Under the pieces are notes generated by a model. That model was not told the DNA's origin and made no database searches. It worked only from the letters and a program-made list of their open reading frames with translations. The position numbers and the translations under genes were made by a program. 64,000 nucleotides of DNA. Origin: an uncultured Methanobrevibacter sp. GTDB taxonomy: Archaea; Methanobacteriota; Methanobacteria; Methanobacteriales; Methanobacteriaceae. The DNA lies in contig OMVY01000003.1 in NCBI GenBank assembly GCA_900314635.1, positions 1 through 64,000 on the forward strand, given 5' to 3'. Positions 1-64,000 of this stretch are shown one piece after another. Within the stretch, counting starts at the first letter, position 1. Every line of letters starts with the position of its first letter.

Positions 1-267
1 ACTTTTGAGGGAGTATTGACACGATTTGGTCTTAAATTAAGATTTTGGGATAGAAAACTGATTTGTTGAAAAATCACCCAAATTTGTGACAGTCCCTATC
101 CGCCCATATTAAATAAACTTATATAATATCTTGATTAAAGTATAAATAAATTAGAAAATATTTATTAAAATTTTTTTATTTTTTAAATTAATAATTTTTA
201 ATCAGATAAATCAATTTATAATTAATTTTAACTATTGACTATTAATATAAAATATCTTGGTGTAAAA
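1..267. other. Window-edge sequence before the first gene
   Basis: The first 69 bases are open in frame 1 on the plus strand (about 22 codons, ending in a TGA at 67-69) and could be the 3' end of a gene cut by the window edge. The peptide is too short to recognise. Bases 88-106 are locally more GC-rich than the AT-rich leader that follows. The rest (130-267) is AT-rich leader for the next gene. Confidence 0.3.
115..128 (+). promoter_or_regulatory. Candidate TATA promoter for the HypE/PurM-like gene
   Basis: An archaeal TATA-like element (ACTTATATAATA, from about 117) lies upstream of the gene starting at 268. Initiation about 25 bases downstream would give a leader of roughly 115-120 bases. 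It was assigned by eye from base composition and position only. Confidence 0.35.
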
Positions 268-1641
268 ATGGATATTGAAGGATTTACAAGAGGAAGACTA
301 ACTGATGGTGAAGACGAAAATGAGCTTAAAAAGATTCTTGCCTGCAGGATTAAGGAATTCAAGGACGTTTCTGATGAACACTCCCTGCTGATGGCTGAAA
401 GTGTGATTGATGAAGTTAAAACAACTTTAGAGCTTAACAACACTGATGATGATTTTTTAAAGGAGCTCATCACAGCTCCGAAGGCAGGCATAGGCATGGG
501 CAAGATGGGTGTTGGCTCCCGTGGCGCCGGAGACTTTTTCGTACATAGGAAAATAGCTGAAATAGTCAAAAGCACAAATGTCCAATCAGTTGTAGACCCT
601 AATGCCCAGGACGATGGAGGAGTGGTGAAGGTTCCAGCAAAAGGTGATGATGTTTATGTCACTACTGCAGTTGATGGAATTCACTCAAGATTAAGCGAAT
701 ATCCCTTTTTAGGCGGTTTTCATGTTACAAGAGCCACTCTGAGGGATGTTTGTGTGATGGGAGCAGATCCTGTAGCTATTTTAAGCGACCTGCACCTGGC
801 GGATGACGGTGATGTCGGCAAGTTGTTTGACTTTACAGCAGGTGTATGTGCGGTATCCGAACTGATTGATGTGCCTCTTGTAGCTGGAAGCACTCTGCGT
901 GTAGGCGGAGACATGGTTCTAGGTGACCGTCTGGTAAGTGCAGTTGGAAGCGTCGGCGTGTCCCAGTATCCTCCAACCGCTAGAAAAGGCGCAACCCCCG
1001 GTGATATAATTTTAATGACTGAGGGTGCAGGCGGAGGAACAATCACAACAACCGCCCTTTACAACGGCTATTTTGATGTTGTATGGGATACAATGAATAT
1101 CAGCTTCGTAAAGGCATCCAAGGCATTGTTCGACAATGACCTGGTAAAGGACATCCATGCCATGACTGATGTGACAAATGGCGGATTAAGGGGAGATGCT
1201 CATGAGATTTCCTCCACAACAGGAGTTGGATTGGAGTTCTATCATGACAAGATTCGCTCTACTGTTGCTCCAAATGTATTGAACATGCTGGAAGACCTGG
1301 ACATCGACCCTCTTGGAGTTTCTACAGACTCATTGATGTTGGTAGTGCCTCCTGAAATTGCAGAGGATGTTAAGAAAGCAGTATCTGATGTCGGAGTCTA
1401 TATCACCGAAATTGGAAAAGTGGATGATGAAGGTTCTCCTCGCTTGATCAAGGAAGACGGCTCAGTTGAAAAACTGGTTCCTTTATTCAGGGAAGCTGCT
1501 TATACAAAGATTAAAAAGCTTGTTGGAGATACAACACCTGAAGACTTTGAAATCATGAAGGAAAAAGCTCAAAAGGCAGCTGATGAGTCAATAAGGAAAA
1601 AAGACAAAGTTATTGAGTATATTCTAAACAAGGAAAAATGA
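268..1641 (+). CDS. AIR synthase (PurM/HypE) family protein
   Basis: This 457-residue protein belongs to the PurM/HypE ATP-dependent superfamily. The N-terminal ~100 residues are helical and of unknown role. They are followed by a glycine-rich stretch (GIGMGKMGVGSRGAGD) and then the ATP-binding PurM core with VDGIHSRLSEYPFLGG and the conserved RDVCVMGADPVAILSD segment. The C-terminal half contains MTDVTNGGLRGDAHE, typical of HypE/SelD-like proteins. ATG 268 was chosen over the upstream in-frame start at 235 because GGTG lies five bases before it. HypE itself is about 330-350 residues, so the long N-terminus points to the archaeal HypE-like group rather than to the hydrogenase maturase. The substrate is not known. 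It stands alone, with its own promoter and T-rich downstream sequence. Confidence 0.75.
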   Translation: MDIEGFTRGRLTDGEDENELKKILACRIKEFKDVSDEHSLLMAESVIDEVKTTLELNNTDDDFLKELITAPKAGIGMGKMGVGSRGAGDFFVHRKIAEIVKSTNVQSVVDPNAQDDGGVVKVPAKGDDVYVTTAVDGIHSRLSEYPFLGGFHVTRATLRDVCVMGADPVAILSDLHLADDGDVGKLFDFTAGVCAVSELIDVPLVAGSTLRVGGDMVLGDRLVSAVGSVGVSQYPPTARKGATPGDIILMTEGAGGGTITTTALYNGYFDVVWDTMNISFVKASKALFDNDLVKDIHAMTDVTNGGLRGDAHEISSTTGVGLEFYHDKIRSTVAPNVLNMLEDLDIDPLGVSTDSLMLVVPPEIAEDVKKAVSDVGVYITEIGKVDDEGSPRLIKEDGSVEKLVPLFREAAYTKIKKLVGDTTPEDFEIMKEKAQKAADESIRKKDKVIEYILNKEK

Positions 1642-1749
1642 ATTTTCCATTTTTATTCTCAATTACCCCCTCTTAAATTATTTTTATTCTCATATGATAA
1701 ATCTTAAATTATTAATTTCTAAATTATCATTGATTATTAGGGTGTTAAA

Positions 1750-2091
1750 ATGAATGATGAAAGCATATTTGAAGGCAGTGATGCTTTAAAAGAGTTCAAG
1801 GAAGAATGGTTGAACGTGGACACAAAAGGCATGTTGAATGAAACAATTGAAAACAGCGCTTATATCTACAAATTATTGAAAGTCCAGGAAGCAGATGACC
1901 GTCTGGATTATCTCCACTATTTGAAAAACCATTATGAAGGCAATTTCCCTTGTCTTATGAAGGAGCTTATCCACATAGACACAATGCTCAGCGGCAAGGA
2001 AGACATTTCTGTTTTGAAAAAACAATTGGATAATGGCGAAATAAGTCTTGATGAGTACAAAGAGGCTTTGAAAAGCATTATAAACAAATGA
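1750..2091 (+). CDS. Small hypothetical protein, helical
   Basis: A 113-residue protein that I do not recognise. It starts at an ATG five bases after GGTG, the standard initiation signal of this genome, so it is very probably translated. It is acidic and largely helical, with no signal peptide or membrane segment. The last ~35 residues (KKQLDNGEISLDEYKEALKS) look like a SHOCT-type short helical C-terminus, seen on many prokaryotic proteins where it probably mediates oligomerisation. The 'NGEISLDEYK' pattern is the basis for that remark, and no function follows from it. It sits between the HypE-like gene and fprA, all on the same strand, but each has its own upstream AT-rich gap. Confidence 0.6.
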   Translation: MNDESIFEGSDALKEFKEEWLNVDTKGMLNETIENSAYIYKLLKVQEADDRLDYLHYLKNHYEGNFPCLMKELIHIDTMLSGKEDISVLKKQLDNGEISLDEYKEALKSIINK

Positions 2092-2124
2092 TTGCAATTT
2101 TCAAAATATTTAATTATTTAAAAA

Positions 2125-2137
2125 AGAATATATACTA
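2125..2137 (+). promoter_or_regulatory. Candidate BRE/TATA for fprA
   Basis: A purine-rich BRE-like run followed by ATATATACT lies about 55-65 bases before the fprA start codon, the usual arrangement for a strong archaeal promoter. No operator-like repeat is seen around it. Confidence 0.45.
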
Positions 2138-2190
2138 TTAAGTTAATTTATAATATAAATTAAAACTATGAAATTATTGAAGGTGTAAAA

Positions 2191-3417
2191 ATGAAAGCTG
2201 ATTCTGTAAAAATAGCTGATGGCGTATACTGGGTCGGAGCACTCGACTGGGATGCTCGCGACTTCCACGGATTTACTGTTCCTGGCATGACTTATAATGC
2301 TTATCTTGTATTTGGTGACGAGAAAATCGCATTGATAGACAATGTTGATGCAGGATTCTATGGAGAACTCAAGGCAAGAATTGAAGATGCATTTGCAAAG
2401 GAAGGCAAGGATGTCAAAATTGATGTCTTAGTGCAGAACCACATCGAAAACGACCATTTAGGTTCCGTTCCTGAATTCCTTGCGGATTTCCCTGATGTTG
2501 AAGTCTACTGCTCCAAAAAGGCAGCTGAAAACATTCCGCTCCAATTCCCTGGTCTTGACTGTCCGGAATTTAATGTAATCAAAACCGGTGACACTTTGGA
2601 TTTAGGTGGAAAATCATTCACTTTCATCAGTGCAAACATGCTTCACTGGCCTGACAGCAACTTCACTTTATACAATGAAGGAGGAATCCTTTTCTCCAAC
2701 GATGCATTCGGCCAGCATATCTGTGAAAGCAAGAGATTCGACACTGATGTTGATCCAGGATACCTTGCATTGCACACTAAAAGATTCTATGCAAACCTCG
2801 TGTCCTTAAGTTCCCGTCTTGTAGTTAAGAAAGTAACTGAAATGACAGAAGCAGGATATCTGGACAAGGTTACAATGATTGCTCCATGTCACGGTCAAAT
2901 CTGGACCAATCCTCAAACAGCTATTGACATGTATGCGAAATGGGCAACCGGCGATGCTGATGAGAAAATCACAGTAATCTATGACACAATGCACCATTCC
3001 ACTCAGAAAATGGCTCATGCTGTGATGGAGGGAATCATGTCCGAAGGCGTTGAAGCCAAGATGTTCTACTTGAAGAAGGATATTGAATCAGACATCGTAG
3101 CTGAGATTCTTGACAGCAAGGCAATATGCTTAGGTGTTCCAACCATGATGAACGGTCCGTTCCCAAGAGTTGGAAAGCTCATGTACTATCTGGACTGCCT
3201 GAGATTCGGCAATACAGGCGTACGCAAGAAAGCAGTATTGTTCTCATCCAAGGGATGGGCTGGAGGAGCTATTAGAAAGCTAACTGAAAACCTGAATGCT
3301 GCAGGATTCGACGTTTTAGAAGAAGATGCAGTCGAGACATTATATGTTCCTACAGATGACGTTCTTGATCAATGTTATGAAGTAGGTAAGAAATTGGCTC
3401 AAATGGTTAAGGAATAA
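2191..3417 (+). CDS. fprA: F420H2 oxidase, A-type flavodiiron protein
   Basis: This 408-residue cytoplasmic flavodiiron protein oxidises reduced coenzyme F420 with O2, forming water, and so protects a strict anaerobe from oxygen. The N-terminal beta-lactamase-like domain (about 1-250) carries the diiron ligands in HIENDHLGSVPEF, with a later conserved histidine in APCHGQIW. The C-terminal flavodoxin domain (about 255-408) begins VIYDTMHHSTQKMA, the FMN phosphate-binding loop. Length matches characterised methanogen FprA proteins. No rubredoxin or flavin reductase domain is fused, as expected for an enzyme that takes electrons directly from F420H2. The start is fixed by GGTG five bases upstream. 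It appears monocistronic, with a T-rich terminator region after it. Confidence 0.93.
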   Translation: MKADSVKIADGVYWVGALDWDARDFHGFTVPGMTYNAYLVFGDEKIALIDNVDAGFYGELKARIEDAFAKEGKDVKIDVLVQNHIENDHLGSVPEFLADFPDVEVYCSKKAAENIPLQFPGLDCPEFNVIKTGDTLDLGGKSFTFISANMLHWPDSNFTLYNEGGILFSNDAFGQHICESKRFDTDVDPGYLALHTKRFYANLVSLSSRLVVKKVTEMTEAGYLDKVTMIAPCHGQIWTNPQTAIDMYAKWATGDADEKITVIYDTMHHSTQKMAHAVMEGIMSEGVEAKMFYLKKDIESDIVAEILDSKAICLGVPTMMNGPFPRVGKLMYYLDCLRFGNTGVRKKAVLFSSKGWAGGAIRKLTENLNAAGFDVLEEDAVETLYVPTDDVLDQCYEVGKKLAQMVKE

Positions 3418-3754
3418 TTTTTATTCTTTAATTTCTTTTTTTATTTTTCCAATTGAGCTTTTTTATTTTTCTAAATTAGAGTTTTTTTATTTTTTATTAT
3501 TCGGACTTTTTTTATTTTTCTTATTTTTGATTCTTTAATCGATTTATTTTTAATTTATAATTATTGCTTTTTATTGTAATTTTTTATTAACTTGTAATTC
3601 TTTCTCATTTTTATTAATTTTTATTAATTTGGAATTTTTTTTCAAAATTAAAACAATTTTATAACTTAATATTAATTTTTAAGCCTAATTAATCATTAAT
3701 TTTTTATATAAAGAAATTTAATCATAATATTATAATAAACAAATTGTGATTTTT
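3418..3754. terminator. T-rich intergenic gap and terminator region after fprA
   Basis: This 337-base gap holds no gene. Its first ~200 bases contain repeated T-runs on the plus strand (around 3425-3610), the usual archaeal oligo-T termination signal for fprA. The last ~60 bases are AT-rich promoter-like sequence for the pilin-like gene. Confidence 0.5.
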
Positions 3755-4207
3755 ATGCTTGAAATAATTAAAGATGAGAGAGGATTTTTGTCATTGTTTG
3801 ATTCTCTGCTTGCAGTGTTTCTGCTTTTCATGGTTTTCATTGCATTCAACATGGCCATGGAGATTGAAGTTCCAAGCTTGTCAGAAGAAAACAGTGATTT
3901 CAAAACAAGTCAGGACCTCATGGAGATTTTATCCTCAAAAGCTACAGACAGGGACCATTCCACCTTGGAGATAATTTCATACACTCTTGATTATAATAAC
4001 AACTCTCTTTCCTCCCAGAGAGAAGTAACCCGAATATTGGATGAATTCTTTTCGATTTATTTCACCCGCGGCAACTATTCATTTGCAGAAACCAGTCAAC
4101 TGGGAGGCAAGGTTTTATCAAGCAGGGGAAATGTCATGGATGGTGATGAAGTGACTGTAGCTATTAGACATCATGGAAATTATTCATATAAATTGTATGT
4201 TTCATGA
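3755..4207 (+). CDS. Pilin-like or archaellin-like membrane-anchored protein
   Basis: A 150-residue protein with a short charged N-terminus (MLEIIKDERGF) directly followed by one hydrophobic segment (LSLFDSLLAVFLLFMVFIAF, about residues 12-31) and a hydrophilic, probably extracellular remainder. A charged leader ending in Arg-Gly before the hydrophobic stretch resembles class III (prepilin) signal peptides cleaved by archaeal prepilin peptidases, so a pilin-like or pseudopilin-like role is plausible. This rests on layout only. Start 3755 is preferred over GTG 3746 because that GTG is part of the GTGAT ribosome-binding signal. No secretion ATPase lies nearby. Confidence 0.55.
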   Translation: MLEIIKDERGFLSLFDSLLAVFLLFMVFIAFNMAMEIEVPSLSEENSDFKTSQDLMEILSSKATDRDHSTLEIISYTLDYNNNSLSSQREVTRILDEFFSIYFTRGNYSFAETSQLGGKVLSSRGNVMDGDEVTVAIRHHGNYSYKLYVS

Positions 4208-4264
4208 TTTTCTCAAATTGTATTTTTTCCTTATTTTCTAAATTGTATGTTTTCATGATTTCTC
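4191..4264 (+). repeat. Tandem copy of a gene 3' end (50-bp spacing)
   Basis: The last bases of the pilin-like gene plus its stop (4191-4214) recur almost exactly at 4241-4264, with a partial copy starting around 4215. The downstream copy is non-coding. It is one of many short duplications at gene ends in this window. Confidence 0.7.
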
Positions 4265-4395
4265 TTGCATTGATTTTTTCTTTTATGTGTTGTCCTTCTA
4301 TCTTTAAAAACAGTAGATACGGCACTTAAAAAACTAATGCCTATATACCTAATATTTATATAGATGAATTCACATATATTTAATTGCTTGTAATT

Positions 4396-4406
4396 TTTTT
4401 TATACA
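4396..4406 (+). promoter_or_regulatory. Candidate TATA box for tRNA-Arg
   Basis: A T-run ending in TTTTATACA lies about 25-30 bases upstream of the first base of the tRNA, the standard archaeal TATA position for a stable RNA whose transcript starts near its mature 5' end. Confidence 0.4.
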
Positions 4407-4427
4407 GCGCTATTTTTTCATTTCTTT

Positions 4428-4501
4428 GCCCCTGTGGTGTAGCCTGGACAACACGTGGGACTGCGGATCCCATTCCCCGGGTTCAAATCCCGGCGGGGGC
4501 A
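4428..4501 (+). tRNA. tRNA-Arg (anticodon GCG)
   Basis: A full cloverleaf can be drawn by eye. The acceptor stem GCCCCTG (4428-4434) pairs with CGGGGGC (4494-4500), including one T-G pair. The D stem is GTGT/ACAC, the anticodon stem TGGGA/TCCCA, and the T stem CCGGG/CCCGG closes the loop TTCAAAT. The anticodon loop CTGCGGA places GCG at 4463-4465, which reads CGC arginine codons. The discriminator base is A4501. CCA is not encoded, so it must be added after transcription. No intron is visible. Confidence 0.93.
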
Positions 4502-4553
4502 TTTTTAATTTATTAACTGATTTTATTGATATATTCATTTTAGAGGAATGGCC

Positions 4554-5906
4554 ATGCTTAATGCAAATACATATGTGACTGAAGATAAGGGAATTGGAGG
4601 AACTATAAGAAACCGCTGGGAAGACTTTTACGTTGAGGAAATTCCGGAAATGCTTCCTGATGGTGAAGGACCTAATATCTGGATTTGGATAGAAAAGCTT
4701 GGAAGATCCACTCTTGATGTCCTGCTTGATATCTCCAGAGACCTGCATATCAGCCGCAAGAGAACAGGATTTGCAGGAATGAAGGACAAGAATGCCATTA
4801 CTCGCCAATGGATATGCATTTCCAATATGGAATCCGAAGAGCAGTTCAAGGAAGTCGAAGCCTTGGCTGGAGCCATAAAGAACACGGAGTTTTTAGAAAT
4901 CACCCGCGGCCGCAAGAAGCTTAGAATGGGTCAGCTCAAAGGAAACAAGTTCAGAATCCTCATCAAGGATATTGATGGAATGGAGAACTTTGACACTCCT
5001 CTTGAGGCATATGAGGATGCGGCTAAACGAGCCGAAAAAATCCTTAAAAAGCTTGAAAAAACAGGAGTTCCAAATTACTTTGGCTGGCAGAGATTTGGAA
5101 AGCCTAGAACTACAACCCATCTGGTTGGCGAGGCTTTGGTTAGAAATGACCTTGGCGAAGCTGTTGGGCGCTATATTGGACATCCAAGTCCTGAAGAAGG
5201 AGAAGACTCCCAGAAGGCTAGACAAGCTTACGATGATGGTGATTTGGAAAAATCATTGGAATTGATGCATGGTGGAATGCGCTATGAGAAAATGATGATT
5301 CGCGAGCTTATCAAGGAGCAGAACAAGGCTGCAAGGCGTCTTGCTGAAGAGAGAGGATGCAGCGTGGAAGATATTGATAAAAGCGAAATAGAATTAAGTG
5401 ACAAGGCCTATAAAAGAGCCATCTATGCTCTTCCAAAGCCTTTGCAGAGAATGTTCGTTCACGCTTATCAATCATATCTCTTCAATGCTGTTGTCAGTGA
5501 AAGGGTGGCCATGGGAATGGACAAATACATTGAAGGAGACATTCTAATCGACAAGGAGGAGCATATTGTAAGGGACAGGACTCCTGAGGAGTTTCAGGAA
5601 ATGGTAAGCTCCTTTGCAGTCAATCAGACAGCTCCATTATTCGGCACAAAGGTTCCTTTTGCAGGGGGCAAAGTAGGTGAAATGGAAGAGGAAATCCTTG
5701 CAGGCTATGATTTGACAAGGGAAGACTTCGAATGTCCTAAAATGCCTAAATTGGGCAGTCACGGTTTAAGGAGAGCTATTCGCTTCCAAGTCTGGGATGC
5801 TGGCGCTGAAGCCTGCGAAGATGGTGTCTGGTGTGAGTTCTCTATTGACAAGGGGTCCTATGCGACTTCAGTACTTAGAGAAGTCATGAAAGTTGATGTT
5901 GTTTAA
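4554..5906 (+). CDS. truD: tRNA pseudouridine synthase D
   Basis: TruD converts uridine 13 of certain tRNAs to pseudouridine. This ~450-residue protein has the family hallmarks: FYVEEIPE near the N-terminus, the catalytic segment GFAGMKDKNAITRQW with its essential aspartate, and VPNYFGWQRFG. The later part (LPKPLQRMFVHAYQSYLFN) is the TRUD insertion domain typical of archaeal and eukaryotic members, which are longer than the ~350-residue bacterial enzyme. Start 4554 is preferred over ATG 4548 because AGAGG ends only one base before 4548 but seven bases before 4554. It follows a tRNA gene directly, probably on its own short promoter or by read-through. Confidence 0.93.
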   Translation: MLNANTYVTEDKGIGGTIRNRWEDFYVEEIPEMLPDGEGPNIWIWIEKLGRSTLDVLLDISRDLHISRKRTGFAGMKDKNAITRQWICISNMESEEQFKEVEALAGAIKNTEFLEITRGRKKLRMGQLKGNKFRILIKDIDGMENFDTPLEAYEDAAKRAEKILKKLEKTGVPNYFGWQRFGKPRTTTHLVGEALVRNDLGEAVGRYIGHPSPEEGEDSQKARQAYDDGDLEKSLELMHGGMRYEKMMIRELIKEQNKAARRLAEERGCSVEDIDKSEIELSDKAYKRAIYALPKPLQRMFVHAYQSYLFNAVVSERVAMGMDKYIEGDILIDKEEHIVRDRTPEEFQEMVSSFAVNQTAPLFGTKVPFAGGKVGEMEEEILAGYDLTREDFECPKMPKLGSHGLRRAIRFQVWDAGAEACEDGVWCEFSIDKGSYATSVLREVMKVDVV

Positions 5907-6229
5907 TTCAAAATTTTTTTTTAATTTATTTTTTGATATCCTTAATGTATTAATTTTTTAATACATTGGATTTTATGTTTTTAAAGGGTATTATTTTTTT
6001 AATATATCTAGATGTGTTATGTTTTTAAAGGGGATTATTTTTTTAATATATCTAGATGTGTTATGTTTTTAAAGGGGATTATTTTTTTAATACATTCTGA
6101 ATCATTTTTCAAAAAATTATTTTTCCCATCTTTTTTTAAAACTTTTATAATAGTTTGTATATATTATTATTCAACAATAATTTTTATATCTTGACTCGAT
6201 TTTTGATTTAAATTAGTTGTGTGATTTTT
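5907..6229. other. Intergenic gap with terminator and tandem repeats
   Basis: This 323-base gap has T-runs right after truD (5914-5930, terminator-like), a 44-bp tandem repeat block (entered separately) and AT-rich promoter-like sequence before 6230. A 60-codon open frame here consists of translated repeats and is not called a gene. Confidence 0.5.
5960..6088 (+). repeat. 44-bp tandem repeat, about 3 copies
   Basis: Two identical 44-base units occupy 6001-6044 and 6045-6088, preceded by a diverged 41-base unit at 5960-6000. Each unit contains TTTTTAAAGGGG followed by ATTATTTTTTT. There are no unique spacers, so it is not CRISPR. Confidence 0.9.
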
Positions 6230-6619
6230 ATGGTGGATTGCAGGAATATTTCTAAGGGAAAAGCAAGTGGAGAGTTAATCTGTAGTGATGAGGCTATAAG
6301 CTTCCTGGGGGGAGTGAACCCTGAAACCGGTGAGGTCATTGACCCAAACCATGAGTTAAAAGGCCAAATCATTAAAGACAAGATTCTTTTCATTCCAGGT
6401 GGGAAAGGTTCAACTGTCGGCTCTTATGTGATTTTCCAGATGAAAAAGAACAATACTGCTCCAAAAGCAATCATCTGCCTCAAGGCCGAGCCGATTATAG
6501 CAACAGGTGCGATAATGTCAGATATTCCAATGGTCGATTCCCCATCCGACATCAGCGGATTGGTCGACGGTGCTTCCGTTGAAGTGGATAGCGACAATGC
6601 TACAATCACTATTCTCTAA
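6230..6619 (+). CDS. Phosphomevalonate dehydratase small subunit (aconitase X swivel domain, DUF126)
   Basis: This 129-residue protein matches the DUF126/AcnX swivel-domain family. With the large AcnX subunit it dehydrates 5-phosphomevalonate in the modified archaeal mevalonate pathway that supplies isoprenoid lipids. Visible hallmarks are the long beta-rich fold, FIPGGKGSTVGSYV with the conserved serine-rich loop, and the C-terminal IPMVDSPSD. ATG 6230 is used, preceded by GTGAT; the GTG at 6221 is part of that signal. The large subunit is usually adjacent in other genomes but is not in this window, so it must be encoded elsewhere. The next gene is an unrelated amidohydrolase. Confidence 0.85.
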   Translation: MVDCRNISKGKASGELICSDEAISFLGGVNPETGEVIDPNHELKGQIIKDKILFIPGGKGSTVGSYVIFQMKKNNTAPKAIICLKAEPIIATGAIMSDIPMVDSPSDISGLVDGASVEVDSDNATITIL

Positions 6620-6693
6620 TTTATCCAGATATGATTATTGCTTTTATTTGAATCATGCTATTGAATTATTTTTACTGTCTGTGAGATGTTAGA

Positions 6694-7929
6694 ATGTCTT
6701 CTTTATTTATTAAAAATGTAAATATCCTGAATCCATTTAGTGATGAGATTCTGGATGAGAGAAATGTCTTTATAAAAGGAAATAAAATAGAATCCGTAGG
6801 TGTTAATGAAACCACATTGGTAGGTAGCTATAAGGTCATAGATGGTCAGGACGCATTTCTTCTTCCAGGGTTCATAGATTCACACGCCCATATCATGGCG
6901 AATGGCTTTCACAAGGCGGAAACCATGAAAAATCCATTGGCTCTGCACTTCTATAGGGCATTGGACAATATGAAAGCGACTCTCAATGCAGGGGTTACAA
7001 GCATCAGGGACTGCGGCCTTGCAGATATTGGCGTTAAAATGGCGCAAGAGAGGGGCATGCTTCGCTCTCCACGTTTGAATATATCCGTCCAGCCTTTGTC
7101 AATTACTGGAGGGCACTTTGACTTTCACTTGAATTCCGGCTTTGACATGGAAATAAGATATCCTGGATTTCCTTCAGGGGTTTGCGATGGTGTTGAAGGG
7201 GTTTTAAAGAAAACCCGCCAGGTAATAAGGGCTCAGGCGGATTTCATCAAGATCATGGCAAGCGGAGGGGTTTTAAGTGCTTACTCCTCTCCAGAAAATC
7301 CTCAATTCAATTCAAAAGAGCTCGCTGCTATTGTAAATGAGGCAAAAGCCAATGATTTGAATGTTGTGGCCCACTGCCACAGCTTGAAAGGAATGAACAA
7401 CTGCATAAAGGCAGGTGTCAAATCCATTGAACACGGCACTTTCATTGATAGGAAAACTGCTCAAGCTATTGCCAAGAAGAGAATATATCTTACACCTACT
7501 CTAGTTGTCCATCACACCTTGATTGAAGAGGGTTTTCCTTCATGGGACAATTTTGCAAAAGAAAGACTTAAAAAGCTTGAAGAAGTTGTCAAGATACAAA
7601 AGGAAAATATTTCAATTGCTTATGAAGAGGGTGTCAGATTCCTTATGGGTTCCGACTGCGGAGTAATCGACCACGGCCGCAACCTTGGTGAGCTAAAATA
7701 TCTGGTTGATATTGGAATGGAGCCTATTGAGGCTATTGAAGCGGGAACCATAAGGGGTGCAAGGTTCTTCAAACAAGATGACAGGTTGGGCTCCATTGAA
7801 GAGGGAAAGCTGGCTGACTTGATTATGGTAAAAGGCAATCCGGTAGATGACATTTCCATACTTGCGGATAATGATAATATTAAGAAAGTCGTGCTTGACG
7901 GCAAGCTGGTTAAAGATAAATTAATTTAA
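6694..7929 (+). CDS. Amidohydrolase family protein (imidazolonepropionase/Xaa-Pro dipeptidase-like)
   Basis: This 411-residue cytoplasmic metal-dependent hydrolase has a TIM-barrel amidohydrolase fold. Visible motifs are LLPGFIDSHAHIM (first metal-binding His-x-His, near residue 65), the carboxylated-lysine candidate in ADFIKIMASGG, VVAHCHSLKG and SIEHGTFID (further metal histidines), and MGSDCGVIDHGRN with the catalytic aspartate. The C-terminus returns to the small beta-domain (GSIEEGKLADLIMVKGNP). Relatives hydrolyse cyclic amides or Xaa-Pro dipeptides. The substrate cannot be assigned from sequence. The start is ATG 6694 with only a weak GTGAG upstream. Confidence 0.8.
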   Translation: MSSLFIKNVNILNPFSDEILDERNVFIKGNKIESVGVNETTLVGSYKVIDGQDAFLLPGFIDSHAHIMANGFHKAETMKNPLALHFYRALDNMKATLNAGVTSIRDCGLADIGVKMAQERGMLRSPRLNISVQPLSITGGHFDFHLNSGFDMEIRYPGFPSGVCDGVEGVLKKTRQVIRAQADFIKIMASGGVLSAYSSPENPQFNSKELAAIVNEAKANDLNVVAHCHSLKGMNNCIKAGVKSIEHGTFIDRKTAQAIAKKRIYLTPTLVVHHTLIEEGFPSWDNFAKERLKKLEEVVKIQKENISIAYEEGVRFLMGSDCGVIDHGRNLGELKYLVDIGMEPIEAIEAGTIRGARFFKQDDRLGSIEEGKLADLIMVKGNPVDDISILADNDNIKKVVLDGKLVKDKLI

Positions 7930-7943
7930 TTCCTTTGGTTTGT

Positions 7944-8032
7944 ATTCAGTATATTTAGGTATACCGTGCATAGGCTCATCTTGTTGAAGTCTGAATATTT
8001 TAGGTTTTCTATTCAGTATATTTAGGTATACC
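7944..8032 (+). promoter_or_regulatory. Duplicated 22-bp element with GGTATACC palindrome upstream of copZ-like gene
   Basis: The same 22 bases occur at 7944-7965 and 8011-8032, 67 bases apart. Each ends in the perfect palindrome GGTATACC. The second copy sits right before a TATA-like CTTTATAAG (8037-8045) that precedes the CopZ-like gene. This is the layout of a repressor operator overlapping a promoter. Copper control is inferred from the gene downstream. Confidence 0.55.
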
Positions 8033-8129
8033 AAAACTTTATAAGTTATTAAGAAGAAACTATTTGTATAAATATTCGAGTATATTATAACAAATCAATA
8101 AGTTTAAATATTAAACAAGGAGGCTTATT

Positions 8130-8342
8130 ATGGCAATAGAAAATAAGGAAATCAATGTTGAAGGCATGCACTGTCCTTCCTGCAAATTAGCTGTTGAAAT
8201 GTCTTTAAAAGACCTTGAAGGTGTTGAAGACGCAGTGGCTGATTTTGAAACTGGAAAAGTTAAAGTGGAGTTGGATTCTGACAAGGTTTCCGATGCAGAC
8301 CTTTCTGGTGCTGTTGATGAAGCAGGATTTAAAATGTTATAA
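8130..8342 (+). CDS. copZ: CopZ-like copper chaperone (HMA domain)
   Basis: A 70-residue single heavy-metal-associated domain. The metal site GMHCPSC lies near residues 12-18, and the rest fits the beta-alpha-beta-beta-alpha-beta fold. Such proteins bind Cu(I) and hand it to the P-type ATPase CopA, encoded 335 bases downstream here. It starts at ATG 8130 after a strong AAGGAGG. Its own promoter with the duplicated 22-bp element suggests it can be induced apart from copA. The domain is acidic, and 'copper' is inferred from GMxCxxC and the neighbour. Confidence 0.82.
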   Translation: MAIENKEINVEGMHCPSCKLAVEMSLKDLEGVEDAVADFETGKVKVELDSDKVSDADLSGAVDEAGFKML

Positions 8343-8676
8343 CTGATTAAATTTTTAATTTAATTTTTATTTCTATTTTTTATCCTTTTTTCCAATTATC
8401 TTTGACTTTTTTTATTCCATTTCAACCTTTTTTGGGTAACTAATGAATGAATATATTTTGAATTATTATTCATAATGAAATACTAATTTAATTTTAACTT
8501 CTTGCTAAGATTAAATTAATAATTCATTTTGTGGAATAATGAGATTTTTATTGTGAAGTAGAATGAATGATTATTAAAATTTAGACTATTGGATTAAAAT
8601 ATGAATTGAATACATATTTCATTTGACTTTAAATTTACTTGGACTATTAGTTATGAAAACTCCAGGAGTTGATTAA
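8343..8676. other. Intergenic gap between copZ-like gene and copA
   Basis: 334 bases without a gene. T-runs at 8350-8425 would terminate the copZ-like transcript. The remainder is AT-rich with several TATTCAT/ATGAAT-like inverted pieces (about 8440-8570). The 22-bp element found upstream of copZ is not repeated here. A promoter for copA must lie in this gap, but I cannot fix its position. Confidence 0.4.
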
Positions 8677-11169
8677 ATGGCAGAAAAAATTAAAACCTTG
8701 GATATTCCAGTAGATGGGATGCACTGCTCTTCCTGTTCTCTTGTGGTGGAGAAGTCACTTAACAAGCTTGATGCAGTTGAATCTACTGATGTGGATTTGA
8801 ACACCAACAAGGCCCACATAACTCTCAAAGGAGATCTGGACCCTGACTTGATTGACAAGACAGTCGAATCAGTAGGATTTACAGTTCCAAAAGAGGAAGC
8901 AGTCATTCAAATAGCAGGAATGCACTGTGCCTCATGTGTGAACAATGTGGAGAAGTTTGTACCTAGGGTAGACGGAATTATAGGAGCAAATGCCAACCTT
9001 TCAAACCAGAAAGTGACTCTGACATACTATCGAGACATGCTTGATTTGAAAGAGGTTAAGAAAACCATTGAAATGCTGGGTTTCGAATATATTGGACTCG
9101 ACAAGGATGTTGATATCCTCGACGAGGAAGCGAGATATGAAAAGGACCTCCAATCTAAGCTGTATCGCATCATAGTCGGTTTAATATTTTCAGCCATTCT
9201 AATGATCATGATGTGGTATGAGATCATGATACCTCCTCTTGACATGTGCCAGTCATCTCTTGTGGTGGCCATACTGCCATTCATTTATGTGAGCCATCCA
9301 ATTTTGAAGGCAGGTTTCAACTCATTCAGACATGGAAATCTGGATATGGATGTGATGTATTCAATGGGTATTCTTGTAGCATTCATATCAAGCCTGCTTG
9401 GAACATTCAATATCATACTTGATTCAAGTTTCATGTTTTACGATTCCGCTGTGATGCTTCCTTCATTTTTAACCATTGGAAGATATCTTGAAGCAAGAGC
9501 AAAAAGGCAGACTTCATCATCCATCCGTGAGCTCATCGGCCTTCAGCCTAAGACAGCCACTCTCGTAACAACTGATGAAGAGGGCAGGGAGATTGAAAAG
9601 GAAATCGACATTGAAGATATTCAAATCGGCGATAATCTGCTTGTAAAACCTGGTGAAAAGATTCCTGCCGATGCCATTGTAGTAGGCGGTGAAAGCTATG
9701 TCGATGAGGCAATGATTACAGGGGAGCCGGTTCCAAAGCTTAAAAAAGATGGATCAGATGTATTTGCAGGTACAATCAACCAGGACAGCGTCTTGAAGGT
9801 TGAAGCTCAGAAGATAGGCAGTGAAACAGTATTGTCACAGATCATCGAGCTTGTCGAGAAGGCTCAAGGGTCCAAGCCTCCTGTTCAAAGACTTGCAAAC
9901 AAGGCTGTCACATGGTTTATTCCAACCATCCTGACAATAGCTATTGTGGCATCCCTTTTATGGTATTTCGTATTCAAGCCTGGAGATTTGCTATTCGCTC
10001 TTACCTGCCTCATTTCAATCCTGGTTGTGGCTTGTCCGTGTGCTCTTGGTCTTGCAACTCCAACAGCTGTTACAGTCGGTGTTGGAAGAGCAGCGGAGTA
10101 TGGAATACTAATCAAGAACGGAGAAACCCTTGAAAGTTCCAAGGATGTTGATACTGTCGTATTCGATAAGACAGGAACCATTACAGAAGGCAAACCGGAA
10201 GTGGCCGATATCGTATGCTTCGACTATGATGATGATAAGTTCCTTCAGATATTGTCAACAGTCGAGAACAACTCACACCACCCTATAGCCAAAGCCATCC
10301 TGAACAAGTTCAAATCAAATAATATAGACTTGCTTGAAGCTGGTGGGGAAGATCTTTCTTTGCTTGAATGCAGTGAATTTGAAAACATCACAGGAAAAGG
10401 TTTGAAAGCAAATGTAGTGATTGACGGCGAATCTCAGGAAGTGTTGGCTGGAAACTTGAAATTGCTTGAAGATGAGGATGTTGCGGTATCTGATGAAGTT
10501 CTTGAGAAATTCAGTTCATTTGTCGGCGAAAGCAAGACAACAATCTGCATGTCAATTGGCGGCAAGGTTGCTGGAATTCTGACTTTGATGGACAAGCTCA
10601 AGCCAAGCTCCAAAAAGGCAATCAATGCTCTGCATGAGATGGGAATTGAAACTTACATGCTTACAGGTGATAATGAGAAAACTGCAGAGTCTGTTGCTAA
10701 ATCCGTTGGAATCGATAATGTCATGGCTAATGTCCTGCCTAATGACAAGCTTGACAAGGTCAAGGAGCTTCAAAATGCTGGAAAACGTGTTTTGTTTGTA
10801 GGTGATGGAATCAACGATGCTCCAGCTTTATCCCAGGCGGATATTGGAGTTGCCATGGGCAATGGTACTGATATTGCAATGGAAAGCGGAGATACTGTTA
10901 TCATGGAGGGAGACCTTGAAAACGTGGTTGCTTCCATTCAGATATCCAACAAGGTAATGACCAGGATTAAAGAGAACCTGTTTTGGGCATTTGCTTATAA
11001 CATGCTCCTTGTTCCAGCTGCTGCAGGCATACTGACACCTCTCTTTGGAATATACTTCCAACCTGAATGGGGAGGGCTTGCAATGGCATTGAGTTCAGTA
11101 ACTGTTGTATCACTGTCCTTGCTTCTTAAAGGATATGTGCCTCCTATCAAAAAGGAGAGTAAACCTTAA
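8677..11169 (+). CDS. copA: Copper-exporting P1B-type ATPase
   Basis: An 830-residue membrane ATPase that pumps Cu(I) out of the cell. It has two N-terminal HMA metal-binding domains (GMHCSSC near residue 14, GMHCASC near residue 81), then about eight membrane segments. The ion-binding CPC motif lies in ACPCALGLATPTA (about residue 453), phosphorylation motif DKTGT at about 497, nucleotide-binding HP in SHHPIAKA, TGDNEKTA, and the hinge GDGINDAP at about 709. All catalytic elements are intact. The CPC class marks transport of Cu/Ag. It starts at ATG 8677 with AGGAG upstream and pairs functionally with the copZ-like gene before it. Confidence 0.93.
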   Translation: MAEKIKTLDIPVDGMHCSSCSLVVEKSLNKLDAVESTDVDLNTNKAHITLKGDLDPDLIDKTVESVGFTVPKEEAVIQIAGMHCASCVNNVEKFVPRVDGIIGANANLSNQKVTLTYYRDMLDLKEVKKTIEMLGFEYIGLDKDVDILDEEARYEKDLQSKLYRIIVGLIFSAILMIMMWYEIMIPPLDMCQSSLVVAILPFIYVSHPILKAGFNSFRHGNLDMDVMYSMGILVAFISSLLGTFNIILDSSFMFYDSAVMLPSFLTIGRYLEARAKRQTSSSIRELIGLQPKTATLVTTDEEGREIEKEIDIEDIQIGDNLLVKPGEKIPADAIVVGGESYVDEAMITGEPVPKLKKDGSDVFAGTINQDSVLKVEAQKIGSETVLSQIIELVEKAQGSKPPVQRLANKAVTWFIPTILTIAIVASLLWYFVFKPGDLLFALTCLISILVVACPCALGLATPTAVTVGVGRAAEYGILIKNGETLESSKDVDTVVFDKTGTITEGKPEVADIVCFDYDDDKFLQILSTVENNSHHPIAKAILNKFKSNNIDLLEAGGEDLSLLECSEFENITGKGLKANVVIDGESQEVLAGNLKLLEDEDVAVSDEVLEKFSSFVGESKTTICMSIGGKVAGILTLMDKLKPSSKKAINALHEMGIETYMLTGDNEKTAESVAKSVGIDNVMANVLPNDKLDKVKELQNAGKRVLFVGDGINDAPALSQADIGVAMGNGTDIAMESGDTVIMEGDLENVVASIQISNKVMTRIKENLFWAFAYNMLLVPAAAGILTPLFGIYFQPEWGGLAMALSSVTVVSLSLLLKGYVPPIKKESKP

Positions 11170-11335
11170 TTTTTTCTCTTTTCTTTTTCTTTTTTTTAAT
11201 CAAATTTTTTCTATTCTTTTTAAACCAGTTATTCTCTAACCTTTTTAATCGAAAGCGAATTTTTTCATTTTAAATCTGGAATTTTAATTTAAACTAATAT
11301 TTATTTCAATACTTTTTGACAATTATTATCTATAA

Positions 11336-11351
11336 TGTATAAAATTATACA
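11336..11351. promoter_or_regulatory. Palindromic operator candidate upstream of trp operon
   Basis: TGTATAAAATTATACA is a near-perfect dyad (7-base arms around AA) about 20-30 bases upstream of the TATA-like element of the trp operon. Methanothermobacter TrpY binds TGTACA-type boxes upstream of its trp operon. This element is similar in outline, and a related TAGTACATTA lies at about 11364. Binding by a TrpY homologue is inference. Confidence 0.45.
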
Positions 11352-11369
11352 ACAAAGATTTAAATAGTA

Positions 11370-11382
11370 CATTATATATAAT
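11370..11382 (+). promoter_or_regulatory. Candidate TATA promoter of the trp operon
   Basis: ATTATATATAATA is the best TATA-like match before trpE and sits just downstream of the palindrome. Transcription would begin near 11400. Confidence 0.4.
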
Positions 11383-11536
11383 AAATATACAATCATATTA
11401 AAATAATTGATTTTATTGAAAAAATTTAAATTATTTGCATTTTATTAATCAATAAACTAAAAAATTCACACAATTTATTATATTTTTGATAAAAAATCGA
11501 ATTTATTTAATTTTAATCAAGAAAAGGAGGAGAACT

Positions 11537-13162
11537 ATGTATTGCCCAAGTTTGGATGAAGTAAAGGAAATAGCAAAGGATGATTCATATAAGAGAATCC
11601 CTGTCAGCTGTGAAATATTTTCAGATGCCAAGACTTCAATAGAGGTCTTGAGAAGACTCAGAATATTAAGCAATCACTGTTATATGCTTGAAAGCATAGA
11701 GGATTCTCAAAACTGGGGAAGATACAGTTTTTTAGGTTTCAATCCCATTCTTGAAATAACCTGTCAGGACGGAGTTCTAAAAATCAAGGGAAAATCCTCT
11801 CTCAGCGATTGTGAACTTGAAGATGATGAGGGGAATTGCTTTTCAATTAAAACAGATGATCCTGGAGAGTATATTCGAAAAATCATCGAGGAAAACAAGT
11901 CACCAAAGCTGAAAGACCTGCCTCCATTTTCAGGAGGTCTTGTAGGTTATTTTTCCTATGATTATATAAAATACAGCGAAAGTTCCCTTAAACTTGATGC
12001 CGAAAATCAGGATGCATTCAAGGATGTTGATTTGATGCTTTTCGACAAGGTCATAGCTTTCGACAACTTCAAGCAGAAGATAAATGTCATTGTCAATATG
12101 GAATTAGACTCTCGAGATGAGGAAAGCATTGAAATTTCATATGAAAAGGCATGCAATGCAATTGAAGAGATCATAAAAGTCATCAAGGCGGATAATATCA
12201 TTGATTTGCTGGATGAAGAATTCAAGGCTCAGTTTACAAATAAGAAAATTCTCGACGCATTGGAAGATTCCAATAAAATTGAGGATAAAAGGGAACTGAC
12301 CAAGCATTTGCCATTAAAACTTAAATCAGATTTCAGATACTTGTTTTCCAAGGATGAGTTCTGTTCAATGGTAAATCATGCCAAGGAATACATTACAGAA
12401 GGGGATATCTTCCAGGTGGTCTTGTCCAACCGTATTGAGGCTGATATTGAAGGCAGCTTGTTTGATGTTTACAGAGTCCTCAGAACTACAAATCCATCGC
12501 CTTATATGTTTTATTTCTCAAGCGACGATATGGAGATAGCCGGAGCAAGCCCTGAAACTCTTGTAAAACTGGTTGATAAAGATGTATACACATTTCCATT
12601 GGCAGGAACCCGTCCGAGAGGAAAAACCGCTGAGGAGGATCTGGCCCTTGAAAAGAATCTGCTCTTGGATGAAAAAGAAAGAGCGGAACACAACATGCTT
12701 GTGGATTTGGGAAGAAATGATATTGGAAAGATAAGCGAGATAGGCTCTGTCAAGGTCAATAGATACATGGATATAGTAAGGTTCTCCCATGTCATGCATA
12801 TTGGATCCACTGTTGAGGCAAAGCTTAGGGAGGATTGCGACTATCTCTCAGCTATTGATTCAATCCTGCCTGCCGGAACATTGTCAGGAGCTCCAAAGAT
12901 AAGAGCCTGTGAGATAATCAACGAGCTTGAGGACAATAAGAGGGGAATCTATGGAGGAGCTATTGGCTATATTGATTTGACCGGCAATCTTGATACATGC
13001 ATAGCTATTCGGATAGCATTTGCAAGGGACAACAAGGTCTTTATCAGATCTGGTGCTGGAATCGTAGCAGACAGCATTGCAGAAAATGAGTTCACGGAGT
13101 GCATCAACAAGGCTCAGGCGGTTATGGACGCCTTGGAAATTGCAGATGGAGGAATAAGATAA
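11537..13162 (+). CDS. trpE: Anthranilate synthase component I
   Basis: This 541-residue subunit converts chorismate to anthranilate with ammonia from TrpG, the first committed step to tryptophan. The N-terminal domain carries CYMLES, the region where tryptophan binds for feedback inhibition in the family. The C-terminal chorismate-binding domain contains GDIFQVVLSNR, GASPETLVKL, PLAGTRPRG, HNMLVDLGRNDIG, LPAGTLSGAPK and IYGGAIGYID, all canonical. ATG 11537 is chosen because AGGAGG lies seven bases upstream; the longer in-frame extension from 11486 is low-complexity leader. It heads the contiguous trpEGDCFBA set. Confidence 0.96.
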   Translation: MYCPSLDEVKEIAKDDSYKRIPVSCEIFSDAKTSIEVLRRLRILSNHCYMLESIEDSQNWGRYSFLGFNPILEITCQDGVLKIKGKSSLSDCELEDDEGNCFSIKTDDPGEYIRKIIEENKSPKLKDLPPFSGGLVGYFSYDYIKYSESSLKLDAENQDAFKDVDLMLFDKVIAFDNFKQKINVIVNMELDSRDEESIEISYEKACNAIEEIIKVIKADNIIDLLDEEFKAQFTNKKILDALEDSNKIEDKRELTKHLPLKLKSDFRYLFSKDEFCSMVNHAKEYITEGDIFQVVLSNRIEADIEGSLFDVYRVLRTTNPSPYMFYFSSDDMEIAGASPETLVKLVDKDVYTFPLAGTRPRGKTAEEDLALEKNLLLDEKERAEHNMLVDLGRNDIGKISEIGSVKVNRYMDIVRFSHVMHIGSTVEAKLREDCDYLSAIDSILPAGTLSGAPKIRACEIINELEDNKRGIYGGAIGYIDLTGNLDTCIAIRIAFARDNKVFIRSGAGIVADSIAENEFTECINKAQAVMDALEIADGGIR

Positions 13163-13187
13163 TACCTCTTAATTTTATGGTGATTAA

Positions 13188-13808
13188 ATGATTCTTTTAA
13201 TGGATAATTACGATAGTTTTGTTTATAATTTATATCAATATATTGGAGAGGCTTTAGCTAATAAAAGGGGCTATGATTTAAGCAATAAAGATGATTTGGC
13301 CAGGATTTATGATGAAATCAAGGTTATTCGAAACGATGAGATGACTGTTGAGGAAGTTAATGATTTGAATCCAGATTATATCATATTGTCCCCTGGGCCG
13401 GGCAAGCCAAAAGATGCAGGCATCTGCAAGGACATAGTCAAGGAGTATCTTGGCGGGGATGCTCCTATTCTAGGGGTCTGCCTTGGACATCAAGCTATTT
13501 GCGAAGCCCTCGGAGCAGACATCATCCATGCGAAAGAGCTGATGCATGGAAAGACTTCCATAATTGAACTAGGTGATGATGTTATTTTCAATGGAATCGA
13601 GGGTTCTATTCAAATAGCAAGATACCATTCCCTGGCAGTTGACAAGGATACATTATCAGGAGATCTGGATGTCCTGGCTCAATCTGATGACGGCGAGATA
13701 ATGGCGGTAAAGTGTAAGAATGCAAAAATCTACGGCCTTCAATTCCATCCGGAATCCGTATTGACTCCTGATGGATTAAAAATTATAGAGAATTTCCTAG
13801 GGCTTTGA
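13188..13808 (+). CDS. trpG: Anthranilate synthase component II (glutamine amidotransferase)
   Basis: This 206-residue class I amidotransferase supplies ammonia to TrpE from glutamine. Visible are the N-terminal LLMDNYDSFVYNL, the oxyanion segment LSPGPGKPKDAG, the nucleophile cysteine in LGVCLGHQAI (about residue 97), and the catalytic His-Glu in LQFHPESVLTPDG. It begins 25 bases after trpE with GGTG five bases before the ATG. The HGKTS segment is typical of TrpG rather than of para-aminobenzoate synthase PabA alone, although one protein may serve both. Confidence 0.94.
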   Translation: MILLMDNYDSFVYNLYQYIGEALANKRGYDLSNKDDLARIYDEIKVIRNDEMTVEEVNDLNPDYIILSPGPGKPKDAGICKDIVKEYLGGDAPILGVCLGHQAICEALGADIIHAKELMHGKTSIIELGDDVIFNGIEGSIQIARYHSLAVDKDTLSGDLDVLAQSDDGEIMAVKCKNAKIYGLQFHPESVLTPDGLKIIENFLGL

Positions 13809-13830
13809 TTGAGGAGCTATGGTGTTTTTT

Positions 13831-13946
13831 AAAACCCATTCAAATATTGAATTTTTTCAAATATTATTTAAGATTTAAAAAATTTTAAAAACCATTCGGA
13901 TATTGAATTTTTTCAAATATTATTATTAAGACTTAAAAATTTTTTT
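13831..13946 (+). repeat. 56-bp tandem duplication between trpG and trpD
   Basis: Two imperfect copies start near 13831 and 13887. Each contains CCATTC, then ATATTGAATTTTTTCAAATATTAT, then a (T)TAAGA-TTAAAAA stretch. The central part (ATTGAATTTTTTCAAAT) is itself an inverted repeat. The second copy runs into the trpD ribosome-binding site. Confidence 0.75.
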
Positions 13947-13958
13947 AAAGGTGATTAT

Positions 13959-14966
13959 ATGATTAAGGAAGCTATTTTAAAAGTATACAAAAATGAAGAT
14001 TTAACTTATGGTGAAGCTTATGAAACAATGGACGAGATAATGAGTGGTGAGGCAAGCGAAGTTCAAATGAGTGCGTACCTGATTGCAATGTCAATGAAAG
14101 GGGAGACTATCGATGAAATCACAGCATCTGCTGAAGCCATGAGGGCTCATTGTGTTAGATTATTGAATGATGAAGACGTTTTGGAAATTGTTGGAACAGG
14201 GGGAGATGGTTCGAACACATTCAATATCTCCACCACATCATCCATTGTAATCTCAGCAGCAGGAGTGCCCGTCGCCAAGCATGGAAACAGGTCCGCATCA
14301 AGTAAATGTGGTGCTGCGGATGTGTTGGAGGAGCTGGGAGTCAATATCAACATAAGTCCTGAAAAGAGTCTGAGCTGTCTTAAGGAAATCAATTTATGCT
14401 TCCTGTTTGCTCAAAACTACCATTTGTCAATGAAATATGTGGCAGGAGTTAGAAAGGAACTTTCAATCAGGACAATATTCAATATTCTCGGACCATTGAC
14501 AAGTCCTGCCGGTGCTTCAATGGAAGTTCTCGGAGTATATGAAAGAGAATTGCTGGAGCCTCTTGCAGATGTTTTAAAAAATCTCGGAGTTAAATCAGCC
14601 ATGGTTGTTTACGGCATGGATGGGATGGATGAAATATCCTCCAGCGACAAGACTGCAATATGCGAGCTTAAAGATGGTGAAACCAGGACATATGAGATTT
14701 CCCCTGAGGATTTCGGCATGGATGTCGCTTCCAAGGAAGACCTTGTCGGCGGTGAAGCTGAAGAAAATGCTAAAATCACAAGAGCCGTCTTAAATGGGGA
14801 AAAAGGACCTAGAAGAAATGCCGTTCTTTTAAATTCAGCTGCAGGATTGTATGTTGCGGGCATGGTTGATTCATTGGAAGAAGGAGTAAAGCTTGCTGAA
14901 GATGTCATTGATTCAGGAAAAGCAATGGAACAGCTTGAAAAATTCATTGAAGTTACAAACAGATAA
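13959..14966 (+). CDS. trpD: Anthranilate phosphoribosyltransferase
   Basis: This 335-residue enzyme transfers the phosphoribosyl group of PRPP to anthranilate. The signature GTGGDGSNTFNISTTSS binds PRPP pyrophosphate, and KHGNRSASSKCGAADVLE follows as in all TrpD proteins. Later, FNILGPLTSPA is conserved. Length is standard. Start 13959 lies exactly five bases after GGTG. A 150-base gap with tandem repeats separates it from trpG, wider than the other spacings in the operon, so a secondary promoter there is possible. Confidence 0.95.
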   Translation: MIKEAILKVYKNEDLTYGEAYETMDEIMSGEASEVQMSAYLIAMSMKGETIDEITASAEAMRAHCVRLLNDEDVLEIVGTGGDGSNTFNISTTSSIVISAAGVPVAKHGNRSASSKCGAADVLEELGVNINISPEKSLSCLKEINLCFLFAQNYHLSMKYVAGVRKELSIRTIFNILGPLTSPAGASMEVLGVYERELLEPLADVLKNLGVKSAMVVYGMDGMDEISSSDKTAICELKDGETRTYEISPEDFGMDVASKEDLVGGEAEENAKITRAVLNGEKGPRRNAVLLNSAAGLYVAGMVDSLEEGVKLAEDVIDSGKAMEQLEKFIEVTNR

Positions 14967-15006
14967 TCATTTATAATAGAAAACTCATCGATAAAATAGG
15001 GATAAT

Positions 15007-15783
15007 ATGCTGGATGAAATCGTTGCAAAAACCAAGGAAAGGCTGGTTGAAGTTAAACAGAATAAGTCTCTGGACCAGTTGATAGGTGAAGTGTCAAAAC
15101 TGGAAATCAACGAGGATTTTCCATTTAAGGAGGCTTTGAAGGGTCCTGAAATAGCAATAATAGCCGAAGTTAAAAAAGCTTCTCCTTCAAAGGGGCTTAT
15201 TTCTCAAGATTTTGATTATATTAAAATTGCAAGGGAATACGAGGAAGCAGGAGCTTCAGCAATATCCGTTTTGACAGAGCCGTATTTTTTCAAAGGTTCA
15301 AATGATTTTTTAAGGGAAATTTCAGAAAATGTTTCTATTCCAATTTTAAGAAAGGATTTCACTATTGATGAGTATATGATTTATGAAGCCAAATTATTAG
15401 GTGCATCAGCTGTTCTTTTGATAGTTTCAATATTGGATGATGATCAATTGAAGAAATATTTGAACCTGGCGCATGAATTGGGATTGTCTGCAATTGTTGA
15501 AACCCATGATGCAAATGAAATCAAAACTGCATTGGATGCTGGTGCTGAGATAATCGGAGTAAACAATAGAAATCTTGCTGATTTCACTGTTGATATTGAA
15601 AACAGCATTAGATTGCGCTCTCTTGTGGGAGATGATGTTGTTTTTATTTCTGAAAGTGGGATTAAAACCAAGGAAGATGTGACTAGATTGAAGGAAAACA
15701 ATGTTGATGCGGTTTTGATTGGTGAGACTTTAATGAGAAGCGAAGATAAGAAGTCCATGATTTTTGAGTTGAAAAATGGCTGA
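15007..15783 (+). CDS. trpC: Indole-3-glycerol phosphate synthase
   Basis: This 258-residue TIM-barrel enzyme closes the indole ring of CdRP with loss of CO2. Conserved segments are AEVKKASPSKGLIS (catalytic lysine), ISVLTEPYFFKGS, LRKDFTIDEYMIYEA (catalytic lysine and aspartate), IIGVNNRNL and VFISESGI. Starts 40 bases after trpD. It is a single-domain protein, not fused to TrpF. Confidence 0.95.
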   Translation: MLDEIVAKTKERLVEVKQNKSLDQLIGEVSKLEINEDFPFKEALKGPEIAIIAEVKKASPSKGLISQDFDYIKIAREYEEAGASAISVLTEPYFFKGSNDFLREISENVSIPILRKDFTIDEYMIYEAKLLGASAVLLIVSILDDDQLKKYLNLAHELGLSAIVETHDANEIKTALDAGAEIIGVNNRNLADFTVDIENSIRLRSLVGDDVVFISESGIKTKEDVTRLKENNVDAVLIGETLMRSEDKKSMIFELKNG

Positions 15784-15867
15784 TTGGCAGTTATTGAAGT
15801 GTTGTAGGTTTCTGGTGAGTTGTGTTTTTGTTGTGAGAAATTTTCTGGTGAAATTTAGGTGTTGAAG

Positions 15868-16512
15868 ATGGTAAAGATTAAGATTTGTGGAATGAGAAGG
15901 CCTGAAGATATGGAAATGGCAAATAAGTACAAGCCGGATTATATTGGATTTGTTTTTGCTGAAAGTCCTCGCAAGGTATCATATGATCAGGCCAGAGAAT
16001 TGTCAGGCCTTTTAAGTGAAGATATTGTTCCTGTCGGTGTCTTTGTAAACGAGCATATGAAGCTTATCGTTGATTTGTTCAAGGAGGGAATAATCGAAAT
16101 GGCTCAGCTTCACGGGGATGAGGATGAGAATTACATCAAGAATCTAAAGGCAAAATCATTGGAGGAAACAGGCAGTGAAATACCAGTTGTCAATGCTATA
16201 GAGATAAATGCTGAAGATACGGATTATAATAAACGATTATTTGAGTGGAGTGACTCAGCAGCAGATTATTTTATTTTAGACAGTGGAAAAGGTTCAGGCA
16301 AAACTTTTGACTGGGATTTGATTGACAAGGATAACGAATTTTTTAAAAATTCAATTTTTCTAGCTGGGGGATTGAATAGTGAAAACATTTCTTCAGCTAT
16401 TGAGGAGTTCAATCCATTTGCAGTGGATTTAAGCAGTTCAGTTGAAACCAATGGATTTAAGGATGAAAAGAAAATCAAGGAAATAGTCGAAATCATAGAA
16501 AATTATAGATAA
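15868..16512 (+). CDS. trpF: Phosphoribosylanthranilate isomerase
   Basis: This 214-residue TIM barrel catalyses the Amadori rearrangement of PRA to CdRP. KIKICGMRRPEDM carries the catalytic cysteine near the N-terminus; IGFVFAESPRKVS, QLHGDE, the aspartate in FILDSGKGSGKTFDW, LAGGLNSENI and VDLSSSVE are canonical. Start 15868 is chosen because AGGTG lies just upstream; the in-frame GTG at 15859 belongs to that signal. An 84-base gap separates it from trpC. Confidence 0.94.
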   Translation: MVKIKICGMRRPEDMEMANKYKPDYIGFVFAESPRKVSYDQARELSGLLSEDIVPVGVFVNEHMKLIVDLFKEGIIEMAQLHGDEDENYIKNLKAKSLEETGSEIPVVNAIEINAEDTDYNKRLFEWSDSAADYFILDSGKGSGKTFDWDLIDKDNEFFKNSIFLAGGLNSENISSAIEEFNPFAVDLSSSVETNGFKDEKKIKEIVEIIENYR

Positions 16513-16530
16513 TAATAATTACTAATAGAT

Positions 16531-16695
16531 ATTTGGATTTTATGATATGATTTCATAATATTTGTATTTCAAAGGTTGCGGCGAGATTTGGATTTTATGA
16601 TATGATTTCATAATATTTGTATTTCAAAGGTTGCGGCGAGATTTGGATTTTATGATATGATTTCATAATATTTGTATTTCAAAGATTACACAATA
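16531..16695 (+). repeat. 55-bp tandem repeat, three copies, upstream of trpB
   Basis: Units lie at 16531-16585, 16586-16640 and 16641-16684, the third decaying into degenerate copies up to about 16735. Each unit contains the dyad TATGATTTCATA and a GC-rich piece GGTTGCGGCGAG that stands out in this AT-rich sequence. The copies are near identical, so the expansion looks recent. No spacers, hence not CRISPR. It separates trpF from trpB and could hold an internal promoter or attenuate the transcript. Confidence 0.9.
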
Positions 16696-16775
16696 TTTGT
16701 TTTTTAAAGTTTACAGCAATATTTGAATTTAATGATTATTACTATAAATATCAAATTAATAATTGGAGATAGAAT

Positions 16776-17960
16776 ATGAGCAGAGGAAGATTTGGAGTTC
16801 ATGGAGGACAGTACATATCTGAAACATTGATGAATGAACTCCTGAGCTTGGAAGAACAATATAACCATTTTAAGGATGATCCTGAATTTAGAGAGGAATT
16901 GAATACTCTACTAAAGGAATATGCAGGAAGGCCTTCCTTATTATACTATGCAAAAAGAATGACAGAGGACCTTGGAGGAGCTAAAATTTATCTTAAGCGA
17001 GAAGACTTGAATCATACAGGCGCTCACAAGATAAACAATGTTCTCGGCCAATGCCTCCTGGCAAAAAAGATGGGAAAGACCAGAGTCATTGCAGAAACCG
17101 GTGCAGGCCAGCATGGAGTGGCTACAGCTACTGCGGCAGCATTGTTGGATATGGAATGTGAAGTGTTCATGGGTGAGGAGGACACTGAAAGGCAGGCTTT
17201 GAATGTTTACAGAATGGAGCTTCTGGGAGCCAAGGTGCATACTGTCAAAACAGGCTCAAGAGTGCTGAAGGATGCGGTCAACGATGCATTCAGAGAATGG
17301 ATTTCAAGAGTTGACGACACCCACTATGTTATAGGGTCCACAATGGGTCCCCATCCTTTCCCAACCATTGTAAGGGATTTCCAGGCAGTAATAAGCGAGG
17401 AAATCAAGGAGCAGATACTGGAGCTTGAAGGCAAGCTGCCGGATATGGTTATAGCTTGTGTTGGAGGTGGAAGCAATGCCATGGGGGCATTCTACAATTT
17501 CCTGGAAGATGAAGATGTAAGGCTTGTAGGCGTTGAAGCTGCAGGAAAGGGAATTGATACTGAATTCCATGCTGCTACAATTTCCAAAGGGGAGATTGGA
17601 ATCTTCCATGGAATGAAATCCTATTTCTGTCAAGGAAATTATGGCCAGATATCTCCGGTTTACTCAATATCTGCAGGACTTGATTATCCTGGAATCGGTC
17701 CGGAGCATGCCTATCTGCATGATATTGGAAGGGCGGAATATGTCAGCGCTACAGACGATGAAGCGGTTGAGGCATTTGAATACTTGTCCAGGATGGAAGG
17801 AATCATTCCAGCTATTGAATCATCCCATGCTATAGCCCATGCCATGAGAATTGCAGGAGACATGGATAAGGATGATGTGATTGTAATAAATGTATCAGGC
17901 CGTGGAGACAAGGATGTGGCGGCTATTGCTCGCTATAAGGGAGTTGAATTATACGAATGA
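16776..17960 (+). CDS. trpB: Tryptophan synthase beta chain
   Basis: This 394-residue PLP enzyme joins indole and serine to tryptophan. The PLP lysine is in [13 protein letters not shown] (about residue 87), [10 protein letters not shown] binds the PLP phosphate, and GETGAGQHG-like [13 protein letters not shown] and RGDKD close to the C-terminus are as in TrpB1. The N-terminal [16 protein letters not shown] is the classical TrpB1 opening, meaning the form that complexes with TrpA, not the archaeal stand-alone TrpB2. TrpA follows 18 bases downstream. Confidence 0.96.
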
Positions 17961-17978
17961 TTGCAGTGGGGTTTTTTA

Positions 17979-18764
17979 ATGAGTTATAAGAAAGATATAA
18001 AGATTGCTGATGCTTTCAAGGATGGAAAGGCTTTCATTGGATTCCTGACTGCAGGAGACCCTACAATTGAAAAGACTGTGGAATATGTTCTGGCCATGGA
18101 GGAGGCAGGATGCGACTTGGTTGAGATAGGCATTCCTTTCTCAGACCCTGTAGCTGAAGGTCCTGTCATTCAAGAGGCGAATATCAGGGCCCTTTCAAAC
18201 AATACAAATACTGATGATGTTTTCGAGGCGATTCGGCAGATTCGGGAAAAATCAGATGTTCCTTTAGTGTTTTTAACTTACATAAATCCTGTTTTCCATT
18301 ATGGGTATGAGAAGTTCTTTGCCAGGTGCAAGGAGCTTGATGTCTGCGGAATCATCTCACCAGACCTTCCTTATGATGAGAAGGATGAGATTCTTGAAGT
18401 GACTCGAAAGTATGGCATTGACATTATCAGCTTGATTGCTCCTACTTCAAAGGAACGCATTCAGATGATTGCAAGTGAAGCAAGCGGATTTATTTATGTT
18501 GTTTCATCATTAGGGGTCACTGGAATGAGAAGCGAGATCAGGACAGACTTAAAATCAATTTTAGATGATATCAAGGAAGTTACAGATGTTCCTGCAGCTG
18601 TAGGTTTCGGTATAAATACTCCAGAACAGGCAGAAAATATTGCAAAAGTAGCCGATGGTGTTATTGTGGGAAGTGCAATTGTAAATATTATTGCAGATCA
18701 TGGAGAAAATGCAAAAGAGCCTTTAGTAAAATATATAAAATCAATGAAAGATGCTATCTCCTAA
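17979..18764 (+). CDS. trpA: Tryptophan synthase alpha chain
   Basis: This 261-residue TIM barrel cleaves indole-3-glycerol phosphate and channels indole to TrpB. VEIGIPFSDPVAEGP contains the catalytic glutamate (Glu49 of E. coli). The position of E. coli Asp60 is glutamate here (AEGP instead of ADGP), a variant I associate with firmicute-type TrpA. VVSSLGVTGMRSE and AAVGFGINTPEQA are the phosphate-binding loops. The start is ATG 17979 behind a GTGGGG signal; the upstream TTG in frame directly abuts the trpB stop and is less likely. It is the last gene of the operon. Confidence 0.94.
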   Translation: MSYKKDIKIADAFKDGKAFIGFLTAGDPTIEKTVEYVLAMEEAGCDLVEIGIPFSDPVAEGPVIQEANIRALSNNTNTDDVFEAIRQIREKSDVPLVFLTYINPVFHYGYEKFFARCKELDVCGIISPDLPYDEKDEILEVTRKYGIDIISLIAPTSKERIQMIASEASGFIYVVSSLGVTGMRSEIRTDLKSILDDIKEVTDVPAAVGFGINTPEQAENIAKVADGVIVGSAIVNIIADHGENAKEPLVKYIKSMKDAIS

Positions 18765-18981
18765 CATCTTTCTTTAATATTTTCAATACTTATTTTGTTT
18801 TAATTTTTTATTCTTATTTTTTATGTTTGTTTTCAATTTATTTTTTATTCTTATTTTGTTTTAATTTTTTACTCTATTTTTTTTAATTTATTCTGTTTTT
18901 ATCATATTTGAAATAATCCTTATCAATTTCCATTGAATCTATTTTTTCATATTTTTCCAATTTATTTTGTTAAGTTTATTA
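18765..18981. terminator. Convergent T-rich terminator region between trpA and the MATE gene
   Basis: 217 bases with repeated T-runs on the plus strand (18780-18900), including imperfect repeats of TTATTCTTATTTTGTTTTAATTTTT-like sequence. This would stop the trp transcript; the minus-strand MATE gene ends at the other side. Confidence 0.55.
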
Positions 18982-20346
18982 TTAAGTGCCGAATTTCTCC
19001 CGGACTTTTCTGATTGTGAATCTTGCAAAGGCGAAGTTCAAGATACTTGCCAGGGTTCTTCCTAAGGCAAGTCCCGCCCATATGCCGACAAGTCCCCATC
19101 CCAGAATTATTCCCAGGGTGTATGTCGCGGTAACTGTAAAAATGACCTCTCTTATTATGGTCCACATCAGGCTTATGGTTCCCCTTCCGATTCCCTGGTA
19201 CATGAAGCTTGAAGTCATTCCAGCTCCGGTCAGAGGCAGGCATAGGCTGGCAATTCTCAGGAATCTTGTGATTTCAGGAACCAGTACTGCTGTTTCCTTT
19301 GTGTATGCAAATAATGTTGCAAGCTGGGGTGCGAATGCCACCAGTATTATTGTCACAGCTGTTCCAAAGGCTATTCCGAATTTAACTCCATATAAATGGG
19401 CTCTTGACAGGTAATCTCCGTTTTTAGCGCCGTATGCGCTTCCTGAAACCGCAGCTACCGCGCTGCCTATAGCTGTAAGAGGCATTATAGCGAATAGGTA
19501 TAATCTTTGGCCTGAAGTGAATGAGGCAATACCGTATTCTCCTCCGATTGTTGAGATGAAGACTAAATACAAGCTTACAGCAAGAGACATCATGAACATG
19601 TCCATTGATGCAGGAATTCCTACTTTCAAGATGTCTTTAGCTATTTTTGAATCGAATTTGAACTCTCTCAAACTGACATTCACATATGTGTCTTTCTTGA
19701 CAAGCAGCCAGTAGAGGATTACTGATGCAGACCCAAGTGCGCTGACGATTGTTGCAAGGGATGCTCCAGCAGAGCCAAGTCCTAGTACATAAATGAATAT
19801 GGGGTCGAGAATCGCATTAAGGACTACAGATACGATCATGGCATACATAGCCCTTTTCATGTCCCCTTCACCACGAAGGATGCCGCTTCCTCCGTTACCG
19901 AACATGAATGCAATAAGTCCTGAGAATAGAGGGGTTCCATATTTGATTCCTTCGGCAAGGTTTTGTCCGCTTGCACCATAAGCTCGAAGCAGAGGTTCCT
20001 GAACGAGTAAGAGGATTGCTGTAAGAATGATTGAGGCCACCAGGAATATTAAAAGAGCATGGGCTGCGGATTTATTGGCCCCTTCATGGTTTTTAGCTCC
20101 TACAAAACGACTTATGCTGCTTGTGGCACCGCTTCCAAGACCTACGCTCACACCATTCAATATCATGAAGATAGGTGTTACAAAACCGATTCCGGCTATT
20201 GCCGCCTGGCCAAGACCAGCTACCCAGATACCATCTATGATATTGTATGATGCTGTTAGAAGCATTGAAATCATGATTGGAATAGCAAGGGTCTTTACAG
20301 CCTTTTCCGGATTTCCTCTCATTAATTCTACATTTTTATTCGCCAT
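18982..20346 (-). CDS. MATE-family multidrug/organic cation antiporter
   Basis: This ~454-residue protein has about twelve membrane segments in two six-helix halves, the layout of MATE exporters that expel cationic compounds in exchange for Na+ or H+. The N-terminal half opens LMRGNPEKAVKTLAIPIMISM and contains GIGFVTPIF and GVGLGSGATSSISR, typical of the NorM/DinF-like archaeal and firmicute group. ATG 20346 follows GGGGATTAAT on the minus strand; the longer start at 20364 has no signal. It stands alone between convergent trpA and ung. Confidence 0.88.
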   Translation of the reverse strand: MANKNVELMRGNPEKAVKTLAIPIMISMLLTASYNIIDGIWVAGLGQAAIAGIGFVTPIFMILNGVSVGLGSGATSSISRFVGAKNHEGANKSAAHALLIFLVASIILTAILLLVQEPLLRAYGASGQNLAEGIKYGTPLFSGLIAFMFGNGGSGILRGEGDMKRAMYAMIVSVVLNAILDPIFIYVLGLGSAGASLATIVSALGSASVILYWLLVKKDTYVNVSLREFKFDSKIAKDILKVGIPASMDMFMMSLAVSLYLVFISTIGGEYGIASFTSGQRLYLFAIMPLTAIGSAVAAVSGSAYGAKNGDYLSRAHLYGVKFGIAFGTAVTIILVAFAPQLATLFAYTKETAVLVPEITRFLRIASLCLPLTGAGMTSSFMYQGIGRGTISLMWTIIREVIFTVTATYTLGIILGWGLVGIWAGLALGRTLASILNFAFARFTIRKVREKFGT

Positions 20347-20481
20347 ATTAATCCCCGTAATCATTTATTTGAATTATTTTTTAATAATCGGATTCATCCC
20401 GTTTCTCATTTTTCCTTTATGGTTAATAGTTGGATTTTTAAATATATAATGTTTCTTAGAAAACTGTTTAGCAATGAACAA

Positions 20482-20516
20482 TTTTTAAATTTTGCTATTT
20501 TTGTAATATTTTTTAA
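20482..20516 (+). repeat. 35-bp direct repeat flanking ung, copy 1
   Basis: A 35-base T/A-rich sequence containing TTTTGCTATTTTTGTAATA is repeated exactly at 21397-21431, so the two copies flank the ung gene in direct orientation. Confidence 0.8.
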
Positions 20517-20644
20517 ATTAACTGGAATAATGTTTTTGAAAGGTTTGAATAATATTTTTAAAATAGTTTTCAATAATGCTTTTAAAATTTTTAAAGTAGC
20601 TTTCAATAATACTTTTAAATAATTTACAAACAAAAGCAATTGGT

Positions 20645-21337
20645 TTAAAAAAGAGTTTGCTGGCCTTTAGATTGACTATTGATCCTCCAGTCAATTTCTT
20701 CTATATTGTTTTCCCTTAAGAATTCATTAGCCAGTTTGAAATGGTTGCATCCAAAGAATCCTCTTCTTGCAGAAAATGGACTTGGATGAGATGAGATAAG
20801 CACTAGGTGATTAGGGTTTGTAATCAATTCCTTTTTGAGTTCCGCCTGTTTTCCCCATAAAAGGAATACGATTGGTGATTTTTGTTTGTTTAATATTTTA
20901 ATTACATGGTCTGTAAATGTTTGCCATCCGCATTTGCTATGTGAGTTGGCATTTCCTTCTTCAACTGTAAGAACAGTATTTAATAAAAAGACTCCTTGTT
21001 TTGCCCATGACTCAAGGCATCCGGACTCTGGAATTGGATAGGCGTATTCGGATTCGATTTCCTTGAAAATATTTTTCAGAGATCTTGGAATTGGATGGCC
21101 TTCAGGAGTGGAGAATGCAAGTCCATGGGCCTGTCCTTCTTCATGATAAGGGTCCTGGCCTAATATGACGACTTTTACATTGTCAATTGAACATAGTTTG
21201 AAGGCATTGAATATTTCATCTTTTGGGGGATAGATTGTTTTTGTTTCGTATTCCTCATCTATAAATTCCTTGATTTTCAAGAAGTAGTCCTTTTCAAATT
21301 CTTCTTTTAAGACTTCATCCCATTCGTTTCCAATCAT
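20645..21337 (-). CDS. ung: Uracil-DNA glycosylase, family 1 (Ung)
   Basis: A 230-residue base-excision repair enzyme that removes uracil from DNA. Family 1 signatures are complete: VVILGQDPYHEEGQAHGLAFS (water-activating Asp, about residue 62), PPSLKNIF-like IPRSLKNIFKEI, LLNTVLTVEEG (uracil-binding Asn) and SSHPSPFSARRGFFG (catalytic His in the leucine/arginine loop). Length matches bacterial Ung. Most archaea use family 4 or 5 enzymes, so a family 1 gene here may be of bacterial origin. It is flanked by exact 35-bp direct repeats. No operon partner. Confidence 0.93.
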   Translation of the reverse strand: MIGNEWDEVLKEEFEKDYFLKIKEFIDEEYETKTIYPPKDEIFNAFKLCSIDNVKVVILGQDPYHEEGQAHGLAFSTPEGHPIPRSLKNIFKEIESEYAYPIPESGCLESWAKQGVFLLNTVLTVEEGNANSHSKCGWQTFTDHVIKILNKQKSPIVFLLWGKQAELKKELITNPNHLVLISSHPSPFSARRGFFGCNHFKLANEFLRENNIEEIDWRINSQSKGQQTLF

Positions 21338-21373
21338 AAGACCACTTTTTTATATTTTTTTATTTTTTTTTAT

Positions 21374-21462
21374 TTTTTTTTAATTTAATCAGTTCTTTTT
21401 TAAATTTTGCTATTTTTGTAATATTTTTTAATTTGATCAGTTCTTTTTTTAAATTTTAATCT
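21374..21462 (+). repeat. Tandem repeat with copy 2 of the ung-flanking repeat
   Basis: A unit of about 50 bases (TTAATTT-ATCAGTTCTTTTTTAAATTTT) occurs twice, beginning near 21378 and 21428. The 35-base sequence shared with 20482-20516 lies inside at 21397-21431. Confidence 0.75.
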
Positions 21463-21485
21463 TTTGGATATATTTATATAAAAAA

Positions 21486-22235
21486 TCATATTCCGAATAA
21501 TCGTTTAGCATTTTCTGTTGTGGTTTTGATAACTTCCTCTTCTTCAATATCCAATTCCTGAGCTATTTTTCCAATTATGTATTTCAAATTCAGGGATGTG
21601 TTTGCCTCCCCCCTCTTTTCTTCTGGAGGCATATATGGAGAGTCAGTTTCAAGAAGCGCGTGTTCAATGCCTATTCTATTCAATGTCCTTCCTGCTTTCT
21701 TATTATTGCGGTGTGTGATTGTTCCCCCAATTCCAATGTAGAAACCTAATCTGATAAAATTTTCAGCCATCTCTGGAGAGCCTTGATAGGAATGCATGGA
21801 GCCTACCGCAGCATGTTTCTTTAATATGTCATAAGTGTCCTGCATAGCCTTTCTGGAGTGGACTATTACTGGCAAATCATGTTTTTCAGCTAGAATCAGC
21901 ATTTTTTCAAACAATTCCATTTGCTTTTTTCTGTTTTCCTTTCCATTGTAATAATCAATGCCTATTTCGCCTACTGCAATCACATTATCATTTTCAAGCT
22001 GCTCATCCAGCAAGACTATGTCTTCCTCGCTTACATCATCGGCAAGAGTGTGAAAATAGCCTAAAGCGGCATGGACATTTTCGTATTTCCCTGCCAGTTT
22101 CAATATTTCTTCATTGCTTTGAGGGTCAGTACCATTCAATATGAGGTGCATGTCATTTTTTGCAGCTTCCTTTATTATCTCTTCTGCATTTTCCATCTCG
22201 CTGTTATAAATGTGGCAATGTGTGTCTATGATCAT
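21486..22235 (-). CDS. tatD: TatD-family metal-dependent deoxyribonuclease
   Basis: This 249-residue amidohydrolase-fold protein matches the TatD family, Mg-dependent 3'-5' exonucleases linked to DNA repair. Visible metal-binding pieces are IDTHCHIY at the N-terminus, AVGEIGIDYY with the bridging glutamate, PVIVHSRKA, GSMHSYQGS and LLETDSPYMPP. Length is standard. It starts after AAGGG on the minus strand. It lies upstream of ung on the same strand with a 148-base repeat-rich gap, so co-transcription is possible though not shown. Confidence 0.9.
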   Translation of the reverse strand: MIIDTHCHIYNSEMENAEEIIKEAAKNDMHLILNGTDPQSNEEILKLAGKYENVHAALGYFHTLADDVSEEDIVLLDEQLENDNVIAVGEIGIDYYNGKENRKKQMELFEKMLILAEKHDLPVIVHSRKAMQDTYDILKKHAAVGSMHSYQGSPEMAENFIRLGFYIGIGGTITHRNNKKAGRTLNRIGIEHALLETDSPYMPPEEKRGEANTSLNLKYIIGKIAQELDIEEEEVIKTTTENAKRLFGI

Positions 22236-22366
22236 GTAATTCCCTTGATGATTTTGTAATTTGAAAGGCTTTGGATTTTTGTGATTTGAAAGGCTTTGTA
22301 CCTATTTCTTGTTTTATTAAGCAAAATATTTAAACATTATTGGATAAAATAAGTATAGTGATTTAA

Positions 22367-22666
22367 ATGGATATTGTAAAGAATTATGATGGCAAGGAAT
22401 TGACAATTCAAATCAAAGGCAGAATTGACACTGTGACTGCACCTGATTTTGAAAATGAAATAAATGATGAAATAGGCAAGTTTGACTCATTGATTTTGGA
22501 TTTCACTGATTTGGAATACATTTCCAGTGCAGGGCTGCGTGTTTTAATTGCAACTCAGAAGAAATTGAAACCAGAAGATATTCCAATGGTCATTAAAAAT
22601 GTCAATGATGCAATAAGTGAAATATTCAGAATGTCTGGTTTTGACAAGATTTTAAAGATTGAATGA
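22367..22666 (+). CDS. STAS-domain anti-anti-sigma-like protein (RsbV-like)
   Basis: A 99-residue single STAS domain, the family of SpoIIAA/RsbV antagonists. The phosphorylation site lies in LEYISSAGLRVL (serine near residue 58), as in bacterial RsbV. In bacteria the unphosphorylated form binds the RsbW kinase and releases its target. Here it is followed seven bases later by an RsbW-like ATPase and then an RsbU-like phosphatase, so a complete partner-switching module is encoded. Archaea lack sigma-B, so the output target is unknown. Confidence 0.88.
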   Translation: MDIVKNYDGKELTIQIKGRIDTVTAPDFENEINDEIGKFDSLILDFTDLEYISSAGLRVLIATQKKLKPEDIPMVIKNVNDAISEIFRMSGFDKILKIE

Positions 22667-22672
22667 TTCCCG

Positions 22673-23071
22673 TTGTCTTGGTTATTAGATAAAATGAACT
22701 CCATTTCCTTAAAACCCGAACTAAGCGAATTATATGAATTGAATGAATTCATTTCAAGAGTTATCAGTAAAGAGGATATTCACATTAATTTAATCGTTGA
22801 AGAAATATTTGTCAATATTGTCAATTATTCAAATGCAGAATTCATTAAGGTCGATGCCTGTTTTGAAGATTCGGTATTGACTTTGGAATTCGCTGATAAT
22901 GGATTTGAATTCAATCCATTGTTGAGGGAAAAACCAAAATCTCCAGAGACCATTGAAGATGCGCAAATCGGAGGTCTTGGAATTTATTTAGCCCGGGAAA
23001 TGGCTGATGAGTTGGATTATCATTATTGCAATGGTGAAAATCATTTGAAGATTATTAAAAAAGTGGAATAA
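22673..23071 (+). CDS. RsbW/SpoIIAB-like ATPase (histidine-kinase-type anti-sigma fold)
   Basis: This protein (132 residues from TTG 22673, or 125 from ATG 22694) is a GHKL-fold ATPase like RsbW, which in bacteria phosphorylates the STAS partner. It shows the N-box (LIVEEIFVNIVNYS), the G1 box (FADNGFEFNP) and the glycine-rich lid (GGLGIYLARE). Neither start has a clear ribosome-binding signal; translational coupling to the STAS gene seven bases upstream is likely. Its last 14 codons and stop lie in a 62-bp sequence that is duplicated in tandem right behind it. Confidence 0.85.
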   Translation: MSWLLDKMNSISLKPELSELYELNEFISRVISKEDIHINLIVEEIFVNIVNYSNAEFIKVDACFEDSVLTLEFADNGFEFNPLLREKPKSPETIEDAQIGGLGIYLAREMADELDYHYCNGENHLKIIKKVE

Positions 23072-23151
23072 TGAATGATAAATTAAAAAGCAATGGTGAA
23101 AATCATTTGAAGATTATTAAAAAAGTGGAATAATGAATGATAAATTAAAAA
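23028..23151 (+). repeat. Perfect 62-bp tandem duplication at the rsbW-like/rsbU-like junction
   Basis: Bases 23028-23089 recur exactly at 23090-23151. The unit covers the last codons of the RsbW-like gene, the TAATG stop/start overlap and the first six codons of the RsbU-like gene. Confidence 0.95.
23071..23133 (+). CDS. 20-codon relay ORF made by the 62-bp duplication
   Basis: The first copy of the duplicated unit keeps the start codon of the RsbU-like gene (ATG 23071, overlapping the RsbW-like stop as TAATG). It then runs in frame into the second copy of the RsbW-like C-terminus and stops at 23131-23133, again overlapping the real RsbU-like ATG (23133) as TAATG. It therefore encodes a 20-residue hybrid peptide with TAATG couplings on both sides. 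A role for the peptide is not implied. Its effect would be on translational coupling. Confidence 0.5.
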   Translation: MNDKLKSNGENHLKIIKKVE

Positions 23152-25031
23152 AGATAATAATCCCATTTGTTCTAATGCTGGTTTTTAATCTGGGCATTTA
23201 TTATCTAAAAGGCGGGCAAAATTTCGGTGGAGGATTAAGTGTTCATGTTGGAATACTTCTTGTTTCTGGAATGATACTTGGACCATACGGCGCACTGGGA
23301 GCAACTGTTGCAAACTTTTTATGCGACATTATAAGAGGATATGGTCCGGTTACTGCGGCAGGCTCATTTTTTTTCGGATTTGCAATATCATATCTTGGTT
23401 ATAAATTATGGTATGGATCATATAGTTTTCGACCGAATGCAACAAGACTTAGATTAAGCAATACTCGAAATGTGGTTCTATTTTTATCAATAGTTCTTTT
23501 CTGCGGTCTTTTATACTCAATACTACATGGAAAGCTGTTTTATCTTACTCTTCCAGAAACAATTTCCCTAAATTCCACTATTGAAATTAGATACTTTTTA
23601 AATTTCATTAATTCATCATTCATCTTTGGAATAATCGGAATCTGGATTTCAAACAAAATAGATTTTGCTCACATTCCTCAATCCTCAAAAGACAAGCCGA
23701 ATAAAAAATTCTACCAAATTGTAGGCGCTTTACTGGTCTTGTCAATACTAGCAACATTGATTATAGACTCAAGCGTTCAATTAAACAATTACATCGTGCT
23801 TATTGAGCTGGCCGTCCTCACTTTTTTGCTATTTGTATATTTAAAAAAGCCTATAACTTCAGACATGATTGTCAACGATTCCAAATCCATTCCGGAAGAA
23901 ATAATGAACTTGTTTCAGTTGTCATTGCTGTCTGTTATTGTTTTGGGAATTATAATCTCATATGATCATAATATCATAACTGCAATCAGTAATTTGCTGC
24001 CATTGAATGTAAATGAAGTTATAATATCCATGATGCTGCTGATGGACATCCTGCTTCTCATCTTCTTCATACCTTCATTAGCTGTTTTAAGATATGTTGA
24101 AATCAAAGTCATAGAACCGATTCTCTCATTTGCAAGAATTGAAGACTTTATTCATGAAAATGAAAAAATAGAATCTGACGGATTGGTGGAGATTTATTCA
24201 AGATATATTAGTGATGAAACGGAAATTGGAACATTGGCCCGCTCATATACTGACTTGATCAACTTCAATAATAATTATATTGAAAATATTCGTGAAATCG
24301 AAGGAGAAAAGGAACGCATAAAAGCCGAACTGAATATTGCATACAGAATTCAGGCTGCAAACCTGCCGAAGGAAGGTATTTTTAACGAATATTATTCAGT
24401 TAATGGTTATTCCCAACCTGCAAGAGAGGTTGGGGGAGACTTTTTCGATTATTATGAACTTGACGACGACCATTTAGCGATTGTGATTGGCGATGCATCT
24501 GGAAAAGGAGTGCCAGCAGCTATTCTTGCAATGATCTCCCAGGTCATGATAAAGCAAATGCTTAAAAATACTCGCGACCCTTCAGAAATCTTATATCTGC
24601 TTAATAATCAATTATGTGAAAATAATTCCGAATCAATGTTTATAACATTATGGATAGGTATTTACAATAAAACAACCAAGCAGTTAACATTTTCAAATGC
24701 AGGACATAATCCTCCTCTTATTAAAGAAAATGACGAGTTCAAATATTTGAATATTGATACCGGGCTTGTTTTAGGAATCATGGAGGACTTTGACTTTGTC
24801 CGAGAAGAAATAACCTTGAGAGAGCAAATTGTCTTATTCACCGATGGAATAACCGATGCCAGCAATACTAAAAATGAAATGTATGGTGAAGACAAACTAT
24901 TAAACTTCTTCAATGAATTTAAAAGCGATAAGGGTCCAATCATGCCTTTATTAAGTGACATCCACGAATTCACTCGTGATGCTGAGCAATTCGATGATAT
25001 GACAGTGTTATACTTGAAAATCAAGGATTGA
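23133..25031 (+). CDS. Membrane-bound SpoIIE/RsbU-like PP2C phosphatase
   Basis: A 632-residue protein. The N-terminal ~330 residues contain about eight to nine membrane segments, starting with a glycine-rich pair (GGGLSVHVGILLVSGMILGP) that resembles small-molecule-binding membrane sensors. A linker with a coiled-coil (NNNYIENIREIEGEKERIK, about 380-400) leads to a SpoIIE-type phosphatase domain (about 405-632) with PAREVGGDFFDYYE, IGDASGKGVPAAI, FSNAGHNPP, LFTDGITDA and DDMTVLYL, all metal-binding aspartates present. In bacteria such RsbU proteins dephosphorylate the STAS antagonist upon a signal. The target here is presumably the STAS protein at 22367. Confidence 0.9.
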   Translation: MNDKLKKIIIPFVLMLVFNLGIYYLKGGQNFGGGLSVHVGILLVSGMILGPYGALGATVANFLCDIIRGYGPVTAAGSFFFGFAISYLGYKLWYGSYSFRPNATRLRLSNTRNVVLFLSIVLFCGLLYSILHGKLFYLTLPETISLNSTIEIRYFLNFINSSFIFGIIGIWISNKIDFAHIPQSSKDKPNKKFYQIVGALLVLSILATLIIDSSVQLNNYIVLIELAVLTFLLFVYLKKPITSDMIVNDSKSIPEEIMNLFQLSLLSVIVLGIIISYDHNIITAISNLLPLNVNEVIISMMLLMDILLLIFFIPSLAVLRYVEIKVIEPILSFARIEDFIHENEKIESDGLVEIYSRYISDETEIGTLARSYTDLINFNNNYIENIREIEGEKERIKAELNIAYRIQAANLPKEGIFNEYYSVNGYSQPAREVGGDFFDYYELDDDHLAIVIGDASGKGVPAAILAMISQVMIKQMLKNTRDPSEILYLLNNQLCENNSESMFITLWIGIYNKTTKQLTFSNAGHNPPLIKENDEFKYLNIDTGLVLGIMEDFDFVREEITLREQIVLFTDGITDASNTKNEMYGEDKLLNFFNEFKSDKGPIMPLLSDIHEFTRDAEQFDDMTVLYLKIKD

Positions 25032-25148
25032 ACGGGTTAATAAAAGCATTGAGTGTGTGGATTTTTGAATTTTTATGGTGGGGTGATTTAATGGTTCTAT
25101 TTTTTAAAAAACTATTTGGAACGTTGATATTGTCAAATTTCAAATTCT

Positions 25149-25204
25149 CATTTTATTAATTCTCTTTGATTTCTATTCTCATTTTGATTCATTCCCTTTG
25201 ATTT
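25149..25204 (-). repeat. Duplicated 3' end of the DUF4013 gene
   Basis: The final codons and stop of the minus-strand gene at 25179 are repeated imperfectly just beyond its stop (TTCTCATTTT..ATT..TCTTTGATTTC, period about 32). The outer copy is non-coding. Confidence 0.6.
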
Positions 25205-25937
25205 CACTATAAATTGCGCCAATACCTAGAAATTGGGTTACAAATATTAAGAAATTCAGTATGATAATCCAGATATAATTTAAAATAATATTTGGGATTT
25301 CCACATAGCTGAGTGATCCAAAAAGAAATATCGCCAGAATTATTAATGTGTAATCTTTTGTGTAATGGAGCCATCCTATAGTTTCTATGTTATTTTTAAT
25401 ACCTGAGAAATTAAAAGCGGACAATATTCGTCCTGTGTCTGCAAGCCTGGCTATGGCTATTTCCATGAAGAAACTTGTTATATAGAACAGGATGGTTCCC
25501 ACAACAACAAAAATTATTGCATGTACATGATTGTGTGAAATTAGCATATTCAGGGTATTGGGCAGGTCCAACAGCATCTCCTCCAGTTCAAAACTCGGAA
25601 AATTGAAAGGGGAGGATATCCAATCCAGAATACTTCCTTGAATGAATAAATAAACAATAAAAACAATGTAAGATTTCACTCCAAGAACCATAACCTCCTT
25701 GATCATTATCTTAGGCAATCTGACACCATTATTTATTCTATCGTGGGTGATTGTCATTCCATACCCTATTATCAATATGGAAACTGCAAAAATAATCAGC
25801 AGTATCCAGCCATCGCCTGTATCTCCATAGACATCTTGAAAAAAATTCAATATTCCATATAATAAGAGTATTAACAGGAAAAAAGGCTTGTTGTATGTGC
25901 AGTATGTCCATACTTTTTTCATTTTAACTAATGGCAT
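25179..25937 (-). CDS. DUF4013 membrane protein
   Basis: A ~252-residue membrane protein with about five to six hydrophobic segments. The diagnostic piece is MEIAIARLADTGRILSAFNF, the conserved 'R-ADTG-L-SAF-F' motif of the DUF4013 family common in methanogens; function unknown. It starts at ATG 25937 after GAGG. Two further DUF4013 proteins lie at 32674 and 33830. It faces the RsbU-like gene convergently. Confidence 0.75.
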   Translation of the reverse strand: MPLVKMKKVWTYCTYNKPFFLLILLLYGILNFFQDVYGDTGDGWILLIIFAVSILIIGYGMTITHDRINNGVRLPKIMIKEVMVLGVKSYIVFIVYLFIQGSILDWISSPFNFPSFELEEMLLDLPNTLNMLISHNHVHAIIFVVVGTILFYITSFFMEIAIARLADTGRILSAFNFSGIKNNIETIGWLHYTKDYTLIILAIFLFGSLSYVEIPNIILNYIWIIILNFLIFVTQFLGIGAIYSEIKGNESK

Positions 25938-26241
25938 GTTCAAATCCTCATTTATATATTTTTCAAATGAAGTAATAAATTTAACTAATTATGAATGGAT
26001 TTGCTATTTTTTGCTTTAATTTTTTGGAAATGTTTCGCTCTCTTTCACTGGTTTGTAATTCTTTGAATTCTTAAGAAAAGTTTTATTATTAATTTCATGC
26101 AATTGTGAGTAATTGGTAAATCTGGTTAAAAATAGAAAATATGAAATCTAGTTTTAATTGATAAATTAGGTAAAAAATAGAAAAGTGAGTTGATTATTGA
26201 ATCAACTCAAAAAATATGTGAAAAGCCTATAAAAATAATTA
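25938..26241. other. Intergenic gap, AT-rich
   Basis: About 300 bases between the DUF4013 gene and the 3' end of the DUF2149 gene. An imperfect repeat (TAAAAATAGAAAA-type, around 26130-26185) is present. The promoter of the DUF4013 gene must lie in its left part. I see no gene. Confidence 0.4.
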
Positions 26242-26583
26242 TCAGCTTTCAATCATTATCATCTTGCCTGTTTTCGGATCCTTGTAGACCTTACCCATCT
26301 CGGCATATCCTTCTCCGGAAGAATTTGAAACGTCAGGAGTCTCGTTCAGCTGCTGTCCCTGGTCTACTTCGGTAACCTGCTTCATGGCATTGATTGCATC
26401 CTGCCTCTGCTCGGGAGTGACATCTTCATTGAAGACGATTGCTTGCATGTTCCAGCTGATTACAAGGAAAACCAATAGCCCTACAGCTATGACAAGCATC
26501 GCATCCACCAGGTTGGCAACACCAGCCATAGGATCTTCTTCGTCACTCTCGTCAAAGCTGCTTTTTCGACTAAGCTTAACCAT
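26242..26583 (-). CDS. DUF2149 membrane protein, partner of MotA/ExbB-like channel
   Basis: A 113-residue protein with a short acidic N-terminus (DESDEEDPMAG), one membrane segment (about residues 22-45, LVDAMLVIAVGLLVFLVI) containing an aspartate at its start, and a hydrophilic outer domain. This is the DUF2149 family, which in methanogens travels with a MotA/TolQ/ExbB channel protein and resembles ExbD/MotB topologically, since an aspartate at the membrane edge is where ExbD/MotB carry their proton-binding residue. It lies 12 bases after the channel gene, surely in one operon. Confidence 0.8.
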   Translation of the reverse strand: MVKLSRKSSFDESDEEDPMAGVANLVDAMLVIAVGLLVFLVISWNMQAIVFNEDVTPEQRQDAINAMKQVTEVDQGQQLNETPDVSNSSGEGYAEMGKVYKDPKTGKMIMIES

Positions 26584-26595
26584 AAAATTACGCTC

Positions 26596-27228
26596 CTAAA
26601 TCTTTTTGATTCTTGAGAGTACAACATCGGTCAAAACATCAAGGTTTGCTATGTACTCGCCGTACCATCGTCTTCTGATCTTGCTTATTACATAAGCAAG
26701 GGCACCTGCGCCGATACCTACAACGGTTGTGTCGAAAGCGACGATGATAGCGTTGGATAATGTTACAATATCTCCTGTCCCTAAAGCTGCAAGACCTGGT
26801 CCCATTGGAATCAAGGTACCCATAAGACCGAGTGTAGGTCCGATACGAGTGATTATGTCGGTATAGGAGAGACGCTTCTCAAGTTTCTTCTCCCTGCTGC
26901 TGACCATCTTCTTTGCAAGTGCGATTCTGGATTCAAGGTCCATGTCGCTTGAAATGATTTCCTTCAAGTCGTTCTTCTGGGAATTTGGAATTTCTGAATT
27001 CTCTATTATATTAAGCATCTCGCTTTCACTTCCAGCATTTGAGATACCGCTTATCAGATTCTTCATCTCTGCATTTGAAATGGTCTTTCTGTGCCTGAAT
27101 TCCCTGATCAATCCTCCAAGAAGCACTACAGCTGCAACTGCAAACAAGAGCAGGAATATGATTACAGGAATCTGCAGGCTCTGACTTACCAAATCCAAAG
27201 TAGAAGTTAAAATATTGCTACCCGCCAT
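26596..27228 (-). CDS. MotA/TolQ/ExbB-type proton channel protein
   Basis: A 210-residue membrane protein with three membrane segments: one near the N-terminus (about 15-35), a cytoplasmic stretch, then two segments within TRIGPTLGLMGTLIPMGPGLAAL and NAIIVAFDTTVVGIGAGALAYVIS. These last two carry the MotA/ExbB family signature. In bacteria these channels use ion flow to drive flagella or outer-membrane transport. This organism has neither an outer membrane nor a rotary bacterial flagellum, so the driven partner is unknown. SD AAGGAGG precedes the start on the minus strand. Confidence 0.85.
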   Translation of the reverse strand: MAGSNILTSTLDLVSQSLQIPVIIFLLLFAVAAVVLLGGLIREFRHRKTISNAEMKNLISGISNAGSESEMLNIIENSEIPNSQKNDLKEIISSDMDLESRIALAKKMVSSREKKLEKRLSYTDIITRIGPTLGLMGTLIPMGPGLAALGTGDIVTLSNAIIVAFDTTVVGIGAGALAYVISKIRRRWYGEYIANLDVLTDVVLSRIKKI

Positions 27229-27709
27229 AAAAATAAAATCCTCCTTAAAAAATTATCCAGTCTAAATAGACCAGAAAAAACAAAATACTAAAAATTATTC
27301 TTATTTTCATTAATGGAAAAGATAATTTTTTAAAACAACCTCAAATCCTTTTTATTTTAAGAAATTATGTCCATTCAATGAAATAATGAAATCGCATGTA
27401 AGTACGATTGCAAGAATTAATTAATTTTAAAATTAAAAAAACCAATGTAATTTAATAATTATAATTTTCAAATTAATAAATTTAAATTTTTATTCATTAT
27501 AATTTTAAAACTAATAAAGTTTACACATAATAATTTTGATTTTTAAATTAATAAAATTTACTTTTTTAAATTAAAAAAAATCAAATATGGGGATTTTATT
27601 GTTTTATATTTTTATTAACTCATTCTTTTTAGTTTGGAACAAATTTTGCATTAGTTTTTTATTCTTATAACTCCAACTATTATATAATGAATTAAATTTT
27701 GGTGAGTGC
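27229..27709. other. Divergent gap between channel operon and TcdA-like gene
   Basis: 481 bases without a gene. The segment 27300-27600 is strongly AT-rich with repeated TTTTAAATTAATAAA-like pieces. Promoters for both divergent units must lie here. No palindromic operator stands out. Confidence 0.4.
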
Positions 27710-28423
27710 ATGGACGAGAAGTTTTCAAGAACCGAGATGCTGATTGGAAAGGAGGGAATGGAAAAGCTTAAAAACGCCAAGGTTGCTGTTTTCGGCCTTG
27801 GAGGAGTCGGATCTTTTGTATGCGAGGGCCTTGCAAGAAGCGGTGTAGGTGGTTTTGTCTTGGTGGACTTTGATAAGGTGGATGAATCCAATATAAACAG
27901 GCAGATAATCGCCACAACAAAAACAATAGGTAGAAACAAGGTTGATGTAATGAAAGAGAGAATCCTTGACATCAATCCTGATGCGAATGTTGAAATCCAT
28001 AATGAGTTCTACCTTGCCGATTCAACTTCAGATATCATTACAGAGGACTTGTCATATGTAGTCGACTGCGTTGATACCATAATGGCTAAAATAGCAATCA
28101 TATGCAAATCCAAGGAAATTGATGTTCCAGTCATGTCATGTATGGGAACTGGAAACAAGCTGGATCCTACAAAGTTTGAAATAGATGACATCTACAAGAC
28201 ATCATACTGTCCCCTTGCCAGAATAATGAAAAAGGATTTGAAAAAGAGAAACATAAAGAAATTAAAGGTCCTTTATTCAAAGGAACATCCTATCAACACA
28301 AATGATTGTGAAATAAATCAGAATGAGAATAAGCACAAGGTCAAGGGCAGCGTTTCATTCATGCCTCCAGTTGCAGGCTTGATGATTGCTGGTGAAGTGG
28401 TAAAAGATATTGCCAATGGCTGA
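27710..28423 (+). CDS. tcdA: TcdA/CsdL-like E1 enzyme (tRNA t6A dehydratase family)
   Basis: A 237-residue ThiF/MoeB/HesA-type ATP-dependent adenylating enzyme. The Rossmann loop VAVFGLGGVGSFVCEGLARSG, the acidic DFDKVDESNINRQ and the arginine-containing region bind ATP, and DCVDTIMAKIAI is the conserved aspartate segment. Size and the FSRTEMLIGKEGMEKL opening fit TcdA, which cyclises N6-threonylcarbamoyladenosine at position 37 of tRNAs, better than MoeB or ThiF. No ubiquitin-like partner gene is adjacent. The start lies five bases after GGTG. Confidence 0.82.
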   Translation: MDEKFSRTEMLIGKEGMEKLKNAKVAVFGLGGVGSFVCEGLARSGVGGFVLVDFDKVDESNINRQIIATTKTIGRNKVDVMKERILDINPDANVEIHNEFYLADSTSDIITEDLSYVVDCVDTIMAKIAIICKSKEIDVPVMSCMGTGNKLDPTKFEIDDIYKTSYCPLARIMKKDLKKRNIKKLKVLYSKEHPINTNDCEINQNENKHKVKGSVSFMPPVAGLMIAGEVVKDIANG

Positions 28424-28558
28424 TTTTAAAAATAGTTTTTTTTTAAGTTTTTTTATTAAGCTTTTTTTATAAATTTGATATGTTGTTTTATGTTGAAATT
28501 TGTTTTTTAATCAAGAATCTTATTTTACATTTAAAAAAAGAAAAAAATAACTGGTTAA

Positions 28559-29908
28559 TTAAAACCAGCTTTTTGATGCTTCAATAATCTCATCAACTAT
28601 TATCGGTGCGGAACCGATGTAGGTATGAGGATCCATGATTCTTTCAACATCCTCCTTTGAGAGGAACTGGCTTGCGTCAGGATCTTCAAGGATGAGGTCT
28701 GCAAGCAAGAGTTTTTCCTTGTTTGCCTTGATTGCATTCTTACGAGCTACTCCATAAGCAGTCTGTTTACCCATTCCGGCTCTGGTAAGCTCTGCCATAA
28801 GTCTTTCAGCCATGATGAGTCCGTTTGTAAGATTCAAGTTCTTTTCAATGTCTTCATCATAGAATATGAGATTGTTCATTAACTTTATTGTAAGGTTTAA
28901 GATGTAATCTGTAAGTATGCAGGCCTCAGGGAACATGATTCTCTCACATGAAGAGTTGGTCAGGTCTCTTTCGTGCCAGAGCGGGTTGTTTTCCATGGCG
29001 GCATTCACATAGGATTTTACAATCCTTGCAACTCCACAGATTCTCTCTGCAGTGATAGGATTCATCTTATGAGGCATTGTGCTGCTTCCAACTTGTTTTT
29101 CAGGGTCAAAGTATTCTCCAAGTTCATGAAGTTCTGTTCTTTGCAGGTTTCTAATTTCCAAAGCTATTTTGCTTAAAGTTGTAGCTATATTTGCAAGTGT
29201 TGCAATGAACTCGACATGGTTGTCTCTCTGTACGACCTGGTTTGTAATTGGAGCAGGCTTGAGTCCGAGAATTTCAGATACTTTCTTATGCACTTCCCAT
29301 CCTTGCTCTCCAAGTGCTGCGGTAGTTCCAACAGCTCCGTCCATCATTCCAACGCAGACATTGTCTTTTGCATGAAGCAGTCTGTCGTACTGCCTGTGAA
29401 GCTCGTCTGCCCAGATTGCAAATTTCATTCCATAAGTGGTTGGAAGGGCATGCTGGCCATGGGTACGGCCGATGCAGACTTTTGTTTTGTTCTCTTCAGC
29501 CAATTTGAGAATGATTTTAGTGAGCCTTTCTATTTTTTCCTCAAGCACTTCAATGGAGTCTTTGAGAAGCAGTGAGTTTGAACTGTCTACAATGTCATTG
29601 GAGGTTGATCCGAAGTGGACGTATTCGCCAGCCTCGCCGTCGCATACTTCGCTTAATCCTTTTGAAAGTGATGCGATGTCGTGTTTGGTTTCAGCTTCGA
29701 TTTCACTTACGCGCTCGACGGTGACATATTTCACAAAGGCTTTTTTTGCAATCTCATCTGCGTATTCCTTTGGTATGATTCCAAGTTCTCCTTCAGCTTG
29801 TGCAAGTGCGGATTCAACATCCAGCATTCTTTGCTGCTTGTTTTCCTGTTCCCAGATTCTTTTCATCTCAGGGGTTCCGTATCTAAATTCTATAGGGTGT
29901 ATTGCCAT
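28559..29908 (-). CDS. purB: Adenylosuccinate lyase
   Basis: A 449-residue fumarase-superfamily enzyme that acts twice in purine synthesis, releasing fumarate from SAICAR and from adenylosuccinate. The superfamily signature GSSTMPHKMNPITAERI holds the catalytic serine loop; GRTHGQHALPTTYG carries the catalytic histidine, and HFGSTSNDIVDS binds substrate. It begins IEFRYGTPEMKRIWE as archaeal and bacterial PurB do. AAAGGAG precedes the ATG. Monocistronic on the minus strand. Confidence 0.95.
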   Translation of the reverse strand: MAIHPIEFRYGTPEMKRIWEQENKQQRMLDVESALAQAEGELGIIPKEYADEIAKKAFVKYVTVERVSEIEAETKHDIASLSKGLSEVCDGEAGEYVHFGSTSNDIVDSSNSLLLKDSIEVLEEKIERLTKIILKLAEENKTKVCIGRTHGQHALPTTYGMKFAIWADELHRQYDRLLHAKDNVCVGMMDGAVGTTAALGEQGWEVHKKVSEILGLKPAPITNQVVQRDNHVEFIATLANIATTLSKIALEIRNLQRTELHELGEYFDPEKQVGSSTMPHKMNPITAERICGVARIVKSYVNAAMENNPLWHERDLTNSSCERIMFPEACILTDYILNLTIKLMNNLIFYDEDIEKNLNLTNGLIMAERLMAELTRAGMGKQTAYGVARKNAIKANKEKLLLADLILEDPDASQFLSKEDVERIMDPHTYIGSAPIIVDEIIEASKSWF

Positions 29909-30040
29909 TTAAACTCTCCTTTAACTTAGGATATTTATAATAATTATAATTCTATTTTTTAGAATAGATTAAGTATCTTAAAGTAGATTCTTAAAATTAG
30001 AATATACATTTTAATTTTTGAATTTTAAATTAAATATATT

Positions 30041-30124
30041 TTATTATGGATTTTTTGAAGTTTGATAAATAATTTCTTGATTATTATGGATGGATTTTCT
30101 GAAGTTTGATAAATAATTTCTTGA
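30041..30124 (+). repeat. 40/44-bp tandem duplication
   Basis: Units at 30041-30080 and 30081-30124 share TTATTATGGAT and GAAGTTTGATAAATAATTTC; the second has a four-base insertion. Confidence 0.85.
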
Positions 30125-30182
30125 CTATTTGAACTAATTAGAAAAAATATTTTAAGCATTTAAGATATAATAAAATTAATAG

Positions 30183-30208
30183 CCTGCTTATCTTGTATAG
30201 CAAGCAGG
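30183..30208 (+). promoter_or_regulatory. Hairpin at the predicted transcript start of the CPBP gene
   Basis: CCTGCTT (30183-30189) pairs with AAGCAGG (30202-30208) around a 12-base loop. It lies about 20 bases after a TATA-like element, so it would form the 5' end of the mRNA. Its 3' arm overlaps an AGGAGG (30206-30211) that leads to no start codon at usual distance. Confidence 0.45.
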
Positions 30209-30237
30209 AGGAAAATTTATATTTCAAGGGGATGATT

Positions 30238-31038
30238 ATGGATTTCAGTGTAAAGGATTTCAATGTACGGCTTCGAACAATCAGGCTGAGGGAAGCTATT
30301 ATCGCATATGCGATATCTACTATTTTAACCCTGTATCTACTGGAAAATGTTTTTTTCATCAGCAATGACCAGATGCCAACGATTATTTTTGATTTGTTCA
30401 TGATGATTTTCTTCTGTTTTGCCCTCTCCGGCACCCGTGGCTTTAAAAAGGATTTGGACGAGGTCTTTCTGCCGACAACCATAATCAGAATCATATTCCT
30501 ATGTGCTGTGAATATCTTTTTTGAATTGGCTTTGGTGAATTTCATTCCTTTGGCTGACTTTTTCTTTAATGGTGCGAGCTATTATGCAATAGGCATGGAT
30601 TCTGGATTTGGAATTCTGGCCTACGTTTTAGACTTTATTCTAGCTGTTGTCATCGCTCCAATCTCAGAAGAGCTCTTGTACAGGGGTGTTTTGTTCAATA
30701 GATTGAAAATAAGAAAGGGAGTATACTGGGGATTGTTAATATCTTCTGTAATATTTGGAATAGGCCATTACTACGGGGAAGACCCTCTCATGCATGTGAT
30801 TTCTGCAATGATATTTGGAATGCTCATGTGTGCGCTATATTTGAAAACAGACAATATCATGATCTGCATGGCGGTTCATTTCTTGTCTAATTTATTCGTT
30901 TACTTTAATGAAACAGGTATTCCAGACTTATTATTTTCATTCCAGAGCATGATTCCAATATTATTCATATGCGCCCTGTTTTCATTGATATTTGTGCCGG
31001 CTTATATTCTTTATTATGCCCATAAGTTTAATGCATGA
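30238..31038 (+). CDS. CPBP-family intramembrane protease (first of tandem pair)
   Basis: A 266-residue membrane protein with about seven to eight membrane segments. The three CPBP (Rce1/Abi) active-site motifs are present: EELLYRGVLFNRLK (Glu-Glu and Arg), FGIGHYYG (His) and AVHFLSNLF (His and Asn). The family includes CAAX prenyl proteases and bacterial bacteriocin self-immunity proteins. The substrate is unknown. The N-terminus MDFSVKDFNVRLRTIRLRE is nearly identical to that of the paralogue at 31344. That similarity supports ATG 30238, which follows AAGGGG. Confidence 0.85.
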   Translation: MDFSVKDFNVRLRTIRLREAIIAYAISTILTLYLLENVFFISNDQMPTIIFDLFMMIFFCFALSGTRGFKKDLDEVFLPTTIIRIIFLCAVNIFFELALVNFIPLADFFFNGASYYAIGMDSGFGILAYVLDFILAVVIAPISEELLYRGVLFNRLKIRKGVYWGLLISSVIFGIGHYYGEDPLMHVISAMIFGMLMCALYLKTDNIMICMAVHFLSNLFVYFNETGIPDLLFSFQSMIPILFICALFSLIFVPAYILYYAHKFNA

Positions 31039-31134
31039 TTCAAATCATAAAGGAAGGGCTATTAATAAATTTAATAAGATTTCAAGATGTCATTTGAAAA
31101 AATTTATATAATCTTTTTGGTAAAAAATATAAAA

Positions 31135-31343
31135 CAATATTTTAATTTTTAGAGGAGATATTGGATTTTTGAATTTTATTCAATATTTTAATTTTCTAGA
31201 GGAGATATTGGATTTTAAAATAATGCAATATTTTAATTTTCTAGAGGAGATATTGGATTTTAAAATAATGCAATATTTTAATTTTTAGAGGGGATAGTGG
31301 ATTTTTAAATTTTATCCGATATTTTAATTTTTAGAGGAATATT
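31135..31343 (+). repeat. Four tandem copies of the ribosome-binding region of the next gene (45-46 bp)
   Basis: Units begin at 31135, 31181, 31226 and 31271; a fifth copy beginning near 31318 is the real leader and start of the CPBP gene at 31344. Each unit carries ATATTTTAATTTT, then AGAGGAG or AGAGGGG, then a TTG or GTG followed by GATTTT, which mimics the true AGAGGAATATT-ATG-GATTTT. The gap 31039-31343 holds nothing else but the end of the preceding transcript. Confidence 0.9.
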
Positions 31344-32147
31344 ATGGATTTTAGTGTAAGTGACTTCAATGTACGGCTTAGAACAATAAGGCTTAGGGAA
31401 TTTGCAGTAGCTCTTGTTGCTGCATTAATCATTACCCTGTTGTTGGATGTGTTGTTTCCTATAATGGATGTCTATGATGATTTGTTAGTGGTTTCTTTAG
31501 TCTTATGTCTATTGGTCTTTTTTGTATGGGCGCTGAGAAATACGGATGGTTTTAAAAGGGATATCGATGCCCTTTTCGAGCCTGAAACTTCAAGAGAAAT
31601 TTTATATGTTCTCATAATCAATCTGCTCTTTGCATTCATTTATGTTTCCATAGGAGCATCCTTCGATATCGTTCTGACAGTATTTGATCCGACCTGGATT
31701 CCTTCACTTGATCTTTCACCTGTTTATTACGGCGATTCAATCATTTACTTTTTAATGCTGTTTACTTCAATCATATGTGCGCCTTTGATTGAGGAGTTAA
31801 GTTTTAGAGGAGTTCTATTCAATAGGTTGAAAATCAGAATAGGCATTCTTCCTGCAATGCTCTTGTCTTCTGTTTTTTTCGCAGTAGGGCATGAATTCGG
31901 CGGAATCATTAGTGCATTTGTATTTGGAATGTGCATGTGTGTCCTGTATTTGAAAACAGATAATATATTTGTTCCAATGGCTGTGCACTTCCTGAATAAC
32001 CTTTTAATATGCATTATGGAATACTTCAATATGGAAAGCTTCCTGTTCGGCACACCAAGTGCATTTTTAATGCTTGTGCTTTCCGTAGTATCAGGGGTTT
32101 TGATAATAATCTATCTTATAAGGGAGATACCTAAATTGAGTGCATGA
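31344..32147 (+). CDS. CPBP-family intramembrane protease (second of tandem pair)
   Basis: A 267-residue membrane protein, paralogue of the protein at 30238. It shares the nearly identical N-terminus (MDFSVSDFNVRLRTIRLRE) and the motifs EELSFRGVLFNRLK, FAVGHEFGG and AVHFLNNLL, which supply the glutamate, histidine and asparagine residues of CPBP proteases. The regions between motifs have diverged much more than the first 19 residues, so that N-terminal cytoplasmic patch is under separate constraint. RBS GAGG lies six bases before the ATG, at the end of a tandem array of copies of the same leader. Confidence 0.87.
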   Translation: MDFSVSDFNVRLRTIRLREFAVALVAALIITLLLDVLFPIMDVYDDLLVVSLVLCLLVFFVWALRNTDGFKRDIDALFEPETSREILYVLIINLLFAFIYVSIGASFDIVLTVFDPTWIPSLDLSPVYYGDSIIYFLMLFTSIICAPLIEELSFRGVLFNRLKIRIGILPAMLLSSVFFAVGHEFGGIISAFVFGMCMCVLYLKTDNIFVPMAVHFLNNLLICIMEYFNMESFLFGTPSAFLMLVLSVVSGVLIIIYLIREIPKLSA

Positions 32148-32370
32148 TTTCCAATATTTAATTCAACTTCTTATTTTTTTTAATAATCAGAAATTATTTA
32201 TTTTTTCAATTGTTTTTTAGTTAATTTTACTTTTTTTTTAAATTTTGAACAATTTTTCATAGAAACATTTATATATCAGTTTGAGAAAAATAGAATTGTC
32301 GAATGTAATATATTTTTTACATTTGAATTTTTTTTATTATTGTTATTTTATTTATTATATGGGAGATACG

Positions 32371-32601
32371 ATGAAAACAAGAATAAAAGAATTGAGGCAA
32401 GAGGTAAAGTTGAGTCAGCAGGCCTTGGGTGAATCTGTAGGAGTAACCCGCCAGACCATCAACTCTTTGGAAAAAGGCAGGTATAATCCATCTTTGCTCC
32501 TAGCTTATAAAATTACAAAAACTATCAATGAACATTGTCATGGTGATAATGTGGAGGATTATTTTAAAATAGAAGATGTTTTTATTTTAGAAGATGAGTG
32601 A
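32371..32601 (+). CDS. Small XRE-family transcriptional regulator
   Basis: A 76-residue protein that is almost entirely one Cro/C1-type helix-turn-helix: MKTRIKELRQE, SQQALGESVGVTRQTINSLEKG with both helices, then NPSLLLAYKITKTI. It matches the short regulators related to bacterial YozG/YgzD, which often neighbour membrane proteins. The start is ATG 32371, following GGGAG. It lies between CPBP and DUF4013 genes on the same strand and may control them; that is inference from position. Confidence 0.9.
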   Translation: MKTRIKELRQEVKLSQQALGESVGVTRQTINSLEKGRYNPSLLLAYKITKTINEHCHGDNVEDYFKIEDVFILEDE

Positions 32602-32673
32602 TTCTAAAAGAAAACAAATGTATCAAATTGGAATTTTTCTAAAAAATTAATATAATGTTAATGTGTGATTAAA

Positions 32674-33408
32674 ATGATTTTGGATGTTTATAAGGATGCT
32701 TTTGAGTATTCCGCTCAAGACTGGACTGCTCTTGTAAAATTAGGAGTAATCAATGTTTTAGGTATGTTTATCTTTCTGCCGCTGTTTTTAACAAGCGGTT
32801 ATAATTATAGGGTAATAAAAATAGGTGTAAAAGGAATGATCAATGGCGAAGATGAATTGCCTGAGTTTGATGAATGGGTTAATATGTTTGTAGACGGCAT
32901 AAAGGTATTCATTGTCGAGTTTGCATATGCTCTGATTCCGATTGTATTGTTTTTTGCAGTATTATTCTCTGCTGCTTCCATTGGTGGAAATGCAGGCGGA
33001 ATACTCATGGCTCTTGGGATGATTGTCGCAATTGTTCTTTTCATACTGCTTCCTTTGATGGGAATAATTGGAGTAGCCAATATGGCTGAAAATGATGATA
33101 AATTCTCAGCCGCATTTGATATCAATGGAATAATTGAAATTATCAAATCCATTGGATGGCTGAATACAATTGCAACATGGATTGGCGTTCAGATTATTGT
33201 TGGAGTAATTTCAATTGTTGTTTTCCTGTTGCTTTATGCTATATTGATGTTCTTAGGACTATCTACTGCAATGGTTAGCTCCAACATAGCTGGAGGAGTA
33301 TTTGGCATAGGATTCATTCTCATAATTGCAATCTTGTGTTTCTTGGTAACTCCATATCTCAGCATTTTCCAATCCAGAGTTTATGGATTGCTGTATAATC
33401 TTCAATGA
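32674..33408 (+). CDS. DUF4013 membrane protein
   Basis: A 244-residue membrane protein with about five to six hydrophobic segments. It opens LDVYKDAFEYSAQDWTALVKLG, a pattern shared with the DUF4013 family, and has ANMAENDDKFSAAFDINGI, a variant of the family motif in which 'R-ADTG' is not kept. The last part ends YLSIFQSRVYGLLYN, again as in its neighbour at 33830. Function unknown; these proteins resemble the membrane part of glycerophosphodiester phosphodiesterase-type transporters only loosely. The GTG at 32665 is part of the ribosome-binding signal. Confidence 0.75.
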   Translation: MILDVYKDAFEYSAQDWTALVKLGVINVLGMFIFLPLFLTSGYNYRVIKIGVKGMINGEDELPEFDEWVNMFVDGIKVFIVEFAYALIPIVLFFAVLFSAASIGGNAGGILMALGMIVAIVLFILLPLMGIIGVANMAENDDKFSAAFDINGIIEIIKSIGWLNTIATWIGVQIIVGVISIVVFLLLYAILMFLGLSTAMVSSNIAGGVFGIGFILIIAILCFLVTPYLSIFQSRVYGLLYNLQ

Positions 33409-33578
33409 GCAGTTTTTATTGAATTAGTCTGATATTTATTATCAGGCTATTTAATAATTTTTCTGAAGGTTAAATCTTAAATAGTAAATTGCCTTATTTT
33501 TTGTTAATTAATTTTCTGATGATTTAATTTTGATAATTTGTTTAATTTTTATAAATGAACAAGCTAAAAGGTGATATT

Positions 33579-33701
33579 ATTATAACTTGTAATGTTTGTG
33601 GTCATTTAAACAGCCCTACTGCAGTATTTTGTGAAAATTGTGGTTCTGAGTTATCAGATAGTCCAGATTTAGACGTATTTGATGATGATGACGAATGGTG
33701 A
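33579..33701 (+). CDS. Small zinc-ribbon protein, probable ATT start
   Basis: A 40-residue protein reading (M)ITCNVCGHLN at the start, with a second pair FCENCG, so the four cysteines form a complete zinc ribbon; the tail is very acidic and ends DDDDEW. No ATG stands at the expected place, but ATT 33579 lies exactly five bases after GGTG, and initiation there yields the usual 'M-x-x-C' opening of small zinc-ribbon proteins. An alternative ATG at 33555 would add eight residues and has no ribosome-binding signal. It sits between two DUF4013 genes on the same strand. Function unknown; such domains often mediate protein contacts. Confidence 0.7.
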   Translation: MITCNVCGHLNSPTAVFCENCGSELSDSPDLDVFDDDDEW

Positions 33702-33829
33702 AATCAATAATATCTAGAAGATTAACTATAGAAAAAATAAGTAAACAATAATTATCTAAAAAGTTAAAAATTATTTCGTTATGTTTTTTGTAATGAATTT
33801 TATGATGATTTAAATTAATGGGTGATATT

Positions 33830-34939
33830 ATGGGAAGTATTACAGATATCGTTGTAGAGGGATTGAAATATCCATTTAATGATGTAAATAAATATTTAGT
33901 TTTCGGCGTCATTCAAGTAATAATGTCCGTCTTATTCATGGGGGCATTCGCTTCAACCGGATACTACTTCGTTCAGGCTTATAAAACCAGTGTTTCAATG
34001 GGTCTGGATATGATAGACTTGTCAGTTGTCTCACCAGCCATGATTATTGTATCTGCTGTTCTTTTTGTTTTGGGACTGATTGTTTTTGTTTATATTTCCG
34101 GATATGAATTCAACATTCTTAAATTTTCCATTTCAAAAAACAATGAACTTCCAGCTTTCAATGATTATGTTGGAATATTAAAAGACGGATTAAAGATGAT
34201 TGCGGTTAAAATAGCATATGCGATTTTGCCAGGAATTTTGTTTCTTCTAGGTTTGATGCTTTCTGTTAATGATAATGTAGGAGCAGCTGTAAATGTTATT
34301 GGATCACTTATTCTGGCAATATCCATAATATTCGCTATTGTTGTTGCATTTTTCCTAATAATGGCGACTGCACGCATGGTGGATATGGGAACACTTCGCT
34401 CTGCATTTGATTTTAGAGAGATTTATGAGTTGATTTCCAATATGGGGGTTGTTCAATATGTGGGAATATTGATTTTCCTGGCTATTGCAATAGCCATTAT
34501 AAATTTAGCTGCCTCAGCTATATTTGAAATGATAGGATTTGCTGTTGCATTGGTTCTTCCAACTGCTTTGGCTTCTGTATTTTTAGTAATGATCTTAAGC
34601 AGCCTGCTGATTGATTCATTTACTAGCTTGGCTACTTACAGGGTTTACGGATCCGTTTATAATGTGGCTCAGGGCAATTATGATTTTAATGAATCTGAAA
34701 CCGAGGACTCTCAAGATTCTGAAGACACCTCTGCTGCAGATGAGAATGAAGTTGCAGATTCTGAAGAAGCTGCTGCTGAGGATGTTGTAGATTCTGAAGA
34801 AGCTGCTGCTGAGGATGTTGTAGATTCTGAAGAAGTTGTGGCTGTGGATGATGATGTTGTAGTCTCTGAAGAAGATGATGTTTCAGAATCTGAGGATGAT
34901 GTGTCTGAAGATAAAGAAGCAGAAGCAGATGAAAAATAA
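33830..34939 (+). CDS. DUF4013 membrane protein with long acidic repeat tail
   Basis: A 369-residue protein. Residues 1-285 are a DUF4013 membrane region of about six segments with the hallmark TARMVDMGTLRSAFDFREI and the ending SLATYRVYGSVYN. From about residue 288 on the chain is almost only Glu, Asp, Ser, Ala and Val, with direct repeats of DSEEAAAEDVV encoded by a duplicated 33-bp unit around 34757-34822. The tail is expected to be disordered. Start ATG 33830 lies five bases after GGTG. The role is unknown. Confidence 0.8.
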   Translation: MGSITDIVVEGLKYPFNDVNKYLVFGVIQVIMSVLFMGAFASTGYYFVQAYKTSVSMGLDMIDLSVVSPAMIIVSAVLFVLGLIVFVYISGYEFNILKFSISKNNELPAFNDYVGILKDGLKMIAVKIAYAILPGILFLLGLMLSVNDNVGAAVNVIGSLILAISIIFAIVVAFFLIMATARMVDMGTLRSAFDFREIYELISNMGVVQYVGILIFLAIAIAIINLAASAIFEMIGFAVALVLPTALASVFLVMILSSLLIDSFTSLATYRVYGSVYNVAQGNYDFNESETEDSQDSEDTSAADENEVADSEEAAAEDVVDSEEAAAEDVVDSEEVVAVDDDVVVSEEDDVSESEDDVSEDKEAEADEK

Positions 34940-35018
34940 CTATAAATTTAAAGAAAATTAATTATTTTCTTTTTTTATTTTTTCTTAAATCTCAACCTTT
35001 TTTCTTAATTACCAATTT

Positions 35019-35402
35019 TTATATTTCAATCAATTCTTCAACAGCTTCTTTTAACTCTTCTAAAACGGAATATATCCTATTTCCCTTGAATGTCTTAGGT
35101 TCAATGTTCATTCCATAGCTATTGATGGTTCTCTCATCATAGGTAATTGCTATTTTCCAATGGAAGTCTGCTTCTAGATTGCATGACTGGTAATTCTCCT
35201 CCAAGTCCCATATTCCGAGCTCTTCAACCTTTTCCCAGAATCGAATCCAGTTTTCCTCATTAATAGAATTGATATCAATTAGTTCCGCATGTGTATCATG
35301 CTTGATTAAAAAAGTAGAATTGCTTACAAGTTTTATTGACTCACTGCCGGTTAATTGGTGGGAATAACTTATTTCAAGCTCTTCAGGGAGGTATTTTTCC
35401 AT
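35019..35402 (-). CDS. Hypothetical protein
   Basis: A ~127-residue soluble protein that I do not recognise, predicted as mixed alpha/beta: EISYSHQL, FHWKIAITYDERTINSYG as beta strands and a C-terminal helix rich in Glu. No membrane segment or known motif. I prefer ATG 35402 because GTG lies five bases before it; the upstream ATG at 35417 has no signal. It is the only minus-strand gene between 30 and 36 kb, lying opposite the CPBP and DUF4013 genes, and its promoter would overlap that of the next CPBP gene. Confidence 0.6.
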   Translation of the reverse strand: MEKYLPEELEISYSHQLTGSESIKLVSNSTFLIKHDTHAELIDINSINEENWIRFWEKVEELGIWDLEENYQSCNLEADFHWKIAITYDERTINSYGMNIEPKTFKGNRIYSVLEELKEAVEELIEI

Positions 35403-35508
35403 AGTATCACGCTTCATGATTAAATTAAAAATTAAATAGCATAATCTTCAAATAATAGTATGCTATATAGAATTATATTTTATTTATTAAAAATATTTGG
35501 TGTTTAAA

Positions 35509-36318
35509 ATGGCTAATCTTAACAGGTATTTGGATGAATTGTCCCTGATTAAAGTTCTTTTGTTTTTCATACTTGTTATTCTGGTAATGACTCTGTTTGG
35601 CATGGTTTTTAACATTGAATACGGAGATTTGACTTTTAAACTCATCTTATATGGATTTATGATTGTATTTTTCGCATATAATTTTAATAATGCAAAAACA
35701 AAAGGCGGCGAGACTTTTTCCACTTCATTAAATGATGCCTTGCAATCCCTGTTTTCAAAAAACAGCTTTTTCAGTATATTGTTTATAATAGTCTCAAATA
35801 TTTTATTTGTGGCATTCATTTTCTTTTTATTGGAATATATGGGTAGAACAGGAATTTTAAACTTTGATTCCTACTTGTTTGGCAATTTAGGTGCTTTAAA
35901 TATGGCTACTTTGATTGTCTACTTTGTTTCAGTGGTGATTTTCTCTCCGATTGTTGAAGAGGTCCTTTTTAGGGGAATATTTTTAAGACGATTCAATGAA
36001 GAGTTTGGCAATGTCACTCTAGCTATTTTGGTATCATCCGTTTTATTTGCTCTTTGCCATAGCTTTGGAGGAATTTCAGGCGCATTTCTATTTGGAATCT
36101 GCATGGCTGTTCTTTATATAAAATCAGAAAATATCATGGTGCCGATTTTTGCCCATTTCATGAATAATCTGATTTCATTTGTTCTTGGATTGAGCGGAAT
36201 AGAGTTCCTGCTTTATGATAACGCTATTTCAATTGCAATCGTCATGATTCTAGCAGTTGCATTCAATGCATATCTGTTTAAATCAATAATTGCGGAGTGG
36301 CCGAAAAGAATGAATTAA
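35509..36318 (+). CDS. CPBP-family intramembrane protease (third copy)
   Basis: A 269-residue membrane protease with the motifs EEVLFRGIFLRRFN, FALCHSFGG and FAHFMNNLI, so the active-site Glu, Arg, His and Asn residues are all present. It lacks the MDFSV N-terminus of the two copies upstream, and instead begins MANLNRYLDELSLI, so it is a more distant relative. The start is ATG 35509 behind GGTG. Function and substrate unknown. Confidence 0.85.
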   Translation: MANLNRYLDELSLIKVLLFFILVILVMTLFGMVFNIEYGDLTFKLILYGFMIVFFAYNFNNAKTKGGETFSTSLNDALQSLFSKNSFFSILFIIVSNILFVAFIFFLLEYMGRTGILNFDSYLFGNLGALNMATLIVYFVSVVIFSPIVEEVLFRGIFLRRFNEEFGNVTLAILVSSVLFALCHSFGGISGAFLFGICMAVLYIKSENIMVPIFAHFMNNLISFVLGLSGIEFLLYDNAISIAIVMILAVAFNAYLFKSIIAEWPKRMN

Positions 36319-36404
36319 TTTAAACATAGTATTGCCAAATGAGGGGATCCTTGTTTTTCATTAAAAGATTGGTGTAGATATGGTGATTCTACAAAAAAAG
36401 TTCC

Positions 36405-37601
36405 TTATCCTCTTTTTTTCCTGGAATTCATATTCAAGCTGTCTTTAATTTCTTCTTTTTTGCTTTCCAGGTATTCCGGCAGGTCATTAATATTATTTTT
36501 TATATTATCTGTCTTGTTTTCCAGGTATTCCGGCAGGTCGTTTATGTTTTCTTTTATATGGTCTCTCCTGTTTTCTATATAGTCTGGAATTTCATTCCTT
36601 TTTGATTCTATGAATTCGCTTATATCTTCGATATTCAGGAAATTATCAACATCATCCCTTGTTGGGAATGTTTTTTTGGAGTGGCTGATTGATAATGTCT
36701 GATTTTTATTTTCGATTTCCTTGTTTTTGATTTCTGCTTCGACTTCAGGGCTTTTCAATTTGAAAATGGTTATTTCAGGAGCGCAGTTGATTCTAAGCCA
36801 GAAAACATTTGTTCCAAGTCCTTTTGATGTGTATTGCACCATGTCGCCGACCTGGTATTCTCCAACAGGGTATTTGTGGGAATATGATCCTCTGAGAATT
36901 GTGGTGTTGAGTCCCGGAATAATGAACTGTCCTCCATGGGAATGGCCTGATATTTGTAGCGCGAATCTTCCAGTAGTGGCGGCAATGTCTGCAAAATCAG
37001 GTTCGTGAGCAAGCATTATTGCAGGGTCGTATTCCGGTATTTTAAGCATCACCGCATTGATGTCCTCCTTTTTAAGCTTCATGCTGTCAACACCTGCAAT
37101 GTGGAGCCGGGCTATTCTCTTTCCATTATCCCTGGAAATGGAGTAGACATCATTGCTTATGTCTATTATTCCTGCATTTTTCAGAATCTGCCTAATTTCC
37201 TCCGCTCCGTTCCAATGGTCGTGGTTTCCAAGCACTGCAAGTGATGCATCATTGACCTTGATCATTGACAGGCATCTTTCGAGGTCGAAAGCCACATCAT
37301 CAAGAACATAAGACACATAGTCTCCTGTAAGCGCCACCATGTCGGGGTCCTGCTTGTTTACAATATCTATTACTCCTTCTAGATACTCTGCAGTCAGCCA
37401 TTGGCCAAGATGGAGGTCGGATAAGTTTACAATTTTATAATCGTGAAAAACAGGGTCCAGGTCCTTGATTTCAACATTGACCTCCACAATATCGTATACG
37501 TTTTCATTAAATTCCATTGGGATGATTTTCTCTCGAGTGATTGTCATTCCCTTTTGAATCATCTGACGGGCGCTTAGTCCGATTGGTTTTTCACTAGGCA
37601 T
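36405..37601 (-). CDS. Calcineurin-like metallophosphoesterase with repeated helical tail
   Basis: A 398-residue protein. The phosphoesterase core (about 50-290) has all metal-binding motifs: LSDLHLG, LTGDYV, LGNHDHW, AHEP and SGHSHGGQ. The type resembles YkuE/UDP-2,3-diacylglucosamine-hydrolase-like enzymes, but it has no N-terminal membrane helix. The C-terminal ~110 residues are charged and helical with a repeated NINDLPEYLE segment and relatives IPDYIENRRD and ISEFIESKRN, about 18-22 residues apart. This tail looks like an amphipathic surface or membrane-binding region. The substrate is unknown. Confidence 0.82.
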   Translation of the reverse strand: MPSEKPIGLSARQMIQKGMTITREKIIPMEFNENVYDIVEVNVEIKDLDPVFHDYKIVNLSDLHLGQWLTAEYLEGVIDIVNKQDPDMVALTGDYVSYVLDDVAFDLERCLSMIKVNDASLAVLGNHDHWNGAEEIRQILKNAGIIDISNDVYSISRDNGKRIARLHIAGVDSMKLKKEDINAVMLKIPEYDPAIMLAHEPDFADIAATTGRFALQISGHSHGGQFIIPGLNTTILRGSYSHKYPVGEYQVGDMVQYTSKGLGTNVFWLRINCAPEITIFKLKSPEVEAEIKNKEIENKNQTLSISHSKKTFPTRDDVDNFLNIEDISEFIESKRNEIPDYIENRRDHIKENINDLPEYLENKTDNIKNNINDLPEYLESKKEEIKDSLNMNSRKKRG

Positions 37602-37639
37602 GTTTACACTTATCCTTTTGATTATGTGTAATTTCTTCT

Positions 37640-37730
37640 GTTTGGCTTAAAAGGTTCATATGTATTGGATTTCTGCACAATTTCTTCTTGGCTTAAAAGG
37701 TTCATATGTATTTCTGCACAATTTACAGTT
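37640..37730 (+). repeat. 46-bp tandem duplication
   Basis: GGCTTAAAAGGTTCATATGT followed by TTTCTGCACAATTT occurs twice, from about 37643 and 37690. It lies between the two minus-strand genes, just after the nitroreductase stop. Confidence 0.85.
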
Positions 37731-37735
37731 TTTGC

Positions 37736-38248
37736 TTAATAAGTCTCATAGTGTATTCTGGATTCGTCAAATTTGTCCATATATTTGTTTTCCCAGCCTT
37801 CTGCAGGATATCCGAGGGTTATTATGCAGAATGCCTTATGCTCTTTAGGAATCTTGACTATTTCTCCGATTGCATCCATTCTCTCTTCAATTGGAGCAAC
37901 TCCGTTCCATAATCCGCCAAGACCAAGCTCGACAGCTTCAAGGAGCATGTTTTCAGCTGCTGCACTGCAGTCCTGCTGCCATACAGCTTTATAGAATGCT
38001 CTTTCGATATTTGCAACAATCACAATAGCTACTGGCGCATTTGTTACTCTAGGCTTGATTTCTCCCATTTTGGCAAGAGTCTCTTTGTCCTTGACGACAA
38101 TGAATTCCCAAGGTTCGGCTCCTAAACGGCTTCCAGGAGCTTGCATGCCCGCTTTGAGGATTTTTAAAATCTTCTCATCCTCAACTTCCCTGTCTTCATA
38201 CTCTCTTATGCTGCGTCTTGTGTTTATAATAGTTTCTAGTTCTGCCAT
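37736..38248 (-). CDS. Nitroreductase-family flavoprotein
   Basis: A 170-residue FMN-dependent oxidoreductase. INTRRSIREYEDREVE is the classical N-terminal FMN-phosphate motif, then APGSRLGAEPWEFIVV, and near the C-terminus LGLGGLWNG and ITLGYPAEG. The short length matches the compact archaeal group. In vivo substrates are not known; the family reduces quinones, nitro compounds or F420-related flavins. Start is behind TGTG on the minus strand. Confidence 0.87.
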   Translation of the reverse strand: MAELETIINTRRSIREYEDREVEDEKILKILKAGMQAPGSRLGAEPWEFIVVKDKETLAKMGEIKPRVTNAPVAIVIVANIERAFYKAVWQQDCSAAAENMLLEAVELGLGGLWNGVAPIEERMDAIGEIVKIPKEHKAFCIITLGYPAEGWENKYMDKFDESRIHYETY

Positions 38249-38381
38249 ATTATCACATCAATGTTTTTAATCAGTGATTTCTTTGTTTATTTTGTATTTA
38301 ATCAATGATTTATTGCTTTTAATTGGTTGCTTTTAATCAACGATTTTAATTTAATTTATGATATTTACTATATTATCACAA

Positions 38382-38393
38382 AGTATATAAAAC
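38382..38393 (+). promoter_or_regulatory. Candidate TATA box for a leaderless M50 protease transcript
   Basis: AGTATATAAAAC is centred about 27 bases before the ATG at 38414, and no Shine-Dalgarno sequence lies in between. If this is the promoter, the transcript begins at or a few bases before the start codon. Confidence 0.45.
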
Positions 38394-38413
38394 TTTAAAT
38401 GTAATCTAATTTT

Positions 38414-39019
38414 ATGATAAAATTTACAGGAAAAGAAGTAAGAGATTTAATCATTTCATTCATTGTCATAACTCTTGGTTTCTGCATACTCTATTGCAAC
38501 GGAAACTATGGATTCATCATAGAGCTCTTTCCAATAGTTGCAATAGCTGTGGGACTTGGTTTTATCCTGCATGAGCTGGGACATAAGTTTTCCGCAATGC
38601 ACTATGGATACTGGGCTGAATTTGAATTATGGCCTACAGGTTTGGTCATCGCTCTTGTAAGCTCATTCTTCGGATTTATTTTTGCAGCTCCGGGTGCGGT
38701 GTATATCTACAGCCAGTATATGGATGACAAGACTAACGGAATAATTTCCATATGCGGACCTCTTGTAAACATTGTCCTTGCTTTGATATTCATTGCGGTG
38801 GGCAGTTCACTTGGTTCATATGCATATACAGGCACTGGTTCATTAATAGCTATAATATGCTTGTTTGGAACAAGAATCAATGCGTTTCTGGCATTGTTCA
38901 ACCTCTTGCCGATACCTCCATTGGATGGATCCAAGGTATTGAAATGGAACATTCCAGTCTGGCTTGTGACTATTGTCTTCTCTGGAATTCTGGTGTTCTT
39001 CACAGGTGGAATATTCTAG
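38414..39019 (+). CDS. M50-type site-2 intramembrane metalloprotease
   Basis: A 201-residue membrane protein with about six segments. The zinc motif HELGH lies in FILHELGHKFSAMHYG (about residue 56) and the second metal-binding part in LLPIPPLDGSKVL (about 167). It belongs to the short archaeal site-2 protease group, which cut membrane-spanning regulators. Residues of the active site are complete. No regulated partner is encoded alongside. The start has no ribosome-binding sequence, pointing to a leaderless mRNA. Confidence 0.86.
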   Translation: MIKFTGKEVRDLIISFIVITLGFCILYCNGNYGFIIELFPIVAIAVGLGFILHELGHKFSAMHYGYWAEFELWPTGLVIALVSSFFGFIFAAPGAVYIYSQYMDDKTNGIISICGPLVNIVLALIFIAVGSSLGSYAYTGTGSLIAIICLFGTRINAFLALFNLLPIPPLDGSKVLKWNIPVWLVTIVFSGILVFFTGGIF

Positions 39020-39333
39020 ATGAATGGCTTTTAAAGCCATTTTTTAAATTTCTTATTTTAACAAATTATTTAAAAAATATTTTTTATTTATTTTTTTTAA
39101 GATATTTCAAAACTAATTTTTTAATCTGTTTTTTCATATTGGATTTTCAATAAAACTAAAACTTTTAATATTAGAAATTATAGAATAATTAATACTTGTA
39201 AACTAGCGAATATGCTATTTTAAATGCTTTTTAAAAAGGCTTTGTTTTTTAAAACATACTCTAAATAAAGCCAGTTATTGATTTATTCAATTGAAAATTA
39301 TTAAATCTAAAAATTAAATATAATGTGATTATT
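39020..39333. other. Intergenic gap before Sec61-beta
   Basis: 314 bases, AT-rich. T-runs at 39035-39130 can terminate the protease transcript. GTGAT before 39334 is the ribosome-binding signal of the next gene. I see no further gene. Confidence 0.45.
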
Positions 39334-39495
39334 ATGCCAAAAAAGAATGATAAAATAAGCATGCCTATGAGTGGGGCAGGTTTAGTAAGATATTTTGATG
39401 ACGAAAGTGTAGGTCCTAAAATAGCTCCAGAACATGTTGTTGCATTAACACTTGTTCTCGGAATTTTCTGTTTTATTTTAAGATTCTCTGTATAG
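39334..39495 (+). CDS. secG: Protein translocase subunit Sec61-beta (SecG-like)
   Basis: A 53-residue tail-anchored membrane protein. The opening MPKKNDKISMPMSGAGLVRY followed by FDDE and PKIAPEHVV, and a single C-terminal membrane segment (about 34-51, ALTLVLGIFCFIL), is the classic archaeal Sec61-beta pattern. It joins SecY and SecE in the membrane channel that exports proteins. It begins at ATG 39334 behind GTGAT. It lies upstream of the polymerase gene with its own terminator region. Confidence 0.92.
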   Translation: MPKKNDKISMPMSGAGLVRYFDDESVGPKIAPEHVVALTLVLGIFCFILRFSV

Positions 39496-39700
39496 GGAGA
39501 AAATCTGCTTTTTGGGAACAATTATTTCCTAAAAGTTTTTTTATTACATTTTAGCTATTTTTAACCTATAATAGCTCTATTTTTTTCTTTATTTTTTTTT
39601 AAATTTTCATATTCTTTGTAGCTAGGCTTATCTACAATTTTTTAAAATTTTTAATAAAGAGAAATACGCGGTTGAACTACAAATCTGATGGGATCATACT

Positions 39701-42700
39701 ATGGATTATTTTGAAAGATTGGAAAGTGAAACACACAAGTTATATGAAATCGCTAATGAAGCAAGGTCTAAAGGTTTGGATGTAGAGCTTGAAACTGAAA
39801 TTCCATTAGCAAAGGATTTAGCAGAACGTGTAGAGGGACTTGTCGGGCCAGCTGGAGTTGCAAAGCGTATCAAGGAGCTGGAGCAGGAATTCGACTCCCG
39901 TGAAGCTGTAGCTTTTGAAATAGCTGCTGAAATCGCATGCCAGGAAACTACTGAAACAGGCGCCAAGGCTGAAGCAGAAAGACAGGCCTTTGCAGACCAG
40001 GGACTTAGGACAGCTTTGGCTATCTTGACAGAAGGTGTGGTAGCTGCTCCTCTGGAAGGTATTTCAGGAGTCAAAATCAAAGACAATGCTGATGGAAGCA
40101 AATATGTTGCTGTTTATTTTGCAGGACCTATTCGTAGTGCGGGAGGTACTGCGGCAGCACTTTCAGTTCTTCTCGGTGATAAGATTCGCGTAGCAACAGG
40201 CCTTGGAAGATACCAGCCTACCGATGATGAAATCGAGCGTTATGTAGAGGAAGTGGACCTTTATGAATCCGAAGTAACCAACCTCCAGTATTCTCCAACT
40301 GCTGACGAAGTCAGATTTGCCGCTCGAAACATTCCTGTTGAAGTAAGCGGAGAGCCTACAGATCAAATCGAAGTATCCCACAGCAATCTCCCTCGTGTTG
40401 AAACTAATAATATTCGTGGAGGAGCTCTTCTGGCTATGGTTGAAGGAGTAATCCAGAAATCCAAGAAGATTTTAAAAATTGCAAACAATCTTGGCCTTGA
40501 AAGCTGGGGCTTTTTAGCTGAATATGCAAAAGGAATAGGCTCAGAAAAGGAAGAGCCAAAAGAGGAAGAAGAAACCAACGTGGTTCAGGAAGAAGTGGAT
40601 GAAATAGACGAGGATGTCATCGACAAGAATGCATTGTTCGAACATTCCAAATATATCCAGGATGTAATCGGTGGAAGGCCGGTTTTAGGATATCCTTCTG
40701 AGAAAGGAGGTTTCAGACTCAGGTACGGCCGTTCCAGAAACACAGGCCTTGCCACAATGGGAGTCCACCCAGCCACCATGGAGCTTCTTGAATTTCTAGC
40801 AGTTGGAACACAGCTGAAAATCGAAAGGCCGGGCAAAGGTAACTGTGTTGTTCCTGTAGATTCAATCGACGGTCCTATTGTTAAATTGAAAAATGGTGAA
40901 GTCCGCAAATTATATTCAATCCACGATGCCCGCGAAGTCAAAAACAAGGTTGTTGAAATTCTCTTTTTAGGAGACATGCTTGTTGCATTCGGCGAATTCT
41001 TAAGAAACAACCAGCCGATGCTTGGTTCCTGCTGGTGCGAGGAATGGTGGATTGAATGCATCAGAAACAGTGAGAAATACCAGTCAATGAGCGACGAGGA
41101 GAAAGAGGCATTCAACTTGAATGCAATGCAGACAAGACATTTCACTGTTGAAGAGGCATTTGAAATCACAAGAGAATTCGATGTTCCTCTCCATCCTGAT
41201 TATACTTATTATTATAATGATATTAGCATAGAAGACCTTATCAGCCTCAAGGAATGGCTGGATACAAAAAGAGACTACCTCGATGATGGATATCAAAAAG
41301 GCGAGGATTTAAAACTTGATTTATCTTATCAGAAAAGGATTCTCGAGGTGCTGGGATTGTGCCATAAGATGGAGGACGGCAAGGTTGTCATTGAGAAAAA
41401 TGATGCTTATGCCCTTCTTTCTACAGTAAGCGGCGATTATTCAGGCTATGTTGGAGAAAACCACACCAAATTGAAAGTGGTTGATGTCTTATGCGAGACT
41501 CTTGACTTTGAAATCAAGGACAAGGCTCCATGCTATATCGGAACCAGAGTAGGACGTCCTGAAAAATCAAAGGAAAGGCTGATGAAGCCTGCTCCTCATT
41601 CCCTTTTCCCTATTGGAAATGAAGGAGGATCACGCCGTTTGATTGCCGAGGCTGCAAGAAAGGGTAAGATACAAGTTGAAATAGCAAGACGCCAGTGCAC
41701 AAACTGTCAGCTGAGTTCATTCAAGGCGATTTGTCCTCACTGTGGTGCTCCAACAGTTATTGGCGCTGCTGGAAAAAAGACAATCAACCTTGCTGCCATG
41801 CTTAGAAAGGCTTCTGAAAACATCGGTGTTCGAAAAGTGGATGAAGTCAAGGGAGTAAAAGGTCTGATTTCCGAGGACAAGCTTCCGGAACCTTTGGAAA
41901 AAGGAATCCTAAGAGCTAAGAACAATGTCTTCACCTTCAAGGAGGGAACTATTCGTCATGACTCAACAGACCTTCCGCTGACACATTTTATTCCAAGTGA
42001 AATCGGAGTTTCAGTAGACAAACTGCTTGAAATGGGTTATGAAAATGACTGCTATGGCAACCCTATTGAGAATGAAGACCAAATCATAGAGCTCAAGGTT
42101 CAGGATCTTGTAGTTTCCACTAATTGTGGTGATTATCTTGTAGGTGTGGCCAATTATATCGATGACCTGCTTGAGAAGTTCTATGATATGGACAGGTTCT
42201 ATAATGTTGAATCCAGGACAGACTTGATCGGTCACCTTGTTGCAGGACTTGCTCCCCACACATCAGCAGGAGTTTTAGGCCGCATAGTAGGTTTCACAAC
42301 TGCAAGAGGATGTTATGCCCATCCTTATTTCCATTCTGCAAAAAGGCGAAACTGCGACAGCGACGAGGATTCAGTACTGCTTCTTTTGGATGCATTGATC
42401 AATTTCTCAAAATCCTATCTGCCGAGCACACGTGGAGGAAGCATGGATGCTCCTCTGGTTTTATCAACCCGTATAGATCCTGAGGAGATTGATGATGAAT
42501 CCCACAACCTTGATGTCTTCGAGAGATTCCCTCTCAAGTTCTTCGAGGAAAGCCAGAAGCCTTTGAAACCACAGGAAATCGTAGATATGGGCCTTATAGA
42601 CAATGTAAGCATGCATCTTGGAACAGATCTCCAATATCATGATTTGATGTTTTCACATCATACTTCAAGCATTCATGCAGGACCTAAAGTATGTCTTTAC

Positions 42701-43111
42701 AAGCAATTGACAACCATGAAAGACAAGGTGGATGCCCAGATTCATCTGGCTGAGCTGCTTCGTTCAGTAGACCAGAGAGGAGTTGTTGAAAGCGTTCTCT
42801 CTTCACACTTCCTGCCGGATATCATGGGAAATTCAAGAGCCTTTTCCAAACAGAAGGTAAGATGTACAAAATGTGGTGCAAAATACAGGAGAATGCCTCT
42901 TACAGGCAAGTGCACCTGCGGATCCAATCTTACTTTAAGCGTGTCCAAAGGTTCTGTCACCAAGTATCTGGATATTTCAAGAGAGCTTGTAAACAGATAT
43001 CCTGTAAATCATTATCTGGAGCAGAGACTGGAAATTCAGGAATTCGGAATCAACTCCCTGTTTGAAAGTGACAAATCCAAGCAAAGCTCCCTGGATGTTT
43101 TCTTTGGTTAA
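39701..43111 (+). CDS. polC: DNA polymerase II (PolD) large subunit DP2
   Basis: This 1136-residue protein is the catalytic subunit of the archaeal replicative polymerase PolD. It opens with the DP2-specific N-terminal region and has an acidic linker (about 284-310). A zinc finger CTNCQLSSFKAICPHCG lies near 666. The catalytic block RRNCDSDEDS, with two metal-binding aspartates, is at about 882; the more usual form reads NCDGDED. A second zinc site CTKCG...CTCG lies near 1055. The last residues QSSLDVFFG form a PIP box for the sliding clamp. The reading frame is continuous, without an intein at the catalytic site. The small subunit DP1 is not in the window. Confidence 0.96.
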   Translation: MDYFERLESETHKLYEIANEARSKGLDVELETEIPLAKDLAERVEGLVGPAGVAKRIKELEQEFDSREAVAFEIAAEIACQETTETGAKAEAERQAFADQGLRTALAILTEGVVAAPLEGISGVKIKDNADGSKYVAVYFAGPIRSAGGTAAALSVLLGDKIRVATGLGRYQPTDDEIERYVEEVDLYESEVTNLQYSPTADEVRFAARNIPVEVSGEPTDQIEVSHSNLPRVETNNIRGGALLAMVEGVIQKSKKILKIANNLGLESWGFLAEYAKGIGSEKEEPKEEEETNVVQEEVDEIDEDVIDKNALFEHSKYIQDVIGGRPVLGYPSEKGGFRLRYGRSRNTGLATMGVHPATMELLEFLAVGTQLKIERPGKGNCVVPVDSIDGPIVKLKNGEVRKLYSIHDAREVKNKVVEILFLGDMLVAFGEFLRNNQPMLGSCWCEEWWIECIRNSEKYQSMSDEEKEAFNLNAMQTRHFTVEEAFEITREFDVPLHPDYTYYYNDISIEDLISLKEWLDTKRDYLDDGYQKGEDLKLDLSYQKRILEVLGLCHKMEDGKVVIEKNDAYALLSTVSGDYSGYVGENHTKLKVVDVLCETLDFEIKDKAPCYIGTRVGRPEKSKERLMKPAPHSLFPIGNEGGSRRLIAEAARKGKIQVEIARRQCTNCQLSSFKAICPHCGAPTVIGAAGKKTINLAAMLRKASENIGVRKVDEVKGVKGLISEDKLPEPLEKGILRAKNNVFTFKEGTIRHDSTDLPLTHFIPSEIGVSVDKLLEMGYENDCYGNPIENEDQIIELKVQDLVVSTNCGDYLVGVANYIDDLLEKFYDMDRFYNVESRTDLIGHLVAGLAPHTSAGVLGRIVGFTTARGCYAHPYFHSAKRRNCDSDEDSVLLLLDALINFSKSYLPSTRGGSMDAPLVLSTRIDPEEIDDESHNLDVFERFPLKFFEESQKPLKPQEIVDMGLIDNVSMHLGTDLQYHDLMFSHHTSSIHAGPKVCLYKQLTTMKDKVDAQIHLAELLRSVDQRGVVESVLSSHFLPDIMGNSRAFSKQKVRCTKCGAKYRRMPLTGKCTCGSNLTLSVSKGSVTKYLDISRELVNRYPVNHYLEQRLEIQEFGINSLFESDKSKQSSLDVFFG

Positions 43112-43306
43112 ACCGAAATTTGGTCAATTTAAGATTATTTGATATTATTAATTTTTAAATTTTAAGTCTAAATCATTAGGCTTATCTTTTAATTTTTTAA
43201 TAACTTATTTTATTTTTATTACTTGTCAAATGCTCTCGCTAATCATTTATTAATGCATTTTGATAAAATAAAATTGCAATATTTTTAATTTTTCCAACCC
43301 AAGTTA

Positions 43307-43551
43307 TTGTTTGTTCGTATTAAATCGAATGGTTTATATACAAGTAAATACATATATTATTTCGTGAAGTGACAAACAATTGTTTGTATCACGAACGGTT
43401 CATATACGAACAAATTTTCATTTTGGAAATTTTGGTATTTCTCTTCTATGGAGACTTTAAATGAATTTCTCGGTTTTCTGAGGATTTGGAATATTGAATT
43501 TTTCAAAAATGGATTGAATTTTGTTTGTAGTAAATCGAACGATAATTATAC
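43307..43551 (+). promoter_or_regulatory. Three-copy operator-like element upstream of nrdD
   Basis: TTGTTTGT occurs at 43307, 43380 and 43521. Each is followed within 28-35 bases by a ~20-base element ending at 43341, 43407 and 43551 with the shared pattern CGAAYGGTTYATATAC (third copy CGAACGATAATTATAC). The repetition, and its placement before a gene that must be tightly controlled, suggests binding sites for a regulator. Confidence 0.6.
43361..43398. promoter_or_regulatory. Nested palindrome upstream of nrdD
   Basis: The 16-base perfect palindrome ACAAACAATTGTTTGT (43372-43387) is enclosed by a second dyad, TTCGTGA (43361-43367) and TCACGAA (43389-43395). It could act as a dimer operator or form a cruciform. 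Confidence 0.65.
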
Positions 43552-43554
43552 ATC

Positions 43555-43570
43555 TTTGTATAATATAATA
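43555..43570 (+). promoter_or_regulatory. Candidate TATA promoter for nrdD
   Basis: TTTGTATAATATAATA lies directly after the third operator-like copy. Transcription would begin near 43590. Confidence 0.4.
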
Positions 43571-43733
43571 AATGCATATTAATTAGATAATTCAATCGAA
43601 TTTCATGCTTAATGAGTTAAAAATTCTAATGATTTAGAACTTTTAACGATTTAAATCAATCTAATTTTTATATTTATTCCTGCTTATGAAAATAAGCTTT
43701 AACAATGGGTTATATAAATTGGAAGGTGTTAAA

Positions 43734-46046
43734 GTGGAAAAAGTATCAAATGTGGAAAATAATTTAAAAACTACTAAAATTACTGTACAAAAGAATAATG
43801 GAGTAAGAGAAGCTTTTAGTTATGAAAAATTATTAAAGTCATTAGTAATGGTCGAAGCTCCATTTTTCGAATCTGAAAAAATCGTTTCCAATGTAGTTGA
43901 ATCCTTATATGATGGAATCACTACAAAAGAAATCAAGAAAATCGTTTATGAAAACCTTGAAGAAGTGGATCAGGAAGCAGCTAACAAATACCTTGCTAAA
44001 ATCACTTTAAAAGTAAGAACTTCAAGAGATAAAATCGAACCTTTCGAACTTGCAAAAATCGCAAGCACCTTGATGGAAGAGACCGGTGCTTCACAGGAAA
44101 CCGCTTTTGAAATCGCAACAGAAGTTTGGAAGGAACTTAAAAAACTCAATGTCGAATACCTTACCGCTCCAATGATTCGTGAAATGGTTAACACAAAACT
44201 TGTGGAGTACGACCTTGAAGATTTAAGAAGCAAATACACTCGTTTAGGAATTCCTGTTTACAACATTACCTCATTAATTGAAAACGGTTCCAGAGACAAT
44301 GCAAACATGATGCACAACCCTGAAACCATTCACAAATATGTAGCCGACGAAGCTTTAAAACAATATGCTCTCCTGCATATGCTGCCATCCCACCTTGCAG
44401 ATGCCCACATGTCCGGTGACATCCACATTCACGATTTGGAATTCTTCGGTGGAAGACCACTCAACTGTCTCCAGCATGATATAAGAGCATTCATTAAACA
44501 TGGTCTCAAAGTAGACGGTACTGGAGACCACACCTCAGTTGCAGCACCTCCTTCCCATATGGAAACCCTTATGAACCACACTGGAGAAATCATGCTTGCA
44601 GCACAGCAGAACATGTCCGGTGGACAGGCAATGTCCTTATGGAACGTATTTGTAGCTCCATTTGCAACCGGCAGAACCTATGAGGAAGTAAAACAGAACA
44701 TTCAAATGCTTGTCTACAACTTGAACATGGCTTATGCTGCTAGAGGTTCACAAGTACCATTCACCAGCATGCAGCTGGAATTCGGAGTTCCAAAATTCCT
44801 TGAAGACGTGGAAGCATACGGTCCTAGAGGAGAAAAAGTAGGTGTATACGGAGACTTCGAAGAAGAAACCAGAATGATTCAAAGAGCATTTACTGAAATC
44901 CTTCTTAAAGGTGACTCAGAAGGAAAACCACACCTTTTCCCAAATACAATTTACACCCTGCGTGAGGAAACCCTCAAAGGCGATTACGATGATGACATGA
45001 GACTGGTTCACGAACTCTCTGCAAAATATGGATCATCCTACTTTGTAAACATGCTTCCTGACTACCGTGGAAACATGGCTAACTACATGGGATGCAGAAC
45101 ATGTCTCCAGGACACCTGGACAGGCGACTGGGAACAAGACTGTTTAAGAACCGGAAACCTTGCATATGTAACACTCAACCTTCCTAGAATCGGATACCAG
45201 TCCAGAGATGAAAACGATGTATTCGAATACCTTGACAACTACATGGATTTAGCTGTTGAGACTTTAATGATTAGAAGAAACCAGGCACTCAACTGCCTGA
45301 ACAAGTTTGACATCCTTCCATTCCTGAAACAGGACATTGAAGGAGAAACCTACTACAGAATCCAGAACTCAACCTTGTCCTTTGGTTTCAATGGTCTTAA
45401 CGAAATGCTGTTATCCCTCTTCGATGCTGGAATCGAAGACCCTGATGCTAATAAGTTCGGTCTTAAATGTATCAACTACATGTATGACAGAGCAAAAAGC
45501 CTGACTGACGAGACCGGTCTCAGATGGTCTGTTCTCCAGACTCCTGCTGAATCCACAGCATACAGATTCGCAACCCTTGACAAGGAAAAATTCGGCGACA
45601 AGGCTATTTTACAAGGTGACAACGGAGCTAACTACTACACCAACTCCTCACATGTTCCTGTAAACTCTGACATCGACTTTGCAGACAAGGTCAAGATTGA
45701 AGGCAAATACCACAGAATCACCCCTGGAGGACACATCTTCCATGCATTCATGGGTGAGTCCTACTCTGATCCTGATGCATTGATGAGCCTGACCAACAAG
45801 ATCGCTAGAAAATCCGACATCGGTTTCTGGGCTTACAGTTCAGCATTCAGTTTCTGTCTCCACTGTAAGACCTTGATGAAAGGATTAAGCAACAAATGTC
45901 CTTCATGCGGCGAGCAGGATGATGTTGAATGGTATGACAGAATTACCGGATACGTCCAGCAAGTAGGTCATGCTAAATCCGCAAATGGTGGATGGAATGC
46001 TGGTAAACGTCAGGAATTAATCGACAGACGCCGATTCCAACAATAA
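43734..46046 (+). CDS. nrdD: Anaerobic ribonucleoside-triphosphate reductase
   Basis: A 770-residue class III ribonucleotide reductase that makes dNTPs with a glycyl radical. An ATP-cone allosteric domain occupies about the first 110 residues. The core holds the conserved RTCLQDTWTGDWEQDCLRTGNL cysteine block. A four-cysteine zinc site (CLHCK...CPSCG) is at about 709-727, and the glycyl-radical region RITGYVQQVG with WNAGKRQEL closes the protein. GTG 43734 is chosen because GGTG lies five bases upstream; ATG 43686 would add 16 residues without any signal. The activase NrdG is not in this window. Confidence 0.94.
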   Translation: MEKVSNVENNLKTTKITVQKNNGVREAFSYEKLLKSLVMVEAPFFESEKIVSNVVESLYDGITTKEIKKIVYENLEEVDQEAANKYLAKITLKVRTSRDKIEPFELAKIASTLMEETGASQETAFEIATEVWKELKKLNVEYLTAPMIREMVNTKLVEYDLEDLRSKYTRLGIPVYNITSLIENGSRDNANMMHNPETIHKYVADEALKQYALLHMLPSHLADAHMSGDIHIHDLEFFGGRPLNCLQHDIRAFIKHGLKVDGTGDHTSVAAPPSHMETLMNHTGEIMLAAQQNMSGGQAMSLWNVFVAPFATGRTYEEVKQNIQMLVYNLNMAYAARGSQVPFTSMQLEFGVPKFLEDVEAYGPRGEKVGVYGDFEEETRMIQRAFTEILLKGDSEGKPHLFPNTIYTLREETLKGDYDDDMRLVHELSAKYGSSYFVNMLPDYRGNMANYMGCRTCLQDTWTGDWEQDCLRTGNLAYVTLNLPRIGYQSRDENDVFEYLDNYMDLAVETLMIRRNQALNCLNKFDILPFLKQDIEGETYYRIQNSTLSFGFNGLNEMLLSLFDAGIEDPDANKFGLKCINYMYDRAKSLTDETGLRWSVLQTPAESTAYRFATLDKEKFGDKAILQGDNGANYYTNSSHVPVNSDIDFADKVKIEGKYHRITPGGHIFHAFMGESYSDPDALMSLTNKIARKSDIGFWAYSSAFSFCLHCKTLMKGLSNKCPSCGEQDDVEWYDRITGYVQQVGHAKSANGGWNAGKRQELIDRRRFQQ

Positions 46047-46110
46047 GTTAATTTCAAATTAACTTATTTTTAATTTTATTTTTTAATTTTTAATTTTAAA
46101 TAGTACTTTT

Positions 46111-46220
46111 TAATTTTAAATAGAACTTTAAGAATAATATTTTATTTTTTTAATTTTAAATAGAACTTTAAGAATAAGATTTTATTTTTTTAATTTTAAA
46201 TAGAACTTTAAGAATAAAGT
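46111..46220 (+). repeat. 40-bp tandem repeat, about 2.75 copies
   Basis: Units at 46111-46150 and 46151-46190 plus a partial one to 46220 share TTTTAAATAGAACTTTAAGA. No spacers. Confidence 0.9.
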
Positions 46221-46259
46221 TTAATTTAATTTAAATAGAGTTTTAGACTCTATTCCACT

Positions 46260-46283
46260 AATAGGATTCTTTTGAATCCTATT
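46260..46283. terminator. Hairpin terminator candidate
   Basis: AATAGGATTC and GAATCCTATT form a ten-base perfect stem around TTTT, followed within 10 bases by T-rich sequence. It may end or process the nrdD transcript. Confidence 0.55.
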
Positions 46284-46648
46284 CCCTTCCTTTTTTTCAT
46301 TATTTTTTTATGATTTTCACTTTCTTCTTTTTATAAAAATAATTTAGAAATCATGTGAGGGTAATAAATTTATATAGTAATTATTATTAAATTTATATTG
46401 TAGATGTTGAAGTCATATTTCACTTCAACAAATTTCTAATTAAAATGTTTAGCTATTGGAGCTTAAATGAATCAATTATTTAAAGCTTTAATAGTTGAGA
46501 GTATTTTTGCAGTTGAAGTATTATTGGCAAGCTATGTTGTAGAATTAATTTAGCCGGTTTTAATTAAAACGGGTTTTTGTAGACTTATTGTTGAATTATT
46601 TGATTGCCTGTTTTTTGGGTGATTGAGTTAGTATTAGAAGGTGATCTT

Positions 46649-47443
46649 ATTTCAGAAGATATTGAAATGTTGAAAAAGCAGCTGGAAGCAAAAGATGAAA
46701 AACTTAAAAATCAAGCTAATGAATTGAATCATTTAACCAATACTGTTGTTCCTAATTTGAAAAAGGAAAATAAAAAACTTAAAGCTCTTAAGGCAGAGCT
46801 TACCGATGCATTGGAACAAAGCACTAAAAAATATTTTGATCAGTTGGATATTAATGCTGATTTAAGTGAAAGTGTGGCTAAAAAAGGAGCAGGACTTCAA
46901 CTTGCCCAGGTAAGACTTGAAGAGATTGAAAAGCTTGTTGCCCAGCTGGAAGCTGAAGGAATTGACAAGGAAGATGAGGCTCCAGCTATTGCAGAAGTTC
47001 CTGAAGAAGACAAGGCCATTGTCAAGGAACTTGAAGCCAAGGTCAAGGACCTGGAAAAAGAATTAGCTAACAAAGATAAGAAAATCAGCAAGAAATCAAG
47101 TCAGATTAAAGATAAGGATGCTGAAATAAGTGACCTTAATGAAAACTTAATCCCTAAGCTTAAAGCGGAATCTGCTAATCTTAAAAAGGAACTTAAAGAT
47201 GTTAAAGCAGAATTTGATGAAAGCGAATCCAATGTTAGAGGCCAGATTGTTAAGCTGGAAGCTAAAATCAAGGATCTTGAAGGAAAACTTGATAACAAGA
47301 CAAGGGATTACAACAAGCTGAGCACTACTATTAACAATAAGGACAAGGAGATTAAATCTCTTAAAAACAGAAACAAGGAATTATCTGAAAGTCTTGATGC
47401 TGAATCCAGCAAAGGATTCTTTGCAAAACTCACAGGCAGGTAA
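46649..47443 (+). CDS. Long coiled-coil protein, probable ATT start
   Basis: A ~264-residue protein made almost wholly of heptad-type Lys/Glu/Leu-rich sequence (for example MLKKQLEAKDEKLKNQANEL and the later VKDLEKELANKDKKISKK), so a continuous coiled coil with a short GFFAKLTGR end. No signal peptide or membrane segment. ATT 46649 lies exactly five bases after GGTG; the first in-frame ATG (46667) lies 23 bases after it, and upstream codons have no signal. Function unknown; an SMC-like structural or anchoring role is a guess. It directly precedes the giant surface protein on the same strand, about 200 bases away. Confidence 0.7.
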   Translation: MSEDIEMLKKQLEAKDEKLKNQANELNHLTNTVVPNLKKENKKLKALKAELTDALEQSTKKYFDQLDINADLSESVAKKGAGLQLAQVRLEEIEKLVAQLEAEGIDKEDEAPAIAEVPEEDKAIVKELEAKVKDLEKELANKDKKISKKSSQIKDKDAEISDLNENLIPKLKAESANLKKELKDVKAEFDESESNVRGQIVKLEAKIKDLEGKLDNKTRDYNKLSTTINNKDKEIKSLKNRNKELSESLDAESSKGFFAKLTGR

Positions 47444-47639
47444 TTATTGAGTTTATTTTTTATAATAAACTCTTTATTTTTTTAAAATTTTTTTTATCAA
47501 ATATATTTGATAAAAATTATTAATTTATTAATAAATTCTAATAAATATTAATATTATTTTTATATTTTTTAAAATAATTTTCATAATTTCCTTGTAATTT
47601 AAATGTTTTTCATGTTTATAGCAAATTTTTGTGGTTTCT

Positions 47640-50600
47640 ATGAATGTCAGTAATAATAAGTTTATAAATAAAATTGTAGTTGTCGTTTTCATTTCCATCT
47701 TATGTTTGTGTTGTTTAAATTTTGTTTTTGCGACTGATGAGGATTATATTGGAGGGTATTCCAATTCACTTTTATCATCTTCTGAAATCTCAAATTCTTT
47801 AGAGATTGATTGCAATGAAGACATTGGGCTTGATGAAAAGGAATCTGATAAATATGATTCAACAAATAATGTTGATGCAAATGACAAGCTTTTAGTTGCT
47901 AATGTAGATTCTAATGATTCATCTAACTGTTTGAAGGATGGTGTTCATTTTTCAAACGTGTCTTCTGTTGCTAGTGATGTAAGTTATACCGCAAGCTCTT
48001 CCAAAACTAAAACAAAGATTGTCGCATCCAATTTGAATATGAATTACTATGACGGCAGCAAGATGATTGCTTATATAAAAACCAGCTCAAACAAGCCTAT
48101 CAAAGGACTTAAGGTTACATTCAAAGTCAATGGCAAGACTTACAACCGCACATCAGATTCAAATGGAAAAGTAGTTTTAGGAATTACCAAAGGCATTACA
48201 TTATATCCAGGAACTTATTCCTGCGTGATCAAGTTTGCAGGAACCTCCTCTTATGCAGCATCAAGCAAAACGGTCAACATCACTGTAAAGAAATGGAACA
48301 CAAAAATTCTTGCAAATAACCTGGCTTGTTATTACAACGATTCAGTCAACCTCGTCGCTACTTTACAAAACAGCAGCAGCAAGGCCATCAAAGGAAAATC
48401 AATTAGTTTCATAATAAATGGTGTCACTTACTCACGCACCACAGATTCCAGCGGCAAGGCCACATTATCCTTGCCCAAATTAAATCCAGGCACTTATTCA
48501 TGCCAGATCAAATTTGCAGGCGACAAGGTAAATGCCTCTTCCAGCAAAACCATTAATGTAACTGTGAATAAGATTCCAACCAGTCTTTATGCCTATGGAT
48601 TGAATATTACATATGGGGATGAATACAAGATTTTTGTTAAGGTCAAAGACAATAAAGGCAATATTCTGGAAAATAAAACAGTTTACCTTATATTGAACCA
48701 TGCTCCCCATGGAGTTACAGATGAAGAAGGCAAAATTAGCGTAATTGCCTTCCCTCCTGGTGTTTGGAACTGTGATTATTCATTTTTTGGTGATGATTAT
48801 TACGGACCATCCACTGGGAGAGTTACATATTCAGTAAGTGTTGCAAGCCCTATTGTCTCTCTGGAGAGTGGCATTTATAATGATTCCAATAGGACAGTTT
48901 CCATTTCATCCCTTTATGGAGAAACTATTTATTCCAGTTTGGATAATGGCCTTAGCTGGAATGAAAGTTTGAGTAATGTTTCTTACACTCTAACTGAAGG
49001 TAATTGGACTTTAAAAGCTTACGTTTCATTGGATGGTTATAATGGCCCAGTAGTTGAGAGAAATTATTTCATAGGAAACCTTCCTCCCAATGTATGGGCT
49101 AATTATGAATCCGGCATATATAATGATTCTTTCAGTGTTGAATTATTCGCTAGCGATGATAATGATGACAGTCCTGTGATTTATTATACTTGCGACGGCA
49201 GCTTGCCTAATACAAACAGCAGTGTCTATTCAGGCCCTATCCCTATTTCCAACACTTCCAACTGCACTGCTTTGAAGTTCTTCACCATAAATAAATATGG
49301 GCATGTAAGCGATATTGTCAGCGCTTATTATTTCTTTAGTGATGTTATTGCCAATTTGAATAATGGAAAAATTTTCACCAATATCCAAGAAGCCGTTGAT
49401 GATAATGATACATGCAATGGTGATGTTATTGGCATAAGTACTGATATTTTTGGTTCTGTAAATATAAATAAGGGGATCATTTTAAAAGCCTGCGGCCATA
49501 AGCCGGTTTATTGGTATGGAATAAATGATGAATCAATTGTTAACATTTTTTATGATAATGTAATTATAGATGGATTTAATTTTACAGGTTCAAATGTTTT
49601 TAATTTAAAATTTGCAGAAAATTGCTCAATTATAAATAATTATGCTTATGTTGAAAAAGGATATGGTTTTAAGATTTTCCATTGTTCTTTTTGCAATGTA
49701 ATAAATAATACTTTTTATGCAAATAATTCTGAGGTCATAGCTAACCAAATAAAGGCTACAAGTTATTGCACAATTACTGATAACCAAATTGTCGTGTTTA
49801 ATAACCAGCGTGTTTTAAATTCTTCAGAATTTAATGCTTCTGATAGTGTTTATAATTTGAATGTTAACAAATCCATTGCAAGCTTGAATAGCAATCTCAC
49901 TTGTTTAGCAAATAAAGAAATTATCATGTTTGTAGATGGTATTAGATATGATTCTTTAACCAATAATCATGGCGAGGTTTATTTGCCTCTTACTTTATCT
50001 GAAGGTTTGCATGAGATAATTTTGTATTTTAAAGGAGATGAGAACTATTTAAGTTCTTATAAATCTTTTAATTTGTTTGCTGTGAATGATGAAGAGGATA
50101 TTGGCATTTTCGCAAGCCATGGCAGTGGTTTTTATAATTCTTCTGATTTGCTGGTCAATCTTTCTTCATATGAAGAGGCTAATATTTTTTGCAGTTTTGA
50201 TAATGGTTCAAGCTGGAGCAAATATGATAATAACATATGTTATAATTTGACTGAAGGAATATGGGACATTTTAGCTTATTGCTCATTATATGATTATAAT
50301 AGTTCCGTATGCAATTATAGTTTTGTTATCGGCAATTCGTCTCCTTTAGTCTGGTCAGATCATGGTTCCGGTATTTATGAAGAATCATTTTATGTTAATT
50401 TAAGTTCTTTTTCCAGCATAGATGACGACGTGTTAATATATTATACTTTGGATGGCAGTCTTCCAACTACTGAGAGTTTAATATATAATTATTCTTTATT
50501 TGTATCTAATCAATCTGCTCTAACATCTTTGCGCTTTTTTGCTAGTGATAGATATGGCCATAAAAGTGATGTGATTTCCATTTATTATTTCTTCGGCGAT

Positions 50601-53600
50601 GTGATTGCCAATTTAAATACAGGCAAGGTTTTCAGCACAGTTCAAGATGCTATCGATGATGCAGATACATCTGCTGGCGACGTGATTGAGATTAGTTGTA
50701 ACTTAGATGAGTCTGCAGTTTTAAATAAAAGTGTTAATTTAAGATCTTGTGATTATCATCGTGTTAATTGGACTCATGATTCTTCTGATTTTTCATTATC
50801 TCTAAATGTTGATGGCGTATTTATTGAAGGGTTTGTTTTTAACTGCCTTGATGATGGTGTTGTCATTAATCTTAATAGATCTTCCAATTGCATAATTATT
50901 GATAACATTTTTGTAATGGATAATGGAATTTCAATCTATGATTTTAGTGGGGATGATTTGACCTCCCATAATAACACTATTTTATTTAATGGTTTTTTAG
51001 GTAATTCCAGCGCTTTTATTCAATTAAATAATATTGAAAACTATTCTTTCATAGGAAATTATTTCAATCAATTAAGTAAAGTTGAAGACGAATTTCTCAT
51101 ATCTTCTCTCTGTAATCTGAGCTATGCTTATGGCATTCTTTTGAATTCTTCAATTAATTCTGTATTTTATGAGAATGTTTTTGCTAGTGGTTCTTTTGCA
51201 TTATTTATTAATAACTCTATCAATAATTACTTTGCAAATAATAATGTTTCTAATAATTCTATAGCAATGGGAATTATGGGGCCCGATAATGTAATTTTTA
51301 ATAATTCATTGGTCTTTAATGAGTTTGCTGTTGTTATTGATGGAATTAATAATAGCATTATTAGCAATACAATTGTGGATAATGATTTTGGTGTTTATTC
51401 CAATATTTCCTCATTTAATCTTAGTGTGAATTTTAATAGAATTTCCAATAATCATAATTTCGGAGTTTATATTTCTGATGGTTCAATCAATGCTTCCAAT
51501 AATTGGTGGGGCCATAATAATGTATCATTAGGTGAAAATAATTGCGATTTGTATTTTGCCAATAATTTGAATGTTAGTTATGAACCTTATTTGGTTTTAA
51601 GCATTAATATAGGAGAGTATAAAATTAAAAATTTCTTTGCTGAGAATTGCTCTTTCTGTGCGGATCTAACTCATAATAATTTAGGAGAAGATGTTTCTGT
51701 TTTAGGATGCGTACCTGATTGCGATATCATATTTGATATGGCTTGTAGCTATTATGATTCTGATGAGGAATTAATTGATGAAAATAACTCTTTTGATACT
51801 AAATTAATATCAGGCAGGTCTTCACATATTTTTAATTTGAAATTAAATAATAATGTGTCTGTGTTCTTGGATAATGAACTAGTCTCTTATTTCCTGGATT
51901 GCCCTCCACAATCTTTAGCAAATATTTACATTAGCAGCGATGCAATAATTTGCAATACTGATAATCATTTGAACTATGGTTTCATCATTCCATTTAATGA
52001 TTCTGTGAATTGGTTTAACGTTATTTGGAAATCCACCGGTCTTTTTGAAGATGAAGTTTATATTATTGTTGACGGTGATATTATTGGCTCTTTCAGTGTT
52101 GAGAATTCTTTATATCATCAAATCAAAGGTTCTTACTCTGAAGATGTTTTTAATGCAATAAAATTATATAATAAATTTTTATATAATAATTTATATAAGC
52201 ATAAAGCCATAGTTTATACATGGATTTCTTTAATTTATAATTTAAATGATTTAAATCTTATCGAAGGAGAATATTATTCTAATAATTGGGGAGATATTAC
52301 TGCTAATGATTTGAACAGGCTTTTAGAATATTATAATACTGATGTTCATAGTGTCTTATTGAATATATTAATGAGTTCCTATAATCTTTCCAGTGTGGAT
52401 ATGTATTTTATTGACCACTATCATCAGGGGTTCATGGATAATATTACTGTTGATGTTAGTTATCTTGGCAGTTCCGGCAGCAGTTTCAATATTCATTCCC
52501 AAGATGATGTAGAGTCTTTTTATTGGTTGGGGGATTATACTCGTCGCAGTGCTGTTTTAAGTTATGATAACGGCATATATCCTTATACCGTAGGTGATGA
52601 TTCTCCAATTTATCATGACATATTGGAGACCATTCATTGTTCCAATGGCACTGTCAAATGGAATTATCATAATAGTTATGGTTATTATACTGAAGGCAAT
52701 TATGATGGTTTTTTAACTTTTACTTTTGCAAGTGACAAGGTGAGTGATGATGTCTTGAGTTTTTGGCTGGGTCAAAAGAATCGTACATGTGAAAATGGGT
52801 CACTGTATTATGATAATGGTTTTATGAAAGCTTCTTATGGCAGTTTTATTGAAGGCTTGGATGTGATTTATTGCAGTGATTTGTGTGCGGATATTGCCGC
52901 TCTGCGTTTTAATGTGTCCTGGGAGAGGACTGGCCCAATGGTTATGAGTGTTCGTGATGACATGCTTGGAACTGTTTTAAGCGGAGAGTGTGGTTTCTAC
53001 TTCGGCCGTACCGCTTATGGAGATCCTGATGATGTGAAAAGCTTTTATTTTGCATGCAGCAGCAGCTTTTCTCCTATTGAGCATTATGTGTCTCAGGCTT
53101 TGTTCCCGAATGAAGGCAATAATGGCAGTGCCACAGTTGGCCTGGGTTTCATACTTGATTGCGGCGGTGATATTGAGATTATTTCTGATGGTGATTTGAC
53201 TCTTATTCGGGAAGTAGGTTCCAATGAGAAGATCTTGCTTTTTGATTCTGCTACTGGTTTATTGCGTGATGAAATTATTACTGGCTATAATGGTGCTTAT
53301 TGTTATTCCGATCAGCAGACTGACTGGGCTTGTGACTTTGCTTATGATATGTTGGATGCTAAGGATGATATTTGGAATTTTGTTTTTAATAATTCTTTTA
53401 TGGATTGGGCTAATAATGATGTTCTGGGCATTGCGGGCAGTGTTAGCATGAGTGTTGGGATTGCTTGCCTTCCTGCTTTTCCTGTTGGGACTGTTGTTGG
53501 TTTGGGTTTGATCGGCTTTGGATTGTATTCCACTTATTATGCTGATGATTTGAACAAAGGTTTGACAGATCAGAGGTTGGCTCATTTTGGTATTGATGTA

Positions 53601-53984
53601 GGTTTTTCCTTGATTCCTTTTATTGGCCCTGAGGGCAGGATTGTTAAAACTGTTGTTAGTTCTGATGCTGTGATTGGCAGGATTGTCTTATCCAAGGGTG
53701 TAGGCAGTGTTTCTGATAGGATTGTCACACGAAGTTCTTTTGCTTTTGAGAGGTATTTGGTGGAAAATGGTGAAACTGAATTATTGTATAATGGTTTATC
53801 TAGGGCTAGCACTAAGTTTGGTACTTTAGAATCTGCATTCAGAACAGTATATGGGAAGGAAATTAAAAGTCAATTATTTAATATTTTATCTGGATATGCT
53901 AAAGGAAAAATCCGCCATTATGGTTTGAATCTTATATTTGATGATTTTAATTTTAAAGGTGCACTTATTGATACTTTCAATTAA
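47640..53984 (+). CDS. Giant secreted adhesin-like protein with toxin-like C-terminus
   Basis: A 2114-residue protein. It has a signal peptide (about 1-32, hydrophobic IVVVVFISILCLCCLNFVF) and three Ig-like domains (about 125-405; TSDSNGKV and TTDSSGKA strands). Two copies of a ~410-residue block follow (about 405-815 and 825-1240). Each block has chitobiase-like DGSLP segments, a GDVIANLN-G-(I/V)F motif and an Asn-rich beta-helix. Residues about 1300-1690 are unknown, and about 1690-1910 form a conserved cassette (GFLTFTFASDKVSDDVLSFW onward). A hydrophobic segment (VSMSVGIACLPAFPVGTVVG; later FGIDVGFSLIPFIGP) and a ~110-residue tail end the protein. The hydrophobic segment resembles the pre-toxin regions of bacterial polymorphic toxins. 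No cell-wall anchor is visible. Start ATG 47640 follows GTGG. Confidence 0.85.
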   Translation: MNVSNNKFINKIVVVVFISILCLCCLNFVFATDEDYIGGYSNSLLSSSEISNSLEIDCNEDIGLDEKESDKYDSTNNVDANDKLLVANVDSNDSSNCLKDGVHFSNVSSVASDVSYTASSSKTKTKIVASNLNMNYYDGSKMIAYIKTSSNKPIKGLKVTFKVNGKTYNRTSDSNGKVVLGITKGITLYPGTYSCVIKFAGTSSYAASSKTVNITVKKWNTKILANNLACYYNDSVNLVATLQNSSSKAIKGKSISFIINGVTYSRTTDSSGKATLSLPKLNPGTYSCQIKFAGDKVNASSSKTINVTVNKIPTSLYAYGLNITYGDEYKIFVKVKDNKGNILENKTVYLILNHAPHGVTDEEGKISVIAFPPGVWNCDYSFFGDDYYGPSTGRVTYSVSVASPIVSLESGIYNDSNRTVSISSLYGETIYSSLDNGLSWNESLSNVSYTLTEGNWTLKAYVSLDGYNGPVVERNYFIGNLPPNVWANYESGIYNDSFSVELFASDDNDDSPVIYYTCDGSLPNTNSSVYSGPIPISNTSNCTALKFFTINKYGHVSDIVSAYYFFSDVIANLNNGKIFTNIQEAVDDNDTCNGDVIGISTDIFGSVNINKGIILKACGHKPVYWYGINDESIVNIFYDNVIIDGFNFTGSNVFNLKFAENCSIINNYAYVEKGYGFKIFHCSFCNVINNTFYANNSEVIANQIKATSYCTITDNQIVVFNNQRVLNSSEFNASDSVYNLNVNKSIASLNSNLTCLANKEIIMFVDGIRYDSLTNNHGEVYLPLTLSEGLHEIILYFKGDENYLSSYKSFNLFAVNDEEDIGIFASHGSGFYNSSDLLVNLSSYEEANIFCSFDNGSSWSKYDNNICYNLTEGIWDILAYCSLYDYNSSVCNYSFVIGNSSPLVWSDHGSGIYEESFYVNLSSFSSIDDDVLIYYTLDGSLPTTESLIYNYSLFVSNQSALTSLRFFASDRYGHKSDVISIYYFFGDVIANLNTGKVFSTVQDAIDDADTSAGDVIEISCNLDESAVLNKSVNLRSCDYHRVNWTHDSSDFSLSLNVDGVFIEGFVFNCLDDGVVINLNRSSNCIIIDNIFVMDNGISIYDFSGDDLTSHNNTILFNGFLGNSSAFIQLNNIENYSFIGNYFNQLSKVEDEFLISSLCNLSYAYGILLNSSINSVFYENVFASGSFALFINNSINNYFANNNVSNNSIAMGIMGPDNVIFNNSLVFNEFAVVIDGINNSIISNTIVDNDFGVYSNISSFNLSVNFNRISNNHNFGVYISDGSINASNNWWGHNNVSLGENNCDLYFANNLNVSYEPYLVLSINIGEYKIKNFFAENCSFCADLTHNNLGEDVSVLGCVPDCDIIFDMACSYYDSDEELIDENNSFDTKLISGRSSHIFNLKLNNNVSVFLDNELVSYFLDCPPQSLANIYISSDAIICNTDNHLNYGFIIPFNDSVNWFNVIWKSTGLFEDEVYIIVDGDIIGSFSVENSLYHQIKGSYSEDVFNAIKLYNKFLYNNLYKHKAIVYTWISLIYNLNDLNLIEGEYYSNNWGDITANDLNRLLEYYNTDVHSVLLNILMSSYNLSSVDMYFIDHYHQGFMDNITVDVSYLGSSGSSFNIHSQDDVESFYWLGDYTRRSAVLSYDNGIYPYTVGDDSPIYHDILETIHCSNGTVKWNYHNSYGYYTEGNYDGFLTFTFASDKVSDDVLSFWLGQKNRTCENGSLYYDNGFMKASYGSFIEGLDVIYCSDLCADIAALRFNVSWERTGPMVMSVRDDMLGTVLSGECGFYFGRTAYGDPDDVKSFYFACSSSFSPIEHYVSQALFPNEGNNGSATVGLGFILDCGGDIEIISDGDLTLIREVGSNEKILLFDSATGLLRDEIITGYNGAYCYSDQQTDWACDFAYDMLDAKDDIWNFVFNNSFMDWANNDVLGIAGSVSMSVGIACLPAFPVGTVVGLGLIGFGLYSTYYADDLNKGLTDQRLAHFGIDVGFSLIPFIGPEGRIVKTVVSSDAVIGRIVLSKGVGSVSDRIVTRSSFAFERYLVENGETELLYNGLSRASTKFGTLESAFRTVYGKEIKSQLFNILSGYAKGKIRHYGLNLIFDDFNFKGALIDTFN

Positions 53985-54027
53985 AGATTTGACTATTCAA
54001 TAAATATTTTAATATTTTGGTGAGATC

Positions 54028-54372
54028 ATGTTTTTTAAAAAATTTTTATCATTTTTTAATTCAAAAATTAATATGATTTTTAACATTAATGATAATAAAA
54101 GCGTTAGAAATTTTTTATTATTTTTTGGATTAATTTTAATTATCTCCATCATAATATGCATTGTACATAATACTATAGGAGGGTTGTTTTTTTATGCGAG
54201 TATTTTTTCTGTTTATGATACATACTTAATTTATCACGAGCAATCAAAAAATAATTTTAAAAATATCATTCTTAAGAACAATTACTGTAAACTACTTTAT
54301 TATATTTACATCGTTATGTGGATACTCTTTATTCTAATTGGTATTGAGGTAATTATAAATTTCTTAAAGTAA
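54028..54372 (+). CDS. Small membrane protein, candidate immunity protein
   Basis: A 114-residue protein with a basic N-terminus and three hydrophobic segments (about 28-46, 50-66 and 92-112), clearly inner-membrane. I recognise no family. It follows the giant protein by 43 bases on the same strand, with GGTG five bases before its ATG, so it is well translated. In polymorphic toxin loci the gene right after the toxin encodes the immunity protein, and membrane immunity proteins are common. That role is inferred from position only. Confidence 0.6.
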   Translation: MFFKKFLSFFNSKINMIFNINDNKSVRNFLLFFGLILIISIIICIVHNTIGGLFFYASIFSVYDTYLIYHEQSKNNFKNIILKNNYCKLLYYIYIVMWILFILIGIEVIINFLK

Positions 54373-54391
54373 ATATTGTTAACTGGGTTAG

Positions 54392-55668
54392 GGGGATGGT
54401 TTTTTAACTTTTACTTTTGCAGGGAAAATGTGATGATGATGTTTTGAGTTTGTATGAATCAGAAGAATCGTACTTTGGATAATGGCAGTTTGTATTATGA
54501 TTATGGTTTTATGAAGGCTGCTTATGGCAGTTTTTTAGAGGGCTTGTTGGTGATTTATTGTAATGATTTGGTGGCTGATTGTTCTGCTCTGCGTTTTAAT
54601 GTGTCCTGGGAGCGTACTAATCCTATGGTTATGAGTGTTCGTGATGATAATGTCAGAACTATTTTGAGTGGTGAGAGCAGTTTTTATTTCGGCCGTACTG
54701 CCTATGGTGATTTGGATGCTGTTAGGGCTTTTTATTTTGCCTGTTCAGCCAGTTTCTCTTCCTTCGAGCAGTATGTCGGCACTGCCTTGTTTCCACGGAT
54801 TGGTGATAATTCCAGTGTAACTACTGGTTTGGGTTTTATATTGGATAATGGAGGCAGTATTGAGATCATTCAAGATGGAAACTTCACTCTTATTCGTGAA
54901 GCAGGCTCCAATGAGAGGGTTTTGGTTTTTGATTTCAATACGGGTCTCTTGCATGATCAGATGTTGGAGCTTTATGGTGCTTTCTGTTATTCCAACCAGC
55001 AGACTGACTGGGCTTATGATCTGGGCCGTGAGCTGCTAGATAATTTTGACTCTATTTGGGGTTATTTGTTTGGTGATGGTGATTTTCCAGATTTAAGTCT
55101 TTCTGCAGGCAATTTGATTAAATCCGCTAATCTCTTTGTTGGCCTAGGCGGCATGTTTGTTGTTGAGGGTGCTGAATTAACTGGTACTTTGACTGATTTG
55201 GGTGCTCTTGTTGGAAGTTTGGGTATGGGCAGTTTGGCTTCTGCTTGCTTGATTACACTTCCAATTATATTTTTTTATAGTATGGAGCCTGTTGGTGGAC
55301 CTGATGAAAATCAGAAAATAAGCGAATTTTATCAGTCTCATAATTATGATGATAATCCTGATATTATCCAAATAAAAAGTTCAAAAGAGTGGATTAAAGA
55401 GTTAAAGAATATACAAACAGGTGAGGATATTCCAAAAAATGGTGACATAAATTTATTGGATGGTACTGATGGCGATCCAGAAAATCTGTTTAAAGCATTA
55501 CTTATTGTTTCCTCATTCACAGGACTTTTAATTATTGAAGATGTTAATGTAAATAATGGTTATGCATATAATGATAATAATGGTGGTTTAAATAGCACAC
55601 CTGCTAATTTTACACTTGATGTTAATTATAATAAATCAGAAGGTAAAATGACATTAACAAAAGCATGA
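54392..55668 (+). pseudogene. Orphan C-terminal cassette of the giant protein, different end
   Basis: From 54392 the DNA resumes homology with the conserved C-terminal cassette of the giant protein (matching 52702 onward), beginning GATGGTTTTTTAACTTTTAC, with no signal peptide and with frameshifts and stops up to 54450. From ATG 54454 there is one open frame of 404 codons. Residues 1-190 closely follow the giant protein (NGSLYYD, FNVSWERT, FYFGRTAYGD, NQQTDWAYD). The rest is different: a hydrophobic glycine-rich segment (about 215-280) and a new tail of about 120 residues. No ribosome-binding signal precedes 54454, so it is probably not expressed as such. Confidence 0.7.
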
Positions 55669-55683
55669 TTTGATTTTAGAGGT

Positions 55684-56802
55684 TTGATAAAGGTGTTATT
55701 TAATTCATATGCAAAGAAAAGGCTCCATAAAAAAAGTCTGAAATCATATAATGAAGGAGTTGATTTATTAAGAAATAATGATTTTGAAAAAGCTTTGCCG
55801 ATTTTTAAAAAGTTATATGATGAAAATTTTGAAATTGAGGAAGTTTTGATTAAATTATGCTTTATTCATAAGGAATTATGCAATTATAATGACAGTTTAA
55901 AGTATATTGATGAATTCTTGGCTTTGAGTCCGAATTCAAGCAGGGGATTAAATTACAAATGTGAAATTCTAGCAAGAATGGGGTGTTATGAAAAATCATT
56001 AGAACTTTCAGACAGGATTCTTGAAATGAATGATGGGAATCTTAATAATGCCAAATTAATTAAAGTAAAATCCTTAATGGAATTAAAAAGATTTGATGAA
56101 GCTTTGAATTTGCTAGAAACTGTAAGATTTAATGAATATGATGAAGCTAATTATGATTTATTGCTTATTAAAGGAAATGATTATTTTTATTTGAATCAGT
56201 ATGAAAAGGCTATTGAATGTTATTTTGCGGCTTTGGATTTCGTTTGCGAGGATTATGGTTTATTTTATAATATTGGGAATGCATATGCTCAATTAAATGA
56301 TTATGAAAATTCAATGATATTTTTTGACAAGGCATTGGAATTAAATGAAGGCGATGAAAATTTATTGTATAATCGAAGTATAGTTCTTTATTATCTTGAA
56401 AGGTATGATGAGGCGTTAGTTTCTATAAACAAGGCTTTGGATATTTGCTGCAATGAAAGTTATCTGTATAATAAGGCAGGAATTTTATATATGATGGGTA
56501 GTTTTCAGGAATCTTTAGAGATATATGAAAGTCTTTTTGATGATTCATCCCAGGACATGGATTTGTTGGAAAAGATCTGCAGGATTTTATATGAATTAAA
56601 TAATTTTGAGGATGTTTTGAAGTATTGTGATATTGCTTTATCCATTGATGCCAAGAATGAGGATGTCCTGTTTTACAAGGTTAAGGCTTTTAAAGGCTTA
56701 AAGGATTATGGCCGCGCATTGGAATGCATTGATGAACTTATTGATATTAATCCTGGTAATGAGGAATATGATAATGAAAAAAGGGATTTGCTCAAGTATT
56801 AA
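55684..56802 (+). CDS. TPR-repeat protein
   Basis: A ~370-residue soluble protein consisting of about ten tetratricopeptide repeats; typical units read NYNDSLKYIDEFLALSPNSS, YFYLNQYEKAIECYFAALDF and YDEALVSINKALDICC. TPR arrays bind partner proteins. No signal peptide. The start is uncertain: TTG 55684 lies one base after AGAGG, while GTG 55693 lies ten bases after it. It follows the orphan cassette by 16 bases and precedes a second TPR gene, so the pair may belong to the adhesin locus functionally. Confidence 0.8.
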   Translation: MIKVLFNSYAKKRLHKKSLKSYNEGVDLLRNNDFEKALPIFKKLYDENFEIEEVLIKLCFIHKELCNYNDSLKYIDEFLALSPNSSRGLNYKCEILARMGCYEKSLELSDRILEMNDGNLNNAKLIKVKSLMELKRFDEALNLLETVRFNEYDEANYDLLLIKGNDYFYLNQYEKAIECYFAALDFVCEDYGLFYNIGNAYAQLNDYENSMIFFDKALELNEGDENLLYNRSIVLYYLERYDEALVSINKALDICCNESYLYNKAGILYMMGSFQESLEIYESLFDDSSQDMDLLEKICRILYELNNFEDVLKYCDIALSIDAKNEDVLFYKVKAFKGLKDYGRALECIDELIDINPGNEEYDNEKRDLLKY

Positions 56803-56848
56803 AATTCAATTAAAAAACCAATAAAACTGAGATTATTAAGGTGTTAAC

Positions 56849-57613
56849 ATGTTTATCTTAAAATATGTTTTTTTATTTTTAGGGGAATTATTTTATATTC
56901 TGGGTTTTTATAAGTTTTCTCTATATTTTTATAGCTTTGTTTATAGGGATAATCCTAAAGATCTGGAATGTTTGGAGATGATAATCTCTTGTAATGGTTA
57001 TCTTGGCAATTATGATTCAGTAATTGAATATTCTGATAAATATTTGAAAATAGATAAAAATAACTTTGATATTTATTATTTTAAAGCTCAAGCATTATTC
57101 ATATTTGAAAGATATGAAGAGTCTTTGAAGTATTATGATTTGGCTTTGGATATCGATTCAGATAATGTGCTGGGTTTGATGGGGAAGACAAATGTTTTAT
57201 TAAAATTAGATGAGGATGAATTGTTTATAGAGTATTGTGAAAAAATCTTAGATATGGACCCTGACAATTTTTATATTTTATATAATATGGGTTATTTCTA
57301 TTTTAAAAAGGATAAATTGGATTTGGCGCTGCAATTTGTAAATGAAGCTTTGAAAATTAAAAAAAGCAGTTTAGCTGCTTTGTTATTAAAATCGAGAATT
57401 TTAGCTGATTTGGATTTATTTGATGATTCATTGGTGGTGTTAAATAGTTTATTGAGAAAGGATCCTAATAATGTTGATGTGCTGTTTTTCAAGGCTCTGG
57501 TTTTAATGGATACTGGAGAAATTGATGAAGCAAAGAAATGTGCTAATCATATTTTGGAATTAGACAGCAATTTTAAGGATGTTCCGGAAATTAAGGATAT
57601 TTTGAATAGTTAG
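56849..57613 (+). CDS. TPR-repeat protein with N-terminal membrane segment
   Basis: A 254-residue protein. The first ~30 residues are strongly hydrophobic (ILKYVFLFLGELFYILGFYK), likely a membrane anchor. About six TPR units follow, for example YDSVIEYSDKYLKIDKNNFD and YEESLKYYDLALDIDSDN. Unlike its neighbour at 55684 it would be membrane-bound, with repeats on the cytoplasmic side if the anchor is not cleaved. GGTG stands five bases before the ATG. Confidence 0.82.
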   Translation: MFILKYVFLFLGELFYILGFYKFSLYFYSFVYRDNPKDLECLEMIISCNGYLGNYDSVIEYSDKYLKIDKNNFDIYYFKAQALFIFERYEESLKYYDLALDIDSDNVLGLMGKTNVLLKLDEDELFIEYCEKILDMDPDNFYILYNMGYFYFKKDKLDLALQFVNEALKIKKSSLAALLLKSRILADLDLFDDSLVVLNSLLRKDPNNVDVLFFKALVLMDTGEIDEAKKCANHILELDSNFKDVPEIKDILNS

Positions 57614-57637
57614 AATTTATTTTAAGAAGGTGTGAAT

Positions 57638-57724
57638 ATTACTAAACGTTTTATTGTGATGTGGTTTATTTTTTGTACATTACTGGGTTTGCTTTTAGCC
57701 GTATTGGATTTTTATTTAATATGA
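57638..57724 (+). CDS. 28-residue membrane peptide, possible ATT start
   Basis: ATT 57638 lies exactly five bases after GGTG and opens a 28-codon frame, (M)TKRFIVMWFIFCTLLGLLLAV and on to LDFYLI. It has two basic residues then one membrane segment. Its start layout equals that of other genes here apart from the codon ATT. It may be a genuine micropeptide or the relic of a signal peptide; it lies in the cassette-remnant zone. Confidence 0.4.
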   Translation: MTKRFIVMWFIFCTLLGLLLAVLDFYLI

Positions 57725-57736
57725 TAATAAGAATTT

Positions 57737-57865
57737 ATGGGAATGGAAATTTTATGTTTTGGAATACTGTTGATTATGGTTTGGATTGTATTGTTGATGG
57801 TATTTCTCCATATATATTCACTTAAAAAAATTATAAGCTTTCTCATTTTTGGAGATTTTATATGA
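57737..57865 (+). CDS. 42-residue membrane peptide overlapping the next gene
   Basis: ATG 57737 opens a 42-codon frame (MGMEILCFGILLIMVWIVLL... rich in Ile, Leu and Val, then SLKKI). Its TGA overlaps the ATG of the following gene (ATGA), a typical translational coupling. Against it: part of its DNA (57749-57790) is a nearly identical copy of 58415-58456, where another frame is read as tail remnant, and no clear ribosome-binding signal precedes it. It may therefore be a remnant in a chance frame. Confidence 0.3.
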   Translation: MGMEILCFGILLIMVWIVLLMVFLHIYSLKKIISFLIFGDFI

Positions 57866-58179
57866 TGTTTAATTTTCTTATTATTTCAACTGTTATAGAT
57901 AAAGAATATTTGAATAGGATTAAAAAGGGCCATGAAATAAAATTAGTGAAAAAATTTTTTATTTTTTATTTATTATTTTTCTTTGTTTCTTGTTTGTTGG
58001 TAATGTTTACTAAGTATAAACCATTTCTTTTCTTGATATTCTTTCCATATATGAGGGTTTTTAGTCCTCATTTTTATACTTTTAAAAAGGAAAGCGTGAT
58101 TTTGATAAAAAGTAGACATGTTCAATTATCTCTTTTATTTTCAATAATGTTTTTTTCTTTAGTAGTATTGTTTTATTAA
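57862..58179 (+). CDS. Small membrane protein, second immunity candidate
   Basis: A 105-residue membrane protein with three hydrophobic segments (about 28-46, 52-64 and 85-104) separated by basic stretches (IKKGHEIKLVKK, FKKESVILIKSR). GGAG lies eight bases before the ATG. It resembles the protein at 54028 in size and layout, though not obviously in sequence. It sits between fragments of the giant protein's C-terminal tail, as immunity genes do between orphan toxin modules. Function by inference only. Confidence 0.55.
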   Translation: MMFNFLIISTVIDKEYLNRIKKGHEIKLVKKFFIFYLLFFFVSCLLVMFTKYKPFLFLIFFPYMRVFSPHFYTFKKESVILIKSRHVQLSLLFSIMFFSLVVLFY

Positions 58180-58195
58180 TCTAGTGTTAAACTAA

Positions 58196-58655
58196 AATTG
58201 GCAGAGTTGTTGTTTTTAAAGGTTTGACTACTCTTTTTGAAAGATTATCGCTAGGGGTTAAAATAAAATTTTCTGTTCTTATTGGATAAGGGAGGTAGTG
58301 AGATTTTGTATAGTGCTAATGGAGGTGCTTTCAGGACTTATGTTAAGTATGGTACATTGGGAGCAGGTTTTAGAACTGCTTATGGAGGTACATTTTTAGA
58401 AGGATACCTTAATTTTATGTTTTGGAATACTGTTGCATATGGTTTGGATTGTTGTATAATGGTTTATCAAGAGCCAGTACCAAGTTTAGTATTTTGGAGT
58501 CTGCATTCAGAACATTATATGGAAATATATATGTTGATCAACTTAAATCATTAAGTAAAGGATATGTTGACAGTAAAATAGCTTGTATACTGTTTATGTT
58601 ATTTAATGAAGGTATGGTCACAAGCGCACAAGAAGTTTTGACATTAGATTTTTAG
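58196..58655 (+). pseudogene. Chimeric remnant of the giant protein's C-terminal tail
   Basis: Homology to the tail begins at 58196 (ATTGGCAGAGTTGTTG, compare 53674), passes a frame break near 58290 and continues as EILYSANGG and YGTLGAGFRTAYGG. At about 58456 the sequence switches at TTGTATAATGG to a near copy of 53785-53855, giving LLYNGLSRASTKFSILESAF in another frame, then a different ending to 58655. The piece is thus two tail variants joined at a shared short sequence. No ribosome-binding signal or signal peptide, so it is not an intact gene. Confidence 0.7.
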
Positions 58656-58866
58656 AAAATAATTAGTCTGCCATTTTATTTGTGAAGCAAGTTTTTAAAA
58701 AATTTTTTTCATTATTTTCAACATTTTGAGAAAAAACAGCTTATTTTAAAATCAGTAAAAAATAAATAAAAATAGAAAATAAGGGCAAAAGCCCTCTAAA
58801 ACTCTTTTTAAAACTTTTTAATTAAAACTTTTGGATAATCCCTAAAGTTTGTAATCAATTGCCAAA

Positions 58867-60450
58867 TCAGGCTTCCTGCCTTAATCTTTTTATAACAAAG
58901 TCCTTGTCCAGTGACATCAGGAATGAAGCAGCCCTAGGACCCTGTTTTTGACCAAGAATCATTTTGTAAATAGCTTGGAAAGCTTTCTGAGGTTTCAAGC
59001 CATGCTTCTCCAAGACTTCATACATAGCATCATGCAGTTCCTGTGCGCTTGCAAATTCACGCTCTTCCATCAAATCAGCAAGATCCTTTAAAAATACAAC
59101 CTGTTCATCAGGAAGAGGCAGTTTTGGAATGCTGTCATATTGAACTTGGAACTTGACGAATTTAGGAGCGTATTTTTCAAGCCAGACGATTACATTGTCC
59201 ACTCTTTCTCTGAACTGGCTCATTTCAAGTTCGCTTAAATCAGTAAATTCCTTATCAGCAAAGCTTTTGGACAGTTGGGAGTTTCTCTTGCAGATGTCAA
59301 AGATCTTCTCAAGGTCGTCTCCAGCTATTTGATAAGCATTCACGATAAATCTGAATGGAGGTCTGAATGGAAGGGGGTAATCCTCATGAATCTGCGCATT
59401 CTTGTAAATGCTCTTGAATTTTCTGCCTTCCTTCTCGGATGGAGCAGGCTCTTCGCCATAGAATACTTTTTCAACCCTGTCGAACTGGTCCATGAAGTCA
59501 AGCCAAGGCATTTTAGGTGAGAAGTCTTTTGATTTCATTGGCTTGCTTCTGAATAAATAATAATTAAGGCTTTCAGCAGGTCCGATTTCCAGCCATTCCT
59601 CAGGAGTGAAGAATACTCCGTGGGATTTACTCATTGCTTCACCTTCCAGTGTGATCCATTCATATGGAACTGGATAAGGTGCTGGATAATCAAAAATCTC
59701 TTCGGAGATGATGCTGCTTACATCGTAGGATCCTCCGCTTGCCGCATGGTCTTTTCCAAATGGCTCGCAGGTGGTTCCGAAGATTTTCCATCTTGCAGCC
59801 CATTCCACTCTCCAGGTGAGTTTTCCATTTCCGTCCTTGATGTCGGTTTCACCTTCGTGGCCGCATTCGCATCTGTATTTTACAATGTCTCCATCGAAAT
59901 CGTAGGCTTCAGTGGTGTTGACCCTTCCACATTCTTCACAAATAGGGTTGTAAGGGAGCCAGGATTCCTTGAGAGGTTCTCTTCTGTATTGGTCGAAGAT
60001 GGCTCTTATTTCATTGTGCTTTTCAAGGGAGATTCTGATGGATTCCAGATAATCTCCATTTTTATACATGTCGAAACCTGATTTAGGAATGATTTCTATT
60101 CCATAATCATCCAATACTTTGAATAATGGTTTTTCAAAGTGCTCTACAAAGTTTTTACAACATCCTTCAGGACATGGAATGGTGGAATATGGCATTCCAA
60201 GGTATTTTTCATAACTTTCAGGAAGTGGGTAAGGAACTTTTCTAAGCGGGTCGTGGTCATCTGCAATCCATATGGTTTCAGCATCATTGCCAAGTTCGCG
60301 CAAAGCTTTTCCAATAGCGTTTGCAATGAATACGTCACATGAATTTCCAATATGTATGGAACCTGATATAGATGTACCACTTGCTATGACATGTTTGTCA
60401 ACATCTCTTTCATTTAATTCATCAGCAACTCTTTCAATCCAATGTTTCAT
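58867..60450 (-). CDS. lysS: Lysyl-tRNA synthetase, class I
   Basis: A ~527-residue class I enzyme that charges tRNA-Lys, the form used by many archaea instead of the class II LysRS. The ATP-binding HIGH-type motif is GSIHIGNS (about 30-37) and the KMSKS-type motif is EAMSKSHG (about 268-275). A zinc-binding CEECGR...CECGH stretch lies between (about 175-205). The second of two adjacent ATGs (60450) is exactly five bases after GGTG and is preferred over 60453. It stands alone, facing the remnant region convergently. Confidence 0.95.
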
Positions 60451-60453
60451 CAT

Positions 60454-60923
60454 TTCACCATAATAATTATAATAGCTGCTTTCATTTTAATGGCTTTGAT
60501 TCTTGAGGCCATGAAAGCATTGTAATGCCGATTTGATATTCGGCTGTAAATTTAATAAAATAAGTGATTGTCATTATATTTTATTATATTATATATTTTT
60601 ATTATCATTGTATAAAAAACTAATCTAAAAACCATGATTTTTGTATGCTTGCATAATTTGAAAATAGAATTTTTTATTAAAACGTGCTGATTTAAAATGC
60701 GTAATATATAGTGAAGGAAAAAATAGCGAAGGTTGATGATAAAAAAATTATAAAATATTGTGAATTGGTTAAATTTAGTGAAAGGTTAGATTTTGTATAA
60801 AATAGCTTAAAGAAGTGAAAATAGTAAATTAAATGGTGGTGTGGATGTGTAAAAAATGTTAAAATTAATGAAAATAATAAAATAAGAAAAGAAATGATTA
60901 AAATTAAGTGAAAAGTTTTTCAC
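60454..60923. other. 470-base gap upstream of lysS
   Basis: AT-rich sequence without a gene. The promoter of lysS must lie at its left end (TATATTATATAATAAAA-like sequence on the minus strand near 60575-60600), and T/A-rich pieces near 60905 lie downstream of the PfkB gene. No repeat or palindrome stands out. Confidence 0.4.
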
Positions 60924-61844
60924 TTATTTTTCATAAAATTCAACCATTCTGTCATATGCCTCGTCATAAGTTGGCATATTGGTTTGGCATCCCTGTTTTT
61001 CAACTACGAATGAGCTGACAGAAGATGCGAATCTTGCGGCTTCCTCAAGAGTGGCTCCTTTGATCAGCTGGGATACGAATCCTGCCTTGTATGAGTCTCC
61101 TGCTCCTGTAGGGTCTACTGCAGGTCTGTAAATGGCATCTACAAATATTGTCTCCTCATCAAGGCTGTATATGTAACTTCCTTCCTTTCCGCAGGTTTTT
61201 AAAACAATTTCAGGTCCGAGAGCCATTAAACCTTCAATATCCACTTTCAAGGAGTCCAGGATTCTTTTAATCTCGTGGTGGTTTCCAAACAGGATATTGC
61301 AGTTTTTAATTACTTCCACAAGCTTTTTAGGACTGTACATCCCAAGGTCCTGTCCAGGGTCGAATGAAACGAGTCTTTCCTCTTCCTTGGCCACAATAGC
61401 CGCCTTGCAGTTGTAATGAGGATCGCCTGTTGCAAGGTGAACTGCTTTTGCATCCTTTATGGTGTCTCTTGGCACTTCGCTGTCATGAAATGCCTTTCCA
61501 GCCCCCCAGTGGAAGTAACTTATCTGGTCCCCGTGTTTGTTTGTCATGACAAAAGCTGTTGGAGTATTTGATTCCATGTCATAAATCATTGAATCAATGT
61601 TCACTCCCGCTTCAATCATTGCCTTTTGATAACGTGAGTCGATGAAATCCTCGCCAACTGCGGATACAAGTGATGTTTTAGCTCCAAGTGTGGCGCCGAT
61701 CATTGCCACATTGGCTGCAGCTCCTCCATTCAAATTTTTCATGGTCAAAATCGGAGCCGCCTGGTTAGCCGGTGGAAATTCATCAACTGTCATAATATAG
61801 TCGAATGCAGTATGTCCAACTGCCAATAAATCTCTACTACTCAA
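60924..61844 (-). CDS. PfkB-family carbohydrate/nucleoside kinase
   Basis: A 306-residue ribokinase-fold kinase. LNGGAAANVAMIGATLG is the N-terminal PfkB signature (glycine pair for substrate), and DPTGAGDSYKAGF is the C-terminal signature with the catalytic aspartate and anion hole. HWGAGKAF and the length are similar to methanogen PfkB proteins acting on nucleosides, such as the Methanocaldococcus enzyme MJ0406, but the sugar or nucleoside is not certain. The start codon is TTG with GGTG seven bases before it. It is monocistronic. Confidence 0.85.
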   Translation of the reverse strand: MSSRDLLAVGHTAFDYIMTVDEFPPANQAAPILTMKNLNGGAAANVAMIGATLGAKTSLVSAVGEDFIDSRYQKAMIEAGVNIDSMIYDMESNTPTAFVMTNKHGDQISYFHWGAGKAFHDSEVPRDTIKDAKAVHLATGDPHYNCKAAIVAKEEERLVSFDPGQDLGMYSPKKLVEVIKNCNILFGNHHEIKRILDSLKVDIEGLMALGPEIVLKTCGKEGSYIYSLDEETIFVDAIYRPAVDPTGAGDSYKAGFVSQLIKGATLEEAARFASSVSSFVVEKQGCQTNMPTYDEAYDRMVEFYEK

Positions 61845-62324
61845 TGAAATACACCCTTTTTAGTTTTTAACTGTTAAATAAAGCTATCGCTAGAATAGCT
61901 GTGAAAATATTAGATTATAAAGAATAATTTGGTTTAAAAAGTTTAATTGTTAGTTGATACTATTCTTTTTAGCTTTTAGGTCTAAATTAGTCATTTAAAT
62001 CTAAATTAATCTCTTTTAAATCAAAATCAATTGCAGTTTTTTGCAATTAATTTTTCTAAAATTAGATATGATTATTTTAGTACAACTATGTATTTAATAA
62101 TTTTGTTAATTCCAATATAGCAAAACATGTTTTGAAATTTTTACATTTTTTTATAGTAAAAATCATGAAATTCTACATTTTTTTTAAAATAATGTGGTGA
62201 GATAATCATGACCTAATTTTAGAATCTGTGTTATAATATTAGGTTTATATAATTATCTAGATTTTGCTAGCATTTGAAAAGTAATATTTTTAAAAAATAA
62301 AAAAGTTAAATGGGTAAGAATAGT
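61845..62324. other. Gap between the LysR-like gene's 3' side and PfkB gene
   Basis: About 480 bases, AT-rich, without a gene. The leader and promoter of the PfkB gene would be at its left end. T-runs on the minus strand at 62140-62185 are opposite in sense. Nothing else is visible before the tandem repeats that start at 62325. Confidence 0.4.
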
Positions 62325-62455
62325 TTATCGAAGCTTACGAGGTCTTTTTGGGACAAGTCCTGTTCTTTTATCGAAGCTTATGAGATCTTATTGGAATAAC
62401 TCCCTGTTTTTTTATCGGAGTTTCCATGGTCTTATTGGAACAAATCCTTGCTCTC
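62325..62455 (-). repeat. Three tandem copies of the LysR-like gene's 3' end, each with stop codon
   Basis: On the minus strand the gene ends VPIRPWKLR-stop. Two further copies follow, with ends at 62368 and 62325 (43-44-bp period), that can be read as IPIRSHKLR-stop and VPKRPRKLR-stop. They are in different frames relative to the gene, so they are non-coding duplications, already diverged by several substitutions. Confidence 0.85.
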
Positions 62456-63311
62456 CAATATCCTTCTGGCCGTCCATCAAGAGGTATTCTATCAATGGAT
62501 AGATATTTCTCTTGTCGTCATTGCACTGTACCAGGCTGACAACATGTCTGGTTTCGTCCTTTAGAATATCCAATCCGCTGAAATAGCTGGCATTCAGGAA
62601 AGTATAGAGATCGTTTGAGTTTTTCACGATTTTATAGGCATCAAACTGGGATTTGACCACTCGCTCAACACTATAGGATATTTTTGACTGCTTCAATGTC
62701 TGCCAGGCCAGCCTTTGAGCGCTGCCTTTGACCTGGACAAATTTCAAGTCCCTTAAATCATTCAGGGATTCTATTGTTTTTGGTTTTTTCGGAGCGACCA
62801 AGACGAGATGGTCATATGCGATTGCCCTGAAATCGAGGTCGAAGTTGAATGCGATTTGGGGGTCGTCCAATGCTAGGATATCCACCAGTCCCTGCTTTGC
62901 AAGCTCGTATGCGCTTTCATCATCGCTGCTGTAGATTAAAGTCTTGAATGGAAGAGTCGGGCTGATTGCATCAAGCAGTCCTGTGATGATATGTCCTCCT
63001 GCTATTATGATTTCCTCCCTGTCTTCAAGCCTGGCCATGTACTTGTAGTATGTATCGAGCAGTTCATAACCCTTTTCACTAAGCTGTGAACCTGACCCCA
63101 CTGTTATGACAAGGGGCTCGCCAAGCTTGTCCTCGGCGTTTTTTATTCTTCTGTTTAACACTGAATGGGAGATATGGAGCTCTTTTGCGGTTTTTCTTTG
63201 GGAATATGTTCTTGACAGGCTTTCCAATGACTCGAACAGCTTGTAGTTGAATGATTCTCCGTTGATTTTAATTCCAATTTCAGGCTCGATTCTTATTTCT
63301 CCAAAATCCAT
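62412..63311 (-). CDS. LysR/ModE-like transcriptional regulator
   Basis: A 299-residue protein. The N-terminal winged helix (about 15-85) reads FESLESLSRTYSQRKTAKEL and HISHSVLNRRIKNAEDKLGE, the LysR/ModE pattern, followed by a periplasmic-binding-protein-like effector domain of about 200 residues (YDHLVLVAPKKPKTIES, LKFVQVKGSAQR). The ligand is unknown; archaeal members of this form regulate molybdate/tungstate or metabolic genes. It is divergent to the hexuloisomerase gene at 63597, so it may control that gene. Its 3' end is repeated downstream. Confidence 0.8.
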   Translation of the reverse strand: MDFGEIRIEPEIGIKINGESFNYKLFESLESLSRTYSQRKTAKELHISHSVLNRRIKNAEDKLGEPLVITVGSGSQLSEKGYELLDTYYKYMARLEDREEIIIAGGHIITGLLDAISPTLPFKTLIYSSDDESAYELAKQGLVDILALDDPQIAFNFDLDFRAIAYDHLVLVAPKKPKTIESLNDLRDLKFVQVKGSAQRLAWQTLKQSKISYSVERVVKSQFDAYKIVKNSNDLYTFLNASYFSGLDILKDETRHVVSLVQCNDDKRNIYPLIEYLLMDGQKDIGEQGFVPIRPWKLR

Positions 63312-63596
63312 AAAATCTCTCCCTTGTATTCAATTTTCCTAGAAAATATTCCCAATTAATAAATTAATATTTATTTTATATGATATATTAGTTTTTTTAA
63401 CAAGAATTAATCATCTTTTAAATCCGGTCTTTTTTTAGGGGTTCATATTTCTAAGTTTCAATTAATTCAAGCATATAATTACTTTTAAATATACCAATAA
63501 ATAAATAATTATTTAATGAGATAATTGTTTTCAAGTATTTAAATAACTTGTAATTATGCTTATTTTTAATTAGACTAGGTTTAGGTAGAGATTCAA
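63312..63596. other. Divergent promoter region
   Basis: 285 AT-rich bases between the LysR-like gene and the hexuloisomerase gene. Both promoters must lie here. No clear operator palindrome could be picked by eye. Confidence 0.4.
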
Positions 63597-64000
63597 ATGG
63601 AATTAATGAAAGAATCAATAGAAGCTATTATAGATAATATTCATCAAGCTGAAGAATACCTTGTTGCAGAGGACATTGATGAATTTTTAGATATCATTGT
63701 ATCCGCAAATAATGTATTTGTAACCGGTGCTGGAAGAAGCGGACTTGCAGCAAAGGCTTTTGCAATGAGACTGATGCACTTGGGACTGAGCGCATATGTT
63801 GTTGGAGAAACCATATCCCCTGCTATTTATGAAGGGGACTGCATTCTAGCTATTTCAGGTTCAGGGGAAACCAACACAATCACTTCTGCGGCCAAGATCT
63901 CCAAAAACAGGGGAGCAAAGGTTCTAGCCCTCACATCATTCCCTGAAAGCACACTTGGAAAACTCGCAGATGCACTGGTTATTGTCAAAGGAAGGACAAA
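63597..64000 (+). CDS. hxlB: 6-phospho-3-hexuloisomerase (SIS domain), cut by window end
   Basis: At least 134 residues, running off the window. The SIS sugar-isomerase fold is clear: FVTGAGRSGLAAKAFAMRLMHLG near residue 40, then AISGSGETNTITSAAKIS and LTSFPESTLGK. These match 6-phospho-3-hexuloisomerase (Phi), which converts hexulose 6-phosphate to fructose 6-phosphate. In methanogens the reaction runs with Hps to supply ribose 5-phosphate. Hps is not visible in the window. ATG 63597 is taken; ATG 63606 is an alternative. The LysR-like gene is divergent. Confidence 0.88.
   Translation, partial: MELMKESIEAIIDNIHQAEEYLVAEDIDEFLDIIVSANNVFVTGAGRSGLAAKAFAMRLMHLGLSAYVVGETISPAIYEGDCILAISGSGETNTITSAAKISKNRGAKVLALTSFPESTLGKLADALVIVKGRT

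Follow-up and report, generated by a model that had tools for sequence, protein, structure and literature searches.

An RsbV–RsbW–RsbU-type module in a methanogenic archaeon and its proposed link to nonribosomal peptide export

A three-gene partner-switching module in Methanobrevibacter

The window analysed here is a stretch of 64,000 nucleotides from the genome of an uncultured Methanobrevibacter sp., a methanogenic archaeon of the gut or rumen. Three genes of interest lie on its forward strand between positions 22,367 and 25,031. The first encodes an RsbV-like STAS-domain switch protein of 99 aa (22,367–22,666; Pfam and NCBIfam), in which the candidate phosphoserines S53 and S54 are located within the motif YISSAGLR. 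It is followed by an RsbW-like GHKL serine kinase of 125 aa (22,694–23,071; Pfam), whose ATG start is common to relatives and for which an alternative longer ORF begins at TTG 22,673, and by a membrane SpoIIE-type PP2C phosphatase of 632 aa (23,133–25,031; Pfam and an AlphaFold2 model). A putative BRE/TATA-like archaeal promoter element (agcaaaatatttaaac, 22,320–22,335, forward strand) was recognised by eye upstream of the STAS gene. An AT-rich block resembling it is visible, also by eye, upstream of STAS in most relatives, a set of loci that includes duplicates from one genome.

All three proteins score above their Pfam cut-offs: the STAS protein matches PF01740 with 64.4 bits against a cut-off of 22.6 (E 9e-18), the free kinase matches HATPase_c_2 (PF13581) with 55.3 bits against 27.4 (E 8.5e-15), and the phosphatase matches SpoIIE (PF07228) with 154.5 bits against 25 (E 4.1e-45). 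The STAS protein also exceeds the NCBIfam cut-off for TIGR00377 (70 bits, cut-off 53.45), and the free-kinase profile matches the RsbW structure PDB 6m36 (E 3.5e-5). Equivalog cut-offs were missed, with the kinase scoring 20.9 bits against 145 for NF003144 and 14.5 against 155 for TIGR01924 (RsbW), and the STAS protein 54.2 bits against 114.75 for TIGR02886 (SpoIIAA). Profile searches of the 2.29-Mb genome returned the window copies as the sole SpoIIE and STAS matches, and one HATPase_c_2 match over the cut-off together with a weak one, the latter being a domain fused to an exporter on contig C29.

The window SpoIIE protein retains the motifs VGGDFF, IGDASGKG, VLFTDGI and FDDMT. No loss of catalytic residues was found among relatives for the other two proteins: S53, S54, G56, L57 and R58 of STAS are kept in 30 of 30 sequences, and the N-box, G1 and G2 of the free kinase in all 27, the window being included in both counts. 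A second SpoIIE copy, present in some relatives, does not match the motif patterns. The module therefore displays the features of the RsbU/RsbV/RsbW type, namely the conserved SSxGLR serine in a STAS protein, the N-box, G1 and G2 boxes in a GHKL kinase, and metal-binding aspartates in a SpoIIE-type PP2C phosphatase. Judged by its sequence, it is a complete partner-switching set, and the sequence-only reading, which had proposed as much, is upheld by the Pfam scores and the intact catalytic residues.

The same reading described the genes as overlapping, which is incorrect for the window, where gaps of 27 nt (STAS to kinase) and 61 nt (kinase to SpoIIE) separate them, and true of many relatives, with overlaps in 13 of 24 STAS/kinase pairs and 15 of 27 kinase/SpoIIE pairs (window counted). 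The kinase stop (23,071) and the SpoIIE start (23,133) are kept apart by a tandem duplication, two perfect copies of a 62-bp unit (23,028–23,089 and 23,090–23,151, forward strand) that take in the 3′ end of the kinase gene and the beginning of SpoIIE. An ATG at 23,071 in the first copy opens a 20-codon frame, which ends in TAATG at the true SpoIIE start.

The membrane domain of the phosphatase

The AlphaFold2 model of the SpoIIE protein (pLDDT 66) predicts a multi-helix membrane domain (residues ~1–342), a linker helix (364–410) and the phosphatase (~412–632). Six predicted N-terminal helices, followed by more membrane helices, make up the membrane region, which is modelled with modest confidence. 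The phosphatase part aligns with Rv1364c (3ke6; Z 24.1, rmsd 2.5, 214 aligned) and with SiaA (6k4e; Z 22.7, rmsd 3.1, 237 aligned), and Foldseek and VIA-align 2 lists for the full-length model were filled with phosphatases.

From a perceived resemblance of the N-terminal region to small-molecule-binding membrane domains, the sequence-only reading had considered a ligand-sensing input likely. In its favour are the six helices and the matches to ECF S-component models among 23 SpoIIE N-termini (PF07155 in seven, QueT in five and 5TMR_LYT in one). Against it, the window domain itself gave no S-component match with Pfam or family models, and PF07155 exceeded its cut-off in one of ten N-termini scanned singly (L040, 32.0 against 26.7). 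A ligand-sensing input thus appears plausible. As to the fold of the domain, a PDB profile search with the alignment of SpoIIE N-termini returned no match up to E 5.

Genomic context in the window genome and its relatives

The window genome encodes one nonribosomal peptide synthetase (NRPS) of 3173 aa, with three C-A-T modules and a terminal reductase, on contig C29. Directly following it is a 577-aa MATE exporter (PF01554, E 3.9e-23, over the cut-off), which carries the fused kinase-like domain mentioned above. The single 4′-phosphopantetheinyl transferase (PPTase) of this genome is located on the window contig, 143 kb from the module. The three intact module genes, the NRPS, the PPTase and the exporter are accordingly all present in the same genome, and the module adjoins neither the NRPS nor the PPTase.

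In relatives, these genes are frequently brought together. Forty SpoIIE loci were picked by genome before their neighbours had been seen, a few genomes giving two loci; they contain STAS (29 loci), a free kinase (29), an NRPS (17), a PPTase (15), a fused MATE exporter (9) and GH3 (4). At least one of NRPS, PPTase and MATE–kinase fusion is found in 28 of the 40. The arrangements vary, and include STAS–PPTase–SpoIIE–kinase, NRPS–MATE–STAS–kinase–SpoIIE, and divergent NRPS and STAS genes. In two loci (L037 and L038) SpoIIE and kinase form one polypeptide, and a TPP enzyme gene splits one module. Two genomes of group g9 share the order SpoIIE, STAS, GH3, RimK-type ATP-grasp, ABC, ABC, GH3, with the kinase following this array in the one locus fetched far enough, and in L130 the gene ahead of the fused MATE exporter encodes an ATP-grasp protein. 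Such cases would suit a switch that governs the making and export of small molecules or peptides more broadly.

This physical linkage is matched by a statistical one. Of 138 family genomes, 84 have SpoIIE, against none of 13 other genomes searched from the phylum (84 of 151 in total), and its occurrence is patchy, also within the genus of the window (5 of 19). Across the 138 family genomes, 72 encode both SpoIIE and a Condensation domain, 12 SpoIIE only, 6 NRPS only and 48 neither (Fisher p 5e-19), and within the genus the corresponding numbers are 5, 0, 4 and 10 (p 0.011); both p-values are inflated because the genomes are related, and so overstate their independence. Five of the 84 SpoIIE genomes lack all three partners. 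PPTase is usually single per genome and lies within 2.5 kb of a SpoIIE match in 43 of the 72 genomes that have both among the matches listed, a count that leaves out further SpoIIE matches such as those of G033.

The most complete arrangement is seen in G056, a genome of another genus, where a single locus carries NRPS, MATE fusion, STAS, kinase, SpoIIE and PPTase. The identities of these proteins to those of the window genome are 89% for NRPS, 85% for the MATE fusion, 79% for STAS, 69% for SpoIIE, 64% for the kinase and 52% for PPTase. In a SpoIIE tree, from which frames shorter than 580 aa and L070 (the same gene as L094) were omitted, the window sequence clusters with those of G056, G058 and G098 (99/93), apart from the sequences of its own genus in the tree. 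Each of these three SpoIIE genes adjoins a PPTase, and one also adjoins an NRPS. This placement among sequences of another genus suggests a lateral transfer in which, or after which, the module became detached from the NRPS.

An exporter with a fused kinase-like domain

A scan of named genomes with the fused domain as query yielded 46 loci, 45 of them in methanogen records and one in Ruminococcus. The domain is fused to a MATE exporter in 43 of these. In 36 of the 43, the gene immediately upstream encodes an NRPS in the same orientation, and where the sequence reaches beyond the NRPS (22 loci), STAS is the next gene upstream in 16. Counting frames of at least 400 aa, at least 65 of the 138 family genomes encode a fused MATE exporter, 63 of them together with an NRPS. 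A further 15 NRPS genomes have no intact MATE fusion among the matches listed, and the fusion therefore cannot be the sole output of the module. In the Ruminococcus MAG (L146), the NRPS is followed by the MATE fusion with no adjoining STAS, kinase or SpoIIE match, and a kinase–SpoIIE–STAS module is encoded elsewhere in that genome (L156). In G019, which we take to be M. ruminantium M1 and whose gene clusters resemble those reported for that strain, the kinase-like domain is split off as a separate, overlapping frame of 92 aa.

Hhalign (97.6%, E 4.3e-12), together with weak Pfam matches, shows the fused domain and the free kinase to be homologous; a search against PDB sequences, taken up to E 1, brought no GHKL protein. 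Its motifs were counted over 43 fused domains, including L137, the last stretch of which contains X. Set A4 comprised 31 of the 43 fused proteins, and set A5 23, from which near-identical copies and L137, because of its letters X, were dropped. The N-box pattern is kept in 41 of the 43 domains and G1 in all of them, whereas the GGLG of the G2 box is found in none and is replaced in 41 by a conserved xNIxxL segment, so that the ATP-lid glycines are absent by this sequence comparison. We read the domain as a receiver rather than a kinase. In the AlphaFold2 model of the G056 fusion (pLDDT 86.5, pTM 0.82), the transporter part aligns with MATE structures such as 5c6n (Z 36.7, rmsd 3.2, 434 aligned), and VIA-align 2 with the whole exporter model returned MATE/MOP transporters only. 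A literature search of papers outside subscription revealed no recognised published description of a MATE–kinase fusion.

A proposed role in peptide synthesis and export

To our knowledge, archaea have no bacterial-type alternative sigma factors. Since the module adjoins peptide-making and export genes in relatives, it probably switches that peptide and not a sigma factor. We therefore lean, if modestly, towards the view that it controls nonribosomal peptide synthesis and, more specifically, export. The sequence-only reading had held that the output must be something new, such as a TFB, a view that is not borne out as stated; the neighbourhoods, co-occurrence and phylogeny point to nonribosomal peptide synthesis and export. 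The parts are known, the context is probably known, and the output is possibly new.

The presence of an RsbW-like domain without ATP-lid glycines on an NRPS-linked exporter suggests a partner switch that acts on a transporter. In such a scheme, the free kinase would phosphorylate STAS at S53/S54 and hold it inactive, until a small ligand is sensed by the membrane domain of SpoIIE and the phosphatase dephosphorylates STAS. The likeliest partners between which the freed STAS would then swap are the free kinase and the kinase-like C-terminal domain of the MATE exporter, and peptide export could thereby be gated post-translationally, without a sigma factor. The phosphorylation cycle, the ligand, the binding of STAS to the exporter domain and the direction of the effect are all steps that we infer. 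More tentatively, and with rather less than even confidence, we propose a membrane transporter as the receiver of the partner switch: STAS may bind the kinase-like MATE domain that has no ATP-lid glycines, and a sensor phosphatase with an S-component-like membrane domain may thereby gate peptide secretion post-translationally. The domain is also carried by exporters placed after GH3 and ATP-grasp genes as well as after NRPS genes, and would then be a general output module for the export of small peptides in methanogens, possibly as part of a peptide signal system that senses itself.

Several points count against control of nonribosomal peptide synthesis and export, including the unlinked position of the window module, the 12 of 84 SpoIIE genomes without a Condensation match, the six NRPS genomes without SpoIIE, and the GH3, ATP-grasp or ABC genes that are the neighbours instead in some loci. 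Classical partner switches act on transcription, and the other partner of the kinase could accordingly be a TFB paralogue or a repressor at the NRPS and PPTase promoters. Leahy et al. 2010 (PMC2812497) suggested that NRPS expression is regulated. In many loci the STAS and NRPS genes diverge from a single intergenic region, and in G056 a gene that looks TetR-like by eye is found near the PPTase. However, no constant transcription-factor neighbour was seen in the SpoIIE loci, in which a minority of neighbour clusters is annotated, and a by-eye look through the STAS–NRPS intergenic regions for a common element gave only the TATA-like block near STAS. We consider transcriptional control of the pathway rather unlikely.

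The patchy distribution (84 of 138 genomes), the grouping of the window SpoIIE with sequences from another genus, the isolated window copy, and the modules that adjoin GH3 or ABC genes or are broken by the TPP enzyme gene would also fit a module that responds to stress or nutrients in general and acts on several targets. The linkage to NRPS and PPTase would then reflect not function but accessory genes that moved horizontally together into the same islands. A broad stress or nutrient switch of this kind seems distinctly improbable to us given the short PPTase distances in 43 of 72 genomes (among the matches listed), the differing locus arrangements, which are compatible with repeated re-association, and the fusion of a kinase-like domain to an NRPS-linked exporter. 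A still more local reading starts from the same isolation of the window module, which might have lost its link and control another target here, such as a nearby surface or membrane protein with a DUF4013 domain, encoded at 25,179–25,943 and convergent with the module; the cluster of this DUF4013 gene, c4, recurs, with 14 members in 11 of 41 stretches compared. Yet the genome has five DUF4013 genes, three of them on the window contig within 10 kb, which makes adjacency weak and led us to reject this neighbour as a partner, and all same-clade SpoIIE relatives adjoin an NRPS or PPTase; we regard a local target of this kind as highly improbable.

If control of peptide export by the module is correct, it would show how archaea, which have no such factors of their own, re-used a bacterial sigma-factor switch, and transporters would join the targets of partner switching. 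It would also provide testable handles, namely the sensor, the phosphorylation site and the exporter domain, which is expected to bind the unphosphorylated switch protein.

Comparison with known systems

The window proteins belong to the same three families as the Bacillus RsbU–RsbV–RsbW and SpoIIE–SpoIIAA–SpoIIAB switches and have their catalytic residues, and differ from them in scoring below the RsbW and SpoIIAA equivalog cut-offs, in the archaeal host and in having no sigma factor. In the Pseudomonas SiaA-D and HsbR–HsbA–HsbD systems, the STAS protein acted on by a membrane PP2C phosphatase has a target other than a classical sigma factor, and the outputs are a diguanylate cyclase or flagellar and biofilm control; the phosphatase removes a phosphate from the STAS protein there too. 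In structure, the SiaA phosphatase comes close to that of the window (6k4e), whereas the output proposed here, a peptide exporter, is unlike those of SiaA-D and Hsb. The exporter model resembles ClbM (4z3n; Z 30.8, rmsd 4.2, 404 aligned), the MATE exporter of the colibactin precursor, an NRPS product; this match is limited to the MATE part (model residues 6–455 of 575), and the archaeal exporter adds the kinase-like domain.

S-component-fold receptors fused to SpoIIE-type/PPM phosphatases have been reported as prevalent in archaea (PMC11109136), and the likeness lies in an S-component-like membrane domain joined to a SpoIIE-type phosphatase. That paper uses the 5TMR family, and the passages considered here mention no pathway or NRPS link, whereas the N-termini compared here match mainly PF07155 and QueT (7 and 5 of 23), with a single match to 5TMR_LYT. 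For methanogen NRPS, a 2017 paper (PMC5467289) called function, regulation and possible products unclear or not understood. The closest precedent is M. ruminantium M1, for which the passages of Leahy et al. 2010 (PMC2812497) used here describe the clusters mru0066–0071 and mru0512–0516, with a serine phosphatase, anti-sigma antagonist, anti-sigma kinase, PPTase, NRPS and MatE, and propose sensing and NRPS regulation. In M1 the module parts lie inside NRPS or PPTase clusters, whereas the window module is apart from both. Those passages mention no kinase-like exporter domain, perhaps because the domain is a separate 92-aa frame in G019. The link to NRPS is thus already known as a proposal, to which the window copy adds a new member, and the exporter as a possible target of the switch is the new idea.

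Apparent rearrangements of the switch and associated exporters

Where the kinase gene meets the SpoIIE phosphatase gene of the window's switch, a 62-bp unit is perfectly duplicated in tandem (23028-23151), which gives rise to a 20-codon decoy frame through which a TAATG coupling is kept. This duplication may be real, phase-variable or an assembly artefact. At two other loci, SpoIIE phosphatase and kinase form a single polypeptide (L037, 7574-9943; L038, 10349-12559); in both, a second SpoIIE adjoins the fusion, and none of four phosphatase motif patterns matched the fused copies.

Some MATE exporters carry a C-terminal kinase-like domain (MATE-fusions). In G019, presumed to be the M. ruminantium M1 genome, exporter and kinase-like domain are encoded in two overlapping frames of 486 and 92 aa (L147, 12818-14553), apparently through a frameshift. 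The NRPS-adjoining MATE of another genome, G042, has also lost the N-box of its C-terminal domain (L048, 9370-11052), and an intact MATE-fusion is carried elsewhere in the same genome (L149). Directly 5' of the NRPS start in the window's own genome (contig C29) lies a 37-bp repeat of 4.6 copies (L091, 5086-5269).

Gene neighbourhoods of the switch

The same switch is part of a biosynthesis and export cluster of another type in loci from two g9 genomes (L063 and L064), with the gene order SpoIIE, STAS, GH3, RimK ATP-grasp, ABC, ABC and GH3, followed by the kinase in L064. A Ruminococcus MAG encodes a bacterial pair of NRPS (GC content 54%) and MATE-fusion (L146) and, away from this pair, a module in the order kinase-SpoIIE-STAS (L156). 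The next gene, of 215 aa, looks by eye like a degenerate kinase domain.

In the window, DUF4013 membrane-protein genes (25179-25943 and about 32758-34525) account for three of the genome's five copies within a span of 10 kb. At 26242-27228 on the minus strand, a DUF2149 gene is paired with a MotA/TolQ/ExbB proton-channel gene, and this archaeal pair is ExbB/D-like.

Follow-up and report, generated by a model that had tools for sequence, protein, structure and literature searches.

An open reading frame of 404 codons behind the gene for a giant surface protein of Methanobrevibacter is, together with the gene that follows it, probably an orphan module of tip and partner that belongs to a polymorphic-toxin-like system of archaea, in which the tip would be toxic and the partner would confer immunity. 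A wider proposal, which we hold in even balance, is that a polymorphic toxin system native to archaea extends across the Methanobacteriales and arose independently of CDI and Rhs; it would have a pre-toxin domain of its own, candidate effector tips, TPR or small membrane proteins for immunity, and arrays of orphans that would re-arm the surface protein by recombination. The window, i.e., the whole 64,000-nucleotide stretch analysed here, covers the opening 64 kb of a contig of 262 kb in a genome of 2.29 Mb, and all of its features described below lie on the forward strand. Related loci come from Methanobrevibacter, including M. olleyae SIG14 (G018) and RUG11990 (G031), and, judged by these named relatives, the source of the window is a rumen-type Methanobrevibacter.

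The giant protein (2117 residues; 47631..53984, likely start ATG 47640) runs from N- to C-terminus through a signal peptide, Ig-like (Big) domains, CHB_HEX_C_1/Fn3-associated repeats, a long stalk and a pre-tip domain to a terminal tip; the signal peptide is recognised from sequence, the Big and CHB_HEX domains were matched, and the tips are variable. The pre-tip domain (52674..53378) has as its end the demarcation motif CYSDQQTDWA, and the giant's own tip (209 residues; 53355..53981) consists of a hydrophobic segment followed by a unique C-terminal part. Clear relatives of this tip are limited to the tip of a G035 giant (40%) and a remnant at 58449 within the window. Its candidate partner, a putative immunity protein of 114 residues with two to three membrane spans, follows at 54028..54372 with a Shine-Dalgarno sequence, GGTGA; a sequence link to the G035 partners was sought and none was found, despite the related tips. 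No FHA/haemagglutinin, VENN or CdiB was found in the 2117-residue protein and its neighbours; CdiB acts in an outer membrane, and these archaea have none. A search for RHS/YD repeats gave no RHS match in the giants of the window, G031 or L080, the last being a contig that is binned as a Bacteroidota MAG, probably in error, and carries the methanogen system with a giant, an orphan and two six-span partners. Against Pfam, NCBIfam and PADLOC, the tips and partners of the window showed no known domain for toxicity, immunity or delivery, generic TPR being the only match; six further tips had no toxin or immunity match in Pfam, and the tips gave no Ig match. In one relative, a protein with the pre-tip domain (L082:6263-8101) also bears a PKD domain and a pseudomurein-binding repeat, which suggests attachment to methanogen cell walls.

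An earlier sequence-only reading had described the cassette as a leaderless duplicate of the giant's C-terminal end, with homology that sets in abruptly at the counterpart of 52702 and frame breaks in its first 60 bases. A blastn comparison between the 3' portion of the giant gene and 54000-55900 bears this out with a single alignment (636 columns, 75% identity, E 1e-114) that opens with 27 identical bases at 52704 / 54395; the homologous stretch begins at about 54393-54395 (giant about 52702) and ends at about 53335 / 55019. At its front lies a frame-broken remnant (54393..54453, from blastn and frame), in which the homologous frame reads DGFLTFTFAGKM up to a stop, and small indels and a TGA interrupt that frame before the orphan's own open frame (54454..55668). 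The latter, a truncated pre-tip domain with a different tip, has no visible signal peptide and no Shine-Dalgarno sequence, the duplex energy of its ATG with the 16S tail (-2.2) being at background level (-2.7). It is the sole second copy within its own genome, and its pre-tip domain is 69% identical in protein sequence to that of the giant. The two proteins do part completely, as had been claimed, but directly after a C-Y-x-x-Q-Q-T-x-W-A motif, ~30 residues before the first hydrophobic segment at which the divergence had been placed. Of the orphan's 209-residue tip (55039..55665), the N-terminal hydrophobic half is related to the tips of G018 and G031, and the last ~50 residues are unique.

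The order in the window is giant, membrane-protein gene, start-less orphan tip and TPR gene. This last encodes TPR372 (372 residues; 55684..56802, with a Shine-Dalgarno sequence that fits GTG 55693), a candidate partner of the orphan tip by position and class; it has no close relative in the genus, and the pair occurs just once. Behind it stands TPR254 (254 residues; 56849..57613), whose own tip is missing and whose relatives are partner genes, located behind tips in G018 (61%) and G031 (49%) and standing alone in G028 (54%; L113), where the gene adjoins a RadB-like gene and again has no tip. Retention of TPR254 without a tip would be expected if the partner gives protection. Farther downstream, 57730..58656 holds debris of further giant-type tips, e.g., 58445-58525 with 84% DNA identity to the giant's tip, along with a 105-residue membrane protein (57862..58179) that has a Shine-Dalgarno sequence and no intact tip and is a candidate orphan partner. 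This degraded field with its 105-residue ORF apparently consists of older modules of the same array.

Searching with a single giant sequence returned no related loci, and matches came with an alignment as query. The profile of the shared region (212 columns) matches giants of many relatives, roughly 550-3000 residues long, close to their C-terminal end, with a tip of about 130-280 residues after the match. With a cut-off of E <= 1e-4, 99 of 152 Methanobacteriota genomes have the pre-tip domain; among them are members of two families of the order other than the window's own, and a single genome from yet another family. The domain closes with a near-invariant CY, and with QQT(D/E)WA in most members of the genus to which the window belongs. 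Among 42 distinct tips in Methanobacteriota loci, 26 stand on long frames, all 26 with a complete pre-tip domain, and 16 on shorter frames, where the domain starts at 2, 26, 52, 56, 108, 133, 166, 171 or 186 of 212. Such scattered starts point to truncated donor fragments and not to a standalone protein family. Relatives do not carry the orphan as a gene with its own promoter and signal peptide throughout; their orphans start at these varied points, lack signal peptides and in some cases contain stops. A strongly hydrophobic segment lies near the start of 37 of the 42 tips and is found in 0 of 48 pre-tips. Median Shine-Dalgarno duplex energies are -2.5 kcal/mol for orphans (n=7), -5.9 for partners (n=33) and -2.7 for random positions.

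Fold prediction gave a pLDDT of 48 for the orphan and 51 for the giant's end, the pre-tip domain being the sole part to reach about 70-85. Foldseek against the PDB with predicted orphan and giant-end models found no match with E <= 0.001, and sequence searches of the PDB produced only noise. In the pre-tip model (me1d6464b6f9a, residues 58-275) helix pairs alternate with four-strand sheets, and many of its insignificant Foldseek matches are proteasome subunits; that the domain might be an Ntn-hydrolase-like self-cleaving one is a guess. A diverged pre-tip domain also occurs in a protein of 940-1060 residues (L077:169-3063 and many g9 Methanobacteriaceae genomes), which seems to form a separate lineage and is possibly the ancestral surface protein. 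The Methanothermobacter-type loci L094-L104 (G140-G148, G150) are dense arrays of giants, orphan tips, TPR genes and small membrane genes, parts of them near-identical between species; for the 842-residue giants of L094 and L096, the next gene is a 91-residue three-span ORF.

Two kinds of gene stand directly behind the tips: TPR genes, whose products have at most one predicted span, and genes for proteins that cross the membrane 2-6 times. For all 33 tip/partner pairs the nearest other tip belongs to the same partner class, which happened in 0 of 2000 label shuffles. Similarity of the tip C-terminus and that of the partner are correlated in both classes (Mantel r 0.73, 0/5000), more weakly after pre-tip similarity is removed (r 0.33, 94/5000, and r 0.34, 236/5000). 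In a rank-based Mantel test class A is not significant (221/1000), and the signal there therefore comes from a few clearly related pairs, such as G136/G137 and G018/G031. In the first of these, which spans two genera, the tips are about 70-73% identical and the adjoining TPR proteins 72%. Across these sequences, then, the cognate downstream gene co-varies with the C-terminal tip.

Exchange and gene conversion between giants and orphans can be read from the genomes of relatives. It had been suggested that a giant bearing the orphan's end be sought in other strains, and at the level of the tip family one exists: the G031 giant ends in it (41% over tip residues 4-159). In G136, orphan and giant are 99.2% identical over 623 bp, extending about 300 bp into the tip, and the orthologous orphans of G136 and G135 are 93.1% identical in this tract against about 98% in most flanking windows, for which gene conversion is the simplest reading. 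Giant and orphan of G136 share the hydrophobic segment and differ only behind it, so that entry and activity parts seem to be separately exchangeable. G136 also has a 3.9-kb block, comprising a second orphan and its TPR gene, that G135 lacks; the block has a clean left edge, placed at the onset of giant homology. The Methanothermobacter-type G148 and G150 have 5955 bp in common at 99.2% up to CYYHQQTE and then different tips; in G150, whose arrangement G140 repeats, the junction is followed by a tip and TPR gene (5953-7786), and only then, 1.8 kb downstream, by the G148-type tip, left behind as a degraded orphan. The G150 giant also has a frame break in its pre-tip domain upstream of the swap junction (L098 5600-5990, oriented), a sequencing error or real, owing to which the exchanged product in that assembly may be non-functional.

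The window copy itself is old. Between giant and orphan dS is about 1.1, a saturated value, with no sign of recent exchange, so the earlier description as a duplicate stands for a second copy from 54393 onward and not for a fresh one. Over the pre-tip domain dN/dS is 0.22 against the giant and 0.12 against the G018 copy, pairwise values that cannot separate constraint before orphaning from constraint after. The orphan retains its open frame and, where the domain is present, the domain's invariant residues, and these may reflect time spent within a giant. As to the silent donor cassette that had been proposed, the anatomy fits (a shared stretch, a different tip, no start signals) and recombination is seen in relatives, but the unit also includes a partner gene. 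A donor role is supported by these comparisons for orphans as a class and is a candidate role for the window copy, which may equally be a demoted former tip retained for its partner gene.

We envisage the following mechanism. The secreted giant stalk would display its C-terminal tip toward neighbouring, probably related, cells, delivery being by contact, and the gene behind the tip would shield the producer, with a TPR protein acting in the cytosol for one class and a small membrane protein acting in the membrane for the other. Start-less tips and their partners, each with a piece of the pre-tip domain, would be held in reserve as an array downstream of the main gene; recombination in the shared stretch would place a spare tip and partner on the giant, and the old tip would become an orphan. 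Partner genes would stay expressed and could persist alone as protection. The hydrophobic tip segment may serve membrane entry, as does the first half of CdiA-CT, or may itself be the active part.

One other account of the open frame, a small independent protein that shares a domain with the giant by chance, agrees with an intact ORF and an ATG start and is nonetheless very improbable: an extracellular domain would be made with neither signal peptide nor ribosome site, homology to the giant extends upstream of the ATG into frame-broken DNA, and the places within the domain at which other orphans are truncated bear no relation to one another. Somewhat less improbable, though we still give it little credence, is that the orphan is a defunct relic of a giant end that has been displaced, surviving by chance and serving neither as donor nor for protection. 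A frame-broken start with no start signals, the plain debris further downstream and the stops in some relatives' orphans would all suit such decay. On the other hand, 404 codons have stayed open at a dS of about 1, pairwise dN/dS over the pre-tip domain is 0.12-0.22 (much of which possibly accrued within giants), invariant residues are retained where the domain is present, the partner genes are intact and have ribosome sites, and relatives show both gene conversion and module gain.

Toxin-free surface variation is unlikely as well, and it deserves more weight than either of these. Here the tips would be the binding or membrane-anchoring ends of adhesins, and their partners tip-specific chaperones, anchors or signalling partners. 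The giants are indeed adhesin-like (Ig, beta-helix, and the pseudomurein-binding repeat in a relative), hydrophobic tips could serve as anchors, a dedicated chaperone would likewise co-vary with its tip, and TPR proteins would be unusual as immunity proteins, a point against the toxin reading. The toxin reading also has against it the missing matches to toxin, immunity or delivery domains, the low-confidence folds, the single occurrence of the window's tip/TPR372 pair and the high dS between giant and orphan. Partners retained without tips (TPR254; G028), however, fit immunity genes and not chaperones, the TPR partners have no signal peptides, two unrelated partner types correspond to two tip classes, and the start signals missing from orphan tips are kept by the partners. 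That the exchanged unit is a tip plus its dedicated downstream partner argues for effector/immunity modules over tip variation alone. If the polymorphic-toxin-like reading is true, dominant rumen and gut methanogens bear exchangeable contact weapons, strain succession and kin recognition in methanogens can be put to the test, and the variable ends of Methanobrevibacter surface proteins and the TPR genes behind them are accounted for. Because the same arrays occur in complete Methanothermobacter-type genomes, the question can move to a cultured organism.

For polymorphic toxins of archaea, the key previous survey is that of Makarova et al. (2019, mBio e00715-19). Such toxins are described as generally absent from archaea, rare cases aside (Zhang et al., 2012, PMC3482391), and as of 2021 those predicted there were without experimental characterisation (Makarova et al., 2021, PMC8416519). 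A close likeness is to CDI and its orphan cdiA-CT/cdiI modules (Poole et al., 2011, PMC3150448), which also are start-less C-terminal fragments behind the main gene with variable upstream homology, diverge abruptly at a conserved motif (VENN in CDI, CYxxQQTxWA here), have a cognate downstream gene that can be expressed, and include an orphan that elsewhere is fused to a full-length protein as well as in situ tip displacement; the G148/G150 swap corresponds, in archaea, to the Microtus event of Yersinia pestis (PMC3150448). The features of CDI-type orphan modules are present in the methanogens, viz., start signals missing in the orphan, upstream homology kept and partner start signals kept. Unlike CDI, there is no FHA/haemagglutinin stalk, CdiB or VENN; the hosts are archaeal and have no outer membrane, the pre-tip domain is different, the partners are TPR or small membrane proteins, and the tips are candidate toxins. 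On these comparisons, the methanogen modules appear to work like CDI/Rhs orphan modules and to belong to neither.

The silent cassettes of Rhs, and the Rhs-type polymorphic toxins reported for one methanogen, Methanosarcina acetivorans (Zhang et al., 2012, PMC3482391), similarly have exchangeable C-terminal cassettes on a protein with a stalk, and immunity genes further downstream. The window, in contrast, has no RHS/YD repeats, DPxGL motif or recognised toxin domain, and archaeal Rhs is sporadic (PMC3482391), whereas 99 of 152 Methanobacteriota genomes contain pre-tip homologues. The stalk with signal or anchor, beta-helix and Ig-like repeats recalls the adhesin-like proteins of Methanobrevibacter and Methanosphaera, in a survey of which toxin, immunity, recombination and TPR go unmentioned (PMC11532034). 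For VARTIG modules of Thermococcales a likeness to polymorphic toxin systems has been drawn as well (Makarova et al., 2021, PMC8416519); they, too, feature a large archaeal surface protein whose C-terminus is hypervariable, along with smaller genes downstream that match that end. There it is a C-terminal Ig domain that varies, with no within-locus exchange seen (PMC8416519), while the methanogens have hydrophobic non-Ig tips, cognate partners, and within-locus conversion and displacement. Relative to CDI, Rhs and VARTIG as described in these three papers (PMC3150448, PMC3482391, PMC8416519), we provisionally regard the methanogen system as distinct, though of the same general kind.
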